A stretch of DNA of 64,000 nucleotides from Hevea brasiliensis. Its lineage: Eukaryota > Streptophyta > Magnoliopsida > Malpighiales > Euphorbiaceae. The translations under genes were made by a program, and so were the position numbers. Positions 1 through 64,000 of this stretch are shown piece by piece. Each line of letters opens with the position of its first letter. Position 1 is the first letter of the stretch. A model generated the notes under the pieces. It saw only the letters and a program-made list of their open reading frames with translations. It had not been told where the DNA came from and made no database searches. The stretch is taken from NCBI RefSeq assembly GCF_030052815.1, contig NC_079496.1, positions 78,791,652-78,855,651 on the forward strand, written 5' to 3'.

Positions 1-2277
1 GTACCTCGGGCCGTCACACCATCGGTCACATATGTATCTCCCGGTGTGCAACAGAACAGCTAATAAGCTGTAATAACATCAGGCACTAGGCCAAATTTCA
101 ATACAAGGTCAGAATGGCTAAAAGCCATGAAATCACAGAATGGCATAATGCCTTGTGCAGTACTGCTAACTGAACCCTATCGGCATGCCAAACTATCCAA
201 ACCAATCTTGTTAGGTATACTAGGGCATTTGTCACTTTGGAATCTTTCAATTTTTGAATTTCAAGTTTTGGTGTTACTATTCCCTTCATTAGTCAACAAA
301 AATGTTGACTTTTGTATAGAAAATAGGTACATTGGTTTTAACACTCCCAACATACCACATTTTGCATTCAAAATTTGTTGGCATTGATTACCAATACCAT
401 TTCTAAGCTTAAAATTAATGGAGCAGAATTTTTAGTTTTTATACCCGATTTTTACTGTTCTATTAGTTACTGTTGTAGTGGGAATTTGAGAAAATGATAA
501 ACATGAAAGTTGTTCCTTATTTTGTCTAGTTGAATTTGCTTTTTTGAATCACTCCATTTGGAGTTTTGTAGCTCAAGTTATGGTCTAAAAACTACAACTG
601 GCCGGATTGAAAAATTTCAGAACTGACCATATCTACAGTGCAGTAAACAGTAACTTTTACTCTCTTGTTGAATAGGTTCTGGTCATAATTTGGGGTAGGT
701 TCCTTCATGAAAGTTGTTGTTCTATATCTCAGCTTGGTTCTGTAAAATTTTCAGGTCAATTGAGCCATTCTACAATGAGTTATGGCCAAATGAACAATCA
801 CTGTTCATTTGGTCATTCTGCAGAAACTGGTTGCAGGACACCCAGATTGGGGCAAGTTTTTGGTACACTTGGTTTGGTCTTATGGGCATGGTTTCTTCAC
901 CAAAGTTGTGCCATTATGTGTCTAGTTTCGTGTCCAATTGGCCAAATTCCTATTGAACCTACACAACCAAAGTTATGGCTGTCCAAACAGGCTGGACTCA
1001 CAGCCACACCTGCTGCTCTCACTAGGCAGCATACCAAATTAGTTTGTCATGCTATAATTCACTCCAAATTATGGTCAACTTACCTCAAATGGTCACTAAT
1101 TGACCATTATAATATTCATTCACCATTACATAAGCAAAGTCCAAGTTTCTCTCCAAAACCCTAATTCCCCATTTCAAATTCACACAACATACCTTAGTTA
1201 AACACACTAATTCATTATCCACATATATATATATACTTTAAACATCATCTCTAGTCCATTCTAAGCCCATCAAAACAATCAACCTTATCCCTTCCTTAGG
1301 GCTGCCGAATTCCATGGTGTACATACACATAAGTTTTATTTCATTTAATTTACACTTTCATACTCATTTTAAGTCCCTAACATAGAATAAGAGAGATATA
1401 TGCATAAATAAGCACTAACCTTTTTTAGCAGAATTTGCCCAAGCTTGAACTTCACTTTCTTTCTTTTTCTAGGCTGCCAAACACTTTCCCAAGAGGTATA
1501 GACAAGTTTTAATGAAAGATGTCTAGGGTTTAGTAGTGAGAATTCATGGGAAATGGAAGTGATGAAAGAAAATTTTTATGGAGGGAGATGGAAGAGAGGG
1601 TCACGGCTAGATGAAGAAGAAGAAACCAGAAATTGGTTTCTTAATTTGTCATTTTTCCCTTTTTAAAGAATTTTAATTGTGTTGTTGAATGGTGATTAGT
1701 GGAGGGCATTTAAATGACATCATAATAATGTCATAATTAGGGATTTAAGTCATTTTCTTTTTCTTTCTTTTCTATTCATTTCTAATTTGATTTTTAGCAA
1801 TATTTATTCATATTTTAGATCATAATAATTATTTACTTAACTGGACAAGTCGACCAAAAATCACCTCTGAAGGCGAAATGACCAAAATGCCCTTCGTTTG
1901 GCTCAACGGGCCAAAATTGTCTATACCGATTGAAAAATTTTTCTAAATATTTTCTTGGAATTCTAATGCCATAGGAACCTCAATGACCATTCTCTGAAGT
2001 CGCAAAAATTATTTTATGAATTTTCTCTCGGGTCAAGGGCTCCTAGTTGCGAGAACCGCAACTTCCCACTGGGTTACCCATCGCTTGGGCATCGGCTCAT
2101 TTTACTTGGTTGTATTTTATTTCTAAAATTTTTTCTAAATTTTTCTTATTAATATTTGAGTTAATTATGGTTTCTCACTTTAGTTTAAATATTTTTTTCG
2201 GACGTTCTAGCTGTCCAGACCGACACTGGTCACCGGAACAGTAGAATGTACGGAGTTGCTACAGGGAGGGTGTTACA
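1..2277 (-). mobile_element. Group D gypsy LTR, cut by window edge
   Basis: The right end reads GGGTGTTACA, the complement of an LTR start TGTAACACCC. The block aligns by eye with the complete D LTR at 57987-60550, for instance the shared segment CCGGTGTGCAACAGAACAGC at 41-60 and 58773-58792. The D LTR's 3' end lies outside the window. It abuts the middle of a B-type LTR at 2278, so it probably inserted into that LTR. The target duplication cannot be tested. No coding capacity seen. Confidence 0.8.
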
Positions 2278-3964
2278 CAACAAACATGAGAATTAGGGTT
2301 TAGCACCTAGGGCTTGGAAGACAAAAATGTGAGAATGTGTTAAATGGTGTGTTGGACTTGGTTTGAGGTGAGAAATGGTCATTTGTGACCAATTGGAGCA
2401 TGTTAGAAGTGTTGGAACCAAATGCAAATTCGGATTGCTTAGGGTCATGCTGCAAGCAGCAGGACCAAGGTCCCTTTCAGGGACCAAAACTAAAAATTTA
2501 TAAGTCCAATTGGTGTGAGACCAATTGGAAATGAAAATAGCACAAAATGGAACATTTTTCATTTAGGAATCATGCCCAAAAAGTGACTAAAACCTAGTGA
2601 ACAAATTGACCAAATCCGGAATTGGCAATCTGACCTGTACCAAAAATGACCAAATGAACAAGTGTTTGTTCATTTGGCCATAACTTGGGATAGGCAGGTT
2701 TAAATGACCTGAAATTTTACCTGTGGAAATTTGAGATATATACCTAAAACTTTCATGAAGAACACAAACCCAAATTATACCCTTAACCAAGTCATTTAGT
2801 CACCCAAAGTTGGTGACTTAAAACTGCCAGAACCAGAATTTGCCTAGAAATCTAGGTTAAGTCCAATCCGGCAGCTATGATTCAAATGGCTATAACTTGA
2901 CTTACAAAACTCCAATTGAAGTGATTCAAAAAGTAGAATAAATTTAAGATAATAGGGAACATTTTCTGTGTAGAAAAGTTTGCCAAATTCTAACAGTAAA
3001 ATGACCAATGGAATAGTGCAACATAAGACACCCAAAACTGAAAATTTGCAAATTTGTCTAAAAGACTTAGAATTTGAGTAAATAACCAAAACCAACAAAT
3101 TTAGTAACCAAAATGTGGTATATGGGTGAAGTTGGAATTTCCATACCTATTAAGCCTTAGAAAGTCAACAAATTGACTTGAATAGTATCGTGAATAGCAA
3201 CCCCGAAATACAAATTTTAAAGAATATCAAGTTTAGCACATTAGAACTAGGTAAAAGTGAATTTAAATTTATTTTTGGATTTATACTAAGTTATGATACT
3301 GAAACACCATGAAACTATGTGTTTCAGTGGAAAAGAATACCGATAAGGAACCCAAGGTGTCGAGTCAAGGCCAAAAGGCAACTCATATAAGGTTTGTGCA
3401 CAACATAGAATTTCTGTAAATTTTCTTCTACACATCGTTTTGAATGAACTGAAATATTGAATTGTGATATCATTATCTTGAAATGTTTATTATGCTTTTA
3501 ATTTAAATTGTTAAAAGTTTAATTGTATATATTTGAAATGGCATCAAATGTTTAGTAAATTGTTAAGATAGTTTTGAAACCACAGTGTCATGACCATATA
3601 TTTGAATACCTCACTAGCATAACTAGTGGGGGAAATCAGTTTCAAATTTTGATTCCTTCTCTGGCTGAAGTGTTGAGGTGTGTGCCAGTAGAAGAAGAAA
3701 AAGAATGGGTTCTCATATATTTGAGCTAGTTAGCCTTGTGATGTGACTTCTCCTTAGTCTCTAGCTATTGAGATTATATTTGTTTCGAATGGCATGATAC
3801 AACTATGCAATTTTATGAAATTGGTTTTGACACTTCGAAATAAAATTGTTTGGATTAAAATCTCATAATTCATGTTTTGTATTTAGTTCTCATGTTCAGT
3901 TCAATTTTTGAATAAATATTATTTAAATTCTGCATAAAGATTATTTTAGTATGTTGTACACCAC

Positions 3965-4003
3965 TGAGTCCTAGTACTCAGCGATGGCTGCTATTGCTGT
4001 CGT
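3965..4003 (+). other. Double hairpin after GTACACCAC
   Basis: TGAGT (3965-3969) pairs with ACTCA (3976-3980). Immediately after, GCGATGGC (3981-3988) pairs with GCTGTCGT (3996-4003) as RNA, with three G.U pairs. This is the most diverged copy of the pair of hairpins, and pairing is still kept. Confidence 0.5.
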
Positions 4004-4593
4004 AGATATAGAGACTAGAGGAGCCGCAGATTGAGCTACTGAGGATTGAGGAGCTACCTACTTTGAAGTTATTGGGTACATTTTATACCCTGATTGCAAA
4101 AATTTATTTTGATATATGTAATGTATGTAAATGTATGGACATGTAAAATTGGTTATGAGCAGTTGTATAAAGCTTGTAATAAATTTTGGTTTGGATTTCT
4201 CTTAATGTAAATTTTTGTAATGATGTATATAAATTGTTTTATCTTTAATGAAATATGAATGAAAGTATTTTGTTTTAATTTGAATAGAATTGATTAATAG
4301 TATTTTGATGATTGTTGAATTTTGGAAATTGATAAGTGATGTTGAAATTGATTGGGATGGTTGTGAAATTGAAGAAGTTATTGAGGCAAATTATTGGAAG
4401 TGCTTTTTACAGGTATTTGAAGAACTGTTTTCTCAAAATATAGATGGTACCCTGCCAAAATTTCTATAAAATTTGCAGAAAAATAAATAGAACAAAAATT
4501 TTGCTTGTTTTAAAACTTTGAATAAATGATTTTAATATCTATTTAGAAATACTCACCACTTATAAAAGTAAGAAAATTGTTTTAAAATCCCTT

Positions 4594-4651
4594 GTAGGAT
4601 ACTTAATGAGTTATCAATAGGTGAAGTTTTGTAGTTCATTAGGTATTCTAT
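4594..4651 (+). other. U5 long hairpin, B truncated copy
   Basis: Arms 4594-4615 and 4630-4651 form 21 of 22 pairs, six of them G.U, with one C.U mismatch at the loop side. The hairpin ends 39 nt before the LTR terminus. Confidence 0.6.
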
Positions 4652-4690
4652 GGGATCATGTTATGCCTTACAGAGGGGTAAGGTGTGACA

Positions 4691-4730
4691 ATATGTACTA
4701 AATGATATGCTTTAGGGTATACTACTAACA
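4691..4730 (-). mobile_element. Copia-1 3' LTR stub
   Basis: Read on the minus strand it starts TGTTAGTAGTATACCC, almost the same as the start of the complete copia 5' LTR ending at 42260. Only 40 bp remain before the B LTR insertion at 4690. The rest should lie outside the window to the left. Confidence 0.8.
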
Positions 4731-4744
4731 ATCTCCCACTAGCA
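4731..4744 (-). other. Copia-1 polypurine tract
   Basis: On the minus strand the bases just before the LTR start read GTGCTAGTGGGAGAT. This is the purine-rich plus-strand primer usual for plant copia elements, lying directly between the pol stop codon and the LTR. Confidence 0.8.
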
Positions 4745-7700
4745 CTAGAGCCATTCATTATAATATCTTAGACCCATATTCTCAAAATGTTAGTCTAACT
4801 GAGCTTGTGATATAGTCTTCGTGAATGGATCAGCTAGATTTTCAGCTGATGCTATTTTCTGCATGGCTACATCACTTTGCTCAACTATCTCTCTGATAAT
4901 GTGGTAGCGCCTTTCTATGTGTTTGGATTTCTGGCGAGACCAGGGTTCTTTATCCAAACAGCCTCTTTTGCAGCATCTGATGCGGTAATGTACTCGGCCT
5001 TTATAGTAGAATCAGCATTTGTACTCTGTTTGGAACTCTTCCAACTGACTGCACCTCTATTACAAATGAACACAAACCCAGAATTAGACTTTCTATCATG
5101 ATATCTGATTGGAAATCAAAATCAGTATAACCATCCAATTGCAAATCACCACCTCCATAAATTAAAAATAAATCCTTAGTTCTTCTCAAGTACTTAAGGA
5201 TGTTCTTGACAACTATCCAGTGTTCCAAACCTAGATTGGATTGAAACCTGCTAGTCAAACTAACAACATGTGCGATATCGGGCCTAGTACACATCATTGC
5301 ATACATCAAACTTCAAATAGCCGAAGCATATGGAATCCTGGCCATTTTATCTCTTTCTTCAGGTGTCTTTAGAGACATCGTTTTAGAAAGGTAGATACCA
5401 TGTCTCACTGGTAACAATCCTCTCTTGGAATCAAGCATGTTAAACCTCTTTAACACCTTTTTCAAGTATAGGTTCTGGGATAAACCAATTATTCTTTTCG
5501 CTCTATCTCTATAAATAAGAATTCCAAGAATATAGGTTGCCTCTCCTAAGTCTTTCATGGAGAATGTATTTGACAACCATACCTTTACAACTGTTAACAT
5601 ACATATGTCATTACTTATCAACAGAATATCATCCACATATAAGACAAGGAAAGTGATAGCACTATCACTAACCTTCTTATATGCACATGGTTCATCCACA
5701 TTTTTTATAAAACCAAATGACTTAATGGCTTCATCAAAACGGATGTTCCAACTCCTCGAAGCTTGTTTCAACCCATAAATGGATCGCTTTAGCTTGCATA
5801 CCTTGGAACCATCTTGGGATTCAAAACCCCTAGGTTGTTCCATGAAAATGTTTTCTTCAATGTATCCATTGAGAAAAGCAGTTTTGACATCCATCTGCCA
5901 AATCTCATAATAATAGTATGCAGCTATTACTAATAGAATTCTAATTGATTTAAGCATGGCAATAGGCGAGAAAGTCTCCTCATAGTCGATTCCTTACCTT
6001 TGGCAAAACCCTTTCGCTACTAGCCTTGCTTTATAGGTCTCTACCTTTTCATCAGAACCAATTTTCTTTTTGAAAATCCATTTATTCCCTATAGGTATAA
6101 TACCTTCAGGTGGGTCAACAAGATCCCAAACTTGATTCTTATACATGGCATCAATTTCGGATATCATAGCTTCAATCCATTTTGAAGAGTCTATATCTGA
6201 TATAGCTTCTTCATAGGTAAGTGGATCATCTCCATAATCTACTTCTTCATGAGTAAACAACTCTTATTCATCTTTATGAAGAAAACCATATCTCACTAGT
6301 GGGTGAGATATACTGGTTGATCTGTGAGGAATTACTGTAGATGTTTCATCAGTAGGTGTAAGTTGACTAGATAGATCTATATCCATTTGATCTGTTGGTT
6401 AGTCAGAATTCTCTAATTCTAACTCTATTTGCCTTCCTTTGCCTCCTTATTGAATAAATTGTTGTTCAAGAAATGTGGCATCTCTACTTACCACAACCTT
6501 TTGTGAAGTAGGCAAATAAAAATAACATCCAAAACTCTCTTTTGGATATCCAACAAATCGACCTTTTTCTGATCTGGTTTCCAATTTATCAGTGTTCAAC
6601 TTTTTGATATAAGCTGGACAACCCCAAATCTTAACATGCTTAAGACTTAGTTTTCTTCCATGCCATATCTCATAAGGTGTGAAAGAAACTGATTTTGATG
6701 GAATCCTATTCAGAATATGCAAAGCTGATTCTAATGCAAATCCCTAAAAGGAGATTGGCATATCAGTATAGCTCATCATACTATGTACCATATCTAATAG
6801 GGTACGATTTATCCTTTCAGATACACCATTCAGTTGTGGCGTTCCTAGAGGAGTTAGCTGGGAAATAATGCCATGCTCTTTCAAGTATTCATCAAATTCA
6901 ATACTCAAGTATTCACCTCCACGGTCTGATCAAAGAGCTTTAATACTTTTTCCTGTTTGATTTTCTACTTCAGATTTAAATTCTTTGAACTTTTCAAAGG
7001 ATTCATGTTTGTATTTCATCAAATACAAATACCTAAACCTTGATTTATCATCAGTAAAGGTAATAAAGTAATGAAAACCACCTCTAGCCATTTCTTTAAA
7101 TGAACCACATACATCACTATGTATTAGCTCCAAAATATTTTCAGCTCTTAGTCCTTGTCCAATAAAGGGTGATCTAGTCATTTTGCCCTGAAGGCAGGAT
7201 TCACAAGTTGGAGTAGGTTTAGAACTCAATGAGGATAAAATCTACATTTTCTCCAGTTTTGCAATCCTATCTTCTGCAACATGACCTAATCTTAAGTGCC
7301 AAATATATTTTGAACTTGAGTTGATTTTCATCATGGCATTGCATTCTTTTAGATTGCTTGCATTCATTTTGTGTTTATCATTATTATCCAAATAATAAAG
7401 ACCATCATGCATATAACCCGAGCCAACATAGTTATTTCCAAAATAAATATTGCCAACATCATCTGTGAACTAAAATTCATAACCATTTCTAGTCAAACTA
7501 GATATAGAAATGATGTTCTTAAAAGCATCAGGCATGTACAAAATATTATTCAAACACAAAACATGTTCACATATGTAAAAAGATTTAGATCCTATGGCTA
7601 AAGCTTCAATAGTTGAGCCATCGCCAATCCGGAGTCTAACATCTCGAGCATGCAAGCTGCTACTGTTTGCTAGTTCCTGCATATCATAAGAAATGTGAGA

Positions 7701-8606
7701 ACTGGCACCAATATATAAAACCCAAGCTCAAGATATAGACATACCTTCTGAAGATATATCCTTCTTCTCCTTCACAGAATCAAGATACTCTGGGCAGTTC
7801 CTTTTCCAGTGCCCATCCTTCTGGCAGTGAAAACACTTTTCTTTGTCTCCATTAGCTTTGGTCTTCCCTTTATGTTTGGCTATCTTCTTAGAAGGTCTTG
7901 GAACTTGAGATTTCTTTTTCTTATTGCCCTTCTTCTTGTTGGACTTTCCAGCAGAAGAAGATGCAACCAAAGCTACCTCTTTTCCTTTATTGCCCGGCAT
8001 ATTCTTTTGGGCAATAACAAGCATGTTAAGTAAACCAGCCAAGGTGTATTCCTGCTTAGTCATATGGAAATTTATCACAAAATTCCCAAATGACTCAGGT
8101 AGGGACTGAAGGATCAAATCCGTCTGCAATTGGAAATCCATGTGAAAGTCAAGATGTTCGAACTGCTTAATAAGCTAAATCATCTTGTGGAGATGATCTC
8201 TTACATTTTTTCCCTCAGACATCCTCATACGAAATAGCTGCCTAGATATCTCAAACCTAGCATTATTGCTATGCTCACCATACAACTCTTATAGGTGAAG
8301 GAGGATCTCACTAGTACTTTGCATATTTTCATGCTGCTTTTGTAACTCATTACTCATAGAAGCAAGTATGTAACACTTGGCTCTCATATCATGCTCCTTC
8401 TACTTGTCCAAAGTGTCATGTTCCTCTTGAGTGGCCTCTGGAGGTAAGGGACTAGGAACCTTTGAGTCTAAAATATATCCAATATGTTCTAGGTTCAGGA
8501 CAAGTTTTAAATTTCTTAGCCAATCTGAAAGATTAGGTCCTGTTAACCTATTGTGATTAAGTATGCTTGCAAGTATATTTAATGGTGGTAGTTGTTGTGT
8601 GCTCAT
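4745..8606 (-). pseudogene. Copia-1 gag-pol relic (Angela/BARE-like)
   Basis: Single Ty1/copia polyprotein of about 1,290 codons in gag-PR-INT-RT-RNaseH order. Seen: gag start MSTQQLPPLN at 8606; zinc knuckle CFHCQKDGHWKRNC near 7800-7840; protease site degraded (VLYIGASSH, catalytic Asp lost); integrase HHCC zinc finger (about 7190-7310), FTDDKSR and SDRGGEY; RT with QMDVKTAFLNG and YVDDILL near 5630; RNase H down to 4745. About 15 in-frame stops break it, yet 8606 to about 5100 keeps one reading frame. A frameshift lies near 5098. A deletion near 4945-4955 removes the catalytic middle of RNase H. A 36-nt in-frame deletion near 7727, relative to the copy at 47896, removes residues before the protease. 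A solo LTR sits exactly at the start codon. Not functional. The lineage call rests on RT wording, LTR length and leader length. Confidence 0.9.
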
Positions 8607-11600
8607 TGTAAAGCCCTCACTTTACGTAGTTCATACATTCGACAACTCCGGTGACCTAATATCGATCCGGACAAGTCAGGATGTCTGGAACCACACTTCA
8701 GTGATAATAAACAGGCATAAAATGATAAAATAAATAAAAAGAAAATACAAGAAAAATTAAAGAAAAATAAAAGAGACAAAGTGAAACTAAGTTAAACGAG
8801 CCGACACCGAAGCGATGGGTGACCGCACTGGGAAGTTACGGCACAGGCAATAGCTAACCCCAGGACCGCGGAGAACCCTTAGGATTAAGTTTTGAGACAT
8901 AATTAAAGACTTATTGAAGTATAATTGACACTGAAAATGTCAAAGAAAAATTAATTAGTATAAACAAAAAAACGAAAATTAAAGAAATCTGCGGTACAAG
9001 GAGTAAATCGGTAGTACCAAAAAATCTGAAATACAACCCAAAGAGGGGCATTTTGGTCATTTGACACCTCGAGTTGACTTTTGACCTAAATATCCATGAA
9101 AAATTAGTAGTATTAAATTTTGAAAATGCCATGAAAATGAGAAACTTGACATATAATGTAAATAGTGAGAAATTAGGGTGTTAATTACAATTAGGGAAAC
9201 TTAGGATTATTTAAATGTTTAATTAAGATTAAGTGGAGCACTAAGGGGACTATTTAAATATTAGTGGACAAGAAGGGCAGCACTAACATCATCTTCATCT
9301 TCTTCCTTTAACATTGCCGAATTGTTTTCTCTCCATTTTCCACCATTGTCGTCCTTTCATGCAAGCTTCAAAGGTCCATCTTCAAGCCATGATTTGCATA
9401 AATGGTCTTTATTAAAGTTAATCCTTGCAAATTCATTAAAGTTAATCCTCACTTTGCAAGGAAGAAGTTGATACTAAATTCAAGAGATTTTGGTGAAGAT
9501 TTAACAAGCTCCAACAATAGGTAAGTATTCAAATTCATTTCCTTCTTAAGTAAAGTTTGTGGGAAGCTTGAGATAAGTAAATTGATGAAGAAATTTTGAG
9601 GTTTTGATGAGTTATTATTATGTACTATTTTTGGCAGCCATGGTGATTAAAGAGCTTTGAATTGTTTTCACATGAATTTGATGGGTATTGATGTTGATTG
9701 AAGTAAATAAAAGTTCTAGTAGGTTAATTATTGGTGTATATTGAAGTTGAGTTCTTGAATTGGAAATTGATTTTGAGTTTGAAATTTTTTGTGTAATTGC
9801 TTAAATGGATAGCCATGGAATTGTATATTAAATTAACTATTCTTACATGTATTATGGAGAATTAATGTTTATTAATGTGATTTAAGGTGTTAGTAAGTTA
9901 ACGTTATGTATATGTGATGAATGACCAAGTGAAAATTGGAGCTTAAAAGCAATTATGGGAGGCTTTACAATTCGGCAGCTTGTTAACTTCTTGAAGAATG
10001 CTGGAATTCATGAAGTTGTTTGATGAATTATGGTCTTAAAGATTGCTAAATGTGTATGTAAATTAGTGGTGAAGTTATATGTTATGGTAGTGGTAAAGTT
10101 ATACGTTATGGTTAGGAGTGATTATGTGTATATATTATTAGAATTGGATTTGGTGAATTGGAATTGTAATTAGTGTGTTTTCAATTACTTATATACTGCC
10201 CAAATTAACTATAATGTGAAGTGAGGAATGGATTTGGTACCATACCAAATCAGAATTGGTATGAGAATTAGCAAGTAAAATGCATGTGGTTGGTGTTGAG
10301 GGAAGTATACAAGGGTAGTAGCTAAATTGAGCTATAAGTGTAAAATTGTAACCCCAATTGGTATGAGGCCAATTGGAGGCAAAACTAGACATAAAATAGG
10401 CCAACTTTCATGTGTAGGTCATGCTAAAATTCTGCCTAAAAGTGACCTAAAAGAATGACCAAATCCTAATTAGCATAACATAAGAACTCAGAAATTGACC
10501 ATATGAACAGTAATCAATCTTTTGGCCATAACTCACTCAAAACTGGTCCAAATGACCTGAAGTATATACCATTGGAAAGCTTAGACATAGGGCTACAACT
10601 TTGGTGAAGACTACCAAGCCCAGAAATGCCAATTACTAAGTCAAAATGATCGCAAAAATTGGGTTACAAAAACTGGCCGAATTGAATTTGACCTAAAAAT
10701 GACCTAAACTTCGCAATATAAGTGCAACTTGACCAGTAATAGTAAAATGACCATAACTTGGTCCATAGAACACCAAATGACATGAAATTAGTCCCAAAAT
10801 TTCAATAAGACATAGATATACAATATTAGTAATTTGACCAAAACCTAGAAATCAAGGGAACTAGGTCAATTAACTTGATTAATTTGGCACACTAAATCTG
10901 GAATTGGCACATTTGACCATAAAATCTAGAAAATTCAAATAAGCATATCTCCCACAAGAAGTGTCCAATTTAAATGAGCCATACGAATTTGGAAAGCTAA
11001 GAAAGAGACCTAAAACTTTGTTTTAGGCAACTTCCTCAAATTATAAATGTATAAGACCAGAATTTAAGGTCAAAGCCATTGACCTAATTGAGGACCATGC
11101 CAATATAAGACCTTTGAGTCCAAGTTAATAATTTGTCTATAAAGAATTCTATAAGACTTGAAAAACGATAAGAAAAATTTCTGGGTGTCCCTAAGACATA
11201 GGGCAACAATAATTATGAAGAATGCTAGACCTCAATGTGATTACAAATAGTCCAAAAAAATTAGTAAATTCAGAATCAAAAATGCCTAAAAAGGAAACTA
11301 AAAGATTTGACCTAGTTATGGTTAATTGACCATAACTTGAGCTATACAACTCTAAATGGAGTGATTCAAAAAGGAAATTAAAAAAGACACAATGAGAAAC
11401 AATTTAATGAAAAGAAATATGCTAAATTTACCTTGTAGCTTGGTCCAATAGACGGTAAACATTGGCCATGAAATCTGAATAATTACAATAAAGTGCAATA
11501 AGCTTTGAAATAAAATTGGCAACATATGTCAACATATGAGGAATGAAAAATGGAACATATTAGTGACATTAAAACTAATTCACCTAGTGTGCATTAAAGG

Positions 11601-12727
11601 TCAACATTATAAGTTGACTAATGAAAGGAATAGTATTAATAAAATTTAATTATTGAACCTTATTATTAGAAACAATTTAAATGAGTACTGAAATACTTTA
11701 AATTGTGTGTTTCAGTTAGAAGAGACACTGGGAAGGGAAAAGACCCACTGACTCAAGGACAAGAGGTGACTCATCAGAGGTTTGTGCACAACTAGTTTTT
11801 AATTGATTTTGTTCTGAATATTTCATATGATTTAATGACGTTATTTTTCTTATGTATTATGTTTATCAAGTATTGGATTTAATTCAATGATTATTGAAAT
11901 TGTTATAGTATGTATGAATTTAGCTTTGTGAAATGGTATTTCAACAATTATTGAGCATTGTTGTGGATTGAATAAATTAGTTTTGAAAAATTGTAATAAA
12001 ATATGTTTTGAATTGTGATGAACATAAAAATTATTGGATATTGGAATTAACATTTAATTGAATTGTGTTGTGATTTATGCTCACAAAAAGGACAAAGAGA
12101 TTCATGATATTGTTTTATATCTCACTATAGATGCTTGACTAGGTTATTATCCGTCTCTCTCATTTGTTGAGGAGACAATGGAGTTAGCTTTATTTTGATT
12201 ACCATGGTACGTGCATAGGCTTAGATTCTCCTCTTATTAGAGGTTAGATCTAAGTTTTTTTTTTTTTTTATTATGGCCCTTTCAGAAGTTTCATTATTGT
12301 GATGTGTACTGTGCACGATGATTCGACTTCCCCGACCATAGGGAGTTAGAATCCGATTCGACCTCCCCGACCATAAGGAGTTAGAATCACCCCAAAGATG
12401 GCCCTTTCGGATTAGTCTTGCACAGTTAGTGAGATAAAGAATAGTTTTTGAATAGTAAAGAATTTTGATTTCAAATGGGATTTATGCGTAATTGATTTTA
12501 TTAGAATTAATCTTTATTTCCATGATTGCTGGAATTACTTTAAATGTCCAGTTGTGATTTGATAAATTGAATTTCTTGCTCAAAGTCATTTTAACAAATG
12601 ATTTATATTATTAGCAACGAAGATTTTGACTTTTGAAATTTTCTTGAATTTCGAGATTTTCAAATTAATTGTTATAATTTTATCAATGTATATTGTACTA
12701 TATTTTAAATTATAGCTGTGCACCTCT

Positions 12728-12768
12728 GAGTTCACCACTCTGTGATAGCTTTGTATGCTGTCGCAGGT
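12728..12768 (+). other. Double hairpin, group C copy
   Basis: GAGT (12728-12731) pairs with ACTC (12737-12740). TGATAGC then pairs with GCTGTCG in the following 28 nt. The first stem is shorter than in group A or B. Confidence 0.45.
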
Positions 12769-13358
12769 GAAAAGAGCATAGAGCAGTTGAGTAAGCTTTC
12801 TTGAAGACACATTGGGACTAGCTCTGGGTATATCACAGATATACACTTGTACATAGATTTTTGATGTATGTATGTAATTATATGTATGTAAATTATTTAA
12901 GCAGTTGTACAAAAACTTTTGTAACATTATTTTAGTGTGTAATTGAAATGAAAATTATTTGTAATATTAATTTTAGTACTTTAATGAATGTACTATTTAA
13001 TTTCTTCTTGAGTTTAAATTTACGTATGGTTTCCTTTATGATGAGTTTGGGTTGAAAATGAATTGAGATAGTTGATACAAATGATTTATGCATTTGTTAG
13101 ATTGAATTGTGTTAAGAAATGATTTGAAATAGAGTTATGGTTGAGCAAAAATATTGGAAGTGTGTTTCTTTGCAGGTTTTGAACAACTATTTTCTCAAAA
13201 ATATAGCCGGCACTCTATCGAAATTTTTGTAAAAATTGCAAAAATTTTAATGACCCGAAAATTTGATTTATGACTTAGTGTTAAATAAAGGTTTTTAATA
13301 TTTATGAAAAATTTATCCACCACTTTCAAAATGAACGAAAATTGTTTTAAAATCCCTT

Positions 13359-13416
13359 ATAGTATATTTAATGAGTTATCAGTAGGTGAAGTACGGTAAT
13401 TCATTAGGTGTACTAC
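13359..13416 (+). other. U5 long hairpin, group C copy
   Basis: Arms 13359-13380 and 13395-13416 give 21 of 22 RNA pairs, five of them G.U. The outermost pair is A.C. Confidence 0.65.
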
Positions 13417-13460
13417 GGGATCATGTTATGCCTTACGGAGGGGTAGGGTGTGACACTCAT

Positions 13461-14176
13461 TATTATCAGAAGAATAACTGCATAAAATAACTAGATTAAT
13501 TAGTAAATGTATCAAGTAATTAACCAAAATGATTATGGTCTTTTAATCAAATTGGTCCTCCCACTAACTTGGCGAATCCTACACTTCTAAAGTACGAAAC
13601 GGAAATCCTAGTTGGATGGATTTTTAGTGGGTCATTGAATTCTTATAGTCTTATTGATCATCCTCAGGCACATCCATTATTGGAATTACAATAAACTATA
13701 AGTGAGCAACTCCTTGCCCATCACATCTCATGTGAGGTTCAATCATTTACCTAGCCCCTAATGCTCAAAATCTCAGGCACATTCATTATTGACTTATCTT
13801 GCATTAGTTAAGTTGATCCCATTGGGCCGGTAAACATGCAAATAATTTTAATATCCTCAGGCACATCTATTATTGGCCACCAAACCATTTACATATTTAC
13901 AACATCTTATGCTTAACAATTATTCTTAAGAAAATCTCTTAAATTAATTGCATCATATGCAAGTATTTAAAATTTCTTAAAATAAGTGTCTCAATGGAGG
14001 GCCCATGATATAATTACCTTAATTATACCATTTCCAACTTAATCATTTGTTTGGAAGATTTAGTGGTCGGCTTAATTACTATTATGGTCTCACTTTGCAC
14101 ATTATCCAATTAGCATACATATATCATATACTTGCATACATTCCCATACATCTCATGCATACATTGATAAACATAT
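13461..14176 (-). other. Copia-1 leader, segment next to gag
   Basis: Non-coding DNA between the copia primer site and its gag start, separated from the rest by two insertions. It holds three spaced copies of a unit like TCCTCAGGCACATCCATTAT (13661, 13771 and 13853 onward). With 18259-19099 the leader totals about 1.5 kb, a length typical of Angela/BARE-type copia elements. No long open frame. Confidence 0.65.
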
Positions 14177-17131
14177 TGTAACACCCCTAAGTTCGGTAGT
14201 GCGTTCTGCTGTTCCAGTGACCAGTGCTGTCCGGACAGCTAGGATGCCTAGAACCACACTTCAATGAGAGTGAGGAGACATAAAATAATGAAATACAAGA
14301 AAAGAAAGTACAAGAAAAACAAAGGAAAAATGATAGCAAAGAAATGTGATCAAGTTAAACGAGCCGGGAAACCTAGCGATGGGTGACCGCACCGGGAAGT
14401 CACGGCGTGGACCGTTGACTAGCTACTGATCTGGGGAACCACGGAAAACATTTTAGGACTTAAATAGAACCTTGTTGAAGAATAAATCTCATTAGAAAGA
14501 TCAAAGAAAAATTAAATAATTAGTACAAAGAAAAGTGAGAAATCGAAAAAGCATAAAACCCAGATATTCAGAAAAATCGAACGTAATCTAACAGGGGCAT
14601 TATGGTCATTTGACACCCCGAATTGTCTTTTGACCTAAATGTCCATTAAAAATAAATAATATTACACTTAGAAAATAAAATGAAAAATTAGTTTAATGGT
14701 ACTTAAAGTAAATAGTTAAAATCATGGGTTAATGTGGGATTAAGTGAACAATTAGATTATAAAATGATTAAATTTGTGAGTGGACCACTAATGCATAAAT
14801 TAAATACATAATAGGGCAGCTGTAACTCCACTAAACCAGCAGAAATATTCATCTTCTCCAAAGCATTCAAACTTGCCGAATTGAAGGAAAGGAGAAGAAC
14901 TCCATGGGCGTTTGCATGCAAGCTTGATCCATCCTCCATTTTCAACTCCAATCTCTTAGGTTCCTTCATGAAACTTTGTCTACACATCACAAGGAAGATA
15001 TTGACACCAAATTTGAGAAGTTTGGTGAAGGTTTAGCAAGTTACAATTAAAGGTAAGTTTACATTTTTGAGAATTCCTTTGTTAAACTTTATGTTCATGT
15101 TATGGGTGTTAGTTTTGTGAAGGAAATTTTAAAGTTTAAATAGTTATTGAGATAGCCATTTTTGGACAGCCATGGGGTCACGCATTTAATGATTTATTAT
15201 GCATATAATTGATGAGAAATAATGTTGATCATGGTGATTTAATATCCTAGTGAATTATTTCACATATATATGGTGATTTATGCACTTGGATGGGAATTGA
15301 TAAATTGTAGGGCACTTTGATGTTGAAGGACAATTTTCAGCAGCTTGGGAACACTTGAGTAAATGTATGTATTCATGGAAGTGTAGGCAGAATATTGACC
15401 TAGAAGGATTGATGGATATGTATGGAGATTGATATTGTAAAGTGTATGTAAGATTTGTAATGGTTAGGTGTGAATGTAATGGTACTTAGAACTTGTAAAT
15501 GTGAATTATATTTGGTGTGTTGAGGGTAATTGTAATCTGCCCAAAGTAATGTTAGTGTAAAGTAGAATATGCTTTTGGTAATGTACCAAAACAGATTGGT
15601 AGAGAAGTAAACAAATTGCAAGGTAAATGTGTGTAATTGATGTGTGTTAAGCAAAGTAACCAAGGGCAGTGTACATTTTAGCCAATAAGTTTAAATGTGT
15701 AACCTCAATTGGTATGAGACCAATTGGAGGTGGAACTAGGCACAAAATGTGCCAACTTTCATTGATAGAACATACCAAAATTCTGCTTGCAAGGTGATGT
15801 GAAAAATGACCAATTCGGATTAGGTACACTTGAGACCTAAAAACTGACCATTTGGGCAGCAGTGAGTGTTTAGGCCATAACTCACTCAAAACAGGTCCAA
15901 TTGACCTGAAATTTTGACCAAGAATATTTAAGACCCATACCTACAAGTCTTATGAAGACACCAAAACCAAGAAATGACCAGAAGCAAGTCAAAAAGCTTG
16001 CACAAGTTCGGGTCCAAAAACTGGCCGAACCAAAGTTGATCAAATTGACCAAAAATTGACCTAATTTGATACCAATTGACCAGCAATAGTATAATGACCA
16101 TAACTTGGTCTACTTAACTCGGATTGACCTGAAATTTTGCCCCACGTGCAATAAGACATAGATCTACAAGTTTGTAGTTTTGACCGAAACCCGAAAACCG
16201 AGGAAACTAGGTCGTCCGGCTAGGTTAAACTAGTATCCCGAAATCCAGCAATTTGCAATAAAATGCAAGAAAACGCAATATACATAGAATTGAGTTTGGT
16301 AACACGTACCAAACCTAAAACCCTATCGAATGTGACATATGAATGACACCAAAACCTAATTTACCTAAAACGCATCGAGGGTTGGTATATTAGGTGATTA
16401 AGCAAATAAAGGTATTCAGTGAATTGTTTATCGAACATTATCGTTAGAGGCAAATTAATTTAGCATTGAAACACTTCAAATTGTGTTTCCCAGTTAACAA
16501 GGACTCAGCAAAAGGGAAAGAAATACTGAGTCAAGACCAGGAGACAAATATCAGAGGTTTGTGCACAACAACTATTTCTCTTGAATTTTTCAATTGAAAT
16601 AAATATTGACTATTTGTATATTATTGTTTTAAATTGTGAAAATGTGTTTGATGAACACTTATTGATTGAAAAACATGGTGAATGGTTTGAAACTGTGAAA
16701 AATTGTTTGAATGATATTGATGGATACTTATTGATTGAAAAGCACTGTAAATGGTTTTTGTGGAAATTGAAGTGAATTACGAATTGTGTTGCCATTTTGT
16801 GAATGAAATTATAACTTTGGAAATTTATTGGATTCTTACGGATCATTTGAATAAAATGTTTGGAATTGTTTTGACTCACAATTGGCATGACACTGATACT
16901 ATGTTCCTCCTCCATTAATGGGGTGAGTGTGATTATTCCTCCCTCTTTGACTTATCAGTCTGGGGTGAGTATGATTATGTTCCTCCCTCTTTGACTTATC
17001 AGTCTGAGGTGAGTGTGGATGAGTACTCATTATATAGCTAGCTTCCTCCCTCATTGATTTCGATTATTGGGGTGAGTGTGTCTTGTCGTGGTGTACAACA
17101 CGGCATGTACGGAAAAATTGTGTCATGGCTT

Positions 17132-17460
17132 AAATTGTGATATTAATTGGCAACACTGTATTCTTCAATTATTTGATCGAATTGTGATATTAATTGGCAA
17201 CACTGTATTATTCAGTTATTTGATCGAATTGTATTATTGATTTGCAAAACGATATTATTCAGTTATTTGATCGAATTGTGTTATTGATTTGCAAAACGAT
17301 ATTATTCAGTTATTTGATCGAATTGTGTTATTGAATTGCAAAACGATATTATTCAGTTATTTGATCAAATTGTGATATTGATCGGCAACACTGTGTTATT
17401 CAGTAATTTGATCAAATTGTGTATGAATTGGCAATATGGTATTCTTAAACTATTTGACTA
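17132..17460 (+). repeat. 47-bp tandem array inside LTR A1
   Basis: Units recur at exactly 47 bp: TTATTCAG starts at 17208, 17255, 17302, 17349 and 17396, with degenerate units on both sides, about six to seven in all. Each unit contains ATTTGATCGAATTGTG. The A LTR at 28671-32661 has only about two units at the corresponding place (29420-29510). Confidence 0.9.
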
Positions 17461-17615
17461 AATTGTGTTATTATGAATTTTGATAAGTTGTGAATTGGAG
17501 TTTAAATTCCTTATGACATCCATTGTCTTGAATTTAACTATGGTTTTACGTATCCACTATTTATATGGTTTATGAGTTGTGATTTAAAGTTGTATTTGGT
17601 TAATGTTGTGCACCA

Positions 17616-17655
17616 CTGAGACATTGTCTCAGCGATAGCTTTTTATTGCTGTCGC
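17616..17655 (+). other. Double hairpin, LTR A1
   Basis: CTGAGACATTGTCTCAG (17616-17632) is an 8-bp-arm palindrome. GCGATAGC (17632-17639) pairs with GCTGTCGC (17648-17655) with one G.U. It is preceded by GTGCACCA. Confidence 0.65.
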
Positions 17656-18157
17656 AGGTAGACAGACAGATAGGGCAGCAGACTAGGCTGCTAGTACCGC
17701 CAGCGAGAGATTTTTGGGTATAGTGAGTATACCGCATTTTGTATTTTGTAATGTAATGTATATTCACTGTATGTATATTTTGTTTTTGGTTTTGAGCAGT
17801 TGCAAATTCAAATTGTACCTTGAAGTTGTAAATTAATTATGAGATATTTGACTTGTAAAAACTGTATTATATTTCCTTATCTCAGACTTTGAAAAATTTC
17901 TATGGAATTGAGTTGATAAATTGTTGTGTTGAGAAATGTATTGGAGTTGAGATTTGGAAAATTATTGAAGTGTCTTTTTACAGGTTTCTGAAGAACTGTT
18001 TTATCCAAAATACAGATGACACTCTGCCAAAATTTTTACAGAAATTCCAAATAAATCAAATGAGTTAATTGTTTCACTTCAGTTCACAAAAGTTTTTAAT
18101 ACCTGTAAATAGTGCTCACCACTGTAAAAGAAGTAAGAAAAGTTTTTAAAATCCCTT

Positions 18158-18214
18158 GTAGTGTACTTAATGGGTTATCAGTAGACGAAGTTGGAAATTC
18201 ATTAGGTATACTAC
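18158..18214 (+). other. U5 long hairpin, LTR A1
   Basis: Arms 18158-18179 and 18193-18214 give 21 of 22 pairs, with one A.A mismatch near the loop. The loop is AGTAGACGAAGTT. It ends 39 nt before the LTR terminus. Confidence 0.65.
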
Positions 18215-18258
18215 GGGATCATGTTATGCCTTACAGAGGGGTAGGGTGTGACACATAT

Positions 18259-19099
18259 AATATGGTATGATCATAGATTTTCTAAGGGATTCAATTCTGA
18301 GCCACCAATAATTGAATCAGGGCATTCTTAGGTGCATTTCATTCATTCTTTTACAAGAGTTGTTGAAGGAGTACATAATCAACACTTGATCTTGAATTCC
18401 TCCAACTGGTCCCACCAATGCCCTTGACCTCCTTGATCTTCTTGCAATCCAATTACATTGTAATCCTTGGCATACCAAGGCGAATTTACAAGAATATGGA
18501 CTTTAAAGTCCTCAAATAAATGAAATTACAACTCAAATTATTGCAATATTTATAATACATGCCACCAAAAATAAAATTAATTATTTGACAACCCAAAGAA
18601 AAATAAAAGAAATAAATCCATTCACATTGGTCTTTTATTGTCCATGATCATCCATCATGCATATTACCATTAAACAATTAAATAAAACATACATATTAAA
18701 ATTAAATTGAATATCTCATATTCAACTAAAAAATTCAGATTTGAATCTCATTCAAACAAATTTTAAAATTCAGATTTGAATCTCATTCAAACAAATTTAA
18801 AAATTCAGATTTGAATCTCATTTAAACAATTGAATCAAAATATAATTGTGTGATTAAAATTCTTAATTAAACAATTTAATTAAGCATGGGCCTAATTATG
18901 GTCCTTAGATCATACAACAATTGCATCATGAAGCCCAAACCATGCGCACACTTTAAATGGCCCAAAGCCATGCGCACCCATGGTGCATACACACATGCCG
19001 CCACCTTTGTTGGTCCAACCAGCAATTAATCAATCAACTTTTAATCAAATCACATAATTAAATCTCATATTAAACAATCTAAATGGCAAATATAGTGGC
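18259..19099 (-). other. Copia-1 leader, segment next to primer site
   Basis: Continuation of the copia leader after the A1 insertion. A 35-bp unit containing ATTCAGATTTGAATCTCATT is repeated three times (units start 18733, 18768 and 18803). Its right end, TGGCTCTGA, is the first half of the copia primer site, interrupted by the B element. No open frame of note. Confidence 0.65.
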
Positions 19100-19143
19100 T
19101 CTGATGTCACACCTTACCCCTCTGTAAGGTATAACATGATCCC

Positions 19144-19201
19144 GTAGAATACTTAATGAACTACCGAACTTCACCTACCGATAACTCATTAAGTACCCTA
19201 C
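19144..19201 (-). other. U5 long hairpin, B 3' LTR
   Basis: Arms 19144-19166 and 19179-19201 form 23 of 23 pairs in the minus-strand RNA, five of them G.U. The loop is GTAGGTGAAGTT-like, close to that of group A although the stem bases differ. Confidence 0.7.
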
Positions 19202-19635
19202 AAGGGATTTTAAAACAATTTTCTTACATTTTGGAAGTGGCGAGCATTTTAGTAGGAATTAAAAACCATTTATTCAAAGTTCAAATACTAGACTCCCAAC
19301 CTCCAATAAATCTCAATCAACTCAATTCAAATCACTTCAAAGTAATTCCACAATACAAATCAAAATTCATCATCTCAAAATATTTAATACTTCATTCACA
19401 AGGCATAAAACATGAAATTCACATGTACAAATATTAAATTTACAGAAGGAAATCCAAAAATAATATTATTATTACAATTTATTTACAACTGCTCAACTTA
19501 CATTGATACATACAACATTATTATATTTACATCAAAATTAACTACAAGGGTATAAAATAATACCCGTACAAAAAGACCAGAGTAGTCCTCAATTTAATAG
19601 CAGCTCACTCTGCTGCTTTCTCCTTGCTCTTATCT

Positions 19636-19677
19636 GCGACAGCAAAATAAGCTATCGCTGAGTATAAAAATACTCAG
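19636..19677 (-). other. Double hairpin, B 3' LTR
   Basis: CTGAGTAT (19658-19665) pairs with ATACTCAG (19670-19677), an 8-bp stem of different sequence from group A. GCGACAGC (19636-19643) pairs with GCTATCGC (19651-19658). Confidence 0.65.
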
Positions 19678-22382
19678 TGGTGCACAATACAAATTTAAGA
19701 TGCAATACATAAATCATTCATTGGTGAAACACAATTTCAATATTTCTCAAATTATCAAAGCTCATAATAACACAATTTAGTCAAACAATTTCATAAACAC
19801 AGTGTTGCCAAAGTCTTAAGCTATGACACAAAATTTCCGATCAATGCCGTGTTGTACACCACGACAAAGCAATCTACAACCCCATTAATCGAAATCAATG
19901 AGGGAGGTGGCTAGCTAGCTAATGAGTACTCATCCGATCTCAACCTCAACTGGCAAGCCAGAAAGGGAGGAAAATAAACGATCTCAACCCCATAAATGGA
20001 AGAGGAATAATGTGATACTGTCATGCTGAGTGTGAACATAAAATCAATTCAAAACAATTTATTCAAATAATTTACTGAAAATCTGATAAATTTTCAAAGT
20101 CATATTCACAATCATAAGTGGCAACACAATTCATAATTAACTCAAAAAAATCAAATTTTCAAGAATCATAAATTTAAATAACAATTACTGTGCACAGACC
20201 TGACGTGAGTCGCCTCTAGGCCTTGACTCAGTCTTTCAGAGCTTCCAAGTCTTGTTCAGCTGAAACATACAATTTCACAGTGTTTCAGTACCATAACTTA
20301 GCATAAATCCAAAAATAAATTTCACTTCATTTTTACCTAGCTTTAATGTGCTAATTTCGACGTTCTCGAAGTTTTTGTGTTTCGGGTTACTATTCACTAC
20401 ACTGTTCAAGTCAAATTGTTGACTTTTTAAGGCTTAATAGGTATGGGAACTCCAACTTCACCCACATACCACATTTTGGTCATTAAATTTGTTGGTTTTG
20501 GTCATTTTCTCAAAGCTTAAATCCTTTTGGCCAAATTGTCAAATTTTCAGTTTTGGTGCTCCAAGTTGCACTGTTCCATTGGTAATTTTACTGTTAAAAT
20601 TTGACAAAACGTCCTTCATAGAAAATTTTCCTTATTGTCTTAAGTTTATTCTCATTTTTGAATCACCCAAATTGGAGTTTTTTAGCTCAAGTTATGGCCA
20701 TTTGAACTAGGGCTGCCGGATTGGACACAACCCAGATTTTCTGGGCAAATTTTGGTGCTGGCAGATTTGAGTTACCAACTTGGGGTGGCCAAATGGGTTG
20801 GTTTCTGGCAGAATTTGGACTTGTGTTCTTCATGAAAGTTTTAGGTCTATATCTCATCTAATCTCTTGTAAAATTTCAGGTCATTTTGACCTGCCTAGCT
20901 CGAGTTATGACCAAATGAACAAACACTGTTTATTTGGTTAGTTTGTACAGTGGCAGACTGCTCTTATTCAACTTTGGTCAATTTGTTCACTAGGTTTTGG
21001 TCACTTTTTGGGCATGGTTCCTAAATGAAAATTGTGTCATTTTATGTCTATTTTCATCCCCAATTGGTACCATATCAATTGGGCTTGTAAAATTTCAGTT
21101 TTGGTCCTTCAAAGTTGACTTGGTCATGCTACCAGCAGCATGACCATACAACCTCCGAATTTAACTTAATTTCCAACCATTCCCACACAACTCATTTGGT
21201 CATAATTGACCATTTTTCACTTCACAATAAGTCAAAGATATCATTTATTCATTTCTCACATTTTTTTGGTTCACAAACCCTAATATTCAAAACCCTAACT
21301 CATCCATCTCATGTATTTAATCACAATTAGTGCTCTTAATCCTAACCATTCAACTAAATAAGGTTTTTAAACTCATTCAAATCCATCAAACCATACAAAA
21401 TCCTACTCCCCTTCAACAAGCCGAAATTTCAGTTTGGTCCTCCCCCCATATTTTTATTTCATTTTATTAGTTTCTAAGCTCATTTCAACAACTAATTACG
21501 CATTTAAAATGGAAAATAACAAGTTAACATACTAACCTATCTTTTGCCCTTCTTAAGTTGCAATAACAAGTTCTAGTAAGGTTTTTAGGGGAGTTATGAA
21601 GATTGAGTGAAGGAATTTAAGCTTAAGTGTAAGCTTAAATGAAGAGTTTTCATGGAGGAAATTGGGAGTGAGTGAGGCGGAAAAGAGAGGAAGAAGAAAG
21701 AGCTTTCTAAATTTTTTTTTCTTTTCTTTTATAAATTTTGGGTTATGGAAGACCATAAAAATCTAATTTAATAATTCAATTAATTAATTTTTTTATGGCA
21801 TCATGCATGAGGTCATGCATGATGTCATCACCTTTTTACTTTTTCATTTTCCTCTTTTTTTTAATTTATTTTCCTATTAGTTCTTTAATTTAATTCTCGA
21901 TTCCGATATTTTCTTTTCTCTGATTTTATTTGACAGTTAGGTCAGGAGTCAGCTCTCGAGGTCAATTGACCAAATCGCCCCTCGCCGGTTCATCCCGGTT
22001 TGCAAATAATTCCATATTTCTTTCGACTCCCTGACCTAATTATTTGACTGGCTTAACAGTTCTTTTTCATGATTTTCTCTTTTCCACTGTGTTTATAATG
22101 GTCCTAAGGGCCGCAGCGTCACATTTTATGGTTCGAAATTTGAGTTTAAAACGACTTCGTAGTCGTTCCCGAGGAGGTCACCCATCGCTGTGACTCTCGG
22201 CTCGTTTAACTTCTTATGTTCTGTTTTTCTTATTTATACTTAACTAATTCAATATTACTAATTATTTGTGTTTATGGTTTCTCTAGTTGTCTTAAGTATG
22301 GTTCTAATCCCTTAATTGTTCGGATCGACACCGGTCACCGGAACAGTGAAATATACCAGGCTATACAAATAGGGGTGTTACA

Positions 22383-22398
22383 ATTCTCCCCCCCTTAA
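22383..22398 (-). other. B element polypurine tract
   Basis: The minus strand reads TTTAAGGGGGGGAGAAT directly before the 3' LTR start TGTAACACC. Just upstream, TTTCGAGACGAAATT (22406-22420) is the short conserved stretch commonly seen before the polypurine tract of plant Ty3/gypsy chromoviruses. This fixes the orientation and the element's 3' edge. Confidence 0.88.
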
Positions 22399-22950
22399 AT
22401 AAATTTCGTCTCGAAATTTTACCTGGTATCAATCTCTAAACAGCTGTGGGTCCATAGTCTTCCTCACATTCGTAACATTTCTTTGTTATATTTGAACCAA
22501 CTGTTCGAATTTTTACTTCCATAACTCTTTTTATCTGTCAATATTCTATAACTTACTTTCTTTTGTACTGAACTATAACCTTTCGATATTCTAACCTTTG
22601 AGTTTTAGATCCCTAAGTAGGATTTTCAAACTTATTTCTAACAATTAAATTCTGTCATGGCATAACTATACCAAAACAGATGTCGTTGGCAACTATTCTC
22701 ATCTTGGTGTATTATCGAGTAGCACGTAGCTCTATACAATAATCTCAAGTCAGTACTGTAATCTGCAGCTTACAGTACAAACATCAAGAACATTGCATAA
22801 TTACTACGATACATCCCAATAGATCAAATTTTTTGATATTTTATCCTTTTCGAATTTACTGATATTCGAATCTTATTCTGATTAACATATCCATTAACAA
22901 TTACTAACAGTAACATCCTTGCCCTCATCTAGAACAATTCTATTACTGCA
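22399..22950 (-). other. B element 3' internal region, non-coding or decayed
   Basis: About 550 bp between the polypurine tract and the solo LTR insertion at 22956. I see no readable pol motif and no chromodomain. It may be the normal 3' untranslated part or badly decayed pol. Which element (outer B or nested A-type) its right part belongs to is unclear, because the integrase C-terminus expected after 32662 is missing. Confidence 0.5.
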
Positions 22951-22994
22951 TCTTATGTCACACCCTACCACTCTGTAAGGCATGACATGATCCC

Positions 22995-23051
22995 GTAGTA
23001 TACCTAATGAATTATCAACTCCGTCTATTGATAACCCATTAAATACACTAC
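22995..23051 (-). other. U5 long hairpin, LTR S1
   Basis: Arms 22995-23016 and 23030-23051 form 22 of 22 pairs, five of them G.U. One pair that is U.G in other A copies is U-A here. Confidence 0.68.
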
Positions 23052-23562
23052 AAGGGATTTTAAAAACTTTTCTTACTTCTTTCACAGTGGTGAGAACTAT
23101 TTACAGGTGTTAAAAACTTTTGTGAACTGAAGTGATAGAACTAACACATTTGACTTATTTGGAATTTCTGTAAAAACTTTGGCAGAGTGCCATCTGTATT
23201 TTGGATAAAACAGTTCTTCAGAAAACCTGTAAAAAGCACTTCAATATTTTTCCAAATCTCAACTCCAACAAAATTCAACACAATATTTTTCTCAACTCAA
23301 TCCACAACAATTTTTCAGTATTTTCAAAGGATGAGATAAAAGAAATATAATACGAATTTTACAAGTCAAATTAACTCATAATTCACTTTACACTTCAATG
23401 TACAATTTTAATTTACAACTGCTCAAAACCAACAACAATATGTACATACAGTGAACATACATTATATTACAAAATACAAAATATTGGTATACTCATTATA
23501 CCCGAAAATCTCTCGCTAGAGGTACTAGTAGCCTAGTCTGCTGCCCTGTCTGTCTGTCTACC

Positions 23563-23603
23563 TGCGACAGCAATAAAAAGCTATCGCTGAGACAATGTCT
23601 CAG
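23563..23603 (-). other. Double hairpin, LTR S1
   Basis: Palindrome CTGAGACAATGTCTCAG at 23587-23603. GCGACAGC pairs with GCTATCGC immediately to its left. Confidence 0.62.
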
Positions 23604-24407
23604 TGGTGCACAACATTAACTAAATACAAATTTAAATCTCAATTCATAATTCAAATAAATAGTGGATACTTAAAAACCATAGTTAAATTCAAGGCAATAC
23701 TGTCATAAGGAATTTAACACAATATCACAATAAATCTCAATAATCAAAACATAGTTAAATTCGAAAGACAGTAAATGTCAGTAAGAATTTAAACTTCATT
23801 TCACAAATTATCAAATCGCATAACAACACAATTTAGTCGAATAAGTTAAGAATACAGTGTTGCCAATTCATTCACAACTTAAGCCATGACACAAATTTTC
23901 GATCAATGCCGCGTTGTACACCACGACAAAGCAATCACAACCCCACTAATCGAAATCAATGAGGAAGGGAGCTAGCTATATAATGAGTACTCATCCGATC
24001 ACCTCAACTAGTAAACCAGAGAGGGAGAAAAATAAACGATCACGACTCCATAAATGGAGAAGGAAAATAAACGATCACAACCCCATAAATGGAGAAGGAA
24101 TGATATGATACTGTCATGCTAAGTGTGAACATAAAATCAATTCCAAACATTTTATTCAAATGATTCGTGAGAATCCAATAAATTTCCAAAGTTATAATTT
24201 CATTCACAAAATGGCAACACAATTCATAATTATCTTTAATTTCCACAAAAACCATTTACAGTGCTTTTCAATCAATAGTATTCATCAAATCATTTACAAT
24301 GCTTTTCAAGCAATAAATATCCATTCAAACACATTTTCACAATTTAAAACAATAATGTACAAATAGTCATAATTCATTTCAATTGAAAAATTCAAAAGAA
24401 ATACTAT

Positions 24408-24590
24408 TGTGCACAAACACAATTTAAATCAATAACATACAATTAATCATATGAAATCTTATTCAGAGTAAAATCAGTTGAAAACTAGTTGTGCACAAAC
24501 ACAATTTAAAACAATATCATATCAATAATCATATGAAATATTCAAAACAAAATCAGTTAAAACTAGTTGTGCACAAACCTCTGATAACTG
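24408..24590 (-). repeat. About 80-bp tandem array in LTR S1
   Basis: TGTGCACAAAC recurs at 24408, 24491 and 24568, so units of 83 and 77 bp. Each unit includes CACAATTTAAA and an ATAATCATA-type segment. Equivalent to the five-copy array at 29960-30280. Confidence 0.8.
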
Positions 24591-26937
24591 TCTCTCGGTC
24601 TGGACTCAGTGTTACCTTCCCTTTTCCTGAGTCTTTGGTAACTGAGAAACACAATTTGAAGTGTTTCGGTACTAAATTAAACTATCTCTAATGATAATGT
24701 TCGATAAGTAATTCACTGAAGGCTATTATTTGCTCAATCACCTAATATACCGACCCTCGATACGTTTTAGGTAAATTAGGTTTTAGTGTCATTAATATGT
24801 CACATTCGATAGGGTTTTAGGGTTGGTACGTTTTACCAAACTCATTTCCTTGTTTAGTGCATTTTAATGCAACTTGCTGGATTCCGGGATACTAGTTTGA
24901 CCTAGCCGGACGACCTAGTTCCCTCGGTTTTCGGGTTTCGGTCAAAACTACAAACTTGTAGATCTATGTCTTACGGAACGCGGGGCAAAATTTTAGGTCA
25001 TTCTGAGTTATGTAGACCAAGTTATGGTCATTTTACTATTGCTGGTCAAATGGCATCAAATTTGGTCATTTTAGGTCAACTTTGGTCAACTTTGGTTCGG
25101 CCAGTTTTTGGACCCGAACTTGTGCAAGCTGTTTGACTTGCTTATGGTCATTTCTGGGCTTTGGTGTCTTCAAAAGACTTGTAGGTATGGGTCTTAACTA
25201 TTCATGGTTAAAATTTTAGGTCAATTGGACCTGTTTCGAGGGAGTTATGGCCTAAACACTAACTGCTGCCCAAATGGTTAGTTTTTAGGCCTCAATTGTA
25301 CTCAATCCGAATTGGTCATTTTTCATGTCACCTTACAAGCAGAATTTTGGTATGCTTTCTCAATGAAAGTTGGCACATTTTGTGCCTAGTTTCACCTCCA
25401 ATTGGTCTCATACCAATTGAGGTTACACATTTAAAGTTATAGGCTAAAATGCATACTGCCCTTAATTACCTTGCTTAAACATACATCAATGACACATTTA
25501 CCTTACTATATGTCCACTTCCCTTACCAATTCTGTTTTGGTACATTACCAAAACCATATACCACTTCACTTTAAAGTCACTTTGGGCAGATTACAATTAT
25601 CCTCAATACACCAATTAAAACTCAAATTTACAAAGTCTAAGTACAATCACATATACACCTAAACATTACTCATTCTTACATACACTTTACACAACCAATC
25701 TATATACATATCCATCAATTCTCAATGTCAATATTCTGCCAATACCTTCATGAACTCATACATTTATCAAAGTGTCCCAAGGCTGCCGAAATGTCCCACA
25801 ATTCGTCAATCTCCAATTTAAGTGCACAATCACCACATTTTCATGGAAATAACTTACTAGGATATTAAATCCCTCTACTCAACATGAATTTACATCAAAT
25901 ATATGTAATAATAAATCATTAAATACATAACTCCATGGCTGTCCAAAATGGACATATCAATAACTCCTCAACTTGAAAATTTTCTTCACAAATCCAATAC
26001 CCATAACATGTACACAAAGTTTAACAAAGCAATATTCAAAAATGTAAACTTACCTATGGTTGGAACTTGCTAAACCTTGATTAAACTTCTTGATTTTGGT
26101 ATCAAGCTCTTCCTTATGATGTGTAGACAATCTTTAATGAAGAACCCTAAATGATTGGAAGTGAAATGAGGAGGTTAGGTGAGCTTGAGAGAAAACGGCA
26201 ATGGAGGTCTTTTAATTCTTCATTTCGGCAAGGTTTGGTGATTTGGAGAAGATGAAGTTTCTGATGGTGTAATGGAATTACAGCTGCCCCATTTTTCTTT
26301 TAGTTTATTCATTAGTGGCCCACTCACACAATTTAATCATTTAATAAGTTAAATTCCCACTTATTCAACATTAAACCCTTAATTCTTGCTATTCACTTTA
26401 GGTACCACCAAATTAATTTTTCATTTTATTTTCTAAGTGTAATATTATTTATTTTTAATGGACATTTAGGTCAAAAGATAATTCGGGATGTCGATTGACC
26501 ATAATGCCCCTGTTCGGATTGCATTCCCGATTTTTCGGTAACACCGAGTTTTGTCTGTTTTTCGATTTCTCACTTTTCTTTGTACTAATTATTTAATTTT
26601 TCTTTGATCTTCCTAATGATATTTATTCTTCAATAAGGGTCTATTTAAGTCCTGAAAATGTTTTCCAGGGTTCCCATGATCCGAGGGCTAGTCAACGGTC
26701 CACGCCGTGACTTCCGGTCTGATGCGCCATCGCTAGGGTTCTCGGCTCGCTTAACTTGGTTGCATTTCTTTACTATTATTTTTCCTTTGTTTTTCTTGTA
26801 TATTCTTTTCTTGTATTTCATTATTTTATGTCTCCTCACTCATAACGAAGTGTAGTTCTAGGCATCCTAGCTATCCGGATAACACTGGCCACCGGAACAG
26901 TAGAACGCACTACCGAACATAGGGGTGTTACATCTTA

Positions 26938-28480
26938 CTTTTACGTCCTCTTGCCTTACATTAAGTAGGCTCGCCAATTAGCTTTATAATTCATGGTGTG
27001 TTAGAAAATACTTTTCGCCGATAAACTCTTTCAAAACTAATTTCACTTATTATCACAATCCTTATCTTAAAGGACTAATCACTAATGCATCAAAATTTAT
27101 TCCCCTATAAAGGAATAACAACAAAACATATAGTTCTAACACTAACATAAAAGTATGCAACTCCAGGTTAAACAATACATATATATATATATATATCTTA
27201 GTTACTAATTGAGAAAGTACCAGCAATAATGTCAAAAGTCTCAGCCTCTTCTCTCTATCGTATAGCGTATACTCCAGCTGGAGCATCACCCTGTTCTGGC
27301 TGATTCACAGTGCTCTGACTTCTAGGTGTACTACCCCTACCTCTACCTTTGCCTCTACTAACTGATGGTGAACTCTTTGGGGTAGAAACTTGGGTTGATC
27401 CCTTTGGTGTAGTAAATGATCCAGAACGACCTGGATTTACACAATCCTTAGCAAAATGACCAGTCTCTCCACAGTTAAAACATGCTCCTACGGCTCTATA
27501 ACATACCCCACTATGTGGTTTACCACAAGTTTCACAAAGTCGATCTGACAACGCATTCCTGGGTTTCAGTTGAGTTTGCTGATCGGATCGAGGTGGTTTC
27601 TGTCCAGAAGATCTATCTCTACTGGACTTCTTACTATCTCTGTTGTATCCCCCAAAGTTTTTACTATTTCCTGTAAGACCACTAGAACTATATTCTCTTG
27701 ACTTTCCCTCTTTTCTGTCTTCTCCGATTTCTTTTCTCGTGTTGCTTGATTCAATTCTTTCTAATTCTAGTGCTTGAGAAATAAGTTCAGAGAAGTTGTT
27801 ATGTTTGAATCCGACCACTTGCAATCTGATACTAGGCTTCAAGCCAGTTTCAAACCTCTTACATCTCTCCCTACTGGTAGAAAGTAGACTTACTGCATAA
27901 TGGCTCAGGCGGAAAAATTCCCTTTCATATTCAACCACCGATCTACTCCCCTGTTTTAGACTTAGGAACTCTTGCAGTTTCTGATCTACATAAGCATCAG
28001 GGACATATTTTTGTCTGAATTCCCTGAGAGAGTCACTCCAGGTTAGCACTGCAGGTTCTACCAGACTGTGGGGAATGGTTTTCCACCAGGCATAAGCATC
28101 CCCCTGTAGCAAAGATACTGAGTATTCAAATCTAAGCTCATCCATGCAATGCAGTTTCTTGAATACCCTATCCATCCTCTCTAACCATTGTTCAGCCTAT
28201 AGAGGATCTACTGTCCCCTTGAACTCTGTAGCCCCATATTTCATCAATTTGTCATATTGTCTAGCGGAAGACTGTGGTTGTACCACTGGTGTCTGTATTG
28301 GGACTTGAGTAGGCACATTACTAGCCATTTGTTGGAACATTGTAGCCATCTCACGAGCGAGCGAAAGCTGCAGATGCTGCAGGGTGGTCTTCTTGAACCA
28401 CTGACATTGTGTAGGGCTGGGGCATCCCCTTGCACCTCAGCCTCTATAGATTGATTGACTGAACGATCACCCTCTTCCAT
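26938..28480 (-). pseudogene. Group A-type gypsy gag and protease relic (N1)
   Basis: Gag starts at 28480 (MEEGDRSVNQSIEAEV), then a frameshift near 28390 and a stop in DPL*AEQW near 28200. From 28175 to 27255 the frame is open for 306 codons: capsid segment (SVSLLQGDAYAWWKT, YEREFFRLSHYA) and zinc knuckle CFNCGETGHFAKDC near 27440-27480. It then ends APAGVYAIR*, a nonsense change. Beyond 27255 decayed protease text is still legible (PGVAYFYVSV against DPGSTHSYVS in the outer element). The rest of pol is missing: the solo LTR S1 interrupts it at 26937 and no RT follows on the other side. Non-coding AT-rich sequence fills 26938-27050. Not functional. Confidence 0.85.
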
Positions 28481-28650
28481 AGTCAATGCGAGGATCTTAG
28501 ACCTCCTAAATAATTAATACAAGGAGATTTCCTCCCGTTAGTGCATATTTATAATGTAATGTACTGTATGTATCAAACAATGATATTGAGCAGTTGTACT
28601 ATGAAGAAAGAATATTCAAATAACATGTGAAAACAGAATTTAAAAACTTT

Positions 28651-28662
28651 GCTCTGATACCA
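28651..28662 (-). other. Primer binding site of N1
   Basis: The minus strand reads TGGTATCAGAGC, complementary to the 3' end of initiator tRNA-Met, 8 nt inside the LTR end at 28671. It ties gag 28480 to the LTR 28671-32661 as one unit. Confidence 0.9.
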
Positions 28663-28709
28663 CTAAAACATGTCACACCCTACCCCTCTGTAAGGCATAA
28701 CATGATCCC

Positions 28710-28766
28710 GTAGTATACCTAATGAATTACCAACTTCGTCTACTGATAACCTATTAAATACACTAC
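28710..28766 (-). other. U5 long hairpin, N1 LTR
   Basis: Arms 28710-28731 and 28745-28766: 21 of 22 pairs, six G.U and one A.C. Confidence 0.65.
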
Positions 28767-29267
28767 AAGGGATTTTAAAACTTTTCTTACTTCTTTTTAT
28801 AGTGGTGAGCACTATTTATAGGTGTTAAAAACCTTTTTGAACTGAAGTGAAACAGCTAACACATTTGGACTATTAATAATTTCTGTAAAAATTTTGGCAG
28901 AGTGCCATCTGTATTTTAGACAAAACAGTTCTTCAAAAACCTGTAAAAAGCACTTCAATATTTTTCTCAATCTCAACTCCAACATAATTCAACACAATAT
29001 GTTTTTCAACTCAAATCCACAATAATTTTTTAAAGACTGAGATAAAAGAAATACAGTACAAATTTTTCAAGCCAAAATACTCATAATTTACTTTACAACT
29101 TCAATGTACAATTTTAATTTACAACTGCTCAAAACCAAGAACAATATATACATACAGTGAACATACATTACAGTACAAAATACAAAATGTGGTATACTCA
29201 ATATACCCGATGATCTCTCAATGTAGTACTAGCAGCTTAGTCTGCTGCCCTGTTAGTCTGTCTACCT

Positions 29268-29308
29268 GCGACAGCAATGAAAAGCTATCGCTGAGTAAAA
29301 TTTACTCA
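29268..29308 (-). other. Double hairpin, N1 LTR
   Basis: TGAGTAAA (29292-29299) pairs with TTTACTCA (29301-29308). The stem differs from S1 and A1, both of the same LTR group, yet pairing is complete. GCGACAGC and GCTATCGC form the second stem. Confidence 0.65.
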
Positions 29309-29959
29309 ATGGTGCACAATAACAAGTTGAAATGCGATATATAAATCTTTTATTGATAGTTCACAAATCAAATGATTCACAATTCCATTTCACAATTTAC
29401 AAAATTCACCTAACACAAATTTGATCAAGTAATTGAATAATACCGTTTTGCAAATCAATAACACAATTCGATCAAATAACTGAATAATACCGTTGCCAAT
29501 CGATAACATAATTTAGGCCATGACACAATTGTTCCACACATGCCGTGTTGTACACCACGACAAGACACACTCACCCCAATAATCGAAATCAATGAGGGAG
29601 GAAGCTAGCTGAATAATGTGTACTCATCCACACTCACCTCAGACTGGGAAGTCAAAGAGGGAGGAACATAATCACACTCACCCCAGACTGATAAGTCAAA
29701 GAGGGAGGAATATATCACACTCACCCCATAAATGGAGGAGGAACATAGTAACAGTGTCATGCCAAGTGTGATTCAAAACAATTTCAAATCACAATATTTC
29801 ATATGAACCATAAATCACATTTTATCTCAAAATTTCCATTTGCAAAGTTGGCAATACAATAAGTTCCAAATAATATTCCCAAAACCAAAGCAATCAAAAA
29901 TTATTCATAACTCATTTCTCCAAATAAATTTGCTAGTAAAAGCAGTGAATATAAAAGTA

Positions 29960-30280
29960 TTGTGCACGGACACAATTTAAAACTATAATGTTCAATTAAA
30001 TTTTTAAGTAGAAAATGAGAAGTCAAAATTATTGTGCACAAACACAATTTAAAACAATAACGTACAAATAATCATAATTTATTTCAATTGAAAAATTCAA
30101 AAGAAATAAATATTGTGCACAAACACAATTTAAAATAATACAAATAATCATAATTTATTCCAATTGAAAAATTCAAAAGAATTAATTATTGTGCACAAAC
30201 ACAATTTAAAACAATACAAATAATCATAATTTATTCCAATTGAAAAATTCAAAAGAATTAATTATTGTGCACAAACATCT
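29960..30280 (-). repeat. About 76-bp tandem array in N1 LTR
   Basis: TGTGCAC starts units at 29960, 30033, 30114, 30190 and 30266 (spacing 73, 81, 76, 76). The last two full units are nearly identical. LTR copy A3 has a single unit at the same place (about 45968-46060). Confidence 0.85.
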
Positions 30281-32661
30281 GATAACTGTCTCTTAGCTCT
30301 GACTCAGTGTTTCCTTCCCCTCCCTGAGTCTTTGCTAACTGAGAAACACAATTTGAAGTGTTTCAGTACTCATTTAAATTGTCTCTAACGATAATGCTTG
30401 ATAATTAATTCACTGAATTCATTTATTCGCTTAGTCAACCTACTATGTCAACCCTTGGTACATTCTAGGTAATTTAGGTTTTAATGTCATTAATATGTCA
30501 CATTCGATAGTCTTTTAGGGTTGGTACATGTTACCAAATTCATTTCCTTGTATACTGCATTTTCTTGCGATTTGCTGGATTCCGGGATACTAGTTTGACC
30601 TAGCCGGATGACCTAGTTCCCTCGATTTTCGGGTTTCGGTCAAAACTACAAACTTGTAGATCTATGTCTTATGGAACACGGGGCAAAATTTCAGGTCATT
30701 CTGAGTTATGTAGACCAATTTATGGTCATTTTACTATTGCTGGTCAAATTGCACCAAAATTGGTCATTTTAGGTCACTTTAGGTCATTTTAGGTTCGGCC
30801 AGTTTTTGGACCCGAACTTGTGCAAGCTGTTTGACTTGCTTATGGTCATTTCTGGGCTTTGGTGTCTTCATAAGACTTGTAGGTATGGGTCTTAACTATT
30901 CATGGTTAAAGTTTCAGGTCAATTGGACCTGTTTTGAGTGAGTTATGGCCTAAACACTAACTGCTGCCCAAATAGTCAATTTTCAGGCCTTACTTGCACT
31001 TAATCCGGATTTGGTCATTTTTCAAGTTACTTTGTAAGCAGAATTTTGGCAAGCTTTCTTCATGAAAGTTGGCACATTTTGTGCCTAGTTTCACCTCCAA
31101 TTGGTCTCATACCAATTGGAGCCACACAATTAAAGTTATAGGCCTAAAACTCAAACTGCCTTATTGAAATTCTTGCATACACATCAAGCATCACTTTTAA
31201 CACTCACCAAACTTAACATTCAAACCAATTCTGGTTGTACCACAACCTAAACATAATTCACAACACATTATAGGTCATTTTGGCAGCTTACAATTACATT
31301 CAACATACACCAACAAGTGCAGAATTTTTCAATCCAATTTACAACAATTCAATCACCTTTTTATGCTCATTTACATGTCCCACTTCATACCATCTTACAC
31401 ACACTCAAACTGCCATAACAACCAACACATTTTAACATCATTATTCCATAAACCAAGCATGAATTTCAGTATTCTTCAAGAGCTAACAAACTGCCACAAT
31501 GGTACACTTACATTCCATTACTTTCCAAGCTTCAAATTTCATTTTACATTTACATATACTAAGTATACATTACCCAAACAATTTCCTACACAATATACAT
31601 TTAATCAATCAATTAATTCACCATTTACAAGCAAAAATAAACTGCCCTTAAAGAGTTTTCATGGCTGCCAAAAATAAACATCACCATTAGAACATCAAAC
31701 TCCAAAATTCTTCTCACAATTCAAGCACCCATAACCTCCTTACTAACTTTAATGAAGCACTAACCAAAAACTCAAAATTACCACTTTGGAAACTCTTCAA
31801 AACCTCTCCAAAACTTGGTCTTCTTGCTGCCTATCTACTGCCCATGGTGCGGTGGTCAAGTTTAATGAAGAAACCTTAACCATTGGGAGCTTGGATCATG
31901 GACGCATGGAGGTTGGAGCTTGGACGACCATGGGAAATTTTGGGACCTTTTTGGCTTGGCCATGGGAAAGTTTGAGGAAGAAGATGGCTGTGCAGAAGTT
32001 AGTGGAAGATGACAGGTTTTTAATTGATTTACAAGGTGTTAGTGGTCCACTAATGTAGAAATAACATTAGTTTAATCAAAGATTTTATTTTCCCACATTA
32101 AGCTTACCATTTTTGCTATTTACATTAGGTACCACTAATTTAATTTTTCATGACATTTTCCAAATATAATATCATGTGTTTTCAATGGAAATTTAGGTCA
32201 AAAGACAACTCGGGGTGTCAAATGACCACAATGCCCCTGTTCGGGTTGCATTCCCAATTTTTCGGTAACACCGGGTTTTGTCCGTTTTTCGATTTCTCAC
32301 TTTTCTTTGTACTAATTATTTAATTTTTATTTAATATTTCTAATGATATTTATACTTCAATAGGTGTCTCTTTAAGTCTTAAAAAATATTTTTTAGGGTT
32401 CCTCGGGGTCCAGGGCTAGTCAACGGTCCACGCCGTGACTTCCCGGTGCGGTCACCCATTGCTAGGGTTCTCGGCTCGCTTAACTTAGTTGCATTTCTTT
32501 ACTATTATTTTTTCTTTATTTTTCTTGTATTTTCTTTTCTTGTATTTCATTATTTAATGTATCCTTACTCATATCGAAGTGTATTTCTAGGCATTCTAGC
32601 TGTCCGGACAACACTGGTCACCGGAACAGTAGAACGCACTACCGAACTTAGGGGTGTTACA

Positions 32662-35600
32662 TGTTGTTGTAAGCAAACTCAATCAAAGGCAAGTGTGTAT
32701 CCCAACTACCCTCAAACTTAATCACACAAGCCCGTAGCATGTCCTCCAAAATCTAAATTACCCTCTCAGACTGGCCATCTGTCTGTGGGTGGAATGCAGT
32801 ACTAAAGTTCAATCTAGTTCCTAGGGCTCTCTGAAGACTACCCCAGAATCTAGAAGTGAACCTAGGATCTCTGTCTGATACAATGGATACTGGCACTCCA
32901 TGAAGTCTCACAATCTCATCAATGTATAACCTGGCCAATCTGTCCAAACTGTAGTCCATTCGGACTGGCAGAAAATGAGCAGACTCAGTCAGTCTATCAA
33001 TAATGACCCATACTACATCATGACCCTTATGTGTCTTTGGAAGTCCCATCACAAAATCCATTGTTATTCTCTCCCATTTCCATTCTGGCACTGGTAGTGG
33101 ATGTAACAACCCAGTGGGTACTTGATGCTCTGCCTTTACTTGCTGACAAGTCAGGCATTTTGACACAAACTCTGCCACATCTCTCTTCATACCCATCCAC
33201 TAGTAATGCTCCTTTAGCCCTCTATACATTTTTGTACCACCAGGGTGCATAGCAAAAGGAGACTCATGTGCTTCCTTCAAAATGATCTGCCTCAAATTAA
33301 CATCATTAGGAGCACACATTCTGCCTTGGTGTAGCAGTAAACCATCATCTCTGATTGAGAACTCTGGTTTCTTACCCTGCTGGACTTCTTCCAAAAGCTT
33401 CTAACACCTTTCATCATTCTGAGCAGCCATTCTGATCTGATCAATCAACACTGGCTGTACATGCCATGCAACTGCTGTCTGCCCTTCATCATTAATCTCT
33501 AAACTGGCATGTAATAATCTCAACTCATGTACCAAAAACAAAGGAGTAACCTATAGACTTGCCATAGTCTTGCGACTTAGGGCGTTAGCTATAACATTAG
33601 CTTTCCCTGGCTGATAGTCTATTAGACAATCATAGTTTTTTATCAATTCTATCCATCTCCTCTGTCTCAAATTCAACTCTTTCTGGGTGCCCAAATACTT
33701 TAAATTCTTATGATCTGTGTAAATGTAACACTTCTCCCCATACAAATAATGTCCCTAGATCTTAAGAGCAAACACAATAGCTGCAAGCTCCAAATCATGT
33801 GTCGGATAATTCCTCTCATGCGGTTTTAGCTGGCGTGATGCATAGGCAATGACATTTCGATCTTGCATCAACACACAACCTAACCCATTGTGAGAAGCAT
33901 CACTGTAAAATGTATATTCTTTACCCGGTGTTGGTAAAGTCAGGACTGGAGCCTCTGTCAAACATCTCTTCAATTCATCAAAACTTTGCTGGCATTTGTC
34001 CGTCCACTGAAATTTCACATCCTTTCTAAGTAGCTTGGTCATTGGAGATGCCAACATGGAGAATCCCTTAACAAATTAACGGTAGTATCCAGCTAACCCC
34101 AGAAAACTGCGAATCTCTGTGACATTTCTGAGTGGCTTCCAATTAAGGACAGCTTCAATCTTACTTGGATCTACCTTAATACCCTCTGCTGATACTATAT
34201 GTCCCAAAAAGGATATCTCCTTCAGCCAAAATTCACATTTCAACAATTTGGCATATAGTTGTTTCTCCCTCAAAGTCTACAGTACAATCCGCAGATGTCT
34301 ATCATGCTCTTCTGCATTCCTCGAATAGACCAATATATCATCAATAAATACCACAACAAAATGGTCGAGGTATGGTCTGAAGATAGTGTTCATCAGATCC
34401 ATAAAAGCAGCCGGAGCATTAGTTAACCCGAATGGCATGACCAAGAACTCATAATGGCCATAGCGGGTTCTGAAGCCAGTTTTAGAAATACTCTGCTCTT
34501 GTACTTTCAGCTGATAATAACCTAATCTCAGGTTAATTTTGGAGAACACAGCTGCACCCCTCAACTGATTAAACAAGTCATCAATATGGGGCAATGGGTA
34601 TCTGTTCTTTATTGTCACCTTATTCAACTGCCGATAGTCATGCATAATCGGAGAGTGCCATCCTTCTTCTTAACAAACAATACTGGCGCTCCCCAAGGTG
34701 TCACACTAGGGCGGAAAAAGCCCTTATCAAGCAACTCTTGCAACTGTACTTTCAATTCTTCTAGTTCTGCTGGTGCCATTCTGTATGGTGTTATGGAGAT
34801 TGGGTCCACACCAGGCATAACATCAATTTCAAACTGCACTTCTCTTTCTGGAGGTAATCCTGGCAATTCATCAGGAAATACATCCGGAAAGTCACATACA
34901 GTAGGAATGTCCTCCAATGCTGGACTCCCCACTTGGGTGTCTATCACATGTGCTAAGTACGCCTCACACCTTTTCCTAATCATTTTTCTGGGCAGTGCAG
35001 TTGAAATGATGTTTGAAGGCAATAACTGCCTCTCCCCATGTATTACTACATCACCATACTGAGGAAGACTAAAAGTGACCGTCTTCAGTTTACAGTCAAT
35101 CATTGCATGATGCCTGGCTAACCAATCCATGCCCAAGATAATGTCATAATCTCTGAAGGCCATTTCAATTAAATCAGACAAAAAAGTGTGTCCTTGGATC
35201 ACCAAAGGACAGTCCCTATATAGCCTATTTACCCTGACCTCCTGGCCTAATGGACTAGTTACTAGCACATCATAGTCCATTGGTACACACTGAATAGCAG
35301 TAGAGCACATCACACTAGCACTAACATATGAGTGTGTGGAGCCAGGATCAAATAACACATATACATCTTGGTCAAGGATGGAGAAAATACCAGCTACTAC
35401 ATCTGATGTTTCAGCTTCCTCCCTCTGACGCATGGTATACACTCTGACTGGTGCGCCACTGGGTACTGGCTGGTTAACAGTGCTTTGACTTCCAGGAGTG
35501 CTACCAGGACCCCTACCTCTGCCTCTACCTCTAGCAGCTGACTGTGACCCTCTAGGTGCAGAGACTTGGGCTGATCCTTCGGATGTAGCAAAAGATCCAG

Positions 35601-36655
35601 ACTGGCGCAGACTAGTGCAATCCTTAGCGAAATGTCCGCTCCCTCCACAGTTAAAACATGCACCGGTGGCCTTGAAACAAACCCCACCATGAGTTCTCCC
35701 ACAAGTTTCACACTGTCGTACTGATAGAGATCCTCGAGAAGCTTGTTGGGTCGGCTGACCAGACCGGGGTGGTCTTTGGCCAGAAAATCTGCCTCTGCCG
35801 GATCTACGGGAGCTGGATCCCCCAAACTGTTTCCTCTTGCCAGAACCACTTTCAGATGCTTGTCCAGTAGTCTTTTCAGCCTTCTCTTTCTCTTGTGAAC
35901 CCTTCTTCACTGCCCCTTCGGATTCTATCCTTTCTAATTCCAAGGCTTGTGAGATCAATTCAGCAAAATTCTGATGTTTGAAACCCACAACTTGCATTCT
36001 CAGACTCTGCCTTAGCCCGAACTCAAACCTCTTGCATCTGTCTCTGGGGGTGGAGACTAAGCTTCCAGCATAGTGGCTTAGCCTTGAGAAATCTCTCTCA
36101 TATTACCTCTGATTCGGTTCCCTTGTTTCAAACTCAAGAATTCTTGCAACTTCATATCCACATATGCATCGGGAACCCATTTACGCTGAACTCCTCAAAA
36201 GTCTGTCCATGTCAGCACAGGTGGCTCAACCAGGCTGTGGGGGATGGTCTTCCACCGTTCAAACGCATCCCCTTGCAACAAGGAAACAGAATACTCAAAT
36301 TTCAGCTCTTCTGTACATTACAGCTTTCTGAAAACTCTTTCCATTCTTTCCAACCACTGTTCTGCCTCCAATGGATCCACAGTGCCTTTAAACTCAGTGG
36401 CCCCAAATTTCATCAATTTTTCATACTGCCGAGCTGAGGGCTGTGGTCGTGCTACAGGTACTGGCATCTGAGCTTGGGGTGGCACATTACCCGCCATTTG
36501 CTGGAAGAACGCAACCATCTGCTGTACAAATTGAGCAGGAAACTGCGGTCTTTGGTGCGGAGTGAGTGGTGACCCACTCACGCTCGGAGTCTTTGGGCTT
36601 CCCCTTGAACCTCAGCCTCAACAGATTGTTCTTCGGAATGATCTCCTCCTTCCAT
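32662..36655 (-). pseudogene. B element gag-pol relic (Ty3/gypsy, Tekay/Del-like)
   Basis: Gag-PR-RT-RNaseH-INT order, which is Ty3/gypsy. Gag start at 36655 (MEGGDHSEEQSVEAEVQ), a one-base deletion near 36600, then capsid with stop and frameshift around 36320 and 36110. One frame runs about 36105-34624 with zinc knuckle CFNCGGSGHFAKDC (about 35620-35660), protease DPGSTHSYVS (about 35330-35360) and the RT start. A one-base deletion at about 34640 shifts frame. The frame 34645-32662 then keeps RT (FIDDILVYS), RNase H ([11 protein letters not shown]) and integrase (zinc finger [21 protein letters not shown]), broken by seven in-frame stops, most explained by C-to-T or G-to-A changes. It stops abruptly inside integrase where N1 inserted; the C-terminus and any chromodomain are absent. 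Confidence 0.92.
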
Positions 36656-36824
36656 TCCGTTTTCCCAAATTTTCTACTTCCTGAGATCAAACACAAGGAG
36701 GTTGACCTCCGTTAGTGCATATTCATGATGTAAATATATCATATATATCAATTTAAAGACACTTGAGCAGTTGTACTTATCAAGAAATATTCACATGCAT
36801 AGTCAAAATTTATTGAAAAACCAT

Positions 36825-36836
36825 GCTCTGATACCA
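36825..36836 (-). other. Primer binding site of the B element
   Basis: Minus-strand TGGTATCAGAGC, an initiator tRNA-Met type site 8 nt from the LTR end at 36845. Confidence 0.92.
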
Positions 36837-36844
36837 CTAAAACA

Positions 36845-39800
36845 TGTCACACCTTACCCCTCTGTAAGGTATAACATGATCCCGTAGAATACTTAATGAA
36901 CTACCGAACTTCACCTACCGATAACTCATTAAGTACCCTACAAGGGATTTTAAAACAATTTTCTTACATTTTGGAAGTAGTGAGCATTTTGGTAGGAATT
37001 AAAAACCATTTATTCAAAGTTTAAATACTAGACTCCCAACCTCCAATAAATCTCAATCAACTCAATTCAAATCACTTCAAAGTAATTCCACAATACAAAT
37101 CAAAATTCATCATCTCAAAATATTTAATACTTCATTCACAAGGCATAAAACATGAAATTCACATGTACAAATATTAAATTTACAGAAGGAAATCCAAAAA
37201 TAATATTATTATTACAATTTATTTACAACTGCTCAACTTACATTGATACATACAATATTATTATATTTACATCAAAATTAACTACAAGGGTATAAAATAA
37301 TACCCGTACAAAAAGACCAGAGTAGTCCTCAATTTAATAGCAGCTCACTCTGCTGCTTTCTCCTTGCTCTTATCTGCGACAGCAAAATAAGCTATCGCTG
37401 AGTATAAAAATACTCAGTGGTGCACAATATAAATTTAAGATGCAATACATAAATCATTCATTGGTGAAACACAATTTCAATATTTCTCAAATTATCAAAG
37501 CTCATAATAACACAATTTAGTCAAACAATTTCATAAACACAGTGTTGCCAAAGTCATACACAACTTAAGCTACGACACAAAATTTCCGATCAATGCCGTG
37601 TTGTACACCATGACAAAGTAATCTAAAACCCCATTAATCGAAATCAATGAGGGAGGTGGCTAGCTAGCTAATGAGTACTCATCCGATCTCAACCTCAACT
37701 GGCAAGCCAGAGAGGGAGGAAAATAAACGATCTCAACCCCATAAATGGAAGAGGAATAATGTGATACTGTCATGCTGAGTGTGAACATAAAATCAATTCA
37801 AGACAATTTATTCAAATAATTTACTGAAAATCTGGTAAATTTTCAAAGTCATATTCACAATCATAAGTGGCAACACAATTCATAATTAACTCAAAAAAAT
37901 CAAATTTTCAAGAATCATAAATTTAAATAACAATTACTGTGCACAGACCTGACGTGAGTCGCCTCTAGGCCTTGACTCAGTCTTTCAGAGCTTCCAAGTC
38001 TTGTTCAGCTGAAATATACAATTTCACAGTGTTTCAGTACCATAACTTAGCATAAATCCAAAAATAAATTTCACTTCATTTTTACCTAGCTTTAATGTGC
38101 TAATTTCAACGTTCTCGAAGTTTTTGTGTTTCGGGTTACTATTCACTACACTGCTCAAGTCAAATTGTTGACTTTTTAAGGCTTAATAGGTATGGGAACT
38201 CCAACTTCACCCACATACCACATTTTGGTCATTAAATTTGTTGGTTTTGGTCATTTTCTCAAAGCTTAAATCCTTTTGGCCAAATTGTCAAATTTTCAGT
38301 TTTGGTGCTCCAAGTTGCACTGTTCCATTGGTAATTTTACTCTTGGAATTTGACAAAACTTCCTTCATAGAAAATGTTCCTTATTGTCTTAAGTTTATTC
38401 TCATTTTTGAATCACCCGAATTGGAGTTTTGTAGCTCAAGTTATGGCCATTTGAACTAGGGCTGCCGGATTGGACACAACCCAGATTTTCTGGGCAAATT
38501 TTGGTGCTAGCAGATTTGAGTCACCAACTTGGGGTGGCCAAATGGCTTGGTTGCTGGCAGAATTTGGACTTGTGTTCTTCATGAAAGTTTTAGGTCTATA
38601 TCTCTTCTAATCTCTGGTAAAAGTTCAGGTCATTTTGACCTGCCTAGCTCGAGTTATGACCAAATGAACAAACACTGTTCATTTGGTCAGTTTGTACAGT
38701 GGCAGACTGCTCTTATTCAACTTTGGTCAATTTGTTCACTAGGTTTTGGTCACTTTTTGGGCATGGTTCCTAAATGAAAATTGTGTCATTTTATGTCTAT
38801 TTTCATCCCCAATTGGTACCATATCAATTGGGCTTGTAAATTTTCAGTTTTGGTCCTTCAAAGTTGACTTGGTCATGCTGCCAGCAACATGACCATACAA
38901 CCTCCGAATTTAACTTAATTTCCAACCATTCCCACATAACTCATTTGGTCATAATTGACCATTTTTCCCTTCACAATAAGTCAAAGGTATCATTTATTCA
39001 TTTCTCACTTTTTTTTGGTTCACAAACCCTAATATTCAAAACCCTAACTCATCCATCTCATGTATTTAATCACAATTAGTGCTCTTAATCCTAACCATTC
39101 AACTAAATAAGGTTTTTAAACTCATTCAAATCCATCAAACCATACAAAATCATACTCCCCTTCAACAAGCCAAAATTTCAGTTTGGTCCTCCCCCCATAT
39201 TTTTATTTCATTTTATTAGTTTCTAAGCTCATTTCAACAACTAATTATGCATTTAAAATGGAAAATAACAAGTTAACATACTAACCTATCTTTTTCCCTT
39301 CTTAAGTTGCAATAACAAGTTCTAGTAAGGTTTTTAGGGGAGTTATGAAGATTGAGTGAAGGAATTTAAGCTTAAGTGTAAGCTTAAATGAAGAGTTTTC
39401 ATGGAGGAAATTGGGAGTGAGTGAGGCAGCAAAGAGAGGAAGAAGAAAGAGCTTTCTAAATTTTTTTTTTTCTTTTCTTTTATAAATTTTGGCTTATGGA
39501 AGACCATAAAAATCTAATTTAATAATTCAATTAATTAATTTTTTTATGGCATCATGCATGAGGTCATGCATGATGTCATCACCTTTTTACTTTTTCATTT
39601 TTCTCTTTTTTTTAATTTATTTTCCTATTAGTTCTTTAATTTAATTCTCGATTCCGATATTTTCTTTTCTCTGATTTTATTTGACAGTTAGGTCAGGAGT
39701 CAGCTCTCGGGGTCAATTGACCAAATTGCCCCTCGCCGGTTCATCCCGGTTTGTAAATAATTCCATATTTCTTCCGGCTCCCTGACCTAATTATTTGACT

Positions 39801-40133
39801 GGCTTAACAGTTCTTTTTCATGATTTTCTCTTTTCCACTGTGTTTATAATGGTTCTAAGGACCGCAGCGTCACATTTTACTGTTCGAAATTTGAGTTTAA
39901 AATGACTTCGCAGTCCTTCCCGAGGAGGTCACCCATCGCTGTGACTCTCGGCTCGTTTAACTTCTTATGTTTTGTTTTTCTTATTTATACTTAACTAATT
40001 CAACATTACTAATTATTTGTGTTTATGGTTTCTCTAGTTGTCTTAAGTATGGTTCTAATCCCTTAATTGTCCGGACAGACACCGGTCACCGGAACAGTGA
40101 AATATACCAGGCTATACAAATAGGGGTGTTACA
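36845..40133 (-). mobile_element. 5' LTR of the B element (3.29 kb)
   Basis: Nearly identical to 19105-22382, including the short open frames. Plus-strand ends TGTCACACCTTACCCC and GGGGTGTTACA, followed by the target duplication TCTGA. As the 5' LTR it would hold the element promoter; I could not place a convincing TATA box and start. It includes a perfect CATCATGCATGA-type palindromic stretch near 39550-39575 and the double hairpin at 37376-37417. Confidence 0.93.
36884..36941 (-). other. U5 long hairpin, B 5' LTR
   Basis: Arms 36884-36906 and 36919-36941, 23 of 23 pairs, identical to the 3' LTR copy. Confidence 0.7.
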
Positions 40134-40138
40134 TCTGA

Positions 40139-40143
40139 TGCCA
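40139..40143 (-). other. Copia-1 primer site, second half
   Basis: With the B element and one duplication removed, 19092-19104 joins 40139 to read TGGCATCAGAGCC on the minus strand, an initiator tRNA-Met primer site two bases inside the copia LTR end at 40146. The B element landed in the middle of it. Confidence 0.8.
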
Positions 40144-40145
40144 AT

Positions 40146-42260
40146 TGAAGGAGCAGAAGCATGTAAATTGTTAGATTAGAGCATTGAATTTAAAAATTTT
40201 TCTTCTAGGGTTACATGCATCATACCAGATCCTTTATGTGCCTAATTAATTTCAATGCTCGATTGCATATTAAAAAACTTTTAATATGTATTAAGATCTA
40301 TGTTTTTCATTCAAGATTGTGAATTAATAAATTAATTCATTTAAACCCTAGTTTAAAAGAGAAGTTAGAGCACTAACCTCTTTGATGCAATATGGATGTG
40401 ATTGGCAACTTTATGAAGCACCTAGGACCCCAAATGTTGTCCTTCTAGCTTGTCCATACCAAGATCACTAGTAGGCAGCCCCCAATCTTGCTTCTCAAGC
40501 CTTACCAATAAATTATAAATTGGGATCGTACCTTTAAAGAGGTTGTATGTGTGCATAGGACACTAGACACAATTTCTAGCAATTTTAATTCAAAGAAAAT
40601 AATTGACTTCTCTTTGAATTGATGAGAAAAGAAGAAGAGAGGAGAAAGAGAAAGAGGTGCCGCCACACATAAGAGAGAAAGGAGTGTTGGCTGATTTTTC
40701 TTATAACATCTCTTTATATAATTAGGTCATTAAGTCACTTAAACCCTATGCCACATGTCACCACCTCATTGCATCTTACCTTTAATTGACTCAATCACAT
40801 TAAGCCAAGTGTCAAAGCTAGACTTAATCTTGACTTTAATCATCTTACAGGATAGTAAGACAAATGGCAAACTTATATGATGCCATGTGTCACCATCTCA
40901 TGGTGTCACATGTCACCATGTGAAATGACCAAATTACCCTTATGTTGTAATTTTGAGTTCTCAACCCAAAATCATTATTTCTTCTCTTCTAATCAATTTA
41001 TATCAAATATAAATTAATTAATTAATCTCCATTAATTAATTTCTCACAATTAAATTCATATTTAAACACTTTAAATATAAATTTAACTTATACTATACAT
41101 CCAATAACCTAGATTCGGTTTCAAGTCATGCTAGGGACTTTGCAATCTTATTGCAAACCAAACCTATTTAATTAATCAATTAAACTCTTTAATTAATCAA
41201 TTAAATCACATTTAACTTGGTGATTAACTTGTGTATGTGTGTGACTCACTAGGCTCATCACTAATTGGTAATGAGATATGATATTAACTCTTAATATCAT
41301 CAGCACTCTTTCTTACCATAAATGATTTCTCTAAATCATTTTAGGCACCTCATAGACCATGGTTAACACCTAGCATAGCATGCCATGGCCACCCGATCAA
41401 TAATAAGGAATACCTTAAATGAACCTATAATCATATGTTACCATGCACTAGAATCTTTCTGTTATAAAATCCCAATTCGAGTTGGAGTCATGGTTTATGT
41501 CAAACCCCATTTGCTATGAATATTATGTTCTCTTTTAATTCCAGTTCTTGATTAATTAGATTTTCTTATCAGAAACTCTTTTCTGACTAAATCTGCCTGT
41601 CCTAGGCAGGAACTTGAAATATCAAGAACAATTAAATGAACATAGGGCTTTATTCCTATTTACTTAGGGTAACAGATTCCATCTTGATCAACACCTACCT
41701 CCATATATAACTAGTAAGAGCCTACACATGCCCATATACCCTTACACAGTACAAGTATGAAAGCAGTATCAAACTCAAACCACCTATATACAAGATAATT
41801 GTGTTATCTCAAGTCTAAAGATTATATGCACTGATATGATATATGACAATGCATTGACAAGAGTAAACTCCATGTGCTTGTCATATGTGTCACTGGTTTG
41901 GCCTACTTATCATGTATAAGTACCTGTCATGTTTGTGATATGGCATGAGACTCACCATTCCATCTTATTTATATCTTATATAAATACCTTGGGAATAAAC
42001 ATGATTACAATCTTTCTAGATAGGTCATGTCCGTATGGTCAAGTATCCTCGATTGTGAACCAATTTATGATATTTTGTGCTAGAAATACTGTCACTCATA
42101 TTCTTAACAACTTAAGAATAGAATTTCTAACAAAATATCAATGAACCTTTTCTATTACACATAAATACATTATATAAACGGAAAAGTGGAATTGCCTTTT
42201 ATTAATAAAATATGTACTAGATACGTACTAAATGATATGCTCTAGGACATACTACTAACA
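40146..42260 (-). mobile_element. Copia-1 5' LTR (2.1 kb)
   Basis: The minus strand starts TGTTAGTAGTATGTCCTAG at 42260 and ends CTCCTTCA at 40146, adjacent to the primer site. The start matches the 3' LTR stub at 4691-4730. A length of about 2.1 kb suits an Angela/BARE-like copia. Flank 42261-42265 is GAAGC; the partner flank is outside the window. Sequences near 41330-41640 look like ordinary LTR, with no reading frame. Confidence 0.88.
40713..40720 (-). promoter_or_regulatory. Copia-1 TATA box
   Basis: The minus strand reads AATTATATAAAGAGATG, a strong TATAAA-type box about 570 bp before the LTR end. Transcription would start some 30 nt further, near 40680. Pyrimidine-rich sequence with CTCTTTCTC follows, as in many plant leaders. 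Position inferred from sequence only. Confidence 0.55.
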
Positions 42261-43584
42261 GAAGCTTATGCAATGGCTTGAAAACCTAGGTCTTCTCCAC
42301 TATTTTCTTTAGGAAATCCATAGAAAACCCTAAATTGAAGTGTGATTTGAAGAAAGCTCCCAAGAAATCAAGAGAATTTGGAAGCTTAGAAGAAAGAAAA
42401 ATTCTTCCAAGGTGGGTTCAATAAGGGAGTGAAGACTTTGGATGAATTGAAGATGAATTGAAGTTAAAGAGAGCATTGGAAAAAAGGTTAGTGCTATGAA
42501 TCCCTTCTTGAAGTTGTAAGAAATTCAGTTAGGGTTTGTTAGGTTTGGGGGTTTTCTTGTATATGCTCTATTTAGTGTAATTAGGTGTAAATTATGATTA
42601 TTTGGATATGGAGCTGTGGGAATATGTAAAGGAAATACCAAAACAATAGATGAAATATAAGGTTTTATAGTGAGACAGATTCTGGACAGCATGAGTCCAG
42701 TGTGTTCAATTTGCCTCTAAGTTGAGCTACACAACCCCAATTGAAGTGAAATCTAAGCCAAATTAAAGCTAAGACACATAGCTACAACTATTGTGTTTTG
42801 GCCTAGGCCAAAATCTTAGGGCAAATGAGTTAAATTGCTAGGAAAAATGCTAAACACTAAAGCTGGAATTTCCTAGAATTCTAGCAAATTACCCTTTGAC
42901 CTCCGTGTGATGATTAGGGCATAACTCTCACTATATAACTTCAAATGAGATGATTCAAAATGATCTGGAAACCTAATACATAGGCCCATAACTTTGTTTT
43001 AGAGACCTTACTCAAATTCTGGGTGTAAGACCTTGAAATGTTAAATGCAATACTGACCTGAAAACCTGAAAACCCAGAAGGTGTAGGGTCCGTGAGTAAG
43101 AGTTGATCAATTAGCCATAACTCATTCTACAAAACTTTAAACTTAGTGATTCTTGAACCTATATGACCTTGAGACATAGGGGAACAATTCATATGAAGAA
43201 CATGAAGTCAAATTATGACTGTAACTTGTCTAAAATGGCTTGACAAACTAGTTTCAGAAACCTACCCTATTCTGGAATGGCCTCAACCCAGAATTGGTCA
43301 GTGGACCAGTTTTGGTAAAATAGCCATAACTCAATCTAGACAAATACAAATTGAGTGATTCTAAAACCAAATTAAACATAAGACATAGATCTACAAATCT
43401 CATGAAGAGAGTATGACCAAATTCTTTCTGCAACTTAATTAAATTACTGATTAAAATTAAGATATTAATTATGAAAATTTTAAAAGTAAGCAAAATGGCT
43501 TAAGCTATAAATTGTGATTGTTGCCAAAGGTGAAATAAGCATTATTTGCATATGAAATTATGGCATTGTCAACATTATAGTTCA
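42261..43584 (+). mobile_element. Group F LTR fragment, left part
   Basis: It matches the F LTR at 60551 onward: AAACATAAGACATAGATCTACA near 43373 and 60592 with similar surroundings. No terminus is present: copia-1 interrupts it on the left and solo LTR A3 on the right. Orientation is taken from the intact 3' end at 62062. No open frame of note. Confidence 0.65.
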
Positions 43585-46500
43585 TGTAACACCCCTAAGT
43601 TCGGTAGTGCGTTCTACTGTTCCGGTGACCAGTGTTGTCCGGACAGCTAGGATGCCTAGAACTACACTTCGTTATGAGTGAGGAGACATAAAATAGTGAA
43701 ATACAAGAAAAGAAAATACAAGAAAAACAAAGGAAAAATAATAGCAAAGAAATGTAACCAAGTTAAGCGAGCTGAGAACCCTAGCGATGGGTGACTGCAC
43801 CGAGAAGTCACGGCGTGGACCGTTGACTAGCCCTGGACTGCGGGGAACCCTGAAAAATATTTTTAGGACTTAAAGAGACATCAATTGAAGTATAAATATC
43901 ATTAGAAATATCAAAGAAAAATTAAATAATTAGTACAAGGAAAAGTGAGAAATCGAAAAACAGATAAAACCCGGTGTTACCGAAAAATCGGGAACGCAAC
44001 CCGAACAGGGGCATTGTGGTCATTTGACATCCCGAATTGTCTTTTGACCTAAATTTCCATTAAAAATAAATAATATTACACTTGGAAAATATAATGAAAA
44101 ATTAAATTGATGGTACCTAAAGTAAATAGCAAAAATTATGGGTTAATGTGGAATAAATGAAAGTTAAACTTATAATATGATTAATTTGAGTAAGTGGACC
44201 ACTAAGAATTATAATATGGATTAAATATATTGATTAAGTGGGCAGATTACTTCCACTAAAATTTCATTTCCTCATTTATTCATCCATTGCCGTAAGGAAG
44301 AACTTCTAAAGCCCTTCTATGGCCACCCCATTTGCATGGCTTCATTTCACCCATTTTCAAGCTAGATTTTGATTACTTGTCTTCATTAAGTTTTATCTCC
44401 ACATCATAAGGAAGAGTTTGATACCAAAATCAAGAAGTTTAGTGAAGGTTTAGCAAGTCCCAACCATAGGTAAGTTTGTATTTTTGAATATTGCTTTGTT
44501 AAACTTTGTATATATGTTATGGGTGTTTGATTTGTGAAGAAAATTTTTAAGTTTTGAGAAGTTCTTGATATGTCCAATTTTGGACAGCCATGGAGTTCTA
44601 TATTTGATTAAGTATTCTTACATTTATTTGATGGGAAATTATGTTGAGTAGGGTGATTAATGTCCTAGTAAGTTAATTCCATGTATATATGTGGTGATTG
44701 TGCAATTGGGATGGAAGTTGATGAATTGTGGGACACTTTGGCATTGTGGAGCATTTCGGCAGCTTTGAGACTCCTTAATGAATGTTTGAATTCATGGAGA
44801 TATTGAATAAATTGTGATATTGAGGATTGAAGAATATGTATGTAAATTGGTTGTGTAAAGTGTATGTAAGAATTAGAAATGTTTATGTGTATATGTGGTT
44901 GTAATTGGACTTTATGAATTAGAGTTTTAATTGGTGTATTAAGGATGTTTGTATTCTGCCCAAAATGATTTTAATGTGAAGTGGTAAATGGTTTTGGTAA
45001 TGTACCAAAACAGAATTGGTAAGAGAAGTAGATTTGTAGCAAGGCAAATGTGTAATTGATACATTTTTATGCAATGTATTTAAGGGCAGTATGCATTTTA
45101 GCCTATAACTCTAAATATGTAACTCCAATTGGCATGAGACCAATTGGAGGTGAAACTAGGCACAAAATGTGCCAACTTTCATTGAGAAAGCATACCAAAA
45201 TTCTGCTTGAAAGGTAGCATGAAAAATGACCAATTCGGATTAAGTACAATTGAGACCTGAAAATTGACCAATTGGGCAGCAGTTAGTGTTTAGGCCATAA
45301 CTCACTCAAAACAGGTCCAATTGACCTGAAATTTTAGCCATGAATAGTTAAGACCCATACCTACAAGTCTTATGAAGACACCAAAGCCCAGAAATGACTA
45401 TAAGCAAGTCAAACAGCTTGCACAAGTTCGGGTCCAAAAACTGGCCGAACCAAAGTTGACCAAATTTGACCTAAAATGACCTAATTTGATGCCATTTGAC
45501 CAGCAATAGTAAAATGACCATAACTTGGTCTACATAACTCAGAATGACCTAAAATTTTGCCCTGCGTTCCGTAAGACATAGATCTACAAGTTTGTAGTTT
45601 TGACCGAAACCCGAAAACTAAGGGAACTAGGTCGTCCGGCTAGGTCAAACTAATATACCGGAATACAACAATTTGCAATAAAATGCACTAAACAAGGAAA
45701 TGAAATTGGTAACGTGTACCAACCCTAAAACACTATCGAATGTGACATATTAGTGACACTAAAACCTAATTTACCTAGAACGCATCGAGGGTCGGTATAT
45801 TAGGTGATTAAGCAAATAATAGCTTTCAGTGAATTACTTATCAAGCATTATCGATAGAGACAGTTTAATTTAGTACTGAAACACTTCAAATTGTGTTTCT
45901 CAGTTAGTAAAGACTCAGGGAAAGGGAAGGAAACACTGAGTCCAGACCAGGAGACAATTATCAGAGGTTTGTGCACAACAACTATTTCTTTTGAATTTTT
46001 CAATTGAAATGAATTATGACCATTTGTACATTATTGTTTTAAATTGTGGAAATGTGTTAAATGGATATTTATTGCTTGAAAAGCATTGTAAATGGTTTGA
46101 AACTGTGTAAAATTGTTTGAATGATATTGATGGATACTTATTGATTGAAAAGCATTGGAAATAGTTTGAAACCACAGCTATCATGTATATCGATTGTATT
46201 CCTCGCTAACTTGTCTAGTGGGACGAATTGAATTCCCTCTCTGGCTGAAGTGTTGAGGTGTGTGCCTGTTGAGGACGAATTGGATGAGTACTCATATTTT
46301 TGCTAGCTAGCTATGTTATTCCTCATTAGTCATCGACTTTTGGGACGAATTGAATACCTTATTAGCCATCGGCTTTTGGGACAAATTGAACTTTGGAACA
46401 TGATTAAGCTGTGTGTGATTTATTGATATGTATTGTGAGATTGTGAAATGAATTTAAACTCTTATTGACATACACTGTCTTTTGAATTCAACCATGATCT

Positions 46501-46652
46501 GACTTATTGAAATTTATTGTGATATTGAGAAATGGAGTTTAAATTCTTGTTGACAATTACTGTCTTGAAATTAACTATGGTTTTAAGTATCCACTATTTA
46601 TATGATTTATGAATTGTGATTTAAATTGTATTTGGTTAATGTTGTGCACCAC

Positions 46653-46667
46653 TGAGACATTGTCTCA
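46653..46667 (+). other. Hairpin, LTR A3
   Basis: TGAGACATTGTCTCA, a 7-bp palindrome after GTGCACCAC. The second stem is weakened here: GATAGC against GTTGTC. Confidence 0.55.
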
Positions 46668-47191
46668 AATGATAGCTTTTATTGTTGTCGCAGTAGGCAG
46701 AGCAGTAAGGTGCATCAGCCGCTAGTACCTCCAGCGAGAGATTTTCGGGTATAATGAGTATACCAACATTTTGCATTTTGTACTGTAATGTATGACCACT
46801 GTATGTACATATTGTTTTTGGTTTGAGCAGTTGTAAATTCAAATTGTACCCTGAAGTTGTAAAATAATTATGAGATATTTTGACTTGTAAAAAATTGTAT
46901 TGTATTTCTTTTATCTCAGTCTTTGAAAAATCACTGTGGATTTGAGTTGAGAAAAATGTTGTATTGAGAATATGTTGGAGTTGAGATTTGGAAATCTATT
47001 GAAGTGCTTTTTACAGGTTTTCTGAAGAACTGTTTTATCCAAAATACAGATGGCACTCTGCCAAAATTTTTACAGAAATTCCAAATAATTCAAATGTGTT
47101 AGTTCTATCACTTCAGTTCAAAAAGGTTTTTAACACCTGTAAATAGTGCTCACCACTGTAAAAGAAGTAAGAAAAGTTTTTAAAATCCCTT

Positions 47192-47248
47192 GTAGTGTAT
47201 TTAATGGGTTATCAGTAGACGGAGTTGGTAATTCATTAGGTATACTAC
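47192..47248 (+). other. U5 long hairpin, LTR A3
   Basis: Arms 47192-47213 and 47227-47248, 22 of 22 pairs, six of them G.U. Confidence 0.7.
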
Positions 47249-47292
47249 GGGATCATGTTATGCCTTACAGAGGGGTAGGGTGTGACAGTTCA

Positions 47293-47848
47293 CATGTGAA
47301 TAGTATTTAATGTCAATGATATGATAAACATGAATGGATGAATGAATGATGACAAAATGATGAGTTGGTAAGAATATTGAGTTGCTAATGAGGATAATTA
47401 GCCTGAGTATGCCTGGATAGTAGTATAAGAGTGGATAGATGGGTATATATCGATCAGAGCCACCGAGTGATCAGAACCTGTTTGCTAGCTTTTCAACCAT
47501 TGCAAGTGCACGGATCGCTAACAAGTAATAAAGTGATGAGTAGAGTATCATTCTCACGAGGAATTTAATTAGCAAGTACCAGGTTATGTGGCAATTTTGA
47601 CTATTTAGGCTACCGAATATAGATATAGAATGAGTTAAACCTATTTTAGATGTTGAAAGTAATTTTTAAATTAAACTATTTATAAAGGCAATTCCAGAAT
47701 TAAGATTTCACACTACAACTTTGCTATGGATTTTAATCTTGTCTTTATCAAATTGAGAATAATTGCTTTGATGGAAATTAATCCAAGGATATCCTAAGTC
47801 CTCTCTCAAAGCACTTAAGGTGTATTTTAATAAACCTAAACCCTACTT
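47293..47848. other. F LTR continuation, then unassigned repeat-like DNA
   Basis: 47293 to about 47480 continues the F LTR (compare GAATATTGA..TTAGCC..GTATGCCT near 60870-60905). From about 47500 (GCAAGTGCACGGATCGCTAA) to 47848 the sequence is not F and not any other group in the window. It reads like part of a dispersed plant repeat but I cannot name it. No coding potential. Confidence 0.45.
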
Positions 47849-47895
47849 TCTGAAGGAGCGAAAGCATGTTGATTAGCTCATTAGAGCATTGAAAA
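47849..47895 (-). mobile_element. Copia-2 LTR 3' stub
   Basis: GAAGGAGCGAAAGCATG and TTAGAGCATTGAA match the 3' edge of the copia-1 LTR (40147-40190). It joins integrase sequence directly at about 47896, so most of the LTR plus RT and RNase H have been deleted. Confidence 0.6.
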
Positions 47896-49732
47896 CCTAA
47901 ACCCTACCACAACCTTTTGTGATGTAGGCAAATAAAAATAATATCCAAAACTTTCTTTTGGATAACTAACAAATCTACCATTTTCTGATCTAGTTTCCAA
48001 TTTATCAATGTTCAGCTTTTTGATATAAGCTGGAAAACCCCAAATTCTAACATGCTTAAGACTTGGTTTTCTTCCATAACACATCTCATAATGTGTGGAA
48101 GAAACTGATTTTGATGGAATCCTATTCAGAATATGCAAAGATGATTCTAATGCAAATCCCCAAAAGGAGATTGGCATATTAGTATAGCTCATTATACTAC
48201 GTACCATATCTAATAAGATACGATTTCTCCTTTCAGATACACCATTCAACTGTGGCATTCCTGGAGGAGTCAGCTGGGAAACAATGCCATGCTCTTTCAA
48301 GTATTCATCAAATTCAGTACTTAAGTATTCACTTCCATGATCTGATTGAAGATTTTTAATACTTTTTCCTGTTTGATTTTCTACTTTAGATTTAAATTCT
48401 TTGAACTTTTCAAAGGATTCATGTTTGTATTTCATCAAATACAAATACCCAAACCTTGATTTATCATCAGTAAAGGTAATAAAGTAATGAAAATCGCCTC
48501 TAACTATTTCCTTAAATGGACCACATACATCACTATGTATTAGCTACAAAATATTTTCAGCTCTTAGTCCTTGTCCAAAAAAGGGTGATCTAGTTATTTT
48601 GCCTTGAAGGCAAGATTCACAAGTTGGAGTAGGTTTAGAACCTAATGAGGATAAAATCCTCATTTTCTCTAGTTTTGCAATCCTATCTTCTGCAATATGA
48701 CCTAATCTTAAGTGCCAAATATATTTTGAACTTGGGTTGATTTTCATCATGGCATTAAATTCTTTTAGATTGCTTGCATTCAATTTGTGTTTATCATTAT
48801 TATCTAAATAATGAAGACCATCATGCATATAACCTGAGCCAACATATTTATTTCCAAAATAAATATTACAAACATCATCTGTAAACTGAAATTCATAACC
48901 ATTTCTAGTCAAACTAGATATAGAAATGATGTTCTTAAAAGTATCAAGTACATACAAAATATTATTCAAACACAAAACATGTCCACACCTATAAAAAGAT
49001 TTAGATCCTATGGTTAAAGCTTCAACAGTTGAGCCATCGCCAATCCGGAGTCTAACATCTCGAGCATGCAAGCTGCTACTGTTTGCTAGTTCTTGTATAT
49101 CATAAGAAATGTGAGAATTGGCACGAATATCTAAAACCCAAGCTATAGATGAACTATTAGCATCATCAGCATCTAAATAACAAGATATAGACATACCTTC
49201 TGAAGGTGTATCCATCTTGTCCTTTAGAGAAGTAAGATACTCTAGGCAGTTTCTTTTCCAGTGCCTATCCTTCTGGCAGTGGAAATACTTTCCTTTGCCT
49301 CCATCAGCTTTCGTCTTCCCTTTTTGTTTGGCTATCTTCTTAGAAGGTCCTGGAACTTGAGGTTTCTTTTTCTTATTGCCCTTCTTCTTGTTGGACTTTT
49401 TAGTAGAAGAAGATGCAATCAAAGCTACCTCTTTTGCTTTATTGCCTAGCATATTCTTTTTTGCTACAACAAGCATGTTAAGTAAACTAGCCAAGGTGTA
49501 TTCCTGCTTAGTCATATGGAAATTTGTCACAAAATTTCCAAATGACTCAGGTAGGGACTGAAGGATCAAATCTGTTTGCAGTTGGAAATCCATGTTAAAG
49601 TCAAGATGTTCTAGCTGCTCAATAAGCCGAATCATCTTATGGACATGATTTCCTACATTCTGTCCTTTAGACATCCCCATGCAGAATAGTTGCCTAGATA
49701 TCTCATACCTAGCATTCCTGCTATGTTCACCA
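47896..49732 (-). pseudogene. Copia-2 gag-PR-INT relic, truncated at both ends
   Basis: Close copy of copia-1 running from mid gag (GEHSRNARYEISRQLF) to integrase (YLPTSQKVVV). Frame is kept throughout, with one in-frame stop (NIL*LIHSD, about 48541) before it breaks into LTR sequence at about 47896. The zinc knuckle has lost its first cysteine (YFHCQKDRHWKRNC). The protease site reads LDIRANSH in place of the usual D-S/T-G. Integrase keeps HHCC (HLRLGH...CESC), FTDDKSR and QSDHGSEY. It retains the 36 nt (YLDADDANSSSI) that copia-1 lacks. Gag is cut on the right by the B LTR at 49733. Confidence 0.9.
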
Positions 49733-51086
49733 TGTAACACCCCTATTTGCGTAGCCTGATATATTTCACTATTACGTTGATCGGTGTCGGTCTAGATAAC
49801 TGAGAGGATTAGAACCACACTTAAGACAACTAGATAAGCCTTGAACACAAATAATTAGTAATTGCCAATTAGTTAAGTATAAATAAGAAAAACATAACAT
49901 AATAAGTTAAACGAGCCGAGAGTCACAGCGATGGGTAACCTTCTCGGGAAGGACTACGAAGTCGATTTAAACTCAAATTTCAAACTATAAAATGTGATGC
50001 TGTGGTCCTTAGGACTATTACAAACATAGCAGAAAAGAGAAAATTCCGAAAAAGAACTGTTAAGCCATCAAATAATTAGGTCAGGGATCCGGAAGAAATA
50101 TTGAATTATTTACAAACCGGGTCGAACTGGCAAGGGGCAATTTGGTCAATTGACCCTAAGAGCTGACTCCTGACCTAACTGTCAAATAAAATCAGAGAAA
50201 AAACAATTTCGGAATTAGGAATTAAATTAAAGAACTAATGGTAAAATAAATAAAAAAAAGGAAAATGAAAAAGTAAAAGGTGATGACATCATGCATAACA
50301 TCATGCATGATGCAATAACTATTATATTAAAAAAAAATAAATTTGGATAATTTGTGGTCTTCCATAGAGGATAAAAATTGATAAAAGAAAAGAAAAAAAA
50401 AACAAAAAAAAAAGACTCATCTTCATCAAGTTGCCATCTCCCACCTTTCACTCTCTCTCCCTCACCCATAAACCTCCATTAAAGCTCTTTTGTGAGCTCG
50501 CAATCTCAAAATCCCACCATAAAAAAATAACCTACCATAGATAAAACTTGTTTGGGCAACTAGAAAAGAAAGTCCAAGGGAAAGAAAGAAAAGAAAACTT
50601 GAAGGAAAGGAAGAAGAAAATTCTGCATTCAAGGTAGTAATTCAAACTTCAACCTTTTAGTTTAATTATTGTGTTTGTAGCTTAACTAACTTAGAAATAT
50701 ACTTAAAATGAAATGAAAATTATTGTTGGAGGACTAGAAGTAAATTCGGTCGGCTAGGGTTTGTGATGATAATGTATGAAAATTGATTGAATTAATAGTG
50801 TAGGTAAGCTTGTATGAGTGTGGAAGTGATGTTGGTATGCTTTGATTTAGTGAAATGTAACAATTAGTGTAGTTAGGGTTTTGGCACTTAGGGTTTGGAA
50901 GACAAAAATTTGGAGAAGTGGTCAAATAGTATGTTTGACCTTGTTTTAGATGGAAAATGGTCATTTGTGACCAATTGATGTATGATGGAAGTGTTAGAAT
51001 TAGGTTTAGATTCGGATTGGATGTGGGCAGTATGCAGGCAGCATGACCAAGGTCTCTTTCAGGGACCAAAACTAAAAATTTACAAG

Positions 51087-51111
51087 CCCAATTGGTGTGA
51101 GGCCAATTGGG
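51087..51111 (+). repeat. CCAATTGG inverted repeat
   Basis: CCCAATTGG (51087-51095), 7-nt spacer TGTGAGG, CCAATTGGG (51103-51111). Perfect 9-bp arms. Groups A and C carry the same element with arms and spacer slightly changed. Confidence 0.75.
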
Positions 51112-52510
51112 AATGAAACTAGACACAAAATGACACATTTTTTATTCATGAATCATGCCCAAAAAGTGACTAAAACCTAGTGAACAAATTGACCAAATCT
51201 GGATTAGGCAATTTGACCTGTACAAAAATGACTAAATAAACAGTATTTATTCATTTGGCCATAACTTGGGCTAGGCAGGTCTAAATGACCTGAAAGTTTA
51301 CCAGTAGAAAGGTGAGATATAGACCTAAAACTTTTATGAAGAACACAAACCCAAATTATGCCCTTAACCAAGTCATTTAGCCACCTAAAGTTGGTGACCT
51401 AAAATTGCCAGAATCAGAATTTGCCCAGAAAATCTGGGTAAGTCCAATCCAGCAGCCATGATTCAAATGGTTATAACTTGAGCTACAGAACTCCAATTGG
51501 AGTGATTCAAAAAGGAGAATAAATTTAAGACAATAAGGAACAATTTCTATGAAGAAAACTTAGCCAAATTATAACAGTAAAATGGCTAATCGAGCAGTGC
51601 CACATAAGACACCAAAACTGAAATTTTGCAATTTTGCCTAAAAGACCTAAGTTTTGAGAAAACAACCAAAACCAACAAAATTGGTGACCAAAATGTGGTA
51701 TGTGAGTATAGTTAGAGTTCCCATACCTTTTAAGTATAAGAAAGTCAATATTTTGACTTGAATAGTATCATGAATAGTAACCTCAACATGAAAATTTGCA
51801 AGAATGTAAGTTTAAACATATTGGAATTAGTTATTGGAATTGTTATGAAGTAAAGATACTGAGACACTATAAATTTTGTGTTTCAGCTGAAAAAGACTCG
51901 GAATGTCTCAGAGACTGAGTCAAGGCCTAGTGGTGACTCACGTCAGGTTTGTGCACAATAAACCTTTTTTGAGCATTTTGTCATTGAAAAATTGATTTGG
52001 TATGATTTATGAAAATTTGGTGTTAATCATGAATTGTGTTGCCACTTTGTGAATGAAACTATGACTTTGGAAATTTATCGGATTTCTCATAAATTATTTG
52101 AATAAAATGTTTGAAATAGATTTTTGATTCACACTTAGCATGACAGTATCTTATTATTCCTCCTCCATTTATGGGGTGAGATCGATTATTTTTCCTCCCT
52201 CTCTGGTTTACCAGTTGAGGTTGTAAATCAGATGAGTACTCATTAGCTAGCTAGCCACCTCCAACATTGATTTTGATTAGTGGGGTTGTAGATCGCTTTG
52301 TCGTGGTGTACAACATGGCATTGATCAGAAATTTTGTGTCATGACTTAAGTTGAGTATGAATTAGCAACACTATGTTTATTAAATTATTTGACCAAAATT
52401 GTGCCATAATGATTTTTGATAATTTGTGAAATGTAATTGTGAAATATTTAAATTGTGATTTACCAATGAATGTTTTATGTATTGCATTTCAAATCTTTAT
52501 TGTGCACCAA

Positions 52511-52528
52511 TGAGTACTTTTATACTCA
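52511..52528 (+). other. Hairpin, B 5' LTR at 49733
   Basis: TGAGTA pairs with TACTCA around a 6-nt loop, after GTGCACCAA. The following GCGATAGC stem has one mismatch. Confidence 0.6.
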
Positions 52529-53063
52529 GCGATAGCTTATTTTACTGTCACAAATAGGAGCAAGGAAAAAGCAGCAGAGTGAACTGCTGAACTAGAAAAG
52601 CCTTCACTGATTTTGTACGGGTATTATTTTATACCCAATGTAATTTAGTTTGATGTAAATAAATATTGTTCATATGTATTAATGTAAAGTTGAGTAGTTA
52701 TATTTATAAATTGTAATAATATTATTTTTGGATTTTATATCTGTGCATTAAACTTGTTAATGTAAATTAACTTTATTGAATGCAATGTTGATGGAATTAT
52801 TTTGAAGTGGTTTGATTTGAGAAATTTAAGTTGATTTGGGTTGGGAGTTGTGGAGAAATTTATTGGAAGTATTTTTCTTAGATATTTGAAGAACTGTTTT
52901 TTCAAAATACAGATGGCACTCTGCCGAAATTTTTATAAAATTTGCGAAAAAATAAAATGAGACAAAAATTTTAAGTAGTTTTAAAACTTCGAATAAATGA
53001 TTTTAATTTCTACCAAAATGCTTACCACTTCCAAAATGTAAGAAAATAGTTTTAAAATCCCTT

Positions 53064-53121
53064 GTAGGATACTTAATGAGTTATCTGTAGGTGAAGTTCG
53101 ATAGTTCATTAGGTATTCTAC
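53064..53121 (+). other. U5 long hairpin, B LTR at 49733
   Basis: Arms 53064-53085 and 53100-53121, 22 of 22 pairs, four of them G.U. Confidence 0.7.
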
Positions 53122-53168
53122 GGGATCATGTCATGCCTTACAGAGGGGTGAAGTGTGACATGTTTTAG

Positions 53169-53180
53169 TGGTATCAGAGC
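53169..53180 (+). other. Primer binding site
   Basis: TGGTATCAGAGC, initiator tRNA-Met type, 8 nt after the LTR end at 53160. Confidence 0.9.
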
Positions 53181-53349
53181 ATGGTTTTGTAATAAATTTT
53201 GACTATGTGCATGAATATTTCTTTGAAAAGTACAACTGCTCAAGTGTCTTTAATTGATACATATGACATATTTACATCATGAATATGCACTAACGGAGGT
53301 CAACCTCCTTGTGTTTGATCTCAGAAAGTATAAATTTTTGAGAAACGGA

Positions 53350-53566
53350 ATGGAAGAGGGAGATCATTCCGTCGAACAATCTGTTGAGGCTGAGGTTTAA
53401 GGGGAAGCCCCAGCACTCCAAAACGTGAGTGGGTCAGCCATTCTAGCTCCTACTCTAGTGCCGCAATTTCCTACTCAGTTTGCACAGTAGATGGATGCGT
53501 TTTTCTAACAAATGGCAGGAAATGTGCCACCTCAAGCTCAAATGCAAGCACCCATAGCACAATTAT
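53350..53566 (+). pseudogene. Gypsy gag N-terminal fragment
   Basis: Starts MEEGDHSVEQSVEAEV and keeps MAGNVPPQAQM, clearly homologous to the gag starts at 36655 and 28480. Three in-frame stops occur within 70 codons. Similarity ends near 53566, where the sequence switches to LTR 3' sequence; the rest of gag and all of pol are gone. Confidence 0.85.
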
Positions 53567-54056
53567 TGTAATGTTCAAACTTATTTTTGAGTTTTGTAAT
53601 GAATGTAAATTAATTTTTCTTTAGTGGAATATGAATGAAGTCATTTAATATTATTTTTGAAGACAATTGAATTGAGAATTGTTTTGAATTATGGAGTTGG
53701 GAGAAATGATATTGATTTGTGTTGTGGAAGTGGTTGATTTTAATGAAATGAATTATTGGAAGTGTTTTTTTTACAGGTATTTGAAGAACTTTTTTTCCCA
53801 AATATAGACGGAACTCTACCGAAAATTTTTCAAAATTTGCGTAAAAGTAAAAATGTACAAAAATTTTAACTAGTCTTTAAACTTCAAGTAAAAGTTTTTA
53901 ATTCCTACCAAAAGTGCTTGCCACCTTTGAAAAGTAAGAAAATTGTTTTAAAATCCCTTGTAGTATATTTAATGGGTTACCGATAGGCGAAGTATGGTAA
54001 TTCATTAGATGTGTTACGGGATTATGTTACATCTTACTGAGGGATAGGGTGTGACA
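53567..54056 (+). mobile_element. 3' end of a divergent A/B-type LTR
   Basis: Runs from LTR sequence about 490 bp before the terminus to the end GGGATAGGGTGTGACA. It differs at many positions from the LTR at 49733, so it is not that LTR's twin. It is followed by D LTR sequence, so it probably inserted in the D LTR and later fused with the element on its left by deletion. Confidence 0.7.
53960..54017 (+). other. U5 long hairpin, divergent copy
   Basis: Arms 53960-53981 and 53996-54017, 22 of 22 pairs, six of them G.U. Several pairs differ from both A and B while pairing is kept, which makes this the most informative copy. Confidence 0.7.
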
Positions 54057-54909
54057 TGATAGCCCGAGGTACTTAGTACCCAGTGCTAGTTTACCCATTT
54101 ATCTAGTCCGGTCAACTGGTATAGGTTACTTGGGCAATTAAAATAAGTCTTAAAAATTTACAATTAAATAATGAACATAAAAAAAAACTCTAAATTAAGG
54201 ATATTACAAATAGTTACCAAAAATTCAGTCTGTGTGATTTATTAGCATAATTTCTTTGTATTTAATTATTTAGTTTATTTTTATATTACATTGGCACCAC
54301 TAAGCTTCATGCTTAGCGCGTCACTTTTTGCCACGCATAGATACTGAAGATCAGGAGAGAGAGCCCAGTATGCCTTAGACTGGGAGATAGAGTTTTGATC
54401 TGCATTGGGTCTCGAGTGTCACCTCATCCAACAATGCACATTTTGGGTAGACTCCACTAGTCTTGTATTTTATTTTTGGACTTTGTAATTAAATTTTGAA
54501 AATGTAATGTAAATTATATATCTGTACATTAATTTTGTACATGATGTAAATTAATAATATTTGAAAATTTTTCTTCTTGAATTGTTCATGAATGGATGTG
54601 ATTAAATGATTTTATGTGTTTGGAATGAGAATGGAGATGAAATACTTGATTCAAAATTATGAGATGATGATTGAAATTATGAAAAATTTATATGTTTGAA
54701 ATTATTATTGAGATTTTAAACAGGTGTGATTTGTCAAAATTGTGAATAATTTAGGAAAAACTCCATCAGTTTCTCCGATTAATAAATTGACCCAAAATCA
54801 ATAAACCAAAATGTGGATACTAGGAAAGATAATAAGATAAGTTAAAGCGTTCCAGCACCGAGTGTGACATGCCTTGCTCAGCTACACTGTAAACGGGTAA
54901 GGAGTGTCA
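54057..54909 (+). mobile_element. Group D LTR fragment, inverted relative to the D element
   Basis: GTACTTAGTACCCAGTGCTAG onward matches the complement of 58700-58750 in the D LTR. It ends GGTAAGGAGTGTCA at 54909. It lies in plus orientation, opposite to the gag-pol at 55466-57856, so it is not that element's 3' LTR. The hairpin CTAAGC/GCTTAG is at 54300-54316. Confidence 0.75.
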
Positions 54910-55051
54910 CACCCTTGATTAAAATACATCCTTTATAGCCAACTTGAGCCAATGTTTTTACCTATATATTTTCCTTTTTACCCATATTATTCACCTAGCC
55001 CTTAGCCCATACACTTAACTTACCCTTATGAGAGAGGTTATTTATTAAAGT

Positions 55052-55124
<73 letters not shown>

Positions 55125-55465
55125 AAAGGGAAAGAAATTGGAGAAAGAAATAAAATAACTTGCTAGTGTATGGAAACAAATTACAAAGAATTAATTCACC
55201 CAAGAATTCAAAAAATGAGTTTGAGGATGGAACCAAAGAGGGAAAAGTGTAATAAATCCAAGAGTATAAATAAAGTCCCTATTCAATTATTAAGAAGTAT
55301 GCTAGCACAAGAGACAATTTCTAAATTTCTTCTCTCCATAAATAAATAAAAAGAGAGAGAGAGAGAAATTTTAGTGTGTCTTAATCTTTTATAGGTTAAT
55401 AGCTCTCTTACTTTGATTACCTTTATCCTTTTCTTTAGTTGCCATATTAATACCCCTAGGATTTT
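54910..55465. other. Anonymous AT-rich DNA with (AT)n
   Basis: No LTR, gag or pol similarity to the rest of the window and no open frame. Contains the (AT)34 run and short GA runs near 55350. Possibly old flanking DNA, and the only stretch here I cannot attach to a retroelement apart from 47500-47848 and 62063-62174. Confidence 0.4.
55055..55122. repeat. (AT)34 microsatellite
   Basis: Sixty-eight uninterrupted bases of alternating AT. Likely length-polymorphic and prone to assembly error. Confidence 0.97.
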
Positions 55466-57856
55466 GTCAGGGTTTGCAAAACAATCCTCAAATGTTCATC
55501 ATGTTCTTCCCTGGTCTTGGAATACACCAGAATATCATCAATAAAGACCACTACAAACCGATCTAAATATGGATGGAAGAAATGGTTTATAAGGTCTATA
55601 AATGCTGATGGTGCATTTGTTAACCCAAACGGCATCACCAGAAATTCATAATGCCCATACCGGGTTCTGAATGCAGTTTTTGACACATCTGCATCTTTTA
55701 CCCTTAACAGATGATACCCTAATCTGAGATCAATTTTTGAAAATACACCGACTCCCTTTAACTGATCAAACAGATCGTCAATTCTGGGCAATGGATATTT
55801 ATTCTTCACAGTTACTTTTTTCAACTACCGGTAATCAATACACAATCTCAAGTTTCCATCCTTCTTTTTCACAAACAACACTGAAGCTCCCCATGGTGAT
55901 ACACTGGGGCGTATGAACCCCTTATCGAGTAACTCCTGCAACTGAATTTTCAACTCCCTCAATTCAGTGGGTGCCATCCTATAAGGAGTAATAGAAATTG
56001 GTGTTATACCCGACATTACCTCAATAGCAAACTCGACTTCCCTTTCTGATGGTAAACCAGGCAATTCTTCAGGAAACATGTCTGGGAAGTCTCTTACTGT
56101 GGGTATATCACACAAGTTCGGCTTAGCCTGCCTAGTATTAACCACGTGTGCTAGGTAAGCTTTACAACCTTTTCTCATCCATCTTCTTGCAACTGTGGCT
56201 GAGATAACATTGGACAGGAAATCTATCTTTTCACCCACAATTGTAATCTCATTACCCTCAGAAGTTTTCAGAGAAATCCTCTTCAATTTGCAATCAAATA
56301 TTGCCTGATGACGTGACAACCAGTCCATTCCCAAAATTACGTCAAACTAGTGGAAGGGCAATTCAATTAGGTTTGTCAAGAATTCATACCCCTAAATCCT
56401 CAACGGGTAACCTTTATACACCTTATTCACTACCACGTTGTGGCCTAGTGGATTTGTGACCAGAATGTCTTGATCACTCTCCTTTACTAAAACTCCCCTC
56501 TCTACGGGTAGTTTGATGCAGATGTATGAATGAGTGGATCCTGGATCCACCAATGCATGCACAGATGTATTGTAGAGGAAGAACGTACTCCTGATGACAT
56601 CCGGGGCATCTTGCTCCTCCTGAGCTCTGATGGCATAGGCTCTGGTAGGTACTCTGGCATTTGGCCTCTCAGCTGACTCAGATGCAGGCCTCAGTAATGG
56701 ACCAACTGCCTTAGATTTACTGGGCTTCCTACCCCTTTGTGGTGCAGGAGCAGGTCTATCAGCTTGTATTGGGGCAACTGTAGTAGTCCTCTTTGGACAA
56801 TTTTTGATCTGTTGTTCTATAGATCCACACCGTAAGCATGCAGCAGTCACTCGCCAACAGTCCCCTTATGCCACTTCTGTCAGTATGGATAGGTAGAAGA
56901 TGCTGGGGCTGGTTCCCTAAATACCGTCACTGGAGAGCTGCCCACTGATGGTGTGGACTGACCTCTCCTAGGTGTGAACTATGGTCTGGGCCCCTGGGAC
57001 TAACCTTGACCTTGTGGTTGTCTTGAACCTTGAGCAGGAGGACCCTTACTCTTCTTACTGGGAGCAGAAAATGAACTGGACTAACCTGGACCCCTCTTCT
57101 GCTGTATTTCCCTTCTATTTTGCTCATTTATTCGGACTCTTTCTACTTTCAATGCAACATCTACTAATTTGGCAAAATTCGTGATCTCCAATGCTATTAT
57201 CATGACTTTGATATTGTCATTGAGCCTTTCTTCGAACCTTTTGCTCCTTTCTGCCTCTGTAAGGACTATCTCCCTCCCGTACCAGCTTAGTTTGATGAAT
57301 TCTAGCTCATACTCTATCACTAATAGTTGCCTCTGTTTCAGACTAATAAATTCTCTTCTTCTCTCTTCTAAATACACTTTACTGACATACTTCTTCTTGA
57401 ACTCTGTTAGGAAGTAATCCCAGGTGATTTGATCTGGTTGCACCTCACTGGTTACTGTGTCCCACCACTGGTATGCATCATCCTGAAGTAGGGACATAGC
57501 ACCCTCCAGGTTCTGCTCGGGGGTGCAATGAAGCTGTTTCAGCACTGTGATTGTTCTATATAACCAGTTTTCCGCTATCATGGGATCATCCTCCTTCTTC
57601 CCAAAGAAATCCACAGCCTCATGTTTTCACAGTTTCTCCAGATGTGACTTCTGCGGTGCTGGTGGAGGTTGTGGTGGTGGAATTGCCCCTATCATTACAG
57701 GTAAAATTCGGTTATTTGTTGAAATAATGCAAACTGAGGTTGGGCAGGTGCCTCAGCTGCTGGTGTAGCAGATTCTCCCCTGCCTCTAGATTCAGCCCTT
57801 GGTGGAGCACGACTCTCCACCTCTTCATCAACTGCTCTTTGAGAAGCAGGATCCAT
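55466..57856 (-). pseudogene. Group D gypsy gag-PR-RT relic, truncated
   Basis: Gag start at 57856 (MDPASQRAVDEEVESR), a stop after ITEFYL near 57700, then a capsid frame 57614-57081 (LLQDDAYQWWDT, RSKRFEERLNDNIKV). A frameshift falls in the gag C-terminal region. The frame from 56850 holds a degraded zinc knuckle (CLRCGSIEQQIKNC, His missing), protease DPGSTHSYI (about 56540), RT start (YRMAPTEL), stops near 56390 and 56340, DYR*LKK near 55825, and [11 protein letters not shown] near 55540. It ends at HLRIVLQTL, about 55466, where unrelated DNA begins; RNase H and integrase are absent. Similar architecture to the B element but clearly diverged. Confidence 0.9.
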
Positions 57857-57967
57857 ATCCTAATCAAAATAAGAAAACAAACAGATTTGCATCAGTGTCA
57901 CCTCAACACTTACAAATGCAATGCAATGGTATGCACTCTATCTAGGCCTAGAAACGCCTAAACCGAT

Positions 57968-57979
57968 GCTCTAATACCA
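57968..57979 (-). other. Primer binding site of D element
   Basis: The minus strand reads TGGTATTAGAGC, one base different from the sites of the other elements, 7 nt from the LTR end at 57987. Confidence 0.82.
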
Positions 57980-57986
57980 CTAAATA

Positions 57987-60550
57987 TGACACTCCTTACC
58001 CGTCTATAGTGTAGCCGAGTAAGATATGCCACACAGTGTGCCGGAGCACCAATTCATATTTCTATTACAATTTACCTTTTTTAATTCATTTATTCACAAT
58101 TTTTTATTAATCTCAATTTTTGCAAATTTTATAGAAAATTCGGCAGAGTGCTAGCTGTAAATTGAAAAAACAGTTCTTCTGAATTTGTTAAAAACACTTC
58201 CAATATAATCATAATTTCAATCTCAGTCAACCACGAACATCTTTCCACAATTTCTCAAATGACATCAATATTTCAAAAAATTCAATTCATTCATATCATA
58301 CTCAACTCCATAAGAAATACTCAAATTATTACTGAACATGGTTCATAAATAATTACATAACAAAAAGTTTACAAATACAAAAGACCAAAAGTAGCCTAAT
58401 GTCCTACCAATGCACTGCAAATGTGAGGTGACTCTGGATTCTGTGTGCGGATCTGAACGCTCACCCAGTATGAGGTCTGCTGGACTCCCCAGCTATGTCT
58501 CCAACACCTGCATGTGGCAAAAGCGATGCGCTAAGCAATTCTGCTTAGTGGTGACAATATAAAATAAAATAACTAAAATAAAATGGATATGCAAAATGTA
58601 TGTTTACATTTTATGTAGACTTAATTTGGCATTTATTACTGTATTATTCAATTAAAATTTTGTAAGATTTGTTTTCATTGCTTGAGTAACCTTTACTAGT
58701 TGACTAGACTAGATAAACGGGTAAACTGGCACTGGGTACTAAGTACTTCGGACCATCACACCATTGGTCACATTGTGTCTCCCGGTGTGCAACAGAACAG
58801 CTAATAAGCTATATTAATTATCAGGGATAAAACCCAGGTCACCTTTTGAACATGTTATGCTCAAAATTTGAGTTAGGTTTCTTCACAAAAGTTGTAGGTA
58901 TATGTCTCAGCTATTTACTGGTAAAATTTCAGGTCAATTTGACCTTTCTACACTGAGTTATGATCAAATGAATTCATTTGGTCATTTTGCCCAGGCAGAA
59001 TGCAGGTCACCCGGATTAGGACAATCTTTAGGTCAATTTGGTTTGGTTTTCTAGGAATGGTTTCTTCACCAAAGTTATGACATTATGTGTCTAGTTTCAT
59101 GTCCAATTGGCCTTGCACAAATTGAATCTCTACATAACTTGAGCAACAAAACTCCAAATGGAGTGATTCAAAAAAGGAAATATAACTAGACACAATAAGA
59201 AACAACTTTCATGTTGACAACTTTGCTAAATTCCCACTGCAAAAATTACTAATGGAATAGTAAATACAAGGCTTGAAATCTAAAAATTTTGACCAACTAA
59301 AATTAAGCTTAGAAATGGTATTGGCAACCAATACCAATAATTTTAGAATGCAAAATGTGGTATGTTGGGAGTATTAAAACCAATGTACCTATTGTCTATG
59401 CAAAAGTCAACATTTTTGTTGTAACCAAACCTACTGGACTCATGCCTAGTCCTACAGGTCGCCAAGAGCAGCAACACTAACTTCAATTCCCACTACACAA
59501 ACCACTTCATTTCTCATTTACACATAACCAAATGGTCACTAATTGACCATTAAAACTTACGTTCACCATTACATGATCAAAATCTCAATTTTGGTTCCAA
59601 ACCCTATCTCTACCTTTTCAATTTTTCAAACACATACAATCAATGGATCAATTGATACTCCCAATGATGCATATACAAGTTTAAAGGATTAATTGACACT
59701 AACCTTTGTTGGAGAGTTTCCCTAACTTACAAAACTTCTTGATTTTTCTTTCTTTTTGCTCTAGTTGGAAGGAGGAGTTTTAGTGAAAGGAGCAAGTGAT
59801 TTTAGGGGGTGTTTATAAAGAAAATTTAGAAAGAAGGAAAGTCATCAATGGAGATAAGAGAGAGAGAGGAATTCGGCTGAAGAAGGAAGAGAGAAGATGG
59901 CAGATGTTTCTTTTGATTTTTACCCCATTTAACCCTTTTTAAATTGATTTCATAATGCTTGTTATAATTTGATTGGTGGAGCCCTTTTAATGACATCATT
60001 CTTATGCAATAAATCCATTTATTTCTTCTTCTTCTTCTTCTTTATTCTTCTTTCCATTCATTTTTAATAAATTTTTCATCAATATTTATTCATATTTTAT
60101 GTCATATAATTCACTTACATAAATGGACAAGTTGATAAAAAATCATCTCTGAAGACAAAATGACCAAAATGCCCTCCGTTTGGCTTAACGAGCTAAAACT
60201 GATTGAAAAATTTTTCTAAGCCTTTTCTTGGAATTCTAATGTCATGGAATCCTCAATGACTCTTCTTTGGAGTCCCAAAAATTATTTTATGAATTTTTTC
60301 CTGGGTTTAGGTTTGCTAACGGCCTTTACCGTCACTTCCCCTTCGGGTTACTCATCACTGGGGTTTTGGCTCATTTAACCTTAGTGCATTTCATTCCTAA
60401 AAATTTTTCTTGAATTTTATGAGCATTGTTTGGTTTATTTATAACTCCTCACTCTAGTCTAATTATAATTTCAAAAATTCTAGCTGCCCATACCGACATT
60501 GGTCACCGGAACAGTAGACTGTATGGACTAGCTCAAGTGAGGATGTTACA
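57987..60550 (-). mobile_element. Group D 5' LTR (2.56 kb)
   Basis: Plus-strand ends TGACACTCCTTACCCG and GGATGTTACA, giving a sense LTR TGTAACATCC...GGAGTGTCA. It is joined to the D primer site and gag. It inserted into an F LTR on the right (60551). Contains the hairpin CTAAGCA/TGCTTAG (58531-58548). It lacks the long U5 hairpin of groups A-C. A CTT-repeat lies near 60026-60050. Confidence 0.92.
58531..58548 (-). other. Hairpin, group D LTR
   Basis: CTAAGCA pairs with TGCTTAG around ATTC. It is next to GTGGTGAC, the counterpart of the GTGCACCAC context, but the stem is entirely different from A and B. Confidence 0.6.
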
Positions 60551-62062
60551 CAAGCTACACAAATGTAAATTGAATGATTCCAAAGCCAAAATAAACATAA
60601 GACATAGATCTACAATTCTCATGAAGAAGGTATGGCCTAATTCTTATTGTACCTTAGCCTAATTTAATAAGGAAGTTGAGGTACCGAATCTGGAATTTAT
60701 GAAATGTAAGTATAATTGTTTAAAATGTGAATTGTGATTAATGCCTATGGCATGTTAGGTATGAATGACATGTGAAATTGTGTTTGGGACCTATGTTCTC
60801 ATGATGAATGAGATAATGATGGAATGACGAAAGAATAATAACGAAATGACGAAATAATGAGAATATTGAATTGCAAATGATAATAAATTAGCCAAAGTAT
60901 GCCTAGACAGTAGCGCAAGGGTTGGATAGATTGGCATGCCAAGAAGGGAAGAGATTAGCAGCATTGCGCATGGCTTCTATGCCCGAATACCATTGACGGG
61001 CACCGAGTGTCCAATATAGTTATTCATGATTGCTTTGAATAATCATTGGCAGGACCGAGTGTCCAATATGATTATTTTCATGGCTTTTATACCCAATTAT
61101 ATTGCATACCCGGTAGGCACTGATGTGTCCGACGGTATGACGGCCCAAGGCACCGAGTGTCTAGTGCCAGTAAAACCTGCGTATCCAGTCCAAACAGTCC
61201 TGTTAAAGGTTACTTTGGGCACCAAAAAAAATTAAGAAATTTGAATATTGAAATAAAGAAAAGGAAAGATCCTATGAAAATAAATATTTCCAAAGATCGT
61301 GAAAATATGAAAATATGAGAAAACGAGAGAAAAATATCGTGAAAGGTATTCAAAATTGTTACGTAGTTAAACAAATGAAATGACTACAAAAGTTTGATGT
61401 TATAAATTCTATATTCTTTTAAATGATTTATGAATATTTAAATGTGCATTTTCCTTATTTCATACAACCATGAAAATTATTTTGCTTGTATATTGTACTT
61501 TTATAATGTTAGTGCACCACTAAGTAGAAATGCTTAGAACGATGGTTTCTCCTCGCACAGGTCCAGGTGATAAGACCCAGTAGACTTTGGACAGAGATTT
61601 TGGACTGGTCTGCAGTAGTGGTCATTGTCACCTCCGCATATTATTTTGGTACAGATCATTGGGCCACCGTAATATATGATCATATGTATTGTAATTAAAA
61701 ACAAAGTTCGTAATTTAATTTTGAGATGTATGATAAATGTACACATTTTGTAAATGAATGTAAAGAAGGAAATTTATGTATAGAAGTGGATGTGAATAGA
61801 TAAGGAAATATGAGTTGTAATTTTGAAATTGTTATAAATTTGAGACTTTCCAATATGGACAATTTTAACAGGACAATTCTTTAACAGGTAAAATATTAAT
61901 AATACGTGAAAACTCTTGCAGATTCCATTTAAAATTTCCTTGATTAAATTATGATGGAATTAAATTGATCATCAATTGAATAAGATAATATTAGGCACTT
62001 TGGCACAGAATGTGGCATTCTTTTGTTCGGCTACATCGTAGATCGGGTAAGGGGGTGTTACA
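60551..62062 (+). mobile_element. Group F LTR fragment with 3' terminus
   Basis: Begins inside an LTR where the D LTR inserted and ends GGTAAGGGGGTGTTACA at 62062. CACCGAGTGTC-type motifs recur at 61001, 61053 and 61151. A hairpin CTAAG/CTTAG at 61520-61537 follows GTGCACCA. The start and any internal region are missing. Confidence 0.7.
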
Positions 62063-62174
62063 GGGCATTCTAAGGAGATTTTCATAGCAATTTCATGTTT
62101 TAAAGCTTGATTCTTCTTCGAGGAAGCCTCGTGGAATTAGATTAAAGCTAGGACCCTAATTCACTTTCTTCTCA
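62063..62174. other. Short unassigned spacer
   Basis: 112 bp between the F LTR end and the next LTR start. No primer-site or polypurine-tract match, so perhaps target DNA. Confidence 0.35.
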
Positions 62175-64000
62175 TGTAACACCCCTATTTGTATAGCCTG
62201 TATATTTCATTGTTCCGGTGACCGGAGTCGGTCCAGAAAATTAAGGGGATTAGAACCACACTTAAGACAACTAGATAAGCTATAAATACAAATAATTAGT
62301 AATTATCAATTAGTTAAGTATAAATAAGAAAAACAGAACATAAGAAGTTAAACGAGCCGAGAGTCACAGCGATGGGTGACCTTCTCGGGAACGACTGTGA
62401 AGTCGATTTAAACTCAAATTTTGAATCGTAAAATGTGACGCTGCAGTCCTTAGGACCATTACGAACACAGTGGAAAAGAGAAAATCATGAAAAAGAACTG
62501 TTAAGCCAGTCAAATAATTAGGTCAGGGAGCTGGAAGAAATATTGAATTATTTGCAAACCGGGTTGAACCGGCGAGGGGCAATTTGGTCAATTGACCCCG
62601 AGAGCTGACTCCTGACCTGACTGTCAAATAAAATTGGAGAAAAGAAAATTTCGGAATCGGGAATTAAATTAAAGAACTAATAGAAAAAAAAAAGAAAATA
62701 AAAAAGTGTAGGAAGATGACATCATGCATGACATCATGCATGATGCCATAAATAGTATAATTAATAAATTCAATTAATTAGATATTTTGGTCTTCCATAA
62801 GATAAATATGCATAAAAAAGAAAAGAAAAGGAAAAAGAAAGAATTAAAAAATAATAATAATAGAATTATTTATAATGACATCATTAAAGAAGAAAGTAAC
62901 CAATGGGCAATTAACACACAATTAAAAGGGATAAGGAAGAGTTTAAAATGAGAAAAAATTTATTAAAAATAGTCATCTTCTTCATTTTTGGCTTCCATGG
63001 CCGATTCCCTCTTCTTCCATGCTCTTATTATTTTTATTTTCTACCTTGATTTTTCCTAAGTTTTCTTCCCTAAAACCCTAAACACCCTTCATGAAAATTT
63101 ATCCCCACACCAAGAGGAGCATTTTGATTATCAAAAAGTGAGGAAATTCCAAAGTTTCTACAAGCTCAAGAATTGTTTAAAGAGGTTAGTGCACTAATTT
63201 ATTTCTATTTCTTTTCTAGGCATGACAAGTTTGTTAAATTAAATTAGATTGATATGAAATTAAAAGAAATTTGTAGAGATAGGAAATTTCTAAATTTTAG
63301 CAGCCATTATATGAGTTGTGGTTTGATGGTTTTGAGGAAATTATTTGTGTTTACTAGTGATATTGATGAGTATTTGTGATGAACAAATTGATTAGCATGT
63401 GTTTACATGAATTGAGAAATTGTGAGTTAGGGTTTTGGGACACTTAGGGTTAGAGACAAAAATGTGAAAAAAATTGGTAAAAGATGTCTTGGACCTAAAT
63501 GAAAGTGAGAAATGGTCAATGGTGACCAAATGAAGTGTGTTGGAATGGTTGGAGTTGAAACTAAATTCGGATTCAATGTGGTCATGCTGCTGGCAGCATG
63601 ACCAAGTCAACTTTGAAGGACCAAAAATGAAATTTTATAAGTCCAATTGGTATGAGACCAATTGGGAATGAAAATAGACACTAAATGACACAATTTTCAT
63701 TTAGGAAGCATGCCTAAAAAGTGACTAAAACCTAGTGAATAAATTGACTCAAATCAGAAAATTACAGTCTGTCCCTGTACAATTGACCAAATGAACAGTG
63801 TTTGTTCATTTGGTCATAACTTGAGCTAGGCAGGTCAAAATGACCTGAAATTTTACCAGTGGTTAGATGAGATATAGACCTAAGACTTTCATGAAGAACA
63901 CAAACCCAAATTATGCCATTAACCGAGTCGTTTGGCCACCCAAAGTTGGTGACCCAAAACTGCCATAACTAAAAATTGCCCAGAATTCTGGGTTGAATCC
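62175..64000 (+). mobile_element. Group B LTR, cut by window end
   Basis: Starts TGTAACACCCCTATTTGTATAG with the same order of motifs as the B LTR at 49733. Left flank TCTCA (62170-62174). The conserved AGCGATGG core at 62368-62375 sits in a stem: CCGAGA-GTCAC against GTGAC-CT-TCTCGG (62357-62388). The 3' half is outside the window. Confidence 0.88.
62357..62388 (+). other. LTR-5' conserved stem with AGCGATGG loop
   Basis: CCGAGAGTCAC (62357-62367) pairs with GTGAC (62376-62380) and TCTCGG (62383-62388), leaving a 2-nt bulge. AGCGATGGGTGAC recurs near the start of every complete LTR in the window. The stem is clear only in group B. Confidence 0.5.

What the first reader, a model, noticed from the sequence alone, without database searches (positions are those of the whole stretch)
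18158..18214. Long covarying hairpin in the U5 region of group A, B and C LTRs
Ten LTR 3' ends (arms at 4594/4630, 13359/13395, 18158/18193, 19144/19179, 22995/23030, 28710/28745, 36884/36919, 47192/47227, 53064/53100, 53960/53996) carry 22-23 nt inverted arms with a short loop sharing GTAG and GAAGTT, about 40 nt before the LTR end. Arm sequences differ between copies, but almost every change keeps pairing. Counting by eye, about 53 G.U pairs occur against only two A.C, one A.A and one C.U, in the gag-sense strand. The copies are related, so the counts are not independent. Methyl-C decay of a DNA palindrome should give A.C as often as G.U; the bias suggests selection on sense RNA. Its place beside the primer site recalls the U5 stem-loops that control reverse-transcription start in retroviruses. 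I do not know a description of it for these plant elements.
Basis: partly seen in the sequence, partly recalled or inferred. Interest (0 to 1): 0.82.

Follow-up and report, generated by a model that had tools for sequence, protein, structure and literature searches.

The report
Paired RNA hairpins beside primer site
Many virus-like jumping genes in this plant genome end their terminal repeats with two back-to-back RNA hairpins, right beside the place where copying of the RNA into DNA begins, and the way they vary suggests that the RNA shape itself has been preserved.

Summary
The stem is longer than described: 28 pairs. Twenty 10-kb stretches taken blind from the same genome held 20 more copies, one with HP1 cut by a deletion. 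A fourth LTR family has a taller terminal hairpin, with two-sided changes, but no HP1.

Sense-strand selection is supported, but not by raw counts. Between families A, B and C, 12 of 41 base pairs differ: 12 of 12 still pair in sense RNA, 1 of 12 in antisense; majority G.U occurs at 14 pairs, majority A.C at none. Against this, a tree-based test finds 0 of 41 significantly covarying pairs, and single-copy events are near 1:1 (28.6 to 21.3), so most of the raw G.U excess is inherited.

Best reading: a U5 leader RNA element of Ty3/Gypsy elements, akin to the U5-IR stem-loop of retroviruses and Tf1, acting at reverse-transcription start and/or packaging. Function is inferred.

The parts
18151..18219 (+). 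HP1 (28-pair hairpin), family A LTR; the copy named in the finding
18222..18253 (+). HP2 (13-pair terminal hairpin), ends on last LTR base
4587..4656 (+). HP1
4659..4690 (+). HP2
13352..13421 (+). HP1
13424..13455 (+). HP2
19139..19208 (-). HP1, 3' LTR of element B
19105..19136 (-). HP2, 3' LTR of element B
22990..23058 (-). HP1, family A
22956..22987 (-). HP2, family A
28705..28773 (-). HP1, family A 5' LTR
28671..28702 (-). HP2, family A 5' LTR
28651..28662 (-). primer-binding site TGGTATCAGAGC, 8 nt after the LTR end
36879..36948 (-). HP1, 5' LTR of element B
36845..36876 (-). HP2, 5' LTR of element B
36825..36836 (-). primer-binding site of element B
47185..47253 (+). HP1, family A
47256..47287 (+). 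HP2, family A
53057..53126 (+). HP1, family B type
53129..53160 (+). HP2, family B type
53169..53180 (+). primer-binding site
53953..54022 (+). HP1, family C
54025..54056 (+). HP2, family C
57985..58033 (-). terminal hairpin of family D (counterpart of HP2, taller, no HP1)
57968..57979 (-). primer-binding site of this family D copy (one mismatch)
54863..54911 (+). terminal hairpin of a second, isolated family D LTR end
36845..40133 (-). 5' LTR of element B; the window that holds its last 104 nt is the most stable of 399 scanned
19105..22382 (-). 3' LTR of element B (97.7% identical to the 5' LTR; target duplication TCAGA)

Best explanation
The last 104 nt of these LTRs encode a two-module RNA element of the genomic RNA leader. 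SHOWN by computation: HP1 and HP2 form in the sense strand alone and in leader context, are present in copies on several chromosomes, and stayed able to pair in sense while families A, B and C diverged; a terminal hairpin ending at the LTR end is shared with family D. INFERRED: the element lies in U5, so it occurs once in the genomic RNA, directly upstream of the primer-binding site. HP2 would insulate and present the primer site and be the first structure that reverse transcriptase meets (usually 8 nt after the primer site), like the U5-IR stem-loop of retroviruses and of Tf1; HP1, with its conserved purine-rich loop, would be a docking site for a protein (Gag nucleocapsid or reverse transcriptase) that couples packaging to the start of copying.
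For: Position: HP2 ends on the last LTR base; of 25 LTR-end/primer-site junctions matched in held DNA (near-identical copies included), 16 have an 8-nt spacer, the rest 5 to 7. Strand: sense energy is lower than antisense in 10 of 10 ABC ends and 15 of 15 family-D ends. Blind copies: 20 in 200 kb, none used in the model; their cells are 116 G.U vs 12 A.C (HP1) and 67 vs 3 (HP2). Family level: 12 of 12 differing pairs kept in sense, 1 of 12 in antisense; 14 majority-G.U pairs vs 0 A.C (sign tests p 0.001 and 0.0001; still 0.006 and 0.001 one-sided if sense-favouring changes were 62% of all). Single changes in stems keep the pair more often than the mutation spectrum predicts: 51.6 of 84.2 vs 35.4 expected (terminal), 21.0 of 26.6 vs 13.3 (internal). 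Stem columns change 1.1-1.9 times on the tree, upstream columns 4.1. Family D: 6 pairs with changes on both sides, 0 of 500 shuffles as high. In context HP2 pairs with mean probability 0.89-1.00 and 75-85% of HP1 bases pair within HP1 in 14 of 14 leaders. Precedent: Tf1 needs a U5-IR-like structure (Lin and Levin 1998, title seen only in reference lists).
Against: 0 of 41 pairs covary significantly in the tree-based test; the best has E 0.089, and 32 column pairs outside the structure score higher. Event-level G.U over A.C is not significant. The antisense rule also exceeds its expectation (z 2.4 against 3.1 for sense, Watson-Crick starts, terminal branches), so the spectrum from unpaired columns underestimates transitions in stems and inflates the z values. 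At unpaired columns the sense-favouring changes (C>T, A>G) equal the others on terminal branches (46.6 vs 47.7) but lead on internal ones (29.0 vs 17.5, p 0.10), so some strand bias of substitution on deep branches is not excluded. In element B other LTR windows show strand differences of nearly the same size. Transcription start and poly(A) site are unknown, so U5 placement is inferred. No RNA probing, transcript data or functional test.
Confidence: 0.5

Rival explanations
1. The pair is mainly a packaging or dimerisation signal: Gag binds the looped purines of HP1, and reverse-transcription start is not affected directly.
For: The HP1 apical loop fits TAGRYGRAGT in 50 of 57 copies; in mouse mammary tumour virus a purine loop and the primer site are the Gag-binding packaging signals (PMC8096270, abstract). 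The gag piece of the family A element has a zinc knuckle.
Against: No Gag-RNA binding data. For three loop sequences the only 6-nt complements in 400 nt of three leaders are three copies of one hexamer at different places in two leaders, so no kissing partner was found. Position at the primer site is equally expected for a reverse-transcription element.
Confidence: 0.2
2. The hairpins act in 3'-end formation (or its suppression in the 5' LTR), as R-region hairpins do in some retroviruses.
For: They lie in the LTR, so are encoded at both ends; AATAAA occurs 169-210 nt before the LTR end in 6 of 10 copies.
Against: 4 of 10 copies have no AATAAA in the last 600 nt; HP2 ends on the last LTR base, which is hard to fit inside R.
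Confidence: 0.1
3. DNA-level palindrome: an integrase, transcription-factor or cruciform site, not an RNA element.
For: The HP2 3' arm contains the LTR terminus that integrase must recognise; the LTR start of element B carries a near-matching inverted end.
Against: A DNA palindrome has no preferred strand, yet 11 of 12 family-level pair differences keep only sense pairing and 0 only antisense; 14 majority G.U vs 0 A.C. HP1 lies 34 nt inside the end.
Confidence: 0.07
4. No selection on structure: an ancestral hairpin inherited by related copies and now decaying, with some strand bias of substitution.
For: 0 of 41 pairs covary with the tree modelled; single-copy events are near 1:1; the 40 listed best hits to one family A copy are 97-100% identical; unpaired columns lean 29.0 to 17.5 towards sense-favouring changes on internal branches.
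Against: Families A, B and C all keep both hairpins with different wobble states, although the LTRs of element B align with family A only over the last 164-171 nt; stems change two to four times less often than upstream columns; family D keeps a terminal hairpin with two-sided changes; the family-level skew survives a 62% bias.
Confidence: 0.07
5. The hairpin feeds small RNAs (a microRNA-like precursor or silencing trigger).
For: A 28-pair stem is near the length of a small-RNA duplex.
Against: It does not explain position at the primer site, the second hairpin or the conserved loop; no small-RNA data were at hand.
Confidence: 0.05

Closest known systems
Retroviral U5-IR stem-loop (details recalled; named in a passage of PMC3601003)
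   Same: Stem-loop in U5 directly upstream of the primer-binding site, in the sense genomic RNA
   Different: Here two separate hairpins lie back to back; HP2 ends exactly on the last LTR base; no tRNA contact has been shown
U5-IR-like structure of Tf1 (Schizosaccharomyces; Lin and Levin 1998, title only)
   Same: Same superfamily (Ty3/Gypsy); RNA stem-loop at the start of reverse transcription
   Different: Tf1 is self-primed; these elements have a 12-nt site read here as initiator-tRNA-Met complement (recalled)
Ty1 5' pseudoknot (PMC4974528 passages)
   Same: 5' leader RNA structure needed for efficient reverse transcription in an LTR retrotransposon
   Different: Long-range pairing between R and a site after the primer site, not local U5 hairpins
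Ty3 genomic RNA structure in yeast (PMC11381356 passages)
   Same: Same superfamily, initiator-tRNA primer
   Different: No U5 double hairpin in the 12 passages seen; a candidate dimer site and a bipartite primer site are described
R-region stem-loops of gamma- and lentiviruses (PMC3601003 passages)
   Same: LTR-encoded RNA stem-loops linked to residual conservation
   Different: Those are in R; that survey could not build models for plant Metaviridae LTRs

Membership tests
Ty3/Gypsy (Metaviridae) LTR element | gag, aspartyl protease, RVT_1, integrase in the order of Gypsy elements | tested here: met
   PF03732 in family A and D pieces; in element B zinc knuckle with RVP_2, then RVT_1, then Integrase_H2C2 with rve below its cut-off; copies are broken and were searched piece by piece
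Ty3/Gypsy (Metaviridae) LTR element | LTR pair, primer-binding site, polypurine tract, 5-bp target duplication | tested here: met
   Element B:
Chromovirus, Tekay/Del lineage | Chromodomain at the integrase end | not tested
   Open pieces of 45 aa or more in parts of B and D were listed but not searched; the lineage name is recalled
U5-IR-type stem-loop | Stem-loop in U5 immediately upstream of the primer-binding site | tested here: met
   16 of 20 primer-site matches in window plus 200 kb have it, judged by eye from folds; U5 rather than R is inferred
U5-IR-type stem-loop | Structure kept by sequence change across relatives | tested here: inconclusive
   12 of 12 family-level differences sense-paired, but 0 of 41 pairs significant in the tree test; family D has 6 two-sided pairs, tested without a tree
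U5-IR-type stem-loop | Contact with the primer tRNA | not testable with these tools
   Needs probing with bound tRNA
U5-IR-type stem-loop | Needed for reverse-transcription start | not testable with these tools
   Needs a cDNA assay
Known Rfam RNA family | Gathering-score match | tested here: not met
   0 matches on 64 kb

The most novel reading that the evidence does not exclude
A modular U5 RNA switch common to a major plant Gypsy lineage: a terminal hairpin that closes on the last LTR base and gates the primer site, plus an interchangeable second hairpin whose conserved purine loop recruits Gag, so that packaging and the start of reverse transcription are coupled by one 104-nt element carried by a very large number of copies in one genome.
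Probability: 0.28. Interest if true: 0.65.

Novelty: new variant of a known kind. Interest (0 to 1): 0.5.

Why it matters
Cis-acting RNA structures of plant LTR retrotransposons seem little studied (my searches listed almost none), although these elements make up much of many plant genomes; [quoted passage not shown] If real, this element gives a short conserved landmark for LTR ends, a ready target for probing how these elements start reverse transcription and select their RNA, and a clear case where wobble drift, more than double compensation, keeps a structure.

Tried and rejected
Outside relatives: two pattern scans of viral contigs gave L001-L003 and one of genome contigs gave L004; none shows the double hairpin and all look like chance matches in viral-contig or bacterial DNA. 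Raw G.U:A.C counting as proof: rejected, inherited states dominate. Covariation as proof: rejected for ABC. Strand-biased substitution as the cause of G.U: not seen on terminal branches (46.6 vs 47.7), a lean on internal ones (29.0 vs 17.5, p 0.10) that does not account for the family-level skew. Loop kissing or loop-leader pairing: no consistent complement. TATA box close upstream: a match in the last 300 nt in only 3 of 10 copies. Of 79 ABC rows collected, 22 identical ones were dropped before the counts (57 used); 6 of 57 fell outside families A, B and C and were left out of the family-level test. Rows from family searches are best hits of capped lists (40 scored of 1613 and 5323 candidates), of which 29 and 20 were used. 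Hit lists gave places only; no DNA was obtained for them. The family D set is 15 ends picked from one local blast; 1 of 15 (L033) does not form the stem in its minimum-energy fold. Family D was not tested on a tree.

Full report
Observation. The ten LTR ends are real and align without gaps in the stems. On the sense strand HP1 beats 200 of 200 shuffles in all 10 copies; its antisense strand, as expected of any inverted repeat, is also stable (0-6 of 200 shuffles reach it in 9 copies, 24 in one) but less so. Sense HP2 beats all 200 shuffles in 8 of 10 copies (4 and 1 shuffles reach it in the other two); antisense HP2 is reached by 41-130 shuffles in 6 copies and by 1-9 in 4. HP2 ends on the last base of the LTR. 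Folding energy of 160-nt ends is -43.6 to -57.5 in sense and -26.0 to -37.2 in antisense.

Element anatomy. The window lies in an unnamed 1.88-Gb genome; hits on contigs C1 to C18 of tens of megabases each and a window GC of about 33-35% would fit rubber tree, which is my inference, not a result. Element B runs on the minus strand from 40133 to 19105, with LTRs of about 3.3 kb, 97.7% identical, target duplication TCAGA and a polypurine tract. Its primer-binding site TGGTATCAGAGC (read as initiator-tRNA-Met complement, recalled) lies 8 nt after the LTR end. Pieces downstream match gag or zinc knuckle, protease, reverse transcriptase and integrase of Ty3/Gypsy type. The LTRs of element B align with family A LTRs only over the last 164-171 nt; the B-type copies at 4594 and 53064 align with family A over about 300-370 nt, and 53064 also in one 1349-nt hit at 68.7% that runs into internal DNA. 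The scanned window at the LTR end is the most stable of 399 (B 5' LTR), 397 (B 3' LTR) and 46 (a C-type LTR); in A the last 104 nt (-41.8) are below the minimum of 93 scanned windows (-38.4). Strand difference is the largest of the scan in the A, C and B 5' LTRs, but in B other windows come close in either direction. In 14 of 14 leaders with 170 nt before and 180 nt after the LTR end, both hairpins persist; in the 13 with an exact primer site that site is predicted 65-99% paired.

Blind sample. I took 20 stretches of 10 kb at round positions on contigs C1-C5, C7 and C9. A covariance model built only on the window copies found 20 strong matches in them (110-195 bits; the next best 19.7); one of these, L042, has lost 14 nt of the HP1 3' arm. 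In these 20, HP1 has 116 G.U to 12 A.C and HP2 67 to 3. Over 57 distinct copies from window, blind sample and family searches, the figures are 298 to 22 and 189 to 9. One per 10 kb in mid-chromosome DNA would mean very many copies genome-wide; that is extrapolation from a repeat-rich sample.

Cells repeat inherited states. On a tree of 57 rows, Watson-Crick to G.U versus to A.C events are 28.6 to 21.3 on terminal and 6.2 to 3.4 on internal branches, close to what decaying copies should show. An R-scape-like test (G statistic, product correction, 100 null alignments that keep tree and column rates) gave 0 of 41 pairs at E < 0.05; best E 0.089. The shuffle control of the counting tool on 30 rows is mixed: 24 cells with two-sided changes vs 10.4 expected, 0 of 500; but pairs with two-sided changes 4 vs 2.6, 69 of 500, and further pair types 32 vs 31.7; that control does not model relatedness.

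Tests in favour of sense-RNA selection. Taking the majority state in families A (20 rows), B (10) and C (21), 12 of 41 pairs differ between families; all 12 pair in sense in all three families, 1 of 12 in antisense. Majority G.U occurs in at least one family at 14 of 41 pairs, majority A.C at none; one majority is thin (10 of 19). Single changes in stems keep pairing in 51.6 of 84.2 terminal and 21.0 of 26.6 internal events, against 35.4 and 13.3 expected from the spectrum of unpaired columns. This excess is partly a spectrum effect, since the antisense rule is also raised (z 2.4 vs 3.1). Stem columns change 1.1-1.9 times on the tree, HP1 loop columns 3.3, HP2 loop 2.0, upstream columns 4.1. 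At unpaired columns, C>T plus A>G equals G>A plus T>C on terminal branches (46.6 vs 47.7) but leads on internal branches (29.0 vs 17.5, p 0.10); with a 62% bias the family-level skews would still have chances of 0.006 and 0.001.

A fourth family. A family D LTR end at 57985 (minus) and 14 further ends in held DNA have one taller terminal hairpin that again closes at the LTR end, and only a small stem upstream instead of HP1. Over 22 pairs and 15 copies 90.0% of cells pair, 6 pairs have two-sided changes (0 of 500 shuffles as high), and sliding the partner by 1-3 columns drops pairing to 28-54%. Cells: 60 G.U, 10 A.C, 23 other mismatches. One pair near the apex is mostly G.A (12 of 15). The minimum-energy fold holds the stem in 14 of 15 copies. 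Of 20 primer-site matches (up to 1 mismatch, with at least 130 nt before them) in window plus blind DNA, 16 have a terminal hairpin by eye; L039:4080, L042:8322, L042:528 and L048:5653 do not.

Mechanism. HP2 is the part shared by all four families and touches the LTR end; 25 junctions have a 5-8 nt spacer to the primer site. This is where retroviruses and Tf1 have the U5-IR stem-loop. I therefore favour a role at reverse-transcription start, with HP1 as an added module; the conserved loop TAGRYGRAGT (50 of 57) suggests a bound protein, and packaging is the main rival. U5 placement, tRNA contact, Gag contact and any effect on cDNA are inferred.

Literature. Ten searches were answered; I saw listings, in three cases only the top part (15 of 237, 15 of 126, 10 of 30). 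None of the titles or abstract starts listed names a U5 hairpin of plant Gypsy elements. The library holds open-licence papers only, so this is weak evidence of absence. Seen further: passages of PMC3601003, PMC11381356, PMC11181671, PMC7175516 and PMC4974528, and the abstract and section list of PMC8096270. Lin and Levin 1998 is not held.

Noticed in passing
window, about 200-290 nt before several LTR ends (for example 17975-18040): A conserved stretch (TTTTTACAGGT, splice-acceptor-like, then GAAGAACTGTTTT and a CACTCTGCC-like motif) in copies 28710, 18158, 53960, 13359 and 4594, with variation, in part also in family D, not seen in element B; possibly the R region or a leader splice site.
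   Followed up: no
window 19105-40133: Nested insertion: a family A element (about 29514 to 22956, minus) seems to sit inside element B, which has target duplication TCAGA.
   Followed up: partly
window 5316-5993 and 47884-48543 (minus): Copia-type reverse transcriptase and integrase pieces (RVT_2; rve with a retroviral SH3-like domain), so Copia elements are interleaved with the Gypsy ones.
   Followed up: no
L039:4080 (+): A primer site preceded by what looks like a family D terminal hairpin with its upper part deleted.
   Followed up: no
L042:9339-9504 (+): A family A copy that lost 14 nt of the HP1 3' arm but kept HP2 intact.
   Followed up: no
window 53129-54056: Two LTR ends of different families in the same orientation lie only about 900 bp apart (53160 and 54056), the first followed by a primer site.
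   Followed up: no
genome G000 near C15:44017974 and 44024951, C9:57222507 and 57229224, C4:105947614 and 105954253: Pairs of hits 6.6-7.0 kb apart in the same orientation, likely the two LTRs of single elements; the 40 listed best family A hits are 97-100% identical to the query, so this family seems young.
   Followed up: no
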